Both the position numbers and the translations under genes were made by a program. From Methanomicrobia archaeon (GTDB taxonomy: Archaea > Methanobacteriota_B > Thermococci > Methanofastidiosales > NM3): a DNA stretch of 44,680 nt. How positions within the stretch are numbered: the stretch's first letter is position 1; each line of letters starts with the position of its first letter. The notes below the pieces were generated by a model. The model worked only from the letters and a program-made list of their open reading frames with translations, had not been told where the DNA came from and made no database searches. The DNA lies in contig JAUVXU010000003.1 of NCBI GenBank assembly GCA_030603445.1, positions 87,059-131,738 of the forward strand. Direction: 5' to 3'. Of the stretch, positions 1 through 44,680 are shown piece after piece.

Positions 1-623
1 GTGAGATAGTGCGCTTTTCCACATTGCCTGATGAATGGAGAAATGCCAACGATCCCAGAGGCGATATAATTTACCATCTTTCATATGCCACAGGTTATGG
101 AAAAGCGCCAGAAGCCGTTGAAGAATGGTATGCCAAACTAGTGAACCATCTTAGGGAAGAAAAGTACCATGCCGCGGCAATGGATGCAGGTGTAGTGAGC
201 CATTATCTTGGAGATTCCTTATGTGCACTTCATACGGACAGCTATGTGGATGTGCATGGGCCTATAGAGAGATACGTAAATGATACAATATCACAATACA
301 CAGTGCAGCCCTACTCTCCAAAATACATAGAGGACATCAAAACATATGTAGTAGAGGCCTCACTTAATGTGCATGATTACTACGCCCCCATGGTAGAGAT
401 AGGAGAAAATGAAACCTGGGTAGAATTGCAAATAGTAGTAGATCCCCAACTCCAGATGTATGCACAAATATATGCCGATTTGCTTCACTCCGCTTACATT
501 GATGCTCTTGAAGATCCAGATGCAAAAGACCAAACGGCACGAGAAGATAACACCCAACTTATATATGCACTAATTGTTTCAGGGATTTTAATTATGGTGA
601 CAATATACTTAAAGAAACGTTAG
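1..623 (+). CDS. Zinc-dependent phospholipase C / S1-P1 nuclease-like membrane protein (5' end missing)
   Basis: The reading frame is open back to the first base, so the true start lies outside the window; the GTG at 9 is probably internal. The visible part has a His/Asp/Glu-rich helical stretch, SHYLGD followed by LHTD and then VHGPIE, which matches the metal-binding spacing of the zinc-dependent phospholipase C / S1-P1 nuclease superfamily. The last 20 or so residues form one hydrophobic helix ending in KKR, which fits a C-terminal membrane anchor with the enzyme outside the cell. The likely role is hydrolysis of phosphoester bonds in lipid or nucleic acid; the substrate cannot be told. The 3' end overlaps the convergent RNase III-like gene by 32 bases. 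Confidence 0.6.
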   Translation, partial: EIVRFSTLPDEWRNANDPRGDIIYHLSYATGYGKAPEAVEEWYAKLVNHLREEKYHAAAMDAGVVSHYLGDSLCALHTDSYVDVHGPIERYVNDTISQYTVQPYSPKYIEDIKTYVVEASLNVHDYYAPMVEIGENETWVELQIVVDPQLQMYAQIYADLLHSAYIDALEDPDAKDQTAREDNTQLIYALIVSGILIMVTIYLKKR

Positions 624-969
624 GATGAGAGTGGATCCTATTTAGAAGTATAACAAAAGATTCTATTTCTGCTTCCACAGAGGATTTACGCGAATCGATA
701 GTCTTTCCATACAACCCTTCTGCAAGTATATCTATCATCTCTTCAGTAGAAAAAAGTACATTCCACGCTTTGGCGATTATTGATTCTACAAAATCACCCT
801 TCTGGTGTTTATCGGTGCGTGGCGGCGACTTAATATTGGAGGTGTTCAAAGCCTGCATAAGTACATGATTTGACACCTTTACCCCATCGTAGGAAGCGGT
901 GGCCTTTAGCTTTGCTGCAGAAAAAAGAAAGTTTACCAAAACGTCTCCAAACTTTGAAATATCTGACAT
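592..969 (-). CDS. Archaeal RNase III-family protein
   Basis: This 125-residue protein has the two acidic signatures of the RNase III fold: GDVLVNF near the N-terminus (D9) and GDFVESIIAKAW (D59, E62), which correspond to the metal-binding positions of RNase III endonuclease domains. The intervening GVKVSN and RTDKHQ segments match the compact archaeal RNase III-like family, which lacks the dsRNA-binding domain of bacterial RNase III. It is the last gene of a minus-strand cluster dph2-csl4-rpo11, starting 6 bases after the rpo11 stop. Sitting beside an exosome subunit makes RNA processing or decay likely. The family is recognised from motifs; cleavage activity is inferred. Confidence 0.75.
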   Translation of the reverse strand: MSDISKFGDVLVNFLFSAAKLKATASYDGVKVSNHVLMQALNTSNIKSPPRTDKHQKGDFVESIIAKAWNVLFSTEEMIDILAEGLYGKTIDSRKSSVEAEIESFVILLNRIHSHPNVSLSILSP

Positions 970-975
970 ATGTGT

Positions 976-1245
976 TCAAATCGTCTTTTTTATAGATTCG
1001 ATCCCTTCAAGCAATATTTTATTGGCATCTGCTATTGCTTGTCGGGGTGTTTTTGTCCCATCGGTCTTGATTTTCACTCTTGGTTTCTCATGATCAAGTA
1101 GTGGGTGTGCTACATTATAGGCGGCAAATATAACATGCTCATCCTTTTGTAGATAGCTACGCAACAAGTTGGCATAAGTATGGTTCTCGCCAATGAGCAA
1201 TAACTCCATCTCTTTCTCATCTTCACTAATTATGTCAATTTTCAT
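976..1245 (-). CDS. rpo11: DNA-directed RNA polymerase subunit Rpo11 (L)
   Basis: About 89 residues with the Rpo11/Rpb11 core: GENHTYANLLRSYL, then VIFAAYNVAHPLLDHEKPRVKIKT. The subunit pairs with Rpo3 to form the platform on which archaeal RNA polymerase assembles. The ATG at 1245 gives the usual family start (MKIDII). An in-frame GTG at 1254 exists, but an AAGAAGTG ribosome binding site falls between the two, so the ATG is preferred. The csl4 stop lies 12 bases upstream and the RNase III-like gene starts 6 bases downstream, so the cluster is almost certainly one transcript. Confidence 0.93.
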   Translation of the reverse strand: MKIDIISEDEKEMELLLIGENHTYANLLRSYLQKDEHVIFAAYNVAHPLLDHEKPRVKIKTDGTKTPRQAIADANKILLEGIESIKKTI

Positions 1246-1257
1246 AAAAAGCACTTC

Positions 1258-1842
1258 TTAAAGATTCCCTTTTCCATAATCCTGTGACATGTTGCGTGAC
1301 TCTATGCTGCCGCATTTGGGGCATTCTACCTTGCCATCCTTCTTTTTCATGGATGTCCTGCACTTGGTGCACAAAGCCAATATAACACCCATATCGTCCC
1401 CAATTGTTGAGAGCTCGACAGGAGATTTTCTTCCGTCACGTACGCGAGCACGGACCAAATCCCCAATTCTAAACTCGTTTTGCAAGTTTGTTACATAATG
1501 CTTACTGGCCTGAGAGATGTATATCCTGCCCTTCGGGGACATTGTAAGAGACCTGTCCTCATGGCCGCACTTGGCAATTAGGTCTACAAGCGCCATCTGG
1601 GACCTTAGGTCAACTATCTCACAAATTACCGGATCACCTTCTACAAGCACAGGGGGAACGTTGCTCTTGGCCTCGACAGAAGCCTTTCTCTTGTTCATGT
1701 CTAAATCCACAACTCCTGCCACATTAGAATAAATTATGCCTTCATCCTCGTATGTGCCTTCTCCTGGCATGAACACTTCACCCACGCCCAAAACATCTCC
1801 TGGAATAACAAAATCTCCTGATTTTAATCCTTCATCTTTCAT
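1258..1842 (-). CDS. csl4: Exosome complex RNA-binding protein Csl4
   Basis: 194 residues in the order expected for archaeal Csl4: an N-terminal beta domain (VIPGDVLGVGEVFMPGEGT), a central S1 RNA-binding domain (roughly residues 65-145, with GRIYISQASKHYV and FRIGDLVRARV), and a C-terminal zinc ribbon with two Cys pairs (CTKC...CPKC). Csl4 forms the cap of the archaeal exosome and recruits RNA for 3'-5' degradation or tailing by Rrp41-Rrp42. The ATG at 1842 has a GGAGATGA ribosome binding site. dph2 ends 42 bases upstream and rpo11 follows at once. Confidence 0.94.
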   Translation of the reverse strand: MKDEGLKSGDFVIPGDVLGVGEVFMPGEGTYEDEGIIYSNVAGVVDLDMNKRKASVEAKSNVPPVLVEGDPVICEIVDLRSQMALVDLIAKCGHEDRSLTMSPKGRIYISQASKHYVTNLQNEFRIGDLVRARVRDGRKSPVELSTIGDDMGVILALCTKCRTSMKKKDGKVECPKCGSIESRNMSQDYGKGNL

Positions 1843-1884
1843 CGTGTCATCTCCATTTCTTACAATAGTACTAATATCATTCTT

Positions 1885-2868
1885 TTAAAGTTTATGTATC
1901 TCATCAAATAAATAATCTCCATTATTAAACATAAGTTCCGCTTCTGCCACTGTCAGAACGGGTTTATCAAATGTATCCTTATCATCTATAGCAATCCTCG
2001 GGCATGCCGCAACAACATATGCATCAAAATCGAAATCACAAATAAGTGCACTAGTTACTTCTCTCACAAAGATAAGTTGGCATTTCTTGCCATTTTCCTT
2101 TAAAAGCTTTTTTATTGCAAGTGCCTCATTTAGCCTGTATTGTCCTCTTTTTGTAGAGACGATTACTCCAAACGAATGTTTTTCTTTTGCATTTTCTATA
2201 GCTGCATAGCGGCTCAATATTATCTTTCTCTTGATATCATCAATATTCTCACACTGCATGGAATATGGATCGCAGCAAAATACTTTCTTTCTTGTTGCCA
2301 AGGACACGCCCATGGAATGAAAGAAACCTGTCCCAAGGAATATGTAGAAGTCTGCATTGGCAACGTGTGCTGTTTCAAATGAACAGCCAAGGATCTGCCC
2401 AGGATAACTTACACGCAACATAGGGCTTCCAATGTTAACGTGCATCTCTTTTGATTCTAAATATCCCCTAACATCATCTAGCTTGTGGATATGCTGCACA
2501 GTGGTAAGAAGGCCAACAACTTTTCCGCTTTCTTTAAACATTTCAAAATGTTCCCTAACAACAGGGATAAGATCAACATCGTCACGCACGCACCAATAAA
2601 TCACAGGCAATGCAGAATCTTTTAACATTGGTGAATGCCCAAAATGCACAAGCAAATCAGCGCCCGCGTTATGCATTTCCTCATCTGCAATATCACATGC
2701 CCCATAACTTGGGTCGCCCGAAAAGATCACATCATGCCCCCTGCTCTCAAAGAAATTTGCTATTTTTTGAGCCTTTCTTCGAAGCCCTGCTGGAAGCTGT
2801 ATGCCTATAACGCGAGGATTGTAATTGCATACTTGCTTGTATAGTTCTTCTAATCCAAGTTGTAACAT
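1885..2868 (-). CDS. dph2: Diphthamide biosynthesis radical enzyme Dph2
   Basis: Transfers the 3-amino-3-carboxypropyl group of S-adenosylmethionine to a histidine of elongation factor 2, the first step of diphthamide synthesis. The three cysteines that hold the unusual [4Fe-4S] cluster are all present, one per domain: SYGAC, ILGCSFE and AACPRIAIDD (about C58, C162 and C289 from this start). About 327 residues is normal for the archaeal homodimeric enzyme. The ATG at 2868 is chosen over an in-frame GTG at 2874. A TATA-like stretch at 2903-2912 lies about 40 bases upstream, making this the first gene of dph2-csl4-rpo11-RNase III. Confidence 0.93.
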   Translation of the reverse strand: MLQLGLEELYKQVCNYNPRVIGIQLPAGLRRKAQKIANFFESRGHDVIFSGDPSYGACDIADEEMHNAGADLLVHFGHSPMLKDSALPVIYWCVRDDVDLIPVVREHFEMFKESGKVVGLLTTVQHIHKLDDVRGYLESKEMHVNIGSPMLRVSYPGQILGCSFETAHVANADFYIFLGTGFFHSMGVSLATRKKVFCCDPYSMQCENIDDIKRKIILSRYAAIENAKEKHSFGVIVSTKRGQYRLNEALAIKKLLKENGKKCQLIFVREVTSALICDFDFDAYVVAACPRIAIDDKDTFDKPVLTVAEAELMFNNGDYLFDEIHKL

Positions 2869-2902
2869 GCACACATCACTTATCCTAAGGTCAGAAGCGC
2901 CC

Positions 2903-2912
2903 TATATAAAAT
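2903..2912 (-). promoter_or_regulatory. TATA box for the dph2-csl4-rpo11 transcript
   Basis: TTTTATATAG on the minus strand. Its centre is 26 bases before about position 2881, which leaves a leader of roughly 13 bases before the dph2 ATG at 2868. Inferred from archaeal promoter geometry. Confidence 0.5.
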
Positions 2913-2929
2913 TAAGTCTTATAATATTA

Positions 2930-2960
2930 AGAAAATAAGGAAAAAATAAAGGAAAATAAA
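2930..2960 (-). terminator. T-rich terminator after dihydropyrimidinase
   Basis: Directly downstream of the dihydropyrimidinase stop the minus strand reads as several runs of four to six T in succession, the usual form of an archaeal intrinsic terminator. It separates that gene from the dph2 promoter. Confidence 0.5.
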
Positions 2961-2962
2961 AA

Positions 2963-4348
2963 TTAGTATGAAAGCTTGCGCTTTACGAACTCCCCCCAAT
3001 CTGTAGTTCCTGTAAATTCTCCATTCTGGGCGATAATGGCCCCTTTGGAAATGGTAACTACTGGTTTTCCAGTAACGGCAAATCCCTCGTAGGGTGTGTA
3101 GTCGATATTCATATGAAGTTTATCTATGCTCATCGTCCACTTTGCATTCGGGTCGTATATGACCATATCCGCATCCTTTCCAACGGCGATGCTGCCTTTG
3201 TTTTGCATTCCAAAAATGCGCGCTGGGTTTGTTGAAAGTACTCTGACCAAGTCATTTACTGTTATACGCTTCTTTGCAACGCCTTCTGAATACAGCATCA
3301 TAAGCGATGTCTCTATTCCTGGCGCCCCATTCGGTATTTTCTTATAGTCGCTCTCCCCGCCTAGCATTCGTTTCTCGTGCCCAAAGTTGAAAGGGCAATG
3401 ATCTGTGGATACTATCTGAACATAGTTGTACTTAAGGCCAGACCAGAGTGCCTGTTGGTCCTCTTTTGTACGTAATGGAGGGGACATGACATATTTTGCC
3501 CCGTTCCAGTCCGGTTCCTTGTAATTATTGGATGAGAGCAGCAGGTACTGGGGGCATGTTTCGCACATTATGTTGTTACCTTGAGACCTAGTCTGCTTGA
3601 TGGCATCGAGTCCGAGTTTTGTAGAAAGATGCACAAAGTAAATACGCGATCCCATAAGATTGGTAAGTGTTATCAGGCGCTGGACTGCCTCAAGCTCAGC
3701 TTCCGGTGGACGCGAGAGGGCATGGTGCAGGGGATCTAGCTTTCCTTCCTTATCGAACTTCTTGTTCATAAACTGTATAACATCGTTGTTCTCGGCATGG
3801 ACCTGGACTAATCCTTTATGATCCCGAGTCACCTCTAAAAGTTGGAGCATTGTCTCGTCTTGTACTTCCCAGGCCCCATACGTAGTAAATACCTTGAATG
3901 AAGGAATGCCTTCTTTTATGAGGGATGGAATCTCGGCTATTGTGGCATCTCCCCATTGTGTTATCCCTGGATGCAATGAGAAGTCTATCGCAACGCCTTG
4001 GTCATATGCCATTTTCTTCTTGCGCTCTATTGCCTCGCGCAATGTCTCCCCTTCAGCCTGTATATCAAAATCAATAATAGAAGTTATACCTCCACAAGCT
4101 GCAGCTATAGTGCCGGACTTGTAATCGTCAGTAGAGAACGCGCCCATAAATGGCATATGCAAGTGCGTATGTACATCTATCATTCCTGGAAACACATACT
4201 TTCCCTTAGCGTTGATTATCTTGTCTGCAGGGTCGTCTATAGACTTTGCAATCTTCACTATCTTTTTATCTTTTACACCTATATCGGCAGTATATGTATC
4301 CGATTCTGTGACAATTTTTCCATTTTTCACAATCAAATCCATTTTCAT
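2963..4348 (-). CDS. Dihydropyrimidinase / D-hydantoinase
   Basis: A 461-residue cyclic amidohydrolase that opens the ring of dihydropyrimidines or hydantoins, as in pyrimidine breakdown. The binuclear metal site is complete: DVHTH (H60, H62), the lysine that is carboxylated (K152 in SFKVFTTYGAW), H184 (VHAENN), H240 (FVHLS) and D316 (VSTDHCPF). The stretch GGESDYKKIPNGAPGIE and the C-terminal NIDYTPYEG are typical of dihydropyrimidinases, not of dihydroorotase. The ATG at 4348 has a strong GGGAGGT ribosome binding site. No other pyrimidine catabolic gene is next to it, so the in vivo substrate is uncertain. Confidence 0.9.
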   Translation of the reverse strand: MKMDLIVKNGKIVTESDTYTADIGVKDKKIVKIAKSIDDPADKIINAKGKYVFPGMIDVHTHLHMPFMGAFSTDDYKSGTIAAACGGITSIIDFDIQAEGETLREAIERKKKMAYDQGVAIDFSLHPGITQWGDATIAEIPSLIKEGIPSFKVFTTYGAWEVQDETMLQLLEVTRDHKGLVQVHAENNDVIQFMNKKFDKEGKLDPLHHALSRPPEAELEAVQRLITLTNLMGSRIYFVHLSTKLGLDAIKQTRSQGNNIMCETCPQYLLLSSNNYKEPDWNGAKYVMSPPLRTKEDQQALWSGLKYNYVQIVSTDHCPFNFGHEKRMLGGESDYKKIPNGAPGIETSLMMLYSEGVAKKRITVNDLVRVLSTNPARIFGMQNKGSIAVGKDADMVIYDPNAKWTMSIDKLHMNIDYTPYEGFAVTGKPVVTISKGAIIAQNGEFTGTTDWGEFVKRKLSY

Positions 4349-4591
4349 AAATACCTCCCACCTGAAAAAAAGATTTCATAAAATATAAGATGTTACAAAC
4401 ATATAAATATTTCTTAAATGAACTGCCTCTAAAAAATAGATAATAAATTTCTGCACCATTGTGCATCCATTGTATAACTCTTCAAACATTGCTTACCCCC
4501 ATATCATGCTGTTTAGCACACACAATAATCCATTATTAATAGCGTTCTTATTTTGACATAACATAACACGAGAAAAAGGAGATATCAGAAA

Positions 4592-4601
4592 TAAATAAAA
4601 G
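4592..4601 (+). promoter_or_regulatory. TATA box for the gene at 4624
   Basis: AAATAAAAGC-type TATA element, centred about 27 bases before the ATG at 4624. This is the spacing of a leaderless archaeal transcript. The stretch 4349-4591 before it shows no gene. Confidence 0.4.
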
Positions 4602-4623
4602 CATTCTATGCACACACATTGTT

Positions 4624-4941
4624 ATGAAAGAGCTATCTATGCAAAAATACGATGCCATTAATAACTTGGGTTTTTATCTTGACAATGAAAACATGGATGA
4701 GGCCATGAAGTTCATGCTAACGACCAATCAAGAAGTAAACTTAAGAACAGGAGATAATTACACCATTAAGCGCGTGGCGGGGGAGGACGGTTCTATATTC
4801 TTTGAAGGAAGTGAGGTTGGAAAGCTAGCAAGCATCTACACAACTGCCCCCGACATTATTATTATAAAAATAGCCACCAAGATTAAAGGCAAGGACAATA
4901 CCAAGATAATCACGTGGAAGCTTACAAGAGATGCCAAGTAA
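4624..4941 (+). CDS. Small protein of unknown function
   Basis: 105 residues, soluble, with no signal peptide or membrane segment and no motif I recognise. The N-terminal half is helical and acidic (YDAINNLGFYLDNENMDEAMKF); the second half alternates hydrophobic and charged residues like a beta sheet (DIIIIKIATKIKGKDNTKIITWKL). A TATA box sits at leaderless spacing from the ATG at 4624, and base use matches the neighbours, so it looks like a real gene. An internal ATG at 4639 is an alternative start. It converges on the acyl-CoA synthetase subunit with a 20-base gap. Confidence 0.65.
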   Translation: MKELSMQKYDAINNLGFYLDNENMDEAMKFMLTTNQEVNLRTGDNYTIKRVAGEDGSIFFEGSEVGKLASIYTTAPDIIIIKIATKIKGKDNTKIITWKLTRDAK

Positions 4942-4961
4942 CATATGACTCAAAAATTAAA

Positions 4962-5642
4962 CTACAATATTATTCGTGCGTCAACAATAGATATACCCTT
5001 CTCGTAGACGAATATGGGGTTTAGGTCAAGTTCTTTTATCTCAGGGATGTCATCGCAAAGATGTGATACTTTAAGTATCATATCCACAAGCGCCCCTACA
5101 TCTTTTGGTTTCTCTCCCCTTATACCGCGAAGGATTGGGTACGCTTTTATCTCCCTTATCATATCTTCTGCATCCTTTTTTTCCAGTGGTGTCACGCGAA
5201 ATGATACGTCCTTGAACACTTCCACAAAAATTCCACCTAACCCAAACATTATGACCGGTCCGAACTGTGGATCTTTTGTCATCCCAACTATGACCTCAAC
5301 GCCTTGTTTAGCCATGGGCGACACTAAAGCGCCTATAAGTTTAGCATCCTCTTTATAATTGCGTGCATTTTTCATAAGCTTGTAAAAAGCGGACCTGGCC
5401 TCTGCAGAATTTTTTATGTTAAGGAGCACTCCTCCTGCATCGCTCTTGTGCAGGATATCTGGAGACAATATCTTCATCACCACAGGATATCCGAGTTCCT
5501 TTGCATAACTAGCGGCCTCATCATCCGTCTTCGCCACCCTATACAGCGGAACGTCAATACCATATAACCTTAATACCTCTTTTGCTTCTGATTCCAGAAG
5601 CGAACGGCCATCATCTGCGGCTTTTTGTATAATAGAAAGCAT
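4962..5642 (-). CDS. acdB: Acetate/acyl-CoA ligase (ADP-forming), beta (ATP-grasp) subunit
   Basis: 226 residues matching the ATP-grasp subunit of the archaeal ADP-forming acyl-CoA synthetase, which makes ATP from acyl-CoA, ADP and phosphate at the end of peptide or sugar fermentation. Diagnostic stretches are SEAKEVLRLYGIDVP, GYPVVMKILSPDILHKSDAGGV, the GLGGIFVEVFKDVSFRV segment and the terminal LDLNPIFVYEKG. The length is that of the separate beta subunit. The alpha subunit with the phosphohistidine is not next to it, so it must be encoded elsewhere. The ATG at 5642 has a GGGGGGAA ribosome binding site. Substrate choice (acetate, branched or aryl acids) cannot be read from this subunit. Confidence 0.9.
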   Translation of the reverse strand: MLSIIQKAADDGRSLLESEAKEVLRLYGIDVPLYRVAKTDDEAASYAKELGYPVVMKILSPDILHKSDAGGVLLNIKNSAEARSAFYKLMKNARNYKEDAKLIGALVSPMAKQGVEVIVGMTKDPQFGPVIMFGLGGIFVEVFKDVSFRVTPLEKKDAEDMIREIKAYPILRGIRGEKPKDVGALVDMILKVSHLCDDIPEIKELDLNPIFVYEKGISIVDARIIL

Positions 5643-5737
5643 ACATTCCCCCCTTAATCCTAAAAAGAATATGCAAGAGGATAATATAAATTATTGCCCA
5701 TTATTAGAATAAAAGAATATTAATAGAGTGAAAAAAA

Positions 5738-6112
5738 TCACTCTATAAGAACAGCGTTTAGAACGCCATCCTGGCTAGGGCGGGATGTAATACGTACCTT
5801 TCCGACGTCTGTATCTACAACAGCCCCTTTAGTAAGAACATTTCGTCGCACATAGTGAATATTAGCTGGATTTTCCACTACATTGATTATTTTTGCACGT
5901 TTTGTTCCTTGTTGAGTATTTACATTGACAAACTCGGAAGATTTAAGTTTTATCTTCATGTGTCCGCCACATGTCCTCATTACTTTCTTCTTATAATCTC
6001 CAATTTTTGGCTCGATGAACTCACTGCCCATCTCCCTCTTTCTCTTTCCTTTAGCACGCCTCAGTAGTCCGCCAGTGCTCTTTCGTTTTGATATTCCTTG
6101 CCAAAAACCCAT
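5738..6112 (-). CDS. rps8e: 30S ribosomal protein S8e
   Basis: 124 residues with the typical S8e start MGFWQGISKRKSTGG and a conserved basic core, ending in SRPSQDGVLNAVLIE. It is an archaeal/eukaryotic-type small-subunit protein. The frame extends upstream to 6166 but the family start is the ATG at 6112, which has an AGGTG ribosome binding site. It is divergent from the methyltransferase gene, with 86 bases between the two starts. Confidence 0.95.
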   Translation of the reverse strand: MGFWQGISKRKSTGGLLRRAKGKRKREMGSEFIEPKIGDYKKKVMRTCGGHMKIKLKSSEFVNVNTQQGTKRAKIINVVENPANIHYVRRNVLTKGAVVDTDVGKVRITSRPSQDGVLNAVLIE

Positions 6113-6168
6113 AAATAACACCTGAATAATATACGTAAATGATACTTGATTAGGTGAATGTCCCAACG

Positions 6169-6177
6169 TTTAAAAAG
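6169..6177 (+). promoter_or_regulatory. TATA box for the methyltransferase-trm5 transcript
   Basis: TTTAAAAAG with its centre 26 bases before the ATG at 6199. It decides the start: a leaderless message begins at 6199, whereas the in-frame GTG at 6154 would lie upstream of the promoter. Confidence 0.55.
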
Positions 6178-6198
6178 CTTTCTATAGAAGTTGGATTA

Positions 6199-6792
6199 AT
6201 GGAACATTACTTCTCACGCCGCCAGAACGTAGAACACGACATTGTTGAAGTGATTATCACTTTTGATATGCACAGGTTCACATTCAAGACAGATTCAGGT
6301 GTTTTCTCAAAAGGAAAACTTGACAAAGGCACGCACCTCCTGCTAACTGCCATTCCAAAGATGGGGTCCGGGAAGATTTTGGATATAGGTTGTGGTTGGG
6401 GTGCAATTGGGATCATTTTAGGAAAATCCAATCCAGATGCTTTTGTTCATTTATCAGATGTCAATAAACGTGCCCTATCACTTGCTAAACAAAATGCAAA
6501 ACAAAACGAGGTAAAAATAACCCTCCATAATAGCGACATATTTGACTTCATAGAAGACACCTTTGACCTTATAGCTACGAATCCCCCTATTCGTGCAGGA
6601 AAAAAAGTAGTGTATAGCATCGTAGAACAAAGTTTTGCACACCTCAACAAAAACGGTTCGTTCTATGCTGTTGTGCGAACCAAGCAAGGCGCAAAGAGCT
6701 TTGGAAAAGAAGTAGAAAGCGTCTTTGGGAATGTAGAGATAGTTGCACGAAGCGGTGGCTACAAAGTATTCAAGGCGGTGAAAGTGTGTTAG
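6199..6792 (+). CDS. Class I SAM-dependent methyltransferase (RsmC/MTS-like)
   Basis: About 197 residues beginning MEHYFSRRQNVEHD, a start common in small archaeal RsmC-like enzymes. The SAM-binding motif I is ILDIGCGWGAIGIILG, the acidic motif II is HLSDVNKRAL, and motif IV is NPPIRAG, the N-P-P-[FYI] type used by methyltransferases that modify exocyclic amino groups of bases. A role in rRNA, tRNA or protein N-methylation is likely; the family alone does not settle it. The stop overlaps the GTG start of trm5 by 7 bases, so the two are translationally coupled and may both act in translation. Confidence 0.8.
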   Translation: MEHYFSRRQNVEHDIVEVIITFDMHRFTFKTDSGVFSKGKLDKGTHLLLTAIPKMGSGKILDIGCGWGAIGIILGKSNPDAFVHLSDVNKRALSLAKQNAKQNEVKITLHNSDIFDFIEDTFDLIATNPPIRAGKKVVYSIVEQSFAHLNKNGSFYAVVRTKQGAKSFGKEVESVFGNVEIVARSGGYKVFKAVKVC

Positions 6793-7802
6793 GGATAAGG
6801 GTCCTAAAATCCCAAGGAGAAGAAACACGGAAAATGTTGATGGATAAAGGATTATTAAAAACAGGATGCAAGATATTTACCGATGATAAATACATATATT
6901 TTCCAACTGATGCCAATGTGAAGGGAAAAGAGTGTTTAGATCTAGATTTCGAGCAGTTCGATAGGAACGAGAGTTATATAGAAAAGCTTGCATCAGTTCT
7001 CCCAGAAGACCTCATAAAGGAGGTACATACCTTTGATTCCATAGGGGATATAGCAATTTTGGAGTTACAAGACAAACTAATCCCCTATGCTACAAAAATT
7101 GGCGAGGTGTTCTTGTCTACACACACCCATTTCAAGACCGCCCTATGCAAGGCCGGATCCTTGGAAGGCGATTTTAGGACACGCCAATACTCCCACCTCG
7201 CAGGCGAACATCGAACGAGCACGATACATAAGGAGTACGGCTTGCGCTTCGAACTTGACCTTAAGAAGGTTTTCTTTTCACCCAGATTGGCAACAGAACG
7301 CATACGCATCGCTAGGTTGGTACAAGAGAACGAGAATGTAATAGACATGTTTTGTGGCATAGGGCCTTTCTCTATATCCATAGCAAAGTACTCCAATCCA
7401 AAATGCATCTATGCCATTGACCTAAATCCTGATGCAATATACTATCTCAAAAGAAACATTGAATTAAATAAAGTGTCAGGCATTGTTCCGATATGCGGCG
7501 ATGCAAAAAAAGAAGTGCTTGATATACCTTCCGCTGATAGAATCGTGATGAATTTACCAAAATTTTCCCATAAATTCCTTGACAGTGCAATTGGAGCTAT
7601 GAAAGAAGGAATAATACATTATTATACGATAGTGTCGGAGGGAGAAGAAGATAAGTGCGAAGCGTTTATAAAACAGCAAGCAAGATTGAAGGGAAAAGAA
7701 GCATCCATCCTTCAAAAGATAAATGTAAAACCATATGCTCCTCACTCTTATATGGCTGCATATGATATCAAGATAACTTTTCTCGTTCCTCGATCTTTTT
7801 GA
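6786..7802 (+). CDS. trm5: tRNA (guanine37-N1)-methyltransferase Trm5
   Basis: 338 residues. After an N-terminal domain comes the Trm5 arrangement FSPRLATERIRIARLV followed by the SAM motif VIDMFCGIGPFSI, then YAIDLNPDAIYYLKRNI and the catalytic-region signature MNLPKFSHKFL. The enzyme methylates N1 of G37 beside the anticodon, which prevents frameshifting, and in archaea the product can feed wyosine synthesis. The GTG at 6786 has a GGTGA ribosome binding site at 6776-6780 inside the upstream gene. The 3' end overlaps the convergent S17e gene by 35 bases. Confidence 0.9.
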   Translation: MLGIRVLKSQGEETRKMLMDKGLLKTGCKIFTDDKYIYFPTDANVKGKECLDLDFEQFDRNESYIEKLASVLPEDLIKEVHTFDSIGDIAILELQDKLIPYATKIGEVFLSTHTHFKTALCKAGSLEGDFRTRQYSHLAGEHRTSTIHKEYGLRFELDLKKVFFSPRLATERIRIARLVQENENVIDMFCGIGPFSISIAKYSNPKCIYAIDLNPDAIYYLKRNIELNKVSGIVPICGDAKKEVLDIPSADRIVMNLPKFSHKFLDSAIGAMKEGIIHYYTIVSEGEEDKCEAFIKQQARLKGKEASILQKINVKPYAPHSYMAAYDIKITFLVPRSF

Positions 7803-7971
7803 GTGTTGTCACGTATCCAACTATTCTATTTCGCACTTTTGTACTAGGGACTTCGATCACATCTTCCAAGAATCCCTTGTTATGCTCATAATCGATTGAT
7901 AGCTCAGTAGTATACTTACGCATTACCTCAACAGCGGCTCGCTTTATAAATCGTGGTCTGATTCTTCCCAA
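7768..7971 (-). CDS. rps17e: 30S ribosomal protein S17e
   Basis: 67 residues with the S17e signature: GRIRPRFIKRAAVEV at the start and FLEDVIEVPSTKVRNRIVGYVT later. The start codon is TTG at 7971, supported by an upstream GAGGTG ribosome binding site and by the family's fixed N-terminus; no ATG fits. It is a single gene, convergent with trm5. Confidence 0.94.
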   Translation of the reverse strand: MGRIRPRFIKRAAVEVMRKYTTELSIDYEHNKGFLEDVIEVPSTKVRNRIVGYVTTLKKIEEREKLS

Positions 7972-8167
7972 TTTTACACCTCATCAATATAATTTATATC
8001 GAAGGTATAAGGATATCATTTAAAAATTTATTGGAACAATAACGCTCTTTCTTGGCTGTGAAACATCCAAACGCATATAAAGGCACATGCCGAAAATATT
8101 TTTAAGGTAATTCAGGAAAACCTATTATTTATAACATAAAAATATACAAAATTCTGAGGGGGTGACC

Positions 8168-9103
8168 ATGGTGCTCAAGATATATGCTACTATTAAAGAA
8201 AAACTCCATCCTATTGAGAACTTCGAGAGAGGATGCTGGATAAGTTTAATATCACCCACTGAAGAAGAGATAATGAAAGTTATACAAGAATACAACATTC
8301 CCATTGATTTTATAAAGGACCCTCTTGACATCAACGAGAGATCACGAACGGAGAGCGAAGGTTCAACGACCCTTATAGTTTTACGTACACCAAAATATAA
8401 CGAAGAGGAAATAAAAATTCCATTCATTACATCAACACTTGGCATAATAATATGCGAGGAAGCGATTATCACAGTTACTATGGGGCAAAACGACGTATTA
8501 GATAAAATTGAGGCCGGAAGGATAAAAAATATCCAGCCTTCTAAGAAAAGCCGATTTGTCTTACAACTTTTCTACCATACATCACTGACCTACCTTGATT
8601 ATCTAAAAAGGATAAACGCCCGCTCTACAACAATAGAAAATGAGTTGCACCAGTCCATGAAAAATGAGGAGCTCATACGTTTGCTTAACCTTGAAAAAAG
8701 CCTTGTTTACTTTGCAACATCCCTAAAATCCAATGAACTTATGATGGAGCGCCTGCAGCGTACCGTCTTTAGAAATCTCTACCCTGAGGATGAGGATATA
8801 CTCGAAGACGCCGTCATCGAAAACCGGCAAGCAATAGAGATGGCAAATATATATACAAACATCCTGTCAGGGACAATGGATGCATTCGCATCGGTAATCT
8901 CAAACAATTTAAACATGGTAATGAAATTCCTGACATCTGTTACAATTATTCTGATGCTGCCAACCTTAGTGGCAAGCATCTATGGTATGAACGTTGCCCT
9001 TCCGTTGCAAAGCTCAGGCAACGCATTTGTATACACCGTCCTAGTTTCAGTTTTCTTCTCCCTTATGGGTGTGTTTTTCCTATTCAGAAAAGGATGGTTC
9101 TAA
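8168..9103 (+). CDS. corA: CorA-family magnesium/divalent cation transporter
   Basis: 311 residues. A long acidic cytoplasmic domain is followed by a helical stalk and two C-terminal membrane helices. The universal pore signature YGMN (about residues 272-275) closes the first helix, and the chain ends in a basic tail (FRKGWF). It forms pentameric channels for Mg2+ or related ions in the cell membrane. The ATG at 8168 is preferred because GAGGGGGTG just before it is the ribosome binding site; the GTG at 8162 lies inside that site. A TATA-like stretch near 8125-8134 suits a short leader. The region 7972-8124 holds no gene. Confidence 0.92.
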   Translation: MVLKIYATIKEKLHPIENFERGCWISLISPTEEEIMKVIQEYNIPIDFIKDPLDINERSRTESEGSTTLIVLRTPKYNEEEIKIPFITSTLGIIICEEAIITVTMGQNDVLDKIEAGRIKNIQPSKKSRFVLQLFYHTSLTYLDYLKRINARSTTIENELHQSMKNEELIRLLNLEKSLVYFATSLKSNELMMERLQRTVFRNLYPEDEDILEDAVIENRQAIEMANIYTNILSGTMDAFASVISNNLNMVMKFLTSVTIILMLPTLVASIYGMNVALPLQSSGNAFVYTVLVSVFFSLMGVFFLFRKGWF

Positions 9104-9182
9104 TATATAAGGCATATTGATACTTTCCTACTCTGAACGGGAAAAATTTAAAAGATAATAGTATGAAGGTCGTGGGATAAAA

Positions 9183-10463
9183 ATGAAAGATTATTACGTC
9201 AAGGACTTGAAAGAGAAGGTTGGAGAAGAGATAGATCTCAAAGGGTGGGTCTATAGAAAGAGACGCCACGGGAAGCTCGTCTTTGTCGTGGTCCGAGACT
9301 CCACAGGAACCGTGCAAACGTCAATAAAGAAACAGAACGTGCCTGTAGAGAGCTTTGAGGCTGCAAAAGTGGTGGATATAGAAGCATCCATCCATGTAAA
9401 AGGAATAGTCAAGGAGGACGCGCGCGCCCCAGATGGAATCGAGGTGGAGTGTACAGAATTCCTAATTATATCTCCGTCCCCGGATTTCCCAATACAAGAA
9501 GACACCAGTTCTGAAGCGCTGCTAGACATACGCCACCTTACCTTGCGCACAACTAAGGCCCGTAACATAATGCAAGTTAAAAATGGGGTCATACAAGCTG
9601 CCCGAGATTACTTTGAAGAGAAAGGATTTAACGAGGTATTCCCTCCAATCATGGTTGGTGTGGCAGGAGAAGGTGGAGGTACCTTGTTCTCATTTGATTA
9701 CTTCGGGCAAAAAGCCTTCCTCTCCCAGACAGCTCAGTTGCATCTAGAGGCATCCATATTTATGTTTGAGAACGTGTACTCTCTAACACCCTCTTTTAGG
9801 GCAGAAAAGTCGCGCACGCGCCGGCATCTTACTGAATTCGGCCATATAGAAGCTGAGATGGCATGGTGCGACGAAGAATGCAACGAGAAGATAGAAGAAG
9901 AGCTTGTAGTGTATATCTGCAACAAAATAGGCGAAAAATACTCTGATGAGCTGCGCTACTTCAAACAAGATCCAGCATATTATCACGATATGGAACCCAA
10001 ATTCGAGCGTATAACATATGATGAGGCCATTTCAATAATACAGGGAAAAGGATTGAACATAGAATTTGGAAGTGATCTTGGTTATGATGAGGAAAAAGTC
10101 CTTACAGAGGATTTTGAATATCCTTTCTTCGTAAAAAACTTCCCAAAAGACATAAAGTCATTCTATATGAAACAAAAAGGAGATAGAGCCATATGCGCCG
10201 ATCTTGAGGCACCAGGCGGATACGGTGAGATTATAGGTGGAAGCCAAAGAGAAGACAATTTAGACATGATTATAGAACGATTGCAAAAGGAAGGAGAAGA
10301 TATCAAAAACTACGAGTGGTATCTTGACCTCAGAAGATACGGCAGCGTGCCCCACTCAGGGTTCGGGCTTGGTATAGAACGTCTTGTCAGGTGGATGCTA
10401 AAATTAGAACATATCAGGGATGCTTGCCTATTCCCAAGGACACCAGCACGCATCTATCCTTAG
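9183..10463 (+). CDS. asnS: Asparaginyl-tRNA synthetase
   Basis: 426 residues: an N-terminal anticodon-binding OB fold (KGWVYRKRRHGKLVFVVVRD), then a class II catalytic core with motif 2 (SFRAEKSRTRRHLTEF) and motif 3 (HSGFGLGIERLVRW). The active-site wording (GGGTLFSFDYFGQKAFLSQ, KSFYMK, GEIIGGSQR) is that of AsnRS and not AspRS, which usually has SSGAQR at the last position. It charges tRNA-Asn directly. A TATA-like AAATTTAAAAG lies about 30-40 bases upstream. The 3' end overlaps the convergent UPF0179 gene by 4 bases. Confidence 0.88.
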   Translation: MKDYYVKDLKEKVGEEIDLKGWVYRKRRHGKLVFVVVRDSTGTVQTSIKKQNVPVESFEAAKVVDIEASIHVKGIVKEDARAPDGIEVECTEFLIISPSPDFPIQEDTSSEALLDIRHLTLRTTKARNIMQVKNGVIQAARDYFEEKGFNEVFPPIMVGVAGEGGGTLFSFDYFGQKAFLSQTAQLHLEASIFMFENVYSLTPSFRAEKSRTRRHLTEFGHIEAEMAWCDEECNEKIEEELVVYICNKIGEKYSDELRYFKQDPAYYHDMEPKFERITYDEAISIIQGKGLNIEFGSDLGYDEEKVLTEDFEYPFFVKNFPKDIKSFYMKQKGDRAICADLEAPGGYGEIIGGSQREDNLDMIIERLQKEGEDIKNYEWYLDLRRYGSVPHSGFGLGIERLVRWMLKLEHIRDACLFPRTPARIYP

Positions 10464-10882
10464 ATGCGTTGCACTTCTACAATTTTTTTCGATCCCTCTG
10501 GGCAGTCAACAGATTTTATTATTTTAATTATCTTAACTTTCTCCCTATCAGAAATACCTATAGGGATACATTGATCGCGATGCGGGCATCTAATTAATCC
10601 ACATGGTTCTTCATACTCTATTGTCATTCCCTCTATTGCGCTACGCGACTTGACTGCAAGCTGAATAGATGGTTCCACTATTTCCACAAGGATCAAATAG
10701 GCCTCATCCTTAGGGCAAAAGTGTTTCTGGTTCTTAACATCGACTATCTCATACACCCTCCCTTTCTCAAGCATTGTGGAACATGTAAAGCGCAGCTTGC
10801 ATGTGTTGCATTCCTCACCTGCGCCCTCAAAAATGAACTTCATGCCTATTTTAGCCATGCTATCCCCTATAAGTGTCAGCAT
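10460..10882 (-). CDS. UPF0179 family protein
   Basis: 140 residues matching the archaeal UPF0179 family, whose function is unknown. It is cysteine-rich: CNTCKLRFTC near the N-terminus, then single Cys in HFCPKDEA, and CGLIRCPHRDQC, with a final Cys in VDCPEG. The spacing suggests bound metal or an Fe-S cluster. The ATG overlaps the egsA stop (ATGCTGA), so it is cotranscribed with and translationally coupled to glycerol-1-phosphate dehydrogenase. Confidence 0.85.
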   Translation of the reverse strand: MLTLIGDSMAKIGMKFIFEGAGEECNTCKLRFTCSTMLEKGRVYEIVDVKNQKHFCPKDEAYLILVEIVEPSIQLAVKSRSAIEGMTIEYEEPCGLIRCPHRDQCIPIGISDREKVKIIKIIKSVDCPEGSKKIVEVQRI

Positions 10883-11916
10883 GTCTCAAGCACCCCTGTG
10901 TTCTTTGCAAGTGCCCATGCCGCTTCGTCAGTAAGGCCTCCTGACCCAAGAATTGTATACCTGTCACGTATGTTATGCGCCATTGTTAATGCCTTGATAA
11001 TATAAGTATCCTCAATTTGAAGGTCCTTTGCAGTAGATGGTGCCCTTACTGTGTGAAGCGCTCTTTGAATAGCACGCCACGACCCCCCATGAAGAAACAT
11101 CATCATTATCGATCCCACACCACACTGCTCCCCGTGCAGGGCAGGTTTCGGGGCTATAGCATCTAATGCATGGGAAAAAAGATGCTCAGCCCCTGACGCG
11201 GGGCGGGATGAGCCAGCTATGCTCATAGCAATTCCAGACGATATAAGGCCTTTTACCACCTTACGTACACTCCTCTCACTGCCTTCCTTGATGATAGATG
11301 CGTTTTTTATCATTATTTTTGCTGATAACAAAGAAAGATTTGCGGCATATTCAGAGAAATATTCACCCTTAAGGCGAAATGCAAGCTCCCAGTCCTTTAC
11401 TGCCGTGTAATTAGAGATAAGGTCAGCACAGCCTGCTGCAAGGAAACGATATGGCGCACTGACTATTACACTTGTATCTGCAATTATTGCAACAGGCGGT
11501 AGTGCCTGAACAGATGTTTTCTGATCCTTAGCCTGAATAGATGCACGAGATGATGCAATCCCATCATGAGACGCTGCGGTCGGGACCGAAATAAATGGAA
11601 GGGATTTATAGCGCGAAGATAGCTTTGCAATATCTATGACCGTCCCGCCACCCACACCAACTACCACATCTATATCATTGGGCAACTCCTGTTCTACTCG
11701 CATGACCTCCTCTTGGCTTGCGGGGCCTGTAAAAATGACAGGGCATCCCAAGTTCTCTGCTACAGACTGCGCGGCAATATCATAAGTCACCTTGTCGCAC
11801 AACACAACAGGTTTACAATAATCAAGATCATTTAGGATGGAAGGTATTTCCTTTAGCACATGGCTCCCCAAAACTACTTTTCGGGGCATTTCCATAATAT
11901 GCATGTGCGATGTCAT
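10876..11916 (-). CDS. egsA: Glycerol-1-phosphate dehydrogenase [NAD(P)+]
   Basis: 346 residues. It reduces dihydroxyacetone phosphate to sn-glycerol-1-phosphate, the backbone of archaeal membrane lipids, and so marks the genome as archaeal. It has the NAD-binding GVGGGTVIDIAK and the metal-site residues of the family: D in SHDGIASSRASI, H in GAEHLFSHALD and H in LHGEQCGVGS. The ATG at 11916 has a TATA-like ATTATTAAGT about 26 bases upstream (near 11938-11946), a leaderless arrangement; later in-frame ATGs are possible starts. Confidence 0.94.
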   Translation of the reverse strand: MTSHMHIMEMPRKVVLGSHVLKEIPSILNDLDYCKPVVLCDKVTYDIAAQSVAENLGCPVIFTGPASQEEVMRVEQELPNDIDVVVGVGGGTVIDIAKLSSRYKSLPFISVPTAASHDGIASSRASIQAKDQKTSVQALPPVAIIADTSVIVSAPYRFLAAGCADLISNYTAVKDWELAFRLKGEYFSEYAANLSLLSAKIMIKNASIIKEGSERSVRKVVKGLISSGIAMSIAGSSRPASGAEHLFSHALDAIAPKPALHGEQCGVGSIMMMFLHGGSWRAIQRALHTVRAPSTAKDLQIEDTYIIKALTMAHNIRDRYTILGSGGLTDEAAWALAKNTGVLETC

Positions 11917-12074
11917 ATGTTAAATAAACAAAGTAGCACTTAATAATCTTTTTGTAAAAGGGCTCTTATCAAAAATAGTGGTTTGTTGGTTCATTGTTTT
12001 TTTAAAAAAGGAGATAAAAAATGCACGCAATAAGATAAGGTGTCTAGTGAAAACACACTGTCATCTCCAAATGG

Positions 12075-12082
12075 TTTATATA
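12075..12082 (+). promoter_or_regulatory. TATA box for the DUF63-TPR operon
   Basis: TTTATATA centred 26 bases before the ATG at 12105, giving a leaderless start. The rest of 11950-12074 shows no gene. Confidence 0.6.
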
Positions 12083-12104
12083 TCCTATAATTAGTGTTAA
12101 TGGC

Positions 12105-12935
12105 ATGGCAAATCCGCTAGATGCTATAGTGAACTTTATAATAAAATATTTCATCGACCCAATACGCCATCACACTGGGTACAACGTGATAAACACATTG
12201 ACATACGCAATAATACTTGTTATCGGAGTATACTACGTACTAAAACTACTCGAAAAACTTGATATAAAAGTGAACAAAAAATTCACACAAGCACTTATCC
12301 CATTCATGATATTTGGTGGAACATGCCGAGCACTAGTGGATGCTTCGGTCTATCCAGATACCTTCCTGCTTATAACTCCGGGCATTTACTTCACGATCAC
12401 GATTATAACTATGACATCCCTTCTTTTGGCACGCACTCTCTCCTCCAGAAGAGATTGGGAATTTGAACGGATTCTGCAATATATCGGGATATCACTAGCA
12501 ACAATCAACATGGCACTTGTAATATTAAACATAGAACGTGCCATTGCCATTGTCTACATCCTCGGATTCTTTGCCCTTTTTTACGTGCCAATAATAATGG
12601 CATCTGCTAAGTTCCCCACTTCATTCCTCAAGGGAAATGAATACATTGTAGGGGCCCATATATTTGATGCATCAACAACATTTTGCGGCATCTACTTCTA
12701 TGGATATGTAGAACAGCATGTCCTGACTGGATTCTTTATTGATATATTTGGGCCATTTGTCATGTTTCCGTTGAAAATTGTGTTCATAACACTAAGTTTA
12801 TATTTATTGGAATGGATAGTACCAGAAAGTGATGTAGAAACACTAAACATTAAAAATATCCTGAAAATGGTCATTATTGTACTTGGGCTTGGTCCGGGGA
12901 TCAGGAACATGTCTACAATCCTTATGGGGGCATAA
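12105..12935 (+). CDS. DUF63 family polytopic membrane protein
   Basis: 276 residues with about eight hydrophobic helices and the DUF63 signatures near the N-terminus (PIRHHTGYNVINTLTYAI, IFGGTCRALVDASV) and in the middle (VGAHIFDASTTFCGI), carrying conserved Arg, Asp and His within membrane segments. The family is widespread in Euryarchaeota and has no established function; the buried polar residues hint at transport or intramembrane catalysis. Leaderless start from the TATA box at 12075. The TPR protein starts 5 bases after its stop, so the two form an operon. Confidence 0.88.
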   Translation: MANPLDAIVNFIIKYFIDPIRHHTGYNVINTLTYAIILVIGVYYVLKLLEKLDIKVNKKFTQALIPFMIFGGTCRALVDASVYPDTFLLITPGIYFTITIITMTSLLLARTLSSRRDWEFERILQYIGISLATINMALVILNIERAIAIVYILGFFALFYVPIIMASAKFPTSFLKGNEYIVGAHIFDASTTFCGIYFYGYVEQHVLTGFFIDIFGPFVMFPLKIVFITLSLYLLEWIVPESDVETLNIKNILKMVIIVLGLGPGIRNMSTILMGA

Positions 12936-12940
12936 AGGGA

Positions 12941-14194
12941 ATGAAAAGGAAATATATTTTGCTGTTGTTTATCAGTATGCTCATTACTAGTTTAGCCCCT
13001 ATAACAAGCGCACAGGAGCCTACCGTGGTGTTAGACACCGTCTTACCAGAAAGAGGTGGACCTTTGGAAGAGCTGACGATTACATTTACTATTATCAATA
13101 CCAGCGATGAGGCTATGTGGAGCCCCCAGATACGCATTGATTTATCAAATGACGTTGATAACTACTTTACCCTAATAGATGATGCATTAGATGTCGATAT
13201 AGGAGATAGGGAATACTTGGCGCTAAACGATACTGTGACAGTAGACTACCTCATCATGGCAAACGCGAACTGCCCAGCTAAAAATCATGTTCTCCCCCTT
13301 ATCCTGCGCTACAGGAGCGGCTCCTGTGAAGGCGGATGTCAACAGGAGGAATTCAAGACAAACATAGCTTTGCAGATCTATCGCAATGACCCCATGGTAG
13401 CGATATCAGTTATTCCTGCAGAGGATGTGTTTCCGGGGGACCCCATAAAAATCACGATGCAACTTAATAACTATGGTACTGGGCCTGCCATAAATATTTC
13501 CATAAGCACCTCAAGCGAGCCCGAACTATTAGCCCCTGCCGAAACGATAGTATATTCTAACAAAGACCCACCTGAACTTGGGGTTACTGAAAGTGTGGCC
13601 GCCGTTGCAATAATAGACACCGCAGGGGTGCAGCCAGGATATTACAATGTAACCATAGACGTTATGTATGAGGACAAATACGGTGATGTAAAGCACCGCA
13701 CAACAAGCACGGAAGTAAGGGTTAAAGGCACAGCGGTCCAGGAAGCCATCATCCAAGCAGAACAGCTAAAGACATTAGGCATTAATGCATATCAGATTAA
13801 AGATTACACTACAGCTATTTCCTATCTTGAAAGGGCAATAGACTTATTTTATCGTGTCGAGAAAAACGATGAGGCCACCATATGTGAAAACTACATACAA
13901 ATTTCAACGACCTACTTACAGGCACAAAACTACAATATAAAAGGCGACTCTTTTTTTGATGAAGGGGACTATGAGAATGCGAAGAAATTTTATGAATTGG
14001 CCTCCAACCTCTACGAACAACTTGGAAATTCCAATAAGTTTCTAGAATTAAAGAACAAGATAAATGCATGCAATGATGAAATATACAAATACGACATCAT
14101 GAACAATGCGTTCTACCTTGCAGTCATCATCTGCATATTATACGGAATTGTCACAAAAAGAAAAAAGATAGTAATGAGACTAAAAAGTGATTGA
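12941..14194 (+). CDS. Secreted TPR protein with CARDB-like domains and C-terminal anchor
   Basis: 417 residues. A signal peptide ([14 protein letters not shown]...ITSAQ) is followed by two Ig-like domains resembling archaeal S-layer/CARDB repeats ([32 protein letters not shown]), then three or so TPR-like helical pairs ([42 protein letters not shown]), and a final membrane helix with a basic tail. It is probably a cell-surface scaffold facing outward. It shares an operon with the DUF63 protein and may work with it. Its end overlaps the convergent UPF0173 gene by 15 bases. Confidence 0.75.
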
Positions 14195-14848
14195 TTCCCC
14201 CGGCATTAACACAATTACATCAGCAAGGTCCCCAACAGCATTTTTGAACTCATAAGGATCCTGTTCTATTGCAGGGTATGTGCCATAGTGCATCGGTATT
14301 ACGAATTTTGGCATTATAAGTTCCACCGCCTTAACTGCTTCACGAATATCCATAGTATATCTAGAGCCTATGGGCAGAAGCGCCACATCAGGCGCATAAA
14401 GCTCCCCTATAAGCTTCATAGAGTAGAACACGCCTGTATCGCCAGCATGATAAACACGATGGTCACCGAAGTCTACCACAAATCCTGCCGGATTTGCAGA
14501 ACCTCCCGCGAAGTCTGATGAGTGGGTGGCGTTAGTCATTGTGATTTTTATCCCCTCGACATCCACGGTCCCCCCTATGTTCATCGGTTCCGTTTTCCCA
14601 ACGCCTTGGGACTTTGCATAGTTTGCAATCTCAAACATTGCTACAAATACCGCATCATTTGCCTTGGCTATAGAAATGGAATCTCCAAGGTGGTCACCGT
14701 GGCCGTGCGTTACAAGCACGATGTCTATATCTTTAACATCTTCAGGCTTTGTGCTCGCCTTTGGATTTCCAGTAAGAAAAGGGTCTATTAACACATTTTT
14801 CTTTGATGTTATCTTAAATGCTGCATGACCTAAAAACTCTATTTTCAA
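14180..14848 (-). CDS. UPF0173 metallo-beta-lactamase-fold hydrolase
   Basis: About 222 residues with the metal ligands of the fold: HGHGDH, THSSDF, HAGDTG and the late HYGTYP. UPF0173 proteins are small metal-dependent hydrolases; their substrate is unknown. The family start (MKIEFLGHA) corresponds to a TTG at 14848, and a GGGTGA ribosome binding site sits 5-6 bases before it; the GTG at 14857 overlaps that site and is less likely. Divergent from polB. Confidence 0.88.
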
Positions 14849-14861
14849 ATAAATCACCCGC

Positions 14862-14879
14862 TATATCTTTAAAGATATA
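14862..14879. promoter_or_regulatory. 18-bp perfect palindrome in the polB / UPF0173 promoter region
   Basis: TATATCTTTAAAGATATA reads identically on both strands. Its centre lies 27 bases before the polB ATG, where a TATA box should be. On the other strand the distance to the UPF0173 TTG is about 22 bases, slightly short, and the separate AT-rich CTTAAATAAATT at 14881-14892 may serve that gene. Confidence 0.5.
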
Positions 14880-14897
14880 CCTTAAATAAATTATCTA

Positions 14898-17234
14898 ATG
14901 ATAATCTATGATTGCGATTATATTGCTATGGGGGAAAAAACCGTAGTTAGGCTGTATATAAGGGAAGGGGATTCTACCAAGATTATCTATGATGACTCGC
15001 ATGAACCCTACATATATGCCGAGGCGCTTGACCCAGATGCATCTGCAAAAATAACTGATCTTATCAAGGTATCGAACGAAAAAGTAGTACAGGTAGTTCG
15101 CGTTGAGGATGTCAAGAGAGTCTACCAGAACAAAGAGCGTGATTTCCTAAAGATATTTTTCCGATATCCTTTCGACGTGCCAGAACTAAGAGATGAAATC
15201 TCCAAATACGCAAAGATATTTGAATATGATATACCTTATGTCCGCCGCTATCTGCTTGACAAGAGCATTCCTATCCTAACACCTGTGGATGTGCATACCG
15301 AGGAGCGTGACAAAAAAGAATACTTTATCGATGCAGTAAAAACGACAGCAGAAGAACCTCAACTAAGGGTTATGAGCTTAGATATAGAGACATACTGCGT
15401 TAACAAAGGCATGCCTGATGCAAAAAAGGACCCCATCATAATGATATCTGTTGCCATTGGTACTGATTCCAAAGTATTTTGCTGGAAAAAGAGTGACAAT
15501 GCTGAAGTGTTCAAAGACGAGAAATCTATGATGGAGGGATTCCTTGCATATCTGGATGAATTCTCCCCACAGGTAATTGTAACTTACAATGGTGACAACT
15601 TCGACTTTCCCTATATCAAGAAGCGAGGCAGTATGCACGGGATATCACACCCATTTATAACACATATGAAGATACAGGGAAGGGGACAGCATAATAGAAC
15701 AGAGGTTCCAGGAATGGTACATATTGACCTGTTCCCCATCGTGAGAAAGAACATCAATTTGTCCAGATACAAATTAGAAAATGTATACAAGGAGTACCTT
15801 GGAAAAGATAAGAGTGACATAGAAGGTTCAAAGATATGGCAATATTGGGATGATCCCTCCCTTCTTGATGAACTGGTGCTCTACTCAAAAGAAGATGCCG
15901 TTGCAACATACGAAATAGGCGAACAGATGCTTCCTCTTGCATACGAACTAACAAAGATAGTTAACCAACGTCCATTTGACGTTTCACGTGCCTCATCATC
16001 ATCGCTTGTAGAGTGGCTGCTCATAAGACAATGCCATGAGAATGGGGAGCTTATCCCAAATCCACCCTCATCAGAAGCCCTCAAATCACGATACAGACAA
16101 ACATATGAAGGTGCGTATGTCGTAGAACCTATACGTGGCATCCATGACAACATATTCTACTTTGATTTTCGTTCACTATATCCATCAATAATAATAAGCC
16201 ACAACATCGACCCCAATACTATTGATTGTGACTGTTGCGTTGATAACATATCCCCCACAGGGCATTGTTTTTGTAAGAAACGGGAAGGGTTCATTCCCTC
16301 AATATTAGAGGACCTCCTTAAGTGGCGCATGAGAATAAAAGAAAAGATGAAAGGAAAGACGGGACTAGCTTATAAATCCCTTTACGGCCAGCAGTGGGCG
16401 CTTAAGATACTTGCAAACTCATTTTACGGTTATCTGGGATATCCAAGGTCAAGGTGGTATTCCAAGGAATCAGCAGAATCAATAACAGCATGGGGGCGCA
16501 AGTACATCAACAGTGTCATCGATGCTGCAAAGGAACGCGGATTTGACGTGGTGTATGGGGACACGGACTCGTTGTTTGTGCGTACTCCAGTAAAAGATGA
16601 GGATAAAGCAAGATTATTCTTAGATGAGATCAACACATCGCTTCCAGGAAGCATGGAACTTGAACTGGAGGGATTTTACAAGCGCGGTGTCTTTGTCACT
16701 AAGAAAAAGTACGCACTAATAGATGAGGATAATAAGATTATCACAAAAGGGCTAGAAGTTGTCCGCAGAGACTGGACAGGCATAGCTAAAAAGACGCAAG
16801 AAGCTGTTATCTCCAAAATATTAAAGGAAGGAGACATCAAGGGAGCAATTGATCTGGTACAAAATGTCACAAGGGACATCAAGGAAAACAAAGTCCCTGT
16901 AGAGGATTTAGTGATAAATACACAAATCACAATGCCATTATCCCAATACAAAGCCATAGGGCCCCATGTAAAGATAGCCAAAGAGCTAAAGGAGAAAGGA
17001 GAGGACGTGCGTGTCGGGACCATAGTATCGTATCTTGTTTTAAAGGGGAGCGGCCTTATCAGGGATAAGGTAATTCCAGTAAGCGAATACAAAGGGGGGG
17101 CATTAGACACAAACTACTATATCAAGAATCAAGTGCTTCCTGCAGTTAAGCGCATCTTAGAACCTCTTGGGTACAAAGAAGATGATATGGAATATAACAA
17201 AAGCAAGCAAGCAAGCCTAGAGAAATGGTTTTAA
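14898..17234 (+). CDS. polB: Family B DNA polymerase
   Basis: 778 residues, the usual length, with no intein. The proofreading exonuclease has all three motifs: DIET (D162, E164), YNGDNFDFPYI (D236) and YSKEDAVATY (D333). The polymerase core has the EGAYV linker, motif A DFRSLYPSIII (D423), motif B KILANSFYGYLGYPRSRWY (K503) and motif C YGDTDS (D555, D557). A Cys group (CDCC and CFC, about 444-459) lies after motif A. The C-terminal SLEKWF is a likely PCNA-binding tail. It is a replicative polymerase with a leaderless start. PCNA is encoded in this window at 33639. Confidence 0.96.
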   Translation: MIIYDCDYIAMGEKTVVRLYIREGDSTKIIYDDSHEPYIYAEALDPDASAKITDLIKVSNEKVVQVVRVEDVKRVYQNKERDFLKIFFRYPFDVPELRDEISKYAKIFEYDIPYVRRYLLDKSIPILTPVDVHTEERDKKEYFIDAVKTTAEEPQLRVMSLDIETYCVNKGMPDAKKDPIIMISVAIGTDSKVFCWKKSDNAEVFKDEKSMMEGFLAYLDEFSPQVIVTYNGDNFDFPYIKKRGSMHGISHPFITHMKIQGRGQHNRTEVPGMVHIDLFPIVRKNINLSRYKLENVYKEYLGKDKSDIEGSKIWQYWDDPSLLDELVLYSKEDAVATYEIGEQMLPLAYELTKIVNQRPFDVSRASSSSLVEWLLIRQCHENGELIPNPPSSEALKSRYRQTYEGAYVVEPIRGIHDNIFYFDFRSLYPSIIISHNIDPNTIDCDCCVDNISPTGHCFCKKREGFIPSILEDLLKWRMRIKEKMKGKTGLAYKSLYGQQWALKILANSFYGYLGYPRSRWYSKESAESITAWGRKYINSVIDAAKERGFDVVYGDTDSLFVRTPVKDEDKARLFLDEINTSLPGSMELELEGFYKRGVFVTKKKYALIDEDNKIITKGLEVVRRDWTGIAKKTQEAVISKILKEGDIKGAIDLVQNVTRDIKENKVPVEDLVINTQITMPLSQYKAIGPHVKIAKELKEKGEDVRVGTIVSYLVLKGSGLIRDKVIPVSEYKGGALDTNYYIKNQVLPAVKRILEPLGYKEDDMEYNKSKQASLEKWF

Positions 17235-17258
17235 ATTTAGGGTAATGGGTCAGAGGAG
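17229..17258 (+). promoter_or_regulatory. Promoter and ribosome binding site of the preQ0 operon
   Basis: TTTTAAATT at about 17229-17237 overlaps the last codons and stop of polB and can act as a TATA box. A GAGGAG ribosome binding site at 17253-17258 precedes the queD ATG at 17265. Read-through from polB is also possible. Confidence 0.4.
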
Positions 17259-17264
17259 ATTAAA

Positions 17265-17609
17265 ATGATTAACAAACATATATATTGGAGAGGTGAACTC
17301 TCAGCAGCGCATAGCCTGAAGCTTCCATATGAATCAAAATGCGCCGCACTTCATGGCCACAACTATCTTGTAGAGGTGTGGGCTTATGGAGAGGTAAACG
17401 AGAGCGGAATTATTATAGATTTTACTGATATAAAAAAGACAATAAAAAGATATGATCACATCAATCTAAACGATATGCTAGAGCAACCGACCGCAGAAAA
17501 TCTCGCAACAAAGCTAATTGAAGATATCAAACGCCCAACGCTTACCAAGCTTCGAATACGCATATGGGAAGATAGGGACAGCTACGCGGAAGTCGAGTGG
17601 AAATCATGA
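17265..17609 (+). CDS. queD: 6-carboxy-5,6,7,8-tetrahydropterin synthase QueD
   Basis: 114 residues of the pterin synthase fold. Zinc ligands H16 (SAAHSL), H30 and H32 (LHGHNY) and the catalytic cysteine C26 (KCAALHGH) are all present, the pattern of QueD. It converts dihydroneopterin triphosphate to 6-carboxytetrahydropterin on the way to preQ0, the precursor of archaeosine in tRNA. First gene of queD-queE-queC-folE; its TGA overlaps the queE ATG (ATGA). Confidence 0.93.
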   Translation: MINKHIYWRGELSAAHSLKLPYESKCAALHGHNYLVEVWAYGEVNESGIIIDFTDIKKTIKRYDHINLNDMLEQPTAENLATKLIEDIKRPTLTKLRIRIWEDRDSYAEVEWKS

Positions 17610-18211
17610 ATGTAAGTGAGATATTTGAAAGCATACAGGGCGAAGGGGCCCTCATGGGAAAACCTATGCTGTTCATACGCCTATCTGGATGTAATTTATC
17701 ATGTACATGGTGCGATACCCCATACGCACAAGAAAAAGGCAGTGACATGACTGCTGAAGAAGTAGCTGGCACCATCAGAAAAAGCAAATTGAGCCATGTC
17801 TGTTGGACTGGAGGAGAGCCACTGCTGCAAAAGAGCTCTATAGAAAAAGTTGTGCAAAACACCAAGGACAAAACGCATTGCCTAGAAACAAATGGTACAA
17901 TAGAAATCCCAGATGATGTGTTTGATGTTATCACTGTGTCGCCAAAGGACCTTTCAAAGGCACCAATTATTGGGGCAGATGTATACAAGTTCGTTGTTGG
18001 TGACCCCCTGCCTGAAAGCATTTCCGAGGTAGTATCGTATGTGCAGGAACACAACATTCCTGCAGAGAAGGTCTATTTGCAGCCGCTCTGCTCCACTTCA
18101 AAAGAGGCACGATATATGTCTGCAATAATATGGAAAGCTTGCGTGAAACACAGTTTTGCGCTTTCTCCCCGCTTGCATACTATGATTTTTGATAACAGGA
18201 GGGGGGTTTAG
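17606..18211 (+). CDS. queE: 7-carboxy-7-deazaguanine synthase QueE
   Basis: 201 residues, a radical SAM enzyme that makes 7-carboxy-7-deazaguanine from the QueD product. It opens with the family signature EIFESIQGEG and has the cluster motif GCNLSCTWCDTP, a Cys-X3-Cys-X2-Cys spacing (C29, C33, C36), followed by CWTGGEPLLQ. The ATG at 17606, overlapping the queD stop, is preferred over the GTG at 17597. The stop overlaps the queC GTG by one base. Confidence 0.94.
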   Translation: MNVSEIFESIQGEGALMGKPMLFIRLSGCNLSCTWCDTPYAQEKGSDMTAEEVAGTIRKSKLSHVCWTGGEPLLQKSSIEKVVQNTKDKTHCLETNGTIEIPDDVFDVITVSPKDLSKAPIIGADVYKFVVGDPLPESISEVVSYVQEHNIPAEKVYLQPLCSTSKEARYMSAIIWKACVKHSFALSPRLHTMIFDNRRGV

Positions 18212-18861
18212 TGGATGATGACTGCATAATTATACTAAGCGGCGGGCTTGACAGCACGGTGCTTGCCTACCATGTGCTTGATAAAGGGCTTCGCCCCCTG
18301 CTTTTAACATTTGATTATGGGCAAAAACATACAAAAGAGATTGCCATGGCAAAACAAACTGCAGAGGTGTTAAATCTTAGGCACCTTGTGATAAGACTGC
18401 CCCTAAATGAGATCTTTAAGTACAGCTCCCTGTTAAAGGGTGGTTCTGACATTCCCGAAGGGCGCTACACTAAAGAGTCGCAAAGAAGCACAGTGGTCCC
18501 AAACAGGAACATGATACTCCTTGCAGTCGCTGCCGGTGTTGCGGAGGATAGGGGAATTTCAAAATTATACTACGGTGCGCACAGCAACGATCGCGCCATA
18601 TATCCTGACTGCAGGCCGGAATTCATAGATGCAGTAAGCGAAGCTACAAAAAAGGGGACGTACAACAACGTAGAGATAATAGCTCCTTTCAAAGAGTGTA
18701 CGAAAGCAGAGGTAGTAAAGGAGGGTGTGCGATTAGATGTACCCTTCAAGAACACATGGAGTTGCTACAAAGGAGAGAAAACCCCCTGTGGGAAGTGCGG
18801 TACATGTGTTGAGAGAAAAGAGGCATTCAAGCTCGCAGGAGCTAAGGATCCAGGTGATTAA
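18211..18861 (+). CDS. queC: 7-cyano-7-deazaguanine synthase QueC
   Basis: 216 residues, an ATP-dependent PP-loop enzyme that turns 7-carboxy-7-deazaguanine and ammonia into preQ0. It has the PP-loop SGGLDST (residues 10-16) and the C-terminal zinc site C185, C193, C196, C199 (SCYKGEKTPCGKCGTC). The start is GTG at 18211 directly behind an AGGAGGGGGG stretch, in a TAGTG overlap with queE. folE begins 2 bases after its stop. Confidence 0.94.
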   Translation: MDDDCIIILSGGLDSTVLAYHVLDKGLRPLLLTFDYGQKHTKEIAMAKQTAEVLNLRHLVIRLPLNEIFKYSSLLKGGSDIPEGRYTKESQRSTVVPNRNMILLAVAAGVAEDRGISKLYYGAHSNDRAIYPDCRPEFIDAVSEATKKGTYNNVEIIAPFKECTKAEVVKEGVRLDVPFKNTWSCYKGEKTPCGKCGTCVERKEAFKLAGAKDPGD

Positions 18862-18863
18862 GA

Positions 18864-19397
18864 ATGGAAGATAGCATTAGAGAAGTAATGAGCAAAATGA
18901 GGGAAAAATACGGATTTTTCAATGATGAGGAAATAGAGAACACCCCAAAGAGAATAGAGAAATTCTTTGAAGAGTGGGCAAGAAATAGGGAGTACAAGTT
19001 CACCGTATTTGAAAATGAGGAAGGATACGACCAGATGGTCATACTAAAAGTGCCCAACTTTTACTCCATGTGTTCCCATCATCTGTTGCCTTTCTTTGGT
19101 GAAGTGGCAATAGGTTATATCCCTGGCAAGAAGATATGCGGCATATCAAAACTTGCAAGGCTTGTGAAAAAATATGCATCACAGCCGCAACTGCAGGAAA
19201 ACATGACCCAGCAGATACTCAATGGATTGAAAAGAGACCTTGACACAGAAGACGTAATGATCGTAGTGAAGGCCAGGCATCTTTGCATGGAGATAAGAGG
19301 AGTAAAAGCACAAAAACCCCTTATGATCACCTCGGCCATATCTGGCGTCTTTAAAAATCAAGAACCACGCGAGGAGTTTATGCGCCTCATAGAATAG
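18864..19397 (+). CDS. folE: GTP cyclohydrolase I (FolE, type IA)
   Basis: 177 residues. It forms dihydroneopterin triphosphate from GTP, the input of QueD. The zinc site of the type IA enzyme is intact: C70 and H73 in MCSHHLLPFFG and C141 in ARHLCMEIRGV; NTPKRIEKFF and SQPQLQENMTQQI are further family signatures. Many Euryarchaeota use the unrelated MptA type for this step, so the bacterial-type enzyme within the operon is notable. GGTGAT before the ATG at 18864 serves as its ribosome binding site. All four enzymes from GTP to preQ0 are thus in one transcript. Confidence 0.93.
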   Translation: MEDSIREVMSKMREKYGFFNDEEIENTPKRIEKFFEEWARNREYKFTVFENEEGYDQMVILKVPNFYSMCSHHLLPFFGEVAIGYIPGKKICGISKLARLVKKYASQPQLQENMTQQILNGLKRDLDTEDVMIVVKARHLCMEIRGVKAQKPLMITSAISGVFKNQEPREEFMRLIE

Positions 19398-19426
19398 ATG
19401 GGATAGCCCTAAAACTATCTACAGAA

Positions 19427-20089
19427 TCATCCTGTCAAGTACGCCCTCTTTGCAAATATGTTGTAAAGTGCTGCTTGTGGAATGTTGCCAGTGACTTTAT
19501 CCTTGACAATAAGTGTCGTCACAAGCCCATCAGAAGATTTAGTAAAAAGCATGTCATGTCCTATACAAAGGCCTATTAAGACGTTTATCTCCGTCCCTAA
19601 CTTGTTTAGTATCTCAGCTTGCGTTATTGGGTTGCATGAAGCTTCAAATGTATCAGGGCCGCGTATCTTAACATCTTTTGGTATCCCTACCTCTGATTTG
19701 TCTATTCCGCCGCATTTGCAAAGCACGGCATCAACTTCAAGACCGAAAGAATCGAATATAGATCCTATTGCAGCAGCCTCGTTGCTTACCGACTTGCAAA
19801 AGGCAAGGCCTATATGCGTCTTCCCTGTCTCTTTTGCATATTCTACTATTTCACGTATCCTAGGATAACATGGTGCATTCTTGTCATTGATCTTGCAAAA
19901 TCCCTCTTTCTCGACCCTAGCTGCAGGCACGTTTAGGTTTTTGACATCCTCAGAAAGGCTCACATCCCTGGCCTTCTCAAAAGTTGAGGGAAATAATATC
20001 ATAGGGCAGTCTTGCGGAGCTTTATCTTTATCCCAGCTTCCGGCAAAGCAGAAGTAGCCTGGACATTTGTCACATCTAACTGTACTCAT
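19427..20089 (-). CDS. DUF1847 cysteine-rich protein
   Basis: 220 residues with cysteines in a pattern that suggests a metal cluster: RCDKCPGYFC at the N-terminus, a further Cys in PQDCPM, CKINDKNAPCYPR, LAFCKS, VLCKCGG, ASCNP and LIGLCIGHD. The GLAFCKSVSNEA and LCIGHDMLF stretches are hallmarks of DUF1847, found in anaerobic bacteria and archaea and of unknown function. Single gene, convergent with folE. An AT-rich TATA-like stretch lies about 20124-20138. Confidence 0.8.
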   Translation of the reverse strand: MSTVRCDKCPGYFCFAGSWDKDKAPQDCPMILFPSTFEKARDVSLSEDVKNLNVPAARVEKEGFCKINDKNAPCYPRIREIVEYAKETGKTHIGLAFCKSVSNEAAAIGSIFDSFGLEVDAVLCKCGGIDKSEVGIPKDVKIRGPDTFEASCNPITQAEILNKLGTEINVLIGLCIGHDMLFTKSSDGLVTTLIVKDKVTGNIPQAALYNIFAKRAYLTG

Positions 20090-20380
20090 AGTTTCACTTC
20101 CACATCAAAAAATGAATCAGGTATAATAAATATACCGGTGTAGATTATTCCTCTTCTGGCGAAAGAGTGCTTGTAACTGTCATCTCTTTTGAGTATGTTG
20201 GATAATCAGATTCATGATATTTTAGCTATTACAGGAGGTCTTCTCGCTGTAATTTAAGATAAATTGTCTAGATAAATGAAACTATTTTTGTGAAAAATTT
20301 TTTTATATTTTCTAACTTTCAACGTATGCCATTATTAAACTGTAGAAAAAGTAAAGTTTGATTCTAGCTAGATGTTTGTG
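20090..20380. other. Non-coding AT-rich gap
   Basis: About 290 bases between DUF1847 and the zinc-ribbon gene. Apart from the presumed DUF1847 promoter I see no gene or RNA. A 26-codon open stretch on the minus strand near 20150-20230 has no usable start codon. Confidence 0.4.
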
Positions 20381-20408
20381 TTAAAAAAAAATTAAAAAAG
20401 AAAAAATA
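20381..20408 (-). terminator. T-rich terminator of the zinc-ribbon gene
   Basis: On the minus strand three runs of T (six, six and nine) follow closely after the stop of the gene at 20442, the form of an archaeal intrinsic terminator. Confidence 0.55.
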
Positions 20409-20416
20409 TTAGATAT

Positions 20417-20455
20417 AATTAGTACTTCTTATAAGATACAATTAGTACTTCTTAT
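20417..20455. repeat. 16-bp direct repeat across the end of the zinc-ribbon gene
   Basis: AATTAGTACTTCTTAT occurs at 20417-20432 and again at 20440-20455, a 23-base period. The right copy contains the stop codon and the last codons of the zinc-ribbon gene, so the left copy looks like a small tandem duplication of its 3' end. Confidence 0.8.
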
Positions 20456-20603
20456 GTTTCTGGTAACAGTCCCGACAATATACAGGTCTGCCTTCCGCTG
20501 GTACGAAAGGTACTTCGCACTCTTCGCCACAATCTGCGCAGGTTGCCTTGTGCATTTCGCGTGGCCCAAAACTTCGTCTATTGCTTCGATCATTGAATCC
20601 CAT
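20442..20603 (-). CDS. Small CxxC...CxxC zinc-ribbon protein
   Basis: 53 residues, basic at the N-terminus (MGFNDRSNRRSF) and carrying CADC followed 17 residues later by CRDC, with the connecting EVPFVPAEGRPVYC and terminal YQKHKKY. This is the widespread CxxC-x17-CxxC zinc-ribbon family of prokaryotes, whose role is not established; nucleic-acid binding is likely. GAGGTGA precedes the ATG at 20603 at good spacing. A possible TATA box (minus strand, about 20729-20739) would give a leader of about 100 bases. Confidence 0.8.
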   Translation of the reverse strand: MGFNDRSNRRSFGPREMHKATCADCGEECEVPFVPAEGRPVYCRDCYQKHKKY

Positions 20604-20614
20604 GGATAATTCAC

Positions 20615-20980
20615 CTCACTTCAAGTTTTCCCATATCAAATCTCACGGAAATACTCAAGAATTACAACAATCTAAAGCAATTCTCCCTGTATTATCTATG
20701 GGTATGACCAGATTTATTAGGTTAATGCTTTTTAAATCTTTCGGCCAAAGACAAGTTCAAGATATTTGAAATAAACAGTTTATAGCCTTCTTACTGATAA
20801 ATAAAGGGGTATTTATCAATGAAAATATAATTTTCAGTTTTATAATCTGACTTTAACACTTGTTTGAACTACTTCAATTCTTTTTTATGATTTTACTCTT
20901 TATTAGCCATTCTTTATCATAAAAGTATCTTCGTTACTGAACACTGTTCCTTACCTTAAGTTCGTTTTCCTTTTAAAGGG
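20615..20980. other. Gap with only promoter-like AT-rich sequence
   Basis: This 366-base stretch contains the likely promoter of the minus-strand zinc-ribbon gene (GATTTAAAAAGC near 20729-20740). Nothing else in it can be supported as a gene. Confidence 0.4.
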
Positions 20981-20990
20981 ATGAATCTAC

Positions 20991-20999
20991 CTATATGTA
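20991..20999 (+). promoter_or_regulatory. TATA box for the DUF1102-receiver operon
   Basis: CTATATGTA, centred 25-26 bases before the ATG at 21020. It places the start at 21020, where the signal peptide begins, and argues against the in-frame ATG at 20981. Confidence 0.5.
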
Positions 21000-21019
21000 T
21001 AACTTATGAGCTGAACCTT

Positions 21020-21493
21020 ATGAGAAAGATACTACTCGCATTCCTCATACTCCCCCTCATACTGGGAATTACGGCAACAGGTGCCTTTACATCCGTATCG
21101 GCGGACAGGGTTGCGAATATAACAGTAGCAGACGATACAAATGCACTTCTAGCATTAACACCTTACAATGGGCCCAATGGAGCATATTTTGTTGACACTA
21201 ACAATGATGGTGCGTATGAATTAAGGGTAGGCAATGCCGCCACTGGACTTAACGTAGACTCCACCATTATTATAGAGAACATATTTGCCATAACAAACAA
21301 TGGCACGCAAACTGTCACTGTAACTTTAACGGACATAGGTGCATATAACGACCGAACAGACTTTGGGATAGTGGAAAATGGAGTAAGTCTAGGCGTAGGC
21401 CAGAGTGTTGTAGTATCACTACGCATCAATACAAATGGACTTAAAGAAGGAACGGAGCTGCTAGACTCCATCCTCATAAAAGCAGAAAAATAA
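21020..21493 (+). CDS. Secreted DUF1102 surface protein
   Basis: 157 residues. A signal peptide (MRKILLAFLILPLILGITATG) is followed directly by AFTSVSADRVANITVADD, the opening signature of DUF1102. The rest is all-beta (NVDSTIIIENIFAITNNGTQ), with several NxT glycosylation sites. DUF1102 proteins are known mainly from haloarchaea and resemble the TasA/camelysin class of secreted fibre or matrix proteins; no enzymatic residues are visible. A receiver-domain gene starts 13 bases downstream. Confidence 0.75.
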   Translation: MRKILLAFLILPLILGITATGAFTSVSADRVANITVADDTNALLALTPYNGPNGAYFVDTNNDGAYELRVGNAATGLNVDSTIIIENIFAITNNGTQTVTVTLTDIGAYNDRTDFGIVENGVSLGVGQSVVVSLRINTNGLKEGTELLDSILIKAEK

Positions 21494-21506
21494 TGAGGAA
21501 TAAGAC

Positions 21507-21917
21507 ATGATTTCATGCGGAATTGTATCCGTGGAAGATAACAAGACCGATGCACTAGTTATTAAACGTACTTTAAAGCAATTAACTCATGAAAACGTTA
21601 CTATCCTAAAAGATGGAAAAGAGGCACTTAATTTTTTCAATGACAGCACAAAAACACCGTGCCTAATAATGCTTGATATCAATCTGCCACTATACAACGG
21701 ATTAGAACTCTTGGAAAAAATCCGCAATATAGAACACCTGCGCTATACCCCAATTATTATCTTCTCCTCATCGCACCTGGATGAAGAAATAAAAGAAGCG
21801 TACAAACTCGGTGCAAACTGCTATGTTGCAAAACCAAGTTCTCATGAAAAACTCGAAGACTCTATCAAAGAGATATATAAGTTCTGGTTTAATATAGCAA
21901 AAATCACGAACAACTAA
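21507..21917 (+). CDS. Stand-alone response-regulator receiver domain
   Basis: 136 residues, a single CheY-like domain: acidic pocket (VEDNKTDA), phosphoacceptor Asp in LIMLDINLP, switch Ser in IIFSSSH and the conserved Lys in VAKPSS. The late VWN-type tail (YKFWFNIA) is common in Rcp1-like lone receivers. There is no output domain and no histidine kinase in the window. The 13-base gap after the DUF1102 gene suggests a shared transcript. Confidence 0.88.
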   Translation: MISCGIVSVEDNKTDALVIKRTLKQLTHENVTILKDGKEALNFFNDSTKTPCLIMLDINLPLYNGLELLEKIRNIEHLRYTPIIIFSSSHLDEEIKEAYKLGANCYVAKPSSHEKLEDSIKEIYKFWFNIAKITNN

Positions 21918-22022
21918 CGATTGTTACTAAAAATACACCAATTATTTCCCCTTATTATTATAATGCACCAAAAACCAAACAATTAATAAGAATGAATATA
22001 CTAAATAAATAAGGGTGTACAA

Positions 22023-22226
22023 GTGGAGGAAAATGAATTAGATGCCAAGGAGAAGAAAATGTTTCTCCTAACTCCTGATGGAGCATTGAAAAATGTGACT
22101 TCTCAAGCCAAGATTACACGTTCACTCCTTAATTCGCCTTCCATCGACAAGGAAGAATTTCTAAATGTTCTTGAAAATTTGATTAAGGAACTTGAGGAAG
22201 AACTATCTAAAAATCCTCAGAAATAG
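22023..22226 (+). CDS. Small charged protein of unknown function
   Basis: 67 residues from a GTG start preceded by AGGGTG. The chain is highly charged and ends in an amphipathic helix (FLNVLENLIKELEEELSK), which may form a coiled coil. No family is recognised. An AAATAAATAAGG stretch just upstream may be a TATA box. It is native chromosome: the integrated element begins downstream. Confidence 0.5.
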   Translation: MEENELDAKEKKMFLLTPDGALKNVTSQAKITRSLLNSPSIDKEEFLNVLENLIKELEEELSKNPQK

Positions 22227-22361
22227 GCAGGCACGCACATTATAAAACACAGATCCACAACCCCAAGTGGAGTGAACATTTCTCTTGTGTCGAATTAGAT
22301 TTTTTTTATGATATAATGGATAATTAATGGGGAAGATAGGAAATACAGCTTTTGCCTAAAT

Positions 22362-22429
22362 AAAAGAAAGTAATGGCGCCGAGGTAGGGATTTGAACCCT
22401 AGCTCCCCGGAGGGGAACTGGCTCTCAAG
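22362..22429 (-). repeat. Attachment-site copy: 3' fragment of tRNA-Ser
   Basis: 68 bases identical to 25655-25722. It holds the tRNA-Ser 3' half, from the anticodon loop through the variable arm, T arm, acceptor 3' strand and CCA, plus 12 flanking bases. It lacks the 5' half and cannot be a working tRNA. This is the far attachment site left by integration into the intact tRNA gene at 25667-25756. Confidence 0.92.
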
Positions 22430-22439
22430 ACCCTCCTAG

Positions 22440-22821
22440 GGGTATTCTTCCTCGCCCATGCCATTCCACTGATTCGGTTTTGTACTCCTTACTAACGGAG
22501 AACTAATATTTAATATTTTACGAAATTGGCCTTTCGCCATTGCACAATGTATCCGTGGACACTTGTATAAATAACCCTTTGCACACATATCTAAACAAAC
22601 ATTGGTCCTTCCAATGTTCTTCCTCCTACAGGGCCCCGGGCCCACCTTTTCAGAGGGTGACTATGACAAAGGAAAAGATACTGTCCGCGTGCTGGCTGCT
22701 CGTCATGTCGCAAGAATAGTGATGATTATTTTTCATATAATTGATTAATTATATGATTTAATTCAAAATAATTCCAATAGTATGAATATTAATCAAAAAT
22801 ATAGTAATATCAGGCGGTATG
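22440..22821. other. Non-coding left end of the element
   Basis: Contains a perfect 8-bp hairpin with a 5-base loop (22598-22618, AACATTGG/CCAATGTT), a GC block at 22629-22643 inside AT-rich DNA, and an 18-codon reading frame at 22663-22719 with an AGAGGGTGA ribosome binding site, which may be the remnant of a signal peptide. No larger gene can be supported. Confidence 0.4.
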
Positions 22822-22829
22822 TTTATATC
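22822..22829 (+). promoter_or_regulatory. TATA box for the element's secreted-protein operon
   Basis: TTTATATC, which would start transcription near 22852 and leave a leader of about 8 bases before the ATG at 22860. Confidence 0.5.
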
Positions 22830-22859
22830 TAGGTATTGCGATATTGTTCCAGTGATACC

Positions 22860-24083
22860 ATGAAAAGGAAATACATCTGCATACCAGTGATGGTATTGAT
22901 GATATGTGCACTCTTCCCGGGGATGATGATCTCCGGGGACTGTGAAAGCTGCAGTACTGAAGATGTCACGCCGTATACCTCCCAGTATCTGCGTGAATCA
23001 AGTCTCGAAACCGACGAAATGCTTGATACACTGTTTCAGAATATTTCTAAGAAAACAGAATTACTCACTGAGATGCTCAAAAACGTACCATCCAAAGAAG
23101 ATGAAGAGCTTTCCTCACTAATAGACGATTTCTACACAGATTACATATACTATCTTCATTACAATTACCAGAAAGCGACTCTAGAAACAGTAAGTGCAAT
23201 GACAAGTGAGAGTAACAATTACTTGCTTATAAATGAGATAGACAAGCAGATAGAACGCTCCGAACTGGAGATGGCATTTCTGCAATACGAAAATTTGACA
23301 CGTGAAGTTGATGCGCAGTATGATATTCTGAGATTATACTATGCCCCTACAGAGGACACACAGGTCGAGTATGGAGTAGTGTTTGATAACATTCTTTTCC
23401 TTTACAAAGAACTAACGAACCTTAATACACGTTATGCCAGACTCATGACGGAGTATAATATTTCACTACAAGCAGAAAAACAAGAAATACTTATGAGATC
23501 TCTGGTAATATGCGACACTCCTGGAACTGGCGATAGCTTGCAAAGTTACCAACAATATTACATGGCAAGTTTTGCTTGGGTAAAAGCGTGGGTTGGTGTG
23601 TATAGCAGCCAGGTCCCAAACACAGATTATTTCATAGGGGAATTTTGTACTGGCACTAAAAACACGCTGGACGGGTACCTTGCTATCGCAAATGATGAGT
23701 ATGATCCATGGAATGTTGGGTCCATTCAGGTAAAATACTTCTTCATAGCCAATCAGAGCACACACCAGCATAATGCTATTTACGAGGGGAATAGGTCGAA
23801 CTATAACCTTAATGGCAACTATTCTATTGGGGGGAGGCAGGTGTCTTTTACAAATGGCACAGGATGGACATATGGCGTTTCATATGACGGCTCCAGCACG
23901 CCATCAAATGGGAACTATCGCTTCTACGTAAACGCGGATTGGTTTATTACGTACCAGGCCTGCTGCATACCGTCTTGGCCCCCCGATAATACAATATATC
24001 CCCAATGGTGCAATAAACACTGCGGCGGCTGCTTTGCATGCGATGATGGCGCGGACCAGAACTTTATTATTGATGAACCCTAA
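22860..24083 (+). CDS. Exported cargo protein A of the integrated element (unknown family)
   Basis: 407 residues with a signal peptide (MKRKYICIPVMVLMICALFPG). The mature N-terminal half is helical and acidic, with likely coiled coil (residues about 40-210; SELEMAFLQYENL, YKELTNLNTRYARL). The C-terminal half is beta-rich and aromatic (NLNGNYSIGGRQVSF, GYLAIANDEYDPWNVG) and ends with a Cys cluster (QACCIPSW...WCNKHCGGCFAC), probably disulfides or a bound metal. There are about seven NxS/T sites. No known family is recognised. The stop overlaps the next gene's ATG (TAATG), so the two are translated together. An in-frame TTG at 22836 is a less likely start. Confidence 0.7.
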   Translation: MKRKYICIPVMVLMICALFPGMMISGDCESCSTEDVTPYTSQYLRESSLETDEMLDTLFQNISKKTELLTEMLKNVPSKEDEELSSLIDDFYTDYIYYLHYNYQKATLETVSAMTSESNNYLLINEIDKQIERSELEMAFLQYENLTREVDAQYDILRLYYAPTEDTQVEYGVVFDNILFLYKELTNLNTRYARLMTEYNISLQAEKQEILMRSLVICDTPGTGDSLQSYQQYYMASFAWVKAWVGVYSSQVPNTDYFIGEFCTGTKNTLDGYLAIANDEYDPWNVGSIQVKYFFIANQSTHQHNAIYEGNRSNYNLNGNYSIGGRQVSFTNGTGWTYGVSYDGSSTPSNGNYRFYVNADWFITYQACCIPSWPPDNTIYPQWCNKHCGGCFACDDGADQNFIIDEP

Positions 24084-24808
24084 TGGCATATGGCTGTGAT
24101 ATAATAAAGAATAATCCTTGGCACACCATTCTGACACTGTCCCTCCTTTACTGCATAATGTGCAGTGGTTGCATAACAGACAAGGGCAACGAAGAAACAA
24201 TACCTCCGACAACGACAGTAGCGCCGACCACGGTACACACCCTGCCAATATACGCGTCCTTCCTGCAGGAGAAGATGGCGGAGTCGGAGGCCGCTTACGA
24301 GGCAGCATCGGCGGAATGGCAAAGAACCCTCGAGGCGTTCCTAGCCCTGGCGGGGTCGCCGGATTCGGGGCAGGACGATCTATATCAAGCGTACACAGAC
24401 TACGATGCGGCGTTACGGGAATACGAGCGCGTGCTGCAGGAATACTGCCGCAGGTCGATACTGACCGAGTACACCATCATCATCGAGGGAGACCTGCTGG
24501 CGCTGAAGAAGGAGACGATCCCTTTCAGTAGCCCGACCGGGATGACCTACACCTACGGGGTGCTGAACATGGGAGCTGAAGAATATATGGTCCACACAAG
24601 CGATATGGAGTTTCTTATCATGAGTGGCATTGGGGGGCAGGAATCTCGCCAGGAGCTCCTTGAGGCTATCGAAAGGATGGAGGAGTTCCTTCCAGAATAC
24701 CACGACATGATCATAGGGTACGTTTACGGCAAACTGAACAAGGTTTTGGTCTGTCAATCGGTCTACTCGGACATCCTGGAATACGGTTGCGACATCGGCT
24801 ACATCTAA
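24083..24808 (+). CDS. Exported lipoprotein-like cargo protein B of the integrated element (unknown family)
   Basis: 241 residues. A hydrophobic N-terminus ends in a lipobox-like CIMCSGC, followed by a Thr/Pro linker (PPTTTVAPTTVHT), a long helical acidic stretch (MAESEAAYEAASAEWQ..., about residues 65-130) and a mixed C-terminal domain (SRQELLEAIERMEEFLPEYHDM). It is probably a lipid-anchored surface protein. No family is recognised. The gene overlaps protein A by one base. Its middle is far more GC-rich than protein A and the host genes, which points to a different source or recombination within the element. Confidence 0.65.
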   Translation: MAYGCDIIKNNPWHTILTLSLLYCIMCSGCITDKGNEETIPPTTTVAPTTVHTLPIYASFLQEKMAESEAAYEAASAEWQRTLEAFLALAGSPDSGQDDLYQAYTDYDAALREYERVLQEYCRRSILTEYTIIIEGDLLALKKETIPFSSPTGMTYTYGVLNMGAEEYMVHTSDMEFLIMSGIGGQESRQELLEAIERMEEFLPEYHDMIIGYVYGKLNKVLVCQSVYSDILEYGCDIGYI

Positions 24809-24835
24809 TCCCGCAAGAAGCAAGACCCCCAGCCC

Positions 24836-24859
24836 TTTTCTTTTTCTTCCCTTTTTTTT
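24836..24859 (+). terminator. T-rich terminator after cargo protein B
   Basis: A pyrimidine tract ending in eight T (24852-24859) begins 28 bases after the stop at 24808, in an otherwise GC-rich part of the element. It suits the end of the two-gene transcript, and lies just before the convergent integrase remnant. Confidence 0.5.
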
Positions 24860-24863
24860 ACCA

Positions 24864-25575
24864 TCAACATCTGCAGAACTGTCTAGCCTGTCCCTTGCAC
24901 GAAGCCATCTTCGGCCTCTTCATGTGGGCCTTCCTGGCGTACTTCTTGACTAGCGCCCCCATGCTGTTGGGGGACATCTTGTTGCCCCTGCTCGAGGTGA
25001 AGAAATAGTCGTGCTCCGCATCGGGGCGGCGGCGGAGCCACTGGGCTAAGGCATCGGCGGCGTCCTTGTGGAGGATGCAGTCCGCCTCGGTATGGGGGTC
25101 TTGCTGCCGTGCACGGTGAGGACGCGCTCCTCCAGATTGAGATCTTATACCCTGATGTTTGTGACCTCCGTCCGGCGAAGCCCGCCGTACAGCATGAGGC
25201 ACAGCATGAGGCACAGCATGGCGTAGTCCCGTATCGAGTCGCACGCGTACAGGAGCCTCGTCGCCTCTATCTCCGTGAGATACGTCACGCCGAGGTATCG
25301 GTCGGCGGCTTGATGTCCGGGGGATCGATGTCAGCGTATCCGCAGTAGTGCTTCACTGTCTTGCAGTAGTTGCGCAGCCTTGATGCCGACCTATCATTGT
25401 CGAGGAGATGGGAATATACGGCGAGGAGATCCTCAGCGGAAGGGAAGGGCGTCCCAGCTCGCCTGGCTATGAACAGGTAATCCTTCCTCAACCATTCGCA
25501 GTATGTCTTGGAAAGCCCTTTTGCCCTCAGGTGGGAATAAAATTTATCGGAGAACGTAATAAGGTCTGATTTCAT
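24864..25575 (-). pseudogene. Tyrosine recombinase (integrase), degraded
   Basis: The N-terminal core-binding domain is readable from the ATG at 25575 (GGGAGG ribosome binding site): FSDKFYSHLRAKGLSKTY. A frameshift near 25300 moves the gene to a frame reading RYLGVTYLTEIEATRLLYAC and then YGGLRRTEV, with the first catalytic Arg. An in-frame TAA follows at 25145-25147, and a second frameshift near 25090 leads into ILHKDAADALAQWL and SPNSMGALVKKYARK. The sequence then stops without the HxxR, second His and Tyr of the active site. At least three lesions plus a lost C-terminus mean it cannot recombine DNA. Confidence 0.85.
25190..25220. repeat. 12-bp tandem repeat inside the integrase remnant
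   Basis: CAGCATGAGGCA occurs at 25190-25201 and 25202-25213, with a partial third copy to 25220. In the integrase frame it inserts an extra MLCL into the helix before YGGLRR. It looks like a slippage duplication after the gene lost function. Confidence 0.75.
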
Positions 25576-25654
25576 GGGTACTAGCCTCCCGAGCCAGTGT
25601 TCATATTTCATTAGGATATTATTACGGAAAACTAAAATAATGCCATATTTTCAC

Positions 25655-25722
25655 AAAAGAAAGTAATGGCGCCGAGGTAGGGATTTGAACCCTAGCTCCC
25701 CGGAGGGGAACTGGCTCTCAAG
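25655..25722 (-). repeat. Attachment-site copy within the intact tRNA-Ser
   Basis: The 68-base sequence shared with 22362-22429. Identity begins exactly at the anticodon loop of the tRNA and continues 12 bases past the CCA end, so the crossover used the tRNA 3' half. Confidence 0.92.
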
Positions 25723-25756
25723 GCCAGCGCGTTTGTCCGAGCTCTGCCACCTCGGC
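25667..25756 (-). tRNA. tRNA-Ser(TGA)
   Basis: A class II tRNA. The 7-bp acceptor stem GCCGAGG/CCTCGGC closes perfectly, followed by discriminator G and an encoded CCA. The anticodon stem CTGGC/GCCAG encloses the loop CTTGAGA, anticodon TGA, which reads UCA serine codons. The long variable arm pairs TCCCC with GGGGA, as expected for serine. The T arm (TAGGG TTCAAAT CCCTA) is intact. It is the integration target of the adjoining element, which restored the gene on insertion. Confidence 0.95.
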
Positions 25757-25795
25757 ATGAGGCATTCTCATTTAATACAATCCCTTATAAAAAAC

Positions 25796-26371
25796 TTACC
25801 ATGTAACAGAGGCATCTGGTTTCTTGCCTGCAAGCCATAGCATATATTCTGTTTTGCAGGCCGATTCCAAAACAGAAGTGTAGGAAAGGGCATCCTCTAA
25901 TAGCTTAGCATGAACAAAAGATCCATGGCCTTTGAGTATTATCCCCTTATAATCACGTAATGCCTCAGATACCTTCTCAGCAGATTCATCACTTCCCACA
26001 CCCAACTTAGCGCTCACAACAGGTATCTTATGAAAGAAGTAAGAACCTTCAACATTACGTGGAACTATCTCGCTGCATAACATTGACATTGCAACAGCAT
26101 ATGGCGGATGCGCATGCACTATTGCAAGGGCCGGCGTCTTCTTGTAGATAGCCCGATGCACCTTTAGCTCAGTACTTGCCAGCAGCACCCCGCTATCATC
26201 CTCATGCACGCCTGTTTCTATAATGTCTTCTGATCGAAGATCACCAACAATTGAGCCACGCCTAGTGATAAAAATACGATCCCCAGATCTGATAGAAAGA
26301 TTGCCTGAGTGGGAACCTACAATGCCCAACCCGAAAAGAATCTTTCCTATACGCCTGAATTCCTCATACAT
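25796..26371 (-). CDS. Class II aldolase (fuculose-phosphate aldolase type)
   Basis: 191 residues. The zinc site of the class II aldolase/adducin family is complete: E68 (STELKVH), H86 and H88 (VHAHPP) and H149 (KGHGSF); SGNLSIR near residue 25 is the phosphate-binding signature. In methanogens a relative cleaves fuculose-1-phosphate to lactaldehyde and dihydroxyacetone phosphate. The start overlaps the end of the aldehyde:ferredoxin oxidoreductase gene by 8 bases, so an aldehyde made here could be oxidised by its neighbour. The actual sugar phosphate is not known. Confidence 0.85.
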   Translation of the reverse strand: MYEEFRRIGKILFGLGIVGSHSGNLSIRSGDRIFITRRGSIVGDLRSEDIIETGVHEDDSGVLLASTELKVHRAIYKKTPALAIVHAHPPYAVAMSMLCSEIVPRNVEGSYFFHKIPVVSAKLGVGSDESAEKVSEALRDYKGIILKGHGSFVHAKLLEDALSYTSVLESACKTEYMLWLAGKKPDASVTW

Positions 26372-28137
26372 TTTCCAACCCCAGTTCCTTCAATTTATAT
26401 TTTAATGGCCGCCCCTTCTCATCCCAACCGCGTGACTTGTAATAGTCTTGAAGCATCTCATCAAGCCTGCATACCTGCCCCTTTGCCGGGCCAGAGGATA
26501 TTGGTTCAGATGTGAGACGCGATGGGAGTGTGTCATCCTCATGGGTGAAACCAGCCTTGTTATTGAACAATCGCTCCAAATTCCATATACGTTCCCCAAC
26601 TTTTATGAAATCGTTCTCTGAATATTCAACACCCGTAACACTAGAAAGCATGCGCGAATAGTATTCCTCTGAAAGGGAAAATGAAGTAAAACGGCACAAT
26701 GCAAGGCTATCAACAGCTGCATTTATGTTTTCTAATACTACCTCAAGTGATACCTTTTCCTTGGTAAGTGCCCTATCAAGCAATTTTGGTATTCCCAAAA
26801 TCTCTGATGCAAGGATATATGAGCGCAGATGGCATGCCCCCCTATTAGATACGGGCGTATGCAAGCCCCATTCCTTGTGCCCCTCGCGGATCGTAGGCCG
26901 GCATCTCAAGACCTTTTACCTGCATAGCTAGCTCCGGCCTGCCAGCAGCCTCTGCAAGCCTCTTAGACCCATTTGCCAGCGAATCACCAAATCCGTCACG
27001 ATAAGCTATTTTTCTTATAATATCGTGCATGCCTTTTTCCCCAAATCGGATGCCCTCTGAAAGGCATCCTTTCTCACATAGTTCCATAGAGCATGCAATT
27101 GTAGAGCCACATGTGATGGTATCAAGCCCAAGATCGTTGCATAGCTTGTTAGACATTGCTATGTGGTTCAGATCAAATATCCCGCAGTCTGGGCCAAGTG
27201 CCCATAACGACTCATATTCTGGACCTCGTGATATCACGCCGTTGGCATTTGTCGTGCGGTCGCACTGTATACTGCATGCAAGGCATGCCTTACGCTTCTT
27301 AAGTATTGTATTTGTTATAGTCTCTCCAGAAATCATATCTGCCTTATCTGTTTGTGAGTATTGGTAATTGTAATTTGGAAAAATACCCATGGTATTGATT
27401 ATATTGACAAGTATCGCAGTGCCAAACACTTTGAGGCCAATAGAAGTTATAGGATTTGCCTCAAGCAGTTTTCGTGACTGATCACATACGAACTTGAGCT
27501 GCTCCTTATCTGCAACCGTTGTACGTCTTTTACCTTTAACCACTATTGCCTTAATGTTTTTTGTACCCATTACAGCTCCAAGGCCCCCTCTTCCGAAGAC
27601 GCGAAAATCGTCTGTGGATATCGTAGAAAACAGTACTTTGTTCTCCCCGGCAGGACCTATGGTCAATATGCCTACACCTTTGCCATACTTGGTCTTGAGT
27701 TTGGTAGCAGTAGTAGGGATATCACATCCCCAAAGCATTTTAGCACTATCAAACGTAACACCATTTTCATCAATGACAAGCACGCTTGGACTTTGGCAAG
27801 AACCAATCAGGCATACAGCATCTATACCGCATGCTTTAGCCTTTCCGGCAAAGAACCCGCCACAATTTGCATCAAAAATAGTATTAGTGAGGGGGGATTT
27901 TGAAACTGCAGAGAATCGGCCAGATGTAGGAGCAATTGTTCCTGTAAGTGGCCCGAAAGAAAAGATTAGAGGGCATTTTGGGCTAAATGGATTAATAGAT
28001 TGTGAAGCTCGTTCATAGAACAAACGCACCCCAAGGCCACGACCCCCAATGTAATCATAAAGAAAAGGTGTATCTATGTAAGTAGCAGCCTTATCTGACA
28101 AAGAAATGTCAAGAAGCCTGCCTGTCCAGCCATGCAT
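26364..28137 (-). pseudogene. aor: Aldehyde:ferredoxin oxidoreductase, interrupted by one frameshift
   Basis: Together the two frames give about 590 residues, full length for tungsten-dependent AOR, which oxidises aldehydes to acids and reduces ferredoxin. The N-terminal part has the tungstopterin contact GGRGLGVRLFYE, FDANCGGFF and the [4Fe-4S] ligands CLACSIQC (C285, C288, C292). At about 26851-26856 the frame breaks: after GMGLAYA one extra base (CCC on the minus strand) shifts reading, and the other frame continues with SNRGACHLRSYI and the fourth cluster Cys in DSLALCRF. The start ATG at 28137 has a GGGTGAG site. Except for the extra base the gene looks undamaged, so a sequencing error is quite possible. 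Confidence 0.85.
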
Positions 28138-28153
28138 AGACTCACCCATTACA

Positions 28154-28405
28154 TTATTCTATTTTTTCAAGTTCGCTCAAAACTTCCCAAATTACAGTCC
28201 TTGTATGCATCGGCATGTTCGGATCGTTTGATATTTCGTCAAGAAGCTCAATAGCCGAATATGCCTTTACTTTGTCTTCAACATCTTTTTGGCGCAACTG
28301 CTCTACTGCATTTGATGCTGCTCTTCTAATATTTCTAGGTACCATTGTATCAGATACCACATAATTTTGTAAATAATCAATTAGATTCTGTATTTTATCG
28401 CTCAT
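28154..28405 (-). CDS. UPF0147 family protein
   Basis: 83 residues, all-helical: IQNLIDYLQNYVVSDTMVPRNIRRAASNA is the conserved opening of the small archaeal UPF0147 family, whose function is unknown. The ATG at 28405 has a strong GAGGTGAGAAC site; the upstream extension to 28456 is not supported. Its stop lies 16 bases before the AOR start, so it probably leads the AOR-aldolase transcript. Confidence 0.88.
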   Translation of the reverse strand: MSDKIQNLIDYLQNYVVSDTMVPRNIRRAASNAVEQLRQKDVEDKVKAYSAIELLDEISNDPNMPMHTRTVIWEVLSELEKIE

Positions 28406-28505
28406 GTTCTCACCTCTTTCCAGAGATTTCTCTCTTCCCTTCAAATATGTTAGCAACTATTGCATATATGGTCTAGAGAAAGGTTATTATACGTGATACA
28501 ATACA

Positions 28506-28517
28506 CTTATATATAAA
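28506..28517 (+). promoter_or_regulatory. TATA box for the winged-helix gene at 28541
   Basis: CTTATATATAAA, centred about 29 bases before the ATG at 28541 and only about 14 before the ATG at 28526, so it favours the later start. Confidence 0.55.
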
Positions 28518-28540
28518 TTCTTTGCATGGAAATTGATAAT

Positions 28541-28765
28541 ATGTACGTGAAAGTATATGACATTATAAAGGCAGAAAATAGGCCTATGACCAAAGAAGAG
28601 ATCGCACAAAAATCAAATATGTCTATTCCCAAGGTAACAATTAATCTTCTGCGCCTAAAGGAAGAAGGAAAGATAGAGGGCAAAGGGCACGAAGGCACAA
28701 TCCTGTGGAATCTCAAAGAAGAGAACGAGATCGATAAGAAGTTTAAGAAGCTCGCTCGAGATTAG
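28541..28765 (+). CDS. Small winged-helix DNA-binding protein
   Basis: 74 residues forming one winged helix-turn-helix: YDIIKAENRPMTKEEIAQKSNMSIPKVTINLLRLKEEGKIEG, then a wing and a short charged tail. It has no ligand domain. It could be a transcription factor or a nucleic-acid-binding accessory. The start at 28541 is chosen from the TATA spacing; 28526 is an alternative. It overlaps the convergent ArsR-like gene by 4 bases. Confidence 0.7.
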   Translation: MYVKVYDIIKAENRPMTKEEIAQKSNMSIPKVTINLLRLKEEGKIEGKGHEGTILWNLKEENEIDKKFKKLARD

Positions 28766-29244
28766 AGTGAAGAAAGTTCTTTTTGGTAACGTATAAGATC
28801 GTTCACGTACTGAATCTTAAGGTCAAGATAGTCTTTTTCAGAGATGTCCTCTCCATCCTTTAGTTTTTCTATCTCTTCAAGTGATTCGTTTACCTTATCA
28901 ATTTGCATTGACAATATTTTTATTTTCTCCCTCTTGTAATCCTCAGGAGATCTGCGCTGTGCTACCTTTTTGTAAAAATCAGTGTATAATAATTCTACTT
29001 TATCAATAAACTCCTTTGAGTCATCGCTAAGAAAAAATATTACCTTTGCCCTGCCTTTTTCCACATAGGTTTCTTTTTCTACAAGTGCGACATCAATAAG
29101 GAGCTTCAAATGCCGCTCTAATCCGCCTCTTGTAAGACCGGTGATTTTTTCCATATCCTGCGGTCTTTTATTTCCTTCCTTTAGTGCATCCAATATCATC
29201 ATGCGATACTCATTAGACATTGCAGACAAGGCCTCAATTAACAT
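28762..29244 (-). CDS. ArsR-type HTH regulator with coiled-coil tail
   Basis: 160 residues. The N-terminal winged helix (ALSAMSNEYRMMILDALKEGNKRPQDMEKITGLTRGGLERHLKLL, with VEKGRAKVIFFLSDD as the wing) is ArsR-like. The C-terminal half is a long charged helix pair likely to dimerise. No metal-binding Cys is present, so it does not look like a metal sensor. Its regulon is unknown; the closest targets are its own gene and the divergent small gene at 29418. Confidence 0.8.
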   Translation of the reverse strand: MLIEALSAMSNEYRMMILDALKEGNKRPQDMEKITGLTRGGLERHLKLLIDVALVEKETYVEKGRAKVIFFLSDDSKEFIDKVELLYTDFYKKVAQRRSPEDYKREKIKILSMQIDKVNESLEEIEKLKDGEDISEKDYLDLKIQYVNDLIRYQKELSSL

Positions 29245-29417
29245 GAAATCCGTTTCTCTTTTTTGTATATATATTTTTCTGTTTTGATAAAACTTTATAA
29301 TTTATTAACAAATAAGAAAATATTGCTATTTTTTCTTTTTTTAGTAAAATTAATCAAAAAAATCTAAAAAAAACTTAAATAGAATGATATTATAGTATAT
29401 CACAAGTAAGTAATCAC

Positions 29418-29606
29418 ATGGTGCTGGGAAGAATGGATGCACAAAAAACTAAAAATTTTTCTTTTGATGTTTTCTCTTTTTTGAGAAAAAGAAAAAAAGA
29501 AAATATTAAAGAAGAATCTATAACCAACAAAAGGAATGTTAAAAAAGTATCGAGCAGAGATGAATGGACTTATTGTGACAGAAATACATTCAACATCTTA
29601 TTATAG
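29418..29606 (+). CDS. Possible small basic protein
   Basis: 62 codons, strongly basic and Lys/Asn-rich (FSFLRKRKKENIKEES), in very AT-rich DNA. A TATA-like stretch near 29389-29400 is at leaderless spacing from the ATG. No family is recognised, and the composition alone could create such a frame by chance. Confidence 0.35.
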   Translation: MVLGRMDAQKTKNFSFDVFSFLRKRKKENIKEESITNKRNVKKVSSRDEWTYCDRNTFNILL

Positions 29607-29730
29607 GTGGTAATATCTGAATATAAAAGTTAATTATAAAAACCATAACTAAAATAACAATAATACGCGCCATATGATAACATTAATATGTATAAAAGAA
29701 AGTTAGAAGGTATATGGAGCTGGTGTAGTC

Positions 29731-30921
29731 TTGGCAGTGAAAGATAAATTAGAACTGGAACGTCTCCTCTCTATGATGGATGATTTAGAACGGATGTATC
29801 AAGAGGGTGATATAGGTGAAGAAACGTACAGGGAGATGAAAAAAAACTACCAACATAGAATAACTCGTTTACAAAATAGGATAATGGACCTAGAAAGCGA
29901 CATAAAAGAAGTAATCTCCACAACAATCGATAGCATACCAGACAACGTCACAGAAAATGTAAATGACATCCTGAAAAACACCATGCGCACGCTAAAAGAA
30001 CAGCTCAAGACAAAAGGCGTTACCCCTACAAAAAATAAATTCAAACGGGAAGAAACGATAAAAATCCCTACAAAAGCGTCAGAAAGACTTACAGTAAGAT
30101 GTGATGTCGAGTATGGGGGCGTATTCATCAAAGAGGGATCTGACGCAAATACCATTATCAAAGTTCTAAACATGATAAGAAGTGATAATGAGGAAAAAGC
30201 GAATGAAAAGTTGGACAAGATTGAGATAAATTGTACAGATTATATACGCAATCAATCGCATATAATAGAAATAAAGCCTGAAGGGCCACGAAATGCCAAT
30301 ACCCAGCTATTTATAGAACTGCCCCCATCCTCCACTCAAACTCTTGACATAAGTGTTGAAAAAGGCAATATATTGTTAAAAAATCTCACTTTTGATAATT
30401 GCAAACTAGAAATAGAAAATGGCAACATTGATTTGAAAAATTGTGATTGTGCCTCTGCTGCCATAGATATAGAAAATGGTGCTATTACTTTGGACGAAAT
30501 AAATATACAAAACAACGCCAAAATAACAAACGAGAACGGCAACATAAAAATTATCGAAACTCGTGGAGCCCGCCTCAAGGCCTTAACAGAAAAAGGGAAT
30601 ATTACTGCCTACTGTTCTTTTGAAAAATCCACATTATCCACAGAGCTTGGCCGTATCAAGTTCAAACCAATAGACATCATAAAGCAAGAATACGATATAA
30701 CATCGGAACTGGGATCTATAAAAATATTAGTAGATGATAAGATGCCGCTTTATATCAAGACAGATATTTGTCAAGGAACTATAAAAAACATAACACGCCT
30801 TTCTAAAAAACTAGTCGAAGATGCGGCAATATTCGAGTCTGAAAACTATAAGACATCCGACACACCAATTACCATGCGCGTATCAACGTGCTTAGGGTCC
30901 ATAAAGATAATCAATAAATAG
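29731..30921 (+). CDS. Coiled-coil protein with DUF4097-like beta-helix domain
   Basis: 396 residues. The N-terminus contains a short SHOCT-like helical hairpin (MYQEGDIGEETYREMKK) and a coiled coil to about residue 90. From about residue 200 there is a right-handed beta-helix pattern with repeated E-x-G-N-I steps (SVEKGNILLKNL, EIENGNIDLKN, DIENGAITL, NENGNIKI, TEKGNITAY, TELGRIKF, SELGSIKI), typical of DUF4097 adhesin-like domains. There is no signal peptide, so it is probably cytoplasmic. The start is TTG at 29731 or GTG at 29737; TATAAAAG lies at about 29691-29698. Function unknown. Confidence 0.7.
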   Translation: MAVKDKLELERLLSMMDDLERMYQEGDIGEETYREMKKNYQHRITRLQNRIMDLESDIKEVISTTIDSIPDNVTENVNDILKNTMRTLKEQLKTKGVTPTKNKFKREETIKIPTKASERLTVRCDVEYGGVFIKEGSDANTIIKVLNMIRSDNEEKANEKLDKIEINCTDYIRNQSHIIEIKPEGPRNANTQLFIELPPSSTQTLDISVEKGNILLKNLTFDNCKLEIENGNIDLKNCDCASAAIDIENGAITLDEINIQNNAKITNENGNIKIIETRGARLKALTEKGNITAYCSFEKSTLSTELGRIKFKPIDIIKQEYDITSELGSIKILVDDKMPLYIKTDICQGTIKNITRLSKKLVEDAAIFESENYKTSDTPITMRVSTCLGSIKIINK

Positions 30922-30967
30922 ACTAGATTAACATAACTTTTTTAAGTATGTATATTATATTACTAAT

Positions 30968-31384
30968 ATGCAAAGAGTAACACGTTTTGGGGTTTCCATA
31001 CCAACCTCGCTTATACAGCAATTTGACAACATAATAGAAAAGGAAAAATACAAGAATCGCTCTAAGGCAATTTCAGAGCTCATACGTGCCAAGGTAAGCG
31101 AAACAGAGTTTATGAAAGGATCGCATAGCCTCATAGGCACTATTACCTATCTGTATGATCCAACAATATATTCTGTTCTTAACAAGATCCAAGATGCTTT
31201 GTATGAATCCAAAGCAAATGTGATATCAAACACCATATGCTCTACAAAGAACGATAAGATATTGGGTGTTTTGACATGTTCAGGAGATTGGTTTGATATA
31301 AAGGACACCTATCGGCGCATCAACACAACAAAAGGCGTTGTCTACTGCAACACTTCGTTTGCGAATCCGGCAATAATAGAATAA
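30968..31384 (+). CDS. NikR-like ribbon-helix-helix regulator lacking nickel ligands
   Basis: 138 residues. The N-terminal ribbon-helix-helix (RFGVSIPTSLIQQFDNII, then NRSKAISELIRAKV) and the C-terminal ACT-like domain follow NikR in length and order. At the four positions of the high-affinity nickel site, NikR has three His and one Cys (E. coli H76, H87, H89, C95); here, by alignment, they read Tyr, Ile, Ser and Ile. The protein is therefore a DNA-binding NikR relative that cannot bind nickel in the usual way and may sense something else. Its 3' end is 13 bases from the convergent FAH-family gene. Confidence 0.75.
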   Translation: MQRVTRFGVSIPTSLIQQFDNIIEKEKYKNRSKAISELIRAKVSETEFMKGSHSLIGTITYLYDPTIYSVLNKIQDALYESKANVISNTICSTKNDKILGVLTCSGDWFDIKDTYRRINTTKGVVYCNTSFANPAIIE

Positions 31385-31397
31385 TATCAAAAAGGTC

Positions 31398-32054
31398 CTA
31401 TTTCCTTACGCCGGCTGTAAGGACGCCAATAGACTCTATCTCGGCCACAAGGCGATCTCCAACATGAATTTCCCCAACGCCCTCAGGAGTTCCAGTGGCG
31501 ATTATATCTCCCTTTTCCAACGTCGTTATTTTGGATATCGCAGATATGGTCTCCTCAACAGAAAATATCATGTTCTTTGTATTTGAAGATTGGCGGACCT
31601 CGCCATTGATGGTAAGTTTTATATCCAAGTCATTTGGATTTTTTATGTTTTCCCTTGGGACAATGTCAAGCTTGATTGGTGCAAATGTATCAAAACCCTT
31701 AGCTATCGACCATGGCCTGCCTTCTTTGATATACTTGTCCTGAAGATCCCTGGCTGTAATATCAAGCAGTATTGTATAACCAAGCACATAATCTAGCGCC
31801 TCCTCCTTAGAGATGTTAGTGCCTTCCTTTCCTATGACAACAGCTAGTTCCACCTCATGGTGGATGCTCTTGGACATATCCGGAAGAATGATGTCCTCAT
31901 TATCGCCTATTATGGATTGAGGGGGTTTCAAGAACCATAATGGCATCTCTGGTATGGCATGTTTTAGTTCAACGCCATGCGCATGGTAATTTACTATTAG
32001 ACATACTAATTTTGATGGGCATATATTTTCTCCATTAAATTTTAGTGCCCTCAT
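31398..32054 (-). CDS. Fumarylacetoacetate hydrolase (FAH) family protein
   Basis: 218 residues. The metal-binding core SIHHEVELAVVIG followed by GYTILLDITARDLQ, plus the C-terminal IIATGTPEGVG, define the FAH fold. The enzyme hydrolyses a C-C bond in a 2-oxo acid such as acylpyruvate or decarboxylates oxaloacetate; the substrate is not determined. The ATG at 32054 follows a GGAGTAGTGG stretch; the frame upstream runs into the lsm stop (32062). It is probably cotranscribed with lsm. Confidence 0.86.
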   Translation of the reverse strand: MRALKFNGENICPSKLVCLIVNYHAHGVELKHAIPEMPLWFLKPPQSIIGDNEDIILPDMSKSIHHEVELAVVIGKEGTNISKEEALDYVLGYTILLDITARDLQDKYIKEGRPWSIAKGFDTFAPIKLDIVPRENIKNPNDLDIKLTINGEVRQSSNTKNMIFSVEETISAISKITTLEKGDIIATGTPEGVGEIHVGDRLVAEIESIGVLTAGVRK

Positions 32055-32061
32055 TATGCCA

Positions 32062-32301
32062 CTACTCCTGCCATAGTATCTCGTCTTCACTGCTAATGCT
32101 AAGAATGTTATTTCGTCGAATTATAACGCGCCCAAGGCTCTTTTCCCCATCCTCTAAAACCACAATTGTATTGTCCAATGCTATGTTTAAGTCCTTGTCG
32201 TATCCAAGCATGGTCCCTGTCAAAAGTCTGCCATCCCTAAGGTATACATTAACTACCTTGTCTAAATTTTTATGAATAAGATCAAAAGGTTTTTCACTCA
32301 T
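32062..32301 (-). CDS. lsm: Archaeal Lsm (Sm-like) RNA-binding protein
   Basis: 79 residues with both Sm motifs: Sm1 VNVYLRDGRLLTGTMLGYD...NIAL and Sm2 LGRVIIRRNNILSI. It forms heptameric rings that bind U-rich RNA. The ATG at 32301 has a GGGGGA site 7 bases before it; the frame could begin at 32316 but that is within the site. A TATA-like GATTTTTAAAGC lies at 32334-32345. Confidence 0.93.
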   Translation of the reverse strand: MSEKPFDLIHKNLDKVVNVYLRDGRLLTGTMLGYDKDLNIALDNTIVVLEDGEKSLGRVIIRRNNILSISSEDEILWQE

Positions 32302-32333
32302 GTAAATTTCCCCCATTGAAAAAGATAGATTAT

Positions 32334-32345
32334 GCTTTAAAAATC
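32334..32345 (-). promoter_or_regulatory. TATA box for lsm-FAH
   Basis: GATTTTTAAAGC on the minus strand. It is centred about 26 bases before 32314, giving a 12-base leader before the lsm ATG. Confidence 0.5.
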
Positions 32346-32350
32346 TTGTG

Positions 32351-32455
32351 TTATCGGTTGATAAAAAGACAAATTATCTATTACACGAATACTAAAGTTA
32401 CCGATAAGTTACAATGTTAAGTTACAAAAATATTTGTATATCATAGGAAAGTTAT
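32351..32455. repeat. Repeated motifs between lsm and ribK
   Basis: AAGTTAC occurs three times (32395-32401, 32406-32412, 32419-32425), with a variant AAGTTAT at 32449-32455. An 8-bp inverted repeat TTATCGGT / ACCGATAA lies at 32351-32358 and 32400-32407. All are just upstream of the likely ribK TATA stretch (about 32471-32482), where a regulator would bind. Confidence 0.5.
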
Positions 32456-32522
32456 ATTATATCAAGCCAAAAAATATATATTCGATAATAATGAGTAGTT
32501 GATAAAGATTTAAGGTGATAAA

Positions 32523-33191
32523 TTGGAACTAGAAATAATCGCCAGTCTTATACCTCTTGCGAAAAGAGGTGCATTAGACGATAAGATATACCTAAATTCT
32601 AATGAATTTGCAAAAGACTTGAAAACATCGCAGCAGACCGCAAACAGGCGCCTCCAGATACTTGAGAAAATGGAGTACATAACACGCACTGGAAGCTCAC
32701 GCCGCCAGCAGGTACAACTTACTGATATAGGCAAGATGAAGGTAAAGGAGCTATTTTTTGACCTATACAACATTTTCAGTGAACAGGAACACGAGGTAAC
32801 AATACGAGGCAGGTTAATCTCAGGTATGGGGGAAGGGAAATATTATATCTCCAGATCAGGGTATAGAAATCAATTTATCAATAAGATGGGATTTTCACCG
32901 TACCCCGGCACATTTAATATCATACTTGATGACAAGAACCTTGCACGATTCCAGGCAGGGATAAGCAAACTGCTTTTCATAACACTTGAAGAATTCAAAA
33001 CAGAGGACAGAACATTTGGAGCCGTAAAAACTTATAAGGCAACTATCAACAATAAGGTTGATGGCGCAATAATAATACCTTATCGTACCCATCATGACAA
33101 AAATATCATAGAAATCGTTGCTCCAAACTTCCTGAGAAAGGAGCTTGGAACAAAGGAAGGAGACCTCATTGATGTGACAATGTACGGGTGA
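32523..33191 (+). CDS. ribK: CTP-dependent riboflavin kinase with N-terminal HTH domain
   Basis: 222 residues. The first 90 are a winged helix (LNSNEFAKDLKTSQQTANRRLQILEKMEYITRTGSS), the rest the archaeal riboflavin kinase (ISGMGEGKYYIS, MGFSPYPGTFNI, GAIIIPYRTHH, LRKELGTKEGD). The enzyme makes FMN from riboflavin using CTP. Fusions of this type are known as RbkR, which also represses riboflavin genes, so autoregulation through the upstream repeats is plausible. The start is TTG at 32523 behind an AAGGTGAT site. The next gene begins 7 bases after the stop. Confidence 0.92.
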   Translation: MELEIIASLIPLAKRGALDDKIYLNSNEFAKDLKTSQQTANRRLQILEKMEYITRTGSSRRQQVQLTDIGKMKVKELFFDLYNIFSEQEHEVTIRGRLISGMGEGKYYISRSGYRNQFINKMGFSPYPGTFNIILDDKNLARFQAGISKLLFITLEEFKTEDRTFGAVKTYKATINNKVDGAIIIPYRTHHDKNIIEIVAPNFLRKELGTKEGDLIDVTMYG

Positions 33192-33198
33192 GACGAAT

Positions 33199-33642
33199 AT
33201 GAAAAAAGCTTATTTTAGCCATCCTTCACTTGTATACCATACTGCAACAGAAGATTATGCAATACGATTAATCAAGCATGAACTAGAGGTAACTGATATA
33301 ATAAATCCATTTGATTATAGGAGAAAAAAAAGAAATCTTTTGTCAAAACTTCTAGAGGATTCCGATATTCTCGTTGGAATGTCAATCTACGATCAATACC
33401 CTTTCATTGTATGGAATGATATGGAGTATGGATTATCTCTTGATAAAGAAATCTATACCCTAACCTTTCCAAAGGAAAAAACAAAGCCAATTGTTTTGGA
33501 GAAAGGGATTAATAGGTCATTTCCAAAACTTTCTGAAAAAGAGACAGAACTACTTTATCATGGAATTATGAAGCAAGACAGCAAAGGTTTTTTGGCAAGC
33601 CTGTTTTTTGGCAAGCTTATGAAACGAGAAAAAGTATTCTAA
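33199..33642 (+). CDS. Protein of unknown function, possible nucleoside deoxyribosyltransferase-like fold
   Basis: 147 residues, soluble. The order of elements (KKAYFSHPSLVYHT, INPFDYRRKK, LEDSDILVGMSIYD, then NDMEYGLSLDKEIYTLTF) resembles the nucleoside 2-deoxyribosyltransferase-like fold, in which a Glu in an [ED]xG[YL]A-type helix is catalytic, but similarity is weak and no function is assigned. It follows ribK by 7 bases, so an operon is likely. It overlaps the convergent PCNA gene by 4 bases. Confidence 0.6.
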   Translation: MKKAYFSHPSLVYHTATEDYAIRLIKHELEVTDIINPFDYRRKKRNLLSKLLEDSDILVGMSIYDQYPFIVWNDMEYGLSLDKEIYTLTFPKEKTKPIVLEKGINRSFPKLSEKETELLYHGIMKQDSKGFLASLFFGKLMKREKVF

Positions 33643-34382
33643 TATTCCATGGGGGCAAGGAAGAACACCATATTACCCTCCTGAAGTATAAACTCAAGCT
33701 TAAGAGGGTAGTTCTTATCCCCAATATATATCCTTATATAGTCGGAGATCTGCCCAGCTTTTAGAAATGACATCAAGTATGAGATATTATAGCGCGCTGT
33801 ACATGGTTTTTGTGCATTCATCTCCCTTATAGCTTCATTTTTGCTATTAATAGTCACAGTGGCATTGCCAAGCTCCCCAACAGAAGACAATGTTATATTA
33901 TCCTCGTCTATATCAAATGTTACAAATCCGCCAACAACGGCCAGGTCCTTTATACAGTTCCTAAAGACCTCTGTCTCAATCTCGATCATGGCAGGAAAAG
34001 CAAGGTCTATTTTTGGTAGGTTGTTGTTAAGCTCTATTAATGACGCATCAAATTTTCGCTCGATTCCTCCATTCAACGTTACCTGGAGGGTATTTTCCCT
34101 ATCACGGGAAACCAAGGTGATTACATCATTGTGTAGGATCCGCTTTGCAATCTTATCAAGAGATGTCATGTCGACCCCAAACTCCATAGGGTCATCCACA
34201 AAAAAATCCTCAAAAAAGTTATCGCGAAGGAACACCTCTACCTTTGATATGATGGAGGGATCCGCTCCTTCTATACGAAAACTGTTACTATCAAAAATAA
34301 ATGCTGCCTCATCGACTATTTCGGCTATAGACTCAATGATATATTTTAGTGTTCTTGAGTCTGTAACTGATACCTCGATCAT
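33639..34382 (-). CDS. pcn: DNA polymerase sliding clamp (PCNA)
   Basis: 247 residues, normal length. Family features are the N-terminal domain with SFRIEGADPSIISKVEVFL, the interdomain connector around VEETIS-equivalent IELNNNLPKIDL, and the C-terminal FFLAPMEY. It forms the trimeric ring that tethers PolB and other replication enzymes to DNA. It lies 100 bases downstream of smc on the same strand; the ATG at 34382 is the conserved start. Confidence 0.95.
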   Translation of the reverse strand: MIEVSVTDSRTLKYIIESIAEIVDEAAFIFDSNSFRIEGADPSIISKVEVFLRDNFFEDFFVDDPMEFGVDMTSLDKIAKRILHNDVITLVSRDRENTLQVTLNGGIERKFDASLIELNNNLPKIDLAFPAMIEIETEVFRNCIKDLAVVGGFVTFDIDEDNITLSSVGELGNATVTINSKNEAIREMNAQKPCTARYNISYLMSFLKAGQISDYIRIYIGDKNYPLKLEFILQEGNMVFFLAPMEY

Positions 34383-34482
34383 GATAGTTTCCCCAAGGAG
34401 GTATAATCAATATAGATATTAAAATGTTACGGAAGTAAATGTAAAAGAAGTAAATGAAATAAACACATGATAAAAAATCGAC

Positions 34483-37400
34483 TTACCCCTCTGCAACGCC
34501 ATAGCGTTCGGTGTCTACAACACTATTAACCTTCTCAAGTTCCACAGAAACTATTTTTGATATTTTATTCTTTGATATAGAAGTTCCGAAAAGACGATCA
34601 GCTGTTGTCATCATGACGTCACGGTGCGTGATGATAATAAACTGGGATATTGATGATGAAAGTTTAACAAGTTTAGAGACGCGCTTAACATTGTCATCAT
34701 CCAGATGCGCATCTATTTCATCTAATATGTAAAATGGTGCAGGTTTATACCTTTGAATTGCAAAAACGAATGCAATGGCAGTTAGCGCTTTTTCCCCTCC
34801 AGACATGCTCTCGGTTCTATTGAGCTCCTTGCCCTCAGGACGCGCCTCTATAAAGAGTCCTCCAGAGAATGGATCCTCTTCATCCTCCAATACTAAATTA
34901 CCTTCTCCATTAGGAGATACTTTTCCAAAAATATCGGCAAAATTCTCTTTAACTAATAAAAATGCCTGCATAAATATATTTTTCTTTTTCTTTTCAATCT
35001 CACCGATGAAATTTAATATAGAGGCCTTCTCCTCCAAAAGTTTGTCTCGCTTGCTTGAGAGAAGCAGGTAGCGCGTCTCTACCTCATCGTATTCCTCTAT
35101 TGCCCGCATATTAATTGGTTCAAGCTGTTCTTTCTCCTTTTCCATGCGAGATATCCTAAAACGCAGTTCCTTAAGGTCCTCTACAATCTTATCAGACCTA
35201 GAGTATTCATTTACCTCTAACTTCAATTGATCAATACTATCTTCAAGAGACGCTTTTTGTACTTCAAGCCCTTTTATGTCTGCTTCAAGGTGGGAAGAAC
35301 GTTGCTGGGTTTTCTCTCTTTTGTTTCTCATTGCAAATATTTTTGAACGTAACGAATCGCGCTGACCCCTTATTTCCTTCATAGCTGTTAAGATGGACTC
35401 TTCCTCTTCTCGTTTTAAATCTAGCTCCCCTTCTATCTCAATCAAAGACTTCTCAAACCCAGATATCTCTTTAGTTAAACTATCAATAGTATCGTATAAT
35501 GAGGCAATTTCATCTTCAAGGGACACATTTTGAGAAGTAAGGGATTCCACCTTGGATTCCAAGGAATATATCCTAGCTACCAATGTTTCTCGCTCCTTGC
35601 GTTTTTGGGCGATTAATTGACCTAGTTCTTGGGACTTCTCGATGCCTTCTGAGCGATATTCTTCTACCTTCCCATCTATTACTTCCTTTTGTGTTAGAGC
35701 CTCATTGAGTTCTATATTTAATGATTCCAAGGATGCCTTGTGTTCCTCAATTAGTTTCTCCTGCCCCTTCAAGTCTGCATCCGCTCTTTGTATCTGTTCT
35801 AGAAGAGTTTCCTCACGGGACCTAAAAGCCGAAAGTTGGCGTGTTAAATCTGATTGTTTCCTAATTGCTGCAGCAATCTCGGCTGCAAGCCCTGCATCTT
35901 CTTTTGATGCCTCTTCAACTGCCTCACGCAACTCTAAGAGCTCGGACCTTATCTTTTCTCTCTTAGACTCAAACTCGTCCCTCTCATGCACAAGGCGCAA
36001 GAGTTCTTCCTCATCTTCCTCGGTCTCAAAAGACTCCAGATAACGGCGGGGTTTCCAGTATCCTCCTGTGATTATTCCACTAGCTTCTACAATGTCCCCA
36101 TCAAGGGTCACCATACGCTGCCTCTGCATGTCTTTTGAAACGTCTATATCCTTGATGATAAGGGTGTTTGAGAAGACAAACTCGAAAGCTTTGCGATGCT
36201 CTTCTTTGAATGTAACAAGATTTATGGCAAAATCTATGGCTCCATCCTTTTCTAAATTCATACTAAATCGTTCAGGATTAAATCGTGGTTGGATGTCCTG
36301 AAGAGGAATAAATGTCACGCGCCCAAGCTTATTTTGTTTAAGATATCTAATACAGTCTCTTGCCACATCACTATCCTCAACGACAATATTCTTCATACGA
36401 GAGCCTGCAGCCACTTCCAAGGCAACAGAGTATTCCTTTTTTGTGGTGCCAAGGTCGGAGAACTTTCCTATTATACCAGTGAATTTTCCATTATCCTTAA
36501 GGCGCATTATCTCATCTATGGCAGAAACATTGCGTCCATAAACATCGCGGGCCTCCTTTTTTTTGCCCACCTTAGACTGTATCTCTGTAATAGTGCTACG
36601 CAAAGTTATGAGCCTACGTTCCACTGCATCGAGATGATTTGATAGTTCTTGTTCCTTTTCACGAATGGATTGTACATTGAGATCGCTTCTTTTAGCTTCC
36701 TTCTCATTGTGTTCGCTCTTGGCTAATACAAGTTCTTCTTCTACTAAATCTATGTCAAGTGACCCAATAGTTTCGTTTAGTGCTTGCAAGCGTTCCTTGA
36801 TGGCTATGGAACGCTCAGAGAAGGAGGTTAGCGCATTTTTCAAGTTATACTCCTTCTCTCTTAGTGAGGTGATGCGTTCCTCAAGAGTATCGGATTCCCC
36901 CTTATACTCAAAAAATTTGTTACTAGTCTGCTCCAGACTTTCAATAATAGAGGTATATGATTCTTCCTTTTCCTTTATTAGATTATCAAGTGTCTCAAGT
37001 TCAGCGCGAAGTGAAATAATTAATGTACTTGCTTCCTCAATAGCAGATGTATTGTTTAAACAAGAATCTTTTAATGAATTTCTCTTCTGCAATGTGTTTT
37101 GCAAAGATGATTCCTTCATCTCTTTTCGGGCCCTATATGTATCTCGTGAAGAAGTAATATCTGCAATATTGCGCGATATTTTCAGATATTCTTGTTCACT
37201 CTTTGTTTCTATCTCACTTTCTTTTTGTGAAAAAAGTTCTTCAGAACACTCAATCTCCTGAAAAAGCATTTCTGATTCGTCGTGCAAAGTCGTTATTTCT
37301 TTTGACTTGGCCTCTATTGAGGAAGTGGTCGCCTCATACTCCTTTGTTTGTTCTTCAAGCTCTCCATAAAGAAGATCCCCCTTGTTCTTGTCTATTTCCT

Positions 37401-38082
37401 CTTTAAGGTACTTGTATCTAAGCGCATCGTTCTTCTCGTTCTCGAGGCGTTTCAATTGTGAGCTTACCTCATTGATGACAAGGTCCATACGAGCGATGTT
37501 TTCCTCGGCCTTTGTAAGCTCACGAAGCCCTTTATCCTTTTTATCATCATACTCTTGTATCCCAGATATCTCCTCAATTATTGAACGACGTTCAAATGAA
37601 GACATCTTTATAAAACGTGTGATATCTCCTTGAGCTATCATATTATATCCATCAGGAGTTAATCCAACTATATTAAGAAGATCTACCACATATGTCCGAG
37701 TTTCTCTCTTATTGTTTACACGGTATACGCTTTTTCCTGACTTGTCGACACGGCGGGATATCACGACCTCTTCTTTGTCTATTGGAAATTCTTTTTCTTT
37801 GTTGCAAAAGAATATATTTACATCAGAATATTCTGCAGGGCGCTGTTTATCGGTGCCTGCAAACACCAAATCCGCTGTGGAACCTGCGCGCATAGATTTG
37901 GCAGACATACGCCCAAGTACAAATGATATAGCATCAAATATATTAGATTTTCCAGATCCATTCGGGCCCACAACGCATGTGAAACCTTTGTGTAGTGGCA
38001 CCGATACTCGTATATTACCATACGATTTGAAACCTTTCATAGTGACTTTTTTTATATATACTATGATACCACCCACAAACAC
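34483..38082 (-). CDS. smc: Chromosome segregation ATPase SMC
   Basis: 1199 residues. Walker A GPNGSGKSN (39-47) and the Q-loop (Q151 in IAQGDI) form the N-terminal half of the ATPase. A long coiled coil follows, a hinge at roughly 530-690 (GIIGKFSDLGTTKK, VALEVAAGSRMKNIVV), a returning coiled coil, then the signature MSGGEKALTA (1094-1098 SGGEK) and Walker B FYILDEIDAH (D1121, E1122). It organises and separates chromosomes. No ScpA/ScpB partner is in the window. The start is uncertain: GTG at 38082 or at 38076, with GGGTGGT after them; the family begins near YIKKVTMKGFKSYG. Confidence 0.95.
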   Translation of the reverse strand: MFVGGIIVYIKKVTMKGFKSYGNIRVSVPLHKGFTCVVGPNGSGKSNIFDAISFVLGRMSAKSMRAGSTADLVFAGTDKQRPAEYSDVNIFFCNKEKEFPIDKEEVVISRRVDKSGKSVYRVNNKRETRTYVVDLLNIVGLTPDGYNMIAQGDITRFIKMSSFERRSIIEEISGIQEYDDKKDKGLRELTKAEENIARMDLVINEVSSQLKRLENEKNDALRYKYLKEEIDKNKGDLLYGELEEQTKEYEATTSSIEAKSKEITTLHDESEMLFQEIECSEELFSQKESEIETKSEQEYLKISRNIADITSSRDTYRARKEMKESSLQNTLQKRNSLKDSCLNNTSAIEEASTLIISLRAELETLDNLIKEKEESYTSIIESLEQTSNKFFEYKGESDTLEERITSLREKEYNLKNALTSFSERSIAIKERLQALNETIGSLDIDLVEEELVLAKSEHNEKEAKRSDLNVQSIREKEQELSNHLDAVERRLITLRSTITEIQSKVGKKKEARDVYGRNVSAIDEIMRLKDNGKFTGIIGKFSDLGTTKKEYSVALEVAAGSRMKNIVVEDSDVARDCIRYLKQNKLGRVTFIPLQDIQPRFNPERFSMNLEKDGAIDFAINLVTFKEEHRKAFEFVFSNTLIIKDIDVSKDMQRQRMVTLDGDIVEASGIITGGYWKPRRYLESFETEEDEEELLRLVHERDEFESKREKIRSELLELREAVEEASKEDAGLAAEIAAAIRKQSDLTRQLSAFRSREETLLEQIQRADADLKGQEKLIEEHKASLESLNIELNEALTQKEVIDGKVEEYRSEGIEKSQELGQLIAQKRKERETLVARIYSLESKVESLTSQNVSLEDEIASLYDTIDSLTKEISGFEKSLIEIEGELDLKREEEESILTAMKEIRGQRDSLRSKIFAMRNKREKTQQRSSHLEADIKGLEVQKASLEDSIDQLKLEVNEYSRSDKIVEDLKELRFRISRMEKEKEQLEPINMRAIEEYDEVETRYLLLSSKRDKLLEEKASILNFIGEIEKKKKNIFMQAFLLVKENFADIFGKVSPNGEGNLVLEDEEDPFSGGLFIEARPEGKELNRTESMSGGEKALTAIAFVFAIQRYKPAPFYILDEIDAHLDDDNVKRVSKLVKLSSSISQFIIITHRDVMMTTADRLFGTSISKNKISKIVSVELEKVNSVVDTERYGVAEG

Positions 38083-38095
38083 GCATCTATAATAT

Positions 38096-38491
38096 TTATT
38101 TCTTTACCCATATTTCTGTTTTTCCATTTATCTCAACTATGGCAAACTCTGAACTTTGTTTATTTAGCCTTTCTACCTCTTCATCGAAATCTGAATAGGC
38201 CATATTCTTATATTTTGTAGAATTTAATACCCATTTCCCTTTATACTTGGATTCGTCTATCCACTTTGCAGAGAAGTCATAAGACCCTGTAAACACCTCA
38301 TCTACCCAGAAAGGACCTCCTTTGTCTGGATAAAGGGTTACCCTCGGGGAATGTGTACGCTCTTTGGAGTGATAGCATTCTATGCACACAACATCTTTTT
38401 CAAAATCAATGATATATGAAGGCATTTCAACATCGTTAGATTCAGGTTCAATTTTTTTACCGCAATTTATGCATATGAGATCTTCTGCCAT
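38096..38491 (-). CDS. Zinc-ribbon protein of unknown function
   Basis: 131 residues. Two Cys pairs, CINC (residues 7-10) and CIEC (36-39), 25 residues apart, suggest one zinc ribbon at the N-terminus. The rest is a mixed alpha/beta domain (FWVDEVFTGSYDFSAKWI) that I do not recognise. It ends 13 bases before smc and is probably cotranscribed with it. Confidence 0.65.
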   Translation of the reverse strand: MAEDLICINCGKKIEPESNDVEMPSYIIDFEKDVVCIECYHSKERTHSPRVTLYPDKGGPFWVDEVFTGSYDFSAKWIDESKYKGKWVLNSTKYKNMAYSDFDEEVERLNKQSSEFAIVEINGKTEIWVKK

Positions 38492-38548
38492 ACTTTTTCA
38501 CCATACTATGCTCTAAAAGACGTATTTATTATTCTTTCTGTTGGTGAG

Positions 38549-38662
38549 GCTTTGCACATAAAGTACCCCTCTTAACATAAAGTATTAGAAAGTGAACATA
38601 AACTTACGTTTGCTTTACCACTGCTCTCCTTCCATGGGCTTTTGACAGTTTATGTGCAAAGC
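38549..38662. repeat. 14-bp inverted repeat flanking a 114-base stretch
   Basis: GCTTTGCACATAAA at 38549-38562 is the exact reverse complement of 38649-38662. The right arm contains the stop codon of the membrane protein gene. ACATAAAGTA occurs twice within and beside the left arm. No coding sequence lies between. Confidence 0.6.
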
Positions 38663-39768
38663 TTATCGGTGACTAAAAGAGCCATGAAAAACATTATGAA
38701 TATAAGAGGAACAGGAGATATATCTATTGAAACTATCAATATGGATAACGCCAGAGAGTAAAATGGAACTATATTATTGGATATCTTTGCTCGCTGGTAA
38801 AGCGTGTTCATGGTCGCCCCCACAAAAGCCATTATTGGAAGTTCTAGAATGCCCCCATCCAATATAAGGGGCCCAAGTATTGTTGTAGTGATGTTGCCAG
38901 ACCCCGCCAGCAGTTCGCCAACAATAGGAGACGAAGCCGCATATGTCCACAAGCTGCCATGAAACACACCAAAAGCTCCGGCAGCCCCACAAGCCTTATC
39001 AAGCATATGGGTGGTAAACCCAATCCTATAAAATAGAAGGGATATGGGAGAAAGATGCCAATCTTGCGACAGATGACTTACAGTAACATAACCCATAATT
39101 GCCCCCAGCAATATTAACGCACCCCCATATATGATAAATGATCTGAATTTGATACGCCTGATAAAGAGGATTTGAATCCCTAAGGAAAGTAACAGTATAA
39201 GGATATAACTACGAAACCCATAAAGGCCCAATACAACAACGCCAAATAAAGCAATAATAACAGTCCTCTTTATGTCTTTTAAAAAGAGAACAATTATGCC
39301 AATGAAAAATAGAGAGTAACCAAATACGAATATAGCAGTTTGTGACTCAAATCGGATATCTGGTGACAAAGACGGAATGAAGCCAATGAAAAATAGATTT
39401 ATCAAAAGCAAAAAGATGCCAAATACCGAAAGATGTAGAGGATAACGCATCAATATGTGCCAATAACGATAGATAAAATACAGCAAAAGCGCGCACAGAA
39501 AAGACAAGACACCTAGCTCACGGTAAGTTACAATAATAACAAGAGGTATAAAAACAATTAAAAGTATATGTTTTGGGACATTTATTACAAATCTGCAGCC
39601 AGCCAGATATGCAAACATGCCCCCGGCCACATATAAATAGAAAACTAGTGAAAAATCATTGCCGAGGTCGTCCATTACCTGATTTGTCGCAATTCCAACA
39701 AATATAAAAAGCACGTAAAGGAAAACAAAAATGACAGGATGGATAAATCTGTCTGCTTTAAAATCCAT
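38650..39768 (-). CDS. Polytopic membrane protein, oligosaccharide repeat-unit polymerase-like
   Basis: 372 residues with about eleven hydrophobic helices and one larger outside loop (about residues 240-300, SHLSQDWHLSPISLLFYRIGFTTHMLDKACG). The layout and the GPLILDGGILELPIMAFVGA segment recall archaeal Wzy/O-antigen polymerase-like proteins that join glycan units for surface polysaccharide or protein glycosylation. The assignment rests on topology more than on catalytic motifs. Start: the ATG at 39768 is chosen from the TATA spacing; longer starts at 39792 or 39849 are in frame. No glycosyltransferase is adjacent. Confidence 0.6.
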   Translation of the reverse strand: MDFKADRFIHPVIFVFLYVLFIFVGIATNQVMDDLGNDFSLVFYLYVAGGMFAYLAGCRFVINVPKHILLIVFIPLVIIVTYRELGVLSFLCALLLYFIYRYWHILMRYPLHLSVFGIFLLLINLFFIGFIPSLSPDIRFESQTAIFVFGYSLFFIGIIVLFLKDIKRTVIIALFGVVVLGLYGFRSYILILLLSLGIQILFIRRIKFRSFIIYGGALILLGAIMGYVTVSHLSQDWHLSPISLLFYRIGFTTHMLDKACGAAGAFGVFHGSLWTYAASSPIVGELLAGSGNITTTILGPLILDGGILELPIMAFVGATMNTLYQRAKISNNIVPFYSLALSILIVSIDISPVPLIFIMFFMALLVTDKLCT

Positions 39769-39790
39769 ACTTGAAGTGTATAATAAACCC

Positions 39791-39800
39791 ATTATAAAAC
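39791..39800 (-). promoter_or_regulatory. TATA box for the glycan polymerase-like gene
   Basis: GTTTTATAAT on the minus strand, centred about 27 bases before the ATG at 39768; leaderless geometry. Confidence 0.5.
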
Positions 39801-39927
39801 TTTTCAATTGAAAGACGATAATGATATTATTTTTTAAGAAAACCTTCAAGTTTCACTGTTCTTATAATTACTTCTTCATAAAACTAGTATGCATTTATCG
39901 TATACAAAGAAAAAAAGAGAAGAAAGT

Positions 39928-40155
39928 TCAGATAGTTATTAGCGTGGTAGTTCGCTCTATAGAAGGAATATTTCGCACCGTTTCAGTCATAAAAGACCTC
40001 ATATCCTCAGTAGAATCGGACTTTATTTTTAGTATTATGTCATACTCACCATATACTACGAACGCATCCACCACATTTTTATTTTTACCTAATATATCTA
40101 AAGTTTCTTTTTCTGACCCAGACTTAACTACACACAACACAAATGCAATTGTCAT
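39928..40155 (-). CDS. Stand-alone Lrp/AsnC ligand-binding (RAM) domain
   Basis: 75 residues from the ATG at 40155, which has a GGGGTGTC site. The sequence AFVLCVVKSGSEKETLDIL, VVDAFVVYGEYDIILKIKS and the closing SIERTTTLITI is the C-terminal effector domain of Lrp/AsnC regulators without any DNA-binding part. Such lone domains form rings that bind amino acids and can act on full-length Lrp proteins. The frame upstream to 40215 is not supported. Confidence 0.85.
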   Translation of the reverse strand: MTIAFVLCVVKSGSEKETLDILGKNKNVVDAFVVYGEYDIILKIKSDSTEDMRSFMTETVRNIPSIERTTTLITI

Positions 40156-40356
40156 AGACACCCCACATAATAATATATACAAAAAGCAATATATACTTTT
40201 TGAAATATGTTGCATTACATTAAATATTCTTTTTATTACAATTGTGAAAACCCTTTTTTTCCATACTTCATCTCTGTGGAATGATCATTTCCTATCTAAA
40301 AGAAGTTTATACCGCATATCAGGAAATATTATTAACCCGACATCCAACTAAGTGCT

Positions 40357-41133
40357 ATGAAGCTTCACTTGCGTGCAGAGTTCAAAGTAGTTGCAACACT
40401 TATTCTTGTTCAAATCACATCGCTCCTCTTGTCTATACGCATGGTAGGGCATGAAGTTGAAATAATTGAAGGGGGGGCAGGGGTCTATGATTCTCTGCTT
40501 TTTTTCCTACTAATACTCTCTACAACCTTGTTTCTCATGATTGTCATAAAGATGGGTTTCTCAAAATACGTTTATCTCTTCTCAGAGTATTTTGGATTGT
40601 TGTTCATCACGTTCTTTGTTGCAGCTTATGCTTCTGGAAATATGATTGCAGGGGGACTATTTTCAATATTTATTATGGGAATTAAGATTTTCCTAAAATC
40701 GCCTGATATCACCATGGCAACATCCTTGATAATGGCAATAGGTATTTCCGTCTTAGTTGGAATCACGTTTGGCCCCATGCCGATCATCGTTTTGCTCGTT
40801 CTTCTATCCGTGTATGACTTCATTGCTGTTAGAAAGACCAAACATATGCTAGTTCTTGCAGAAGATGTTGTTGAACAAAAAGGGCCACAGATACTGACAT
40901 TTCAAAGCATTGATGAAAAAATAATAATAGGAATGGCAGATATCATTTTTCCTAGCGCCCTCTTTGTTTCAGCGTTTCTCAACGCAAATATCCAAACGGC
41001 GCTCCTTACAAGTATTTTTTCAATAACTGGCATTATATTCATGTTCAAAACGATGAAAAGCGAAGGAATGCCGGCAATACCTTTTGTTTCACTAGGTATT
41101 ATTGGCTATGCCATAGGCATTTTATTTTTATGA
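40357..41133 (+). CDS. Presenilin-like intramembrane aspartyl protease (PSH family)
   Basis: 258 residues with about nine membrane helices. The two catalytic aspartates are in place: Y153-D154 (SVYDFIAV) and D195 (IGMADIIFPS). The third motif of the family, usually PAL, is represented by MPAIPF (about 238-243). The usual GxGD appears as GMAD, with Ala instead of the second Gly. Archaeal PSH enzymes cleave membrane-embedded segments; substrates are unknown. Single gene with nothing coding in the 140 bases before it. Confidence 0.85.
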   Translation: MKLHLRAEFKVVATLILVQITSLLLSIRMVGHEVEIIEGGAGVYDSLLFFLLILSTTLFLMIVIKMGFSKYVYLFSEYFGLLFITFFVAAYASGNMIAGGLFSIFIMGIKIFLKSPDITMATSLIMAIGISVLVGITFGPMPIIVLLVLLSVYDFIAVRKTKHMLVLAEDVVEQKGPQILTFQSIDEKIIIGMADIIFPSALFVSAFLNANIQTALLTSIFSITGIIFMFKTMKSEGMPAIPFVSLGIIGYAIGILFL

Positions 41134-41186
41134 ACTTTTGCCTACCAAAAAGAACAATAGTCTTCTCATATGTGGCCCAATAATTT

Positions 41187-42515
41187 CTAAAAAGACACAT
41201 TATTGGCTTTGACAGACTTTTCAAATACTTCAAGTGCTATCTCGCACTCCTCCTCAGTAACGACAAGTGGCGGACAGAAGCGAATTGAGTTATTGCCACA
41301 TGGCAAGAGAGCAATTCCATTTTTAAAGCACATATCAATTATTGATGCAGAAATTTTTGGGGCGCGCTCCTTTTTGTTATTCTTTATAAATTCTGCAGCT
41401 ATCATGAGCCCTTTTCCTCGCACATCTCCCATAATATCATATTTTTCTTGCATCTCCTGCAAACGAGACATTATTAGATCGCCCATACGGGTTGCATTGT
41501 CCATTAATCCTTCTTCAAGTAGCTTGATTGTCATAAAAGCTGCACGACAACTCACTGGGTTTGCTCCAAAAGTGGATGCATGGGCACCCTGATGCCAATC
41601 CATAATGTCACTTGACGCACAGCAAATGCCAAGCGGCATGCCGGAGGCTACGCCTTTTGCTATGCAGATTATATCTGGCTCAACACCCCAGTGTTCAATT
41701 GCAAACATCTTTCCTGTCCTGCCCATCCCGGATTGGACCTCATCGCACATGAAAAGAATTCCATGTTCTTCGCATAATTTTTTTATCTCTCTAAAGTAAC
41801 CATCTGGGGGTATTATGTATCCACCTTCTCCTTGTATGGGTTCACATACAAGTGCAGCTACCTCTGTCGGGGGGACGTATCTTTCAAAAACATCCTCTCT
41901 TATATATGTTATACAGGCAAAATTGCAAGATTCTTGTTCTAGATTGAATGGGCACCTATAACAATAAGGATATGGTACATGTGTTACTCCAGGGACCATC
42001 GGCGCAAAACCCCTGCGATACTTGGAATTGCTTCCAGTAAGCGAAAGTGCACCCATCGTCCTTCCATGGAACGCACCAATGTATGCTAGCATTCGGGGGC
42101 GTTTTGTGTGGTAACGGGCTACTTTGAAGCCTGCCTCAACGGCTTCTGCGCCAGAATTACCAAAAAAAGACTTTTTCATGCCTTTTCCAGGCGTTATGCG
42201 GGATATTTCTTCAGCCATTATCACCTGTTCAGGATAGTAAAAATCAGTACCAGACATATGGATAAGCCTTGAAGCCTGTTCTTTTATCGCTGTAACAACA
42301 TCTGGGTGGCAATGCCCTGTTGAGCATACAGCTATTCCTGCCGAAAAATCTAGAAATACATTTCCATCAACATCTGTAATAGCAATTCCCTTTCCGCTCT
42401 CGGCCACAAGAGGATACGGCCTACCATAAGAAGGAGAAACAAAATCACTATCACGCTTTAACCATTCAAGGGCTTTTGGCCCAGGAATATTGGTGCATAT
42501 ATTTGGTCTTGCCAT
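41187..42515 (-). CDS. Class III PLP-dependent aminotransferase / amino-acid racemase
   Basis: 442 residues. PLP-binding features are FFGNSGAEAVEAG, IGAFHGRTMGALSLTGS, D258 in MCDEVQSGMGRTG and the Schiff-base lysine K287 (IAKGVASGMPLG). The four-cysteine insertion CYRCPF...CNFAC (C185, C188, C197, C201) is typical of the archaeal branch related to Pyrococcus enzymes, which include 4-aminobutyrate/ornithine aminotransferases and broad-range amino-acid racemases. It is not next to arginine genes, so ArgD is less likely. Confidence 0.88.
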   Translation of the reverse strand: MARPNICTNIPGPKALEWLKRDSDFVSPSYGRPYPLVAESGKGIAITDVDGNVFLDFSAGIAVCSTGHCHPDVVTAIKEQASRLIHMSGTDFYYPEQVIMAEEISRITPGKGMKKSFFGNSGAEAVEAGFKVARYHTKRPRMLAYIGAFHGRTMGALSLTGSNSKYRRGFAPMVPGVTHVPYPYCYRCPFNLEQESCNFACITYIREDVFERYVPPTEVAALVCEPIQGEGGYIIPPDGYFREIKKLCEEHGILFMCDEVQSGMGRTGKMFAIEHWGVEPDIICIAKGVASGMPLGICCASSDIMDWHQGAHASTFGANPVSCRAAFMTIKLLEEGLMDNATRMGDLIMSRLQEMQEKYDIMGDVRGKGLMIAAEFIKNNKKERAPKISASIIDMCFKNGIALLPCGNNSIRFCPPLVVTEEECEIALEVFEKSVKANNVSF

Positions 42516-42563
42516 TGTTTTTCCACCCCAGTTATTATCCTTTTCTGGTTAAGTATATAAGTA

Positions 42564-43349
42564 CTATTCCATGTCCTCTTTGGTTACTATTCCTTTGCTC
42601 TTGCTAATGTGTTTATGGAGAATCGATTCAGCGATTTCAAGGCCTCCAACATATTCCGGGGAGATAATTCTTTCCGCCCCGACCTGAAACATTCTATGGG
42701 ACATATTTTCACTGCTTGCGCGTACGATGATCCTGATTTTTGGATTTATCTCCTTGGCAGCGAGTATAACAACGATGGTTTCTGAATCATCGCCTAAAAC
42801 TGTTACCAGGAAATTGGCCTTATCTATTGCCGATTTCCTAAGAATATCACTACTGGTAGCATCTCCATAAATTGCTAGAACGTTACTATCACGCAGCTTT
42901 TTTACTATCTCCTCATTATTCTCTATGACCACAAAAGGTATATTGTTTCGCAGCAGTTCCTCCCCAACTACAGAGCCGACACGCCCATAACCACACACTA
43001 TGATGTGGTTGCTTAAATTATTTATTTTTTTATTTATTCCTCTCACCCCCATCTTTTCTAAAATATCTTCTGACACCAACATTTCGGTTATAAAGGATAT
43101 GGCATAAACAAGAACTCCAACTCCAAATATCGTCAAAAAAGACATGAGCAGTTTCGTTGTATTATTGGTAGGATACCCCCCAAAATGAGCATGTGTCATT
43201 GAGTCTATCACCAATAGATAAGAGTCTAACCATCCAATACCTTCTAATCTCTTGACAAGTAGTATTGACAAAAAGAAAACAGACATTATAATAAAAAAAG
43301 CTATCTTAAAACTTATTACTGGCTTGTGGGACTTGAAATCAAATTCCAT
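42564..43349 (-). CDS. K+ channel-like protein with RCK domain and abnormal selectivity filter
   Basis: 261 residues. Helix M1 (about 12-32), pore loop and helix M2 (about 65-90) are followed by a Rossmann RCK/TrkA-N domain (IIVCGYGRVGSVVGEELL, then VIENNEEIVKKL, IYGDATSSDILRKS). The overall plan is that of MthK-type channels. Where TVGYG should form the selectivity filter the protein has H53-A-H-F-G57 (THAHFGGYP), so classical K+ selectivity is doubtful. The usual RCK C-terminal lobe is absent. A TATA-like TTTTTAATAAAAT lies near 43369-43380. Confidence 0.8.
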   Translation of the reverse strand: MEFDFKSHKPVISFKIAFFIIMSVFFLSILLVKRLEGIGWLDSYLLVIDSMTHAHFGGYPTNNTTKLLMSFLTIFGVGVLVYAISFITEMLVSEDILEKMGVRGINKKINNLSNHIIVCGYGRVGSVVGEELLRNNIPFVVIENNEEIVKKLRDSNVLAIYGDATSSDILRKSAIDKANFLVTVLGDDSETIVVILAAKEINPKIRIIVRASSENMSHRMFQVGAERIISPEYVGGLEIAESILHKHISKSKGIVTKEDME

Positions 43350-43414
43350 TATCAGTATTAAATAATTATTTTATTAAAAACCTATGTTTTGTATATATAA
43401 TTGTACCAAAAAAC

Positions 43415-43424
43415 GTTTAAATAA
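43415..43424 (+). promoter_or_regulatory. TATA box for the metallopeptidase lipoprotein
   Basis: GTTTAAATAA, centred about 22-25 bases before the paired ATGs at 43441 and 43444; leaderless spacing. Confidence 0.5.
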
Positions 43425-43440
43425 TCACGAAAAATCAATA

Positions 43441-44680
43441 ATGATGAAACGATTCATCGTTATAACCCTACTTCTCAGTGTCCTCCTAAGTGGATGTATC
43501 ACAAATAACATATCAAACAACCCGCCAGCAATCCTATCTTTTACACCTGAAACATTTGAATTATACCCTGATACGTATACTTCCATCACATTTTCTATAA
43601 AATCGTATGATCCTGATGGAGACAATATGGTCTATCGATGGTATGTCAACGACGAATATCTAACTGAAGGTGACAAATTAACATATACGTTCACTAGAGA
43701 AAAAACAGACATAGTTAAAGTTGTTGTTGACGACGGAAAATACACAATTGATAATACGTGGAAAGTTAACACAGCTATTAATATGCCATTACTAATTGAG
43801 AATGTGGAGAACATCAGATCCCTCAAATTTCTTGAAGACGTGCCTTTTGAATATATATCCCGGGAGAAGCTTCTAGAAAAACAAGAGGAAAATTATATCG
43901 AACAAAAAGAAGAGATATATATTACAGAAAGAATTCTGTTAGCATTAAACGTATGGGAAAAAGGAGATTTTTATGAAGAATTGCTGGGCTTTTACAATGA
44001 AGGGATAATAGGATACTATAATTATAATGAAAAGAAAGTTTATCTTATCGAAGAAAGAAACGAAAATCCCATAGTCTGTAAAATAACAATAGCCCACGAA
44101 CTAACACATGTTCTCCAAGATCAACATTATAATATAATGTCAATGGAAGCGCGTATGGAAGGGGATGATGGGCTAATTGCACTAACATGCCTTCTTGAAG
44201 GAGACGCTTCCTATGTTGAAGGCACTTACACGCTCGGCCTCAATACTATAGAGATAGACGCACTCTACGAATATTATGCCTCATATGAATATTGTGATTT
44301 TAACAATATCATTGCAGATATTGCATTTTTTCCATATATCTATGGCACAATATTCATAGAAGAAATTATCTCAAAATATGGCATAGAATACTTAGAATCC
44401 GTATACAAACGCCCTCCATCCTCAACAGAACAAATACTTCATTTGGAAAAATACCTATCTAACGAATCACCTATTCTTGTAGAAGTGCCATATCAGGGAA
44501 AACTCGAATCACTTGAAGAAACAACACTGGGAGAAGGAATGCTCTCCATAATACTTGAAAAGCACATTCCAAAAAACGAGGCAAAAACTGCAGCAGAAGG
44601 ATGGGGGGGCGATGCATATGGATATTATGAATCCGATGACGCCTATCTATTTTTGTATGCCACAAAATGGGACGATCAAA
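43441..44680 (+). CDS. Zinc metallopeptidase lipoprotein (3' end missing)
   Basis: At least 413 residues, open to the end of the window. A signal sequence with lipobox (LLLSVLLSGC) is followed by an Ig/PKD-like domain (SYDPDGDNMVYRWYVND, about residues 58-75) and then a peptidase domain with HELTH (H219, E220, H223) continued by VLQDQH. A later LLEGDASYVEG probably supplies the third zinc ligand, and GWGGDAYGYYESDD near the end is a recurring motif of this HExxH surface-protein family. It is likely a membrane-anchored extracellular protease. The second ATG, 43444, is an equally good start. Confidence 0.82.
   Translation, partial: MMKRFIVITLLLSVLLSGCITNNISNNPPAILSFTPETFELYPDTYTSITFSIKSYDPDGDNMVYRWYVNDEYLTEGDKLTYTFTREKTDIVKVVVDDGKYTIDNTWKVNTAINMPLLIENVENIRSLKFLEDVPFEYISREKLLEKQEENYIEQKEEIYITERILLALNVWEKGDFYEELLGFYNEGIIGYYNYNEKKVYLIEERNENPIVCKITIAHELTHVLQDQHYNIMSMEARMEGDDGLIALTCLLEGDASYVEGTYTLGLNTIEIDALYEYYASYEYCDFNNIIADIAFFPYIYGTIFIEEIISKYGIEYLESVYKRPPSSTEQILHLEKYLSNESPILVEVPYQGKLESLEETTLGEGMLSIILEKHIPKNEAKTAAEGWGGDAYGYYESDDAYLFLYATKWDDQ

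Follow-up and report, generated by a model that had tools for sequence, protein, structure and literature searches.

How did two identical copies of part of a tRNA-Ser gene come to bracket two protein genes and the remains of a recombinase in a Thermococci-class archaeon? The window, the whole 44,680-nucleotide stretch of DNA analysed here, comes from a draft genome (G000; 1.62 Mb in 48 contigs), which was compared with the genomes of the relatives G001–G004. An earlier note, made from the sequence alone, had proposed that the DNA between the copies is an integrated element reduced to an integrase remnant and two cargo genes. The present analysis supports this proposal, above all through an empty site in G003 and a sister element in tRNA-Gly(GCC). 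The locus combines a perfect repeat, an intact tRNA gene, a decayed integrase, a relative with an empty site, and a second element of the same build in the same genome. It is therefore very probably a small integrated element, grounded by the loss of its integrase and kept for its secreted-protein cargo; its mobility is putative.

A perfect repeat of the 3' part of tRNA-Ser(TGA)

A repeat search recovered the reported direct repeat, positions 22362–22429 and 25655–25722 being identical at 68 of 68 bases (70 of 71 when three bases beyond are included) with a spacing of 3,293 bp. Because the next-best direct repeat in the 8-kb region is only 32 nt long and 72% identical, a perfect 68-bp repeat within 8 kb is not due to chance. 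ARAGORN and Rfam (RF00005, 48.6 bits) place the right copy within an intact tRNA-Ser(TGA) gene (25667–25756, minus strand), as the earlier note had it, and find no other tRNA in the window. The right copy (minus strand) comprises the 3' 56 nt of the tRNA (tRNA positions 35–90) and 12 nt downstream of the gene. The tRNA alignment puts the start of the repeat at base 1 of the 7-base anticodon loop; the 12 bases beyond the gene are T-rich on the tRNA strand. The left copy (22362–22429, minus strand) is an orphan 3' fragment with the same 12-bp downstream stretch, lacks the tRNA 5' half, and was not called as a tRNA by ARAGORN or Rfam. A tandem tRNA array, the origin of the repeat that the earlier note had said would overturn its reading, is excluded: the window contains a single tRNA, the left copy has no 5' half, and G001 has one tRNA-Ser. 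In the tRNA alignment, both attachment-site copies share a tRNA-Ser variable-arm length unlike that of both family relatives. The G+C content is 47% in the element versus 39–40% in both flanks.

A decayed integrase next to the tRNA

The tyrosine recombinase noted earlier beside the tRNA (24930–25611, minus strand) is confirmed by alignment with relatives and by a PF00589 match that contains one TAA, and its decay is extensive. Reading from the tRNA, the gene starts 43 bp inward of the right repeat. Its N-terminal part is one open frame (25611–25294), its middle lies in a second frame with an internal TAA (25145–25147) and a 12-bp in-frame tandem duplication in catalytic box I, and the next part lies in a third frame (25094–24930), the two frameshifts falling near 25290 and near 25080. 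Homology stops at approximately 24930. An intact relative of 281 aa is found directly after tRNA-Gly(TCC) in G003 (contig C199). Compared with this protein, the window integrase ends ahead of the HxxR and Tyr boxes and lacks the HTLRH box and the catalytic Tyr; at least the 3' end of the gene has been lost. The integrase N-terminus lies beside the tRNA in the window, as it does in C41 (the contig of the tRNA-Gly(GCC) element), G003:C199, and G004:C65. For the intact G003 integrase, no second tRNA-Gly fragment was found in the G003 assembly. In G000, no intact integrase of this clade was found, and the sole intact recombinase is a XerA-like protein about 27–29% identical. Judging from its reading frames, the window integrase is probably inactive, and the element would no longer be able to excise itself.

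The last 21 residues of a 126-aa ORF (24864–25244) were considered as part of the integrase, but this reading was rejected: they derive from the cargo module's conserved 3' stretch, whose sequence is likewise found behind the cargo in the tRNA-Gly element and on G003 contigs C42 and C240.

The corresponding site in relatives

The earlier note had proposed looking for an empty site in close relatives, and one exists in G003, a member of another genus of the family rather than a strain of the same species. On G003:C25, a response regulator gene, 65% identical to window positions 21507–21917, and the ortholog of a small protein lie about 1 kb from tRNA-Ser(TGA). That interval contains one extra ORF, and the same aldolase and aldehyde oxidoreductase genes follow beyond the tRNA. 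The second tRNA fragment, the integrase, and the cargo are all absent from this locus. G003 thus has the genes of both flanks around the tRNA but not the element, although the sequence immediately to the left of the repeat has diverged too far for a base-by-base match. G001:C23 has the same gene order, with riboflavin genes and others in between, and carries one tRNA-Ser alone, with no second tRNA-Ser fragment.

Two further features were observed to the left of the element. A 41-bp intergenic sequence (20939–20979) just upstream of a TafE-like fimbrial gene (20981–21493) recurs at 95% identity in three other places in G000 and at 83–88% in relatives. A small zinc-ribbon type protein (CADCGEECEVPFVPAEGRPVYCRDC; 20455–20590, minus strand), of which there are many conserved copies across the order, is probably ordinary.

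Cargo genes

The two cargo ORFs are both open and overlap as TAATG. Cargo 1 (22860–24083, plus strand) encodes a predicted secreted protein of 407 aa with a signal peptide, a helical middle, a C-terminal beta domain, and a Cys-rich tail, WCNxHCGGCFACD, as judged from the ORF, its relatives, and a low-confidence structure model. The model (pLDDT 46) was too poor for a fold to be assigned, and no family library gives the protein a name. Its family consists of secreted proteins of this order with the Cys-rich tail; named relatives come from Thermococci-class MAGs, for example, Thermococci archaeon CSMAG_1087 and Thermococcus sp. JdFR-02. Cargo 1 had no match in phage records or viral contigs, and integrase relatives were likewise absent from the viral contigs. 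Cargo 2 (24083–24808, plus strand) encodes a 241-aa predicted lipoprotein with a lipobox-type Cys near the N-terminus. Its structure model is fair, a helical bundle with no significant match in the PDB. Cargo 2 has many paralogs across the family; its closest relatives, at 53% identity, are located elsewhere in G002 and G003.

Neither gene matches a replication, capsid, or defence family, with no hit beyond chance in Pfam, PHROG, NCBIfam, or PADLOC, which bears out the earlier statement that the element has no replication or capsid gene. The signal peptides and lipoboxes point to a possible surface role, with the cargo perhaps expressed on the cell surface.

A second element in tRNA-Gly(GCC)

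Among the 39 tRNA genes of G000 with fetched flanks, two have a nearby 3' duplicate, tRNA-Ser(TGA) and tRNA-Gly(GCC), and both duplicates bound an integrase remnant and a cargo-1-type gene. The second element, of 3,540 bp, is located on contig C41 (L062 6374–9989 = G000:C41:10373–13988). It extends from the tRNA-Gly(GCC) gene (L062 6374–6449) through an integrase N-terminus (L062 6560–6826), a relative of cargo 1 (L062 6977–8149), and a beta-propeller lipoprotein in place of cargo 2 (L062 8150–9343) to a perfect 43-bp copy of the tRNA 3' part (L062 9947–9989). Here, too, the repeat starts within the anticodon loop. G001, G002, and G004 all have an empty site at this tRNA, which independently supports the integration mechanism. 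The integrases of the two elements are about 31% identical over the N-terminal domain, and that of the tRNA-Gly element is 88% identical to its G003 counterpart. With lengths of 3.29 and 3.54 kb, the two elements suggest that such elements may typically be small.

Pairwise dN/dS was 0.4–0.5 among cargo 2 relatives and about 0.2 in the case of the beta-propeller lipoprotein; these values are rough, being computed between loci at dS near 1, and the cargo 1 comparison was saturated. Even as rough estimates, they show purifying selection on proteins related to cargo 2 and to the tRNA-Gly lipoprotein, and cargo 2 and the beta-propeller lipoprotein have therefore been kept as proteins.

Other traces of recombinases were also observed. 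Just downstream of tRNA-Val(TAC) (L086 7553–7750; G000:C1:16553–16750), only an integrase C-terminus is found, within about 30 bp, 74% identical over 31 residues; this is a third, nearly erased integration scar, which has no repeat. G004 carries a decayed integrase after tRNA-Val(GAC). A decayed recombinase fragment near a contig end (L096 7115–7195; G000:C8:40114–40194) has no tRNA that could be found beside it.

Shared ends of the cargo module

The two elements share the ends of one cargo module. The conserved 5' end (22727–22979, plus strand) includes the upstream region with a putative promoter and the signal-peptide codons; between the window and the tRNA-Gly element, DNA identity is 71% over 133 bp upstream of cargo 1 and 88% over the first 120 bp (40 codons). 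The conserved 3' end (24836–24929, plus strand), a T-rich stretch and about 70 bp cut off at the junction with the integrase remnant, is 79% identical over 92 bp. The middle of the module, at 0.39–0.54, is little above the 0.41 of shuffled sequence, with the exception of the C-terminal domain of cargo 1, which is alike at the protein level. In G000, the end sequences occur in two places only, namely, the two elements. The 3' end is also present in G003:C42 and C240, where it extends further, and on G003:C240 (L068 209–338 and 13–90), a module 3' end precedes the 5' end of another cargo module, an order that suggests lipoprotein modules in tandem array, interrupted where the contig ends. In each element, the integrase remnant breaks off at the border of the module; since the two modules have opposite orientations, this border is the 5' side in C41 and the 3' side in the window.

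The occurrence of the same module ends beside two clearly distinct integrases suggests that the module, not the integrase, is the unit that persists. Exchange at the module ends might account for their conservation, as might shared regulation. A bolder view, to which we give little weight, is that the family of tiny tRNA-borne elements forms a delivery or exchange system for surface-protein operons, in which the conserved ends would serve as recombination handles and the middle genes would be exchanged among chromosomal arrays and elements whose integrases differ.

Origin and fate of the element

In the reading we favour, a small mobile element that encoded a XerA-like tyrosine integrase would have recombined at the anticodon-loop region of tRNA-Ser(TGA). 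The element would have supplied the tRNA 3' half and the 12-bp T-rich stretch, a possible terminator, so that the tRNA stayed whole, and the left repeat would be the displaced 3' half of the host gene. The integrase gene would later have decayed and been truncated at its 3' end, where it meets the cargo module, leaving the element unable to excise itself. The useful part that remained would be an operon of two genes, one for the secreted protein with the Cys-rich tail and one for the lipoprotein. We infer this order of events, as well as any past excision or movement between cells, from the present arrangement.

The locus could instead derive from a much larger provirus or plasmid trimmed by internal deletions, with the cargo a chance leftover, a plausible origin that we nonetheless consider somewhat improbable. 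In each element, the integrase is truncated at the border of the cargo module, which shows that sequence was deleted or replaced, and the tRNA-Val(TAC) scar retains the integrase C-terminus only. Moreover, no intact complete element was found, the contig with the intact G003 integrase ending 860 bp past that gene. Trimming of larger elements would, however, have had to yield near-equal size and build (3,293 and 3,540 bp) at different tRNA genes and with different integrases, while leaving no virus or plasmid gene in either element and, in cargo 1, a protein unmatched in phage records and viral contigs.

That the element is minimal yet still mobile, with another element's integrase or the host XerA acting on it in trans, appears improbable. 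Helper-dependent elements are a known class (PMC11389934), and the attachment-site copies are identical over 68 bp, including the 12 bp outside the tRNA and the distinctive variable-arm length; but recent insertion or gene conversion could also explain identical repeats, and G000 offers only the distant XerA-like recombinase and no intact integrase of the clade. It is highly improbable that no integrase was involved, the cargo being native to the locus and the tRNA fragment a product of duplication. A distant cargo 2 relative (28% identity) does lie between the same left neighbours and the tRNA in G001, but the nearest kin of cargo 2 are those at 53% located elsewhere in G002 and G003, and the native reading was rejected on this ground. 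In addition, the integrase remnant is correctly placed, the repeat starts at a typical exchange position, G003 has neither the fragment nor the cargo, and the second element with its own empty sites largely refutes a native origin.

Comparison with known integrated elements

The closest parallel is with the cryptic integrated elements of Thaumarchaeota, which consist of an integrase, att repeats, and few genes, in many cases with no obvious replication gene, and are as small as 2.6 kb (NitUzo-E2, an integrase and three other genes; PMC6563490). The defining features of such elements are found here: a tRNA 3' repeat at both ends, an intact tRNA at one, an adjoining integrase, albeit only as a decayed remnant, and an empty site in relatives. 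Unlike the thaumarchaeal elements, however, the element here has a destroyed integrase, lacks a winged-helix gene, and carries a long att repeat (68 bp versus a median of 17 bp there); it also has its surface-protein module in common with a second element. Assignment to a provirus or plasmid is not supported, neither cargo gene matching a capsid, packaging, or replication family.

Integrated Methanococcales plasmids without an integrase gene are cited in PMC8371274 as trapped by the loss of that gene after integration. The same kind of loss would have trapped the element here, which differs in having no plasmid replication genes and a still visible integrase remnant. With the suicidal integrases of the SSV type, the locus shares an archaeal tyrosine recombinase, a tRNA target, and an exchange region in the anticodon loop, as in IntSSV1 (PMC8371274). 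Unlike in those systems, the integrase gene does not contain the att repeat, and the other end of the element carries no C-terminal piece of the integrase; with no integrase match in 22430–22727, assignment to the SSV type was rejected. Archaeal XerA offers a further comparison: the G003:C199 integrase reaches 180 bits with NF040815 (XerA_Arch) and has matches among solved XerA structures, but it falls below the 220-bit cut-off, is tRNA-linked, and is about 27–29% identical to the XerA-like protein of G000.

Both small integrase-plus-cargo elements and integrase loss after integration have been described before, which makes this element a variation on the known archaeal cryptic integrated elements. 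The novelty lies in two such elements with one surface-protein module in common, each beside a different, decayed integrase. Together, they indicate that, in a poorly known Thermococci-class lineage, tRNA-targeted elements of very small size have repeatedly captured operons for secreted proteins and have retained this cargo while discarding the integrase.
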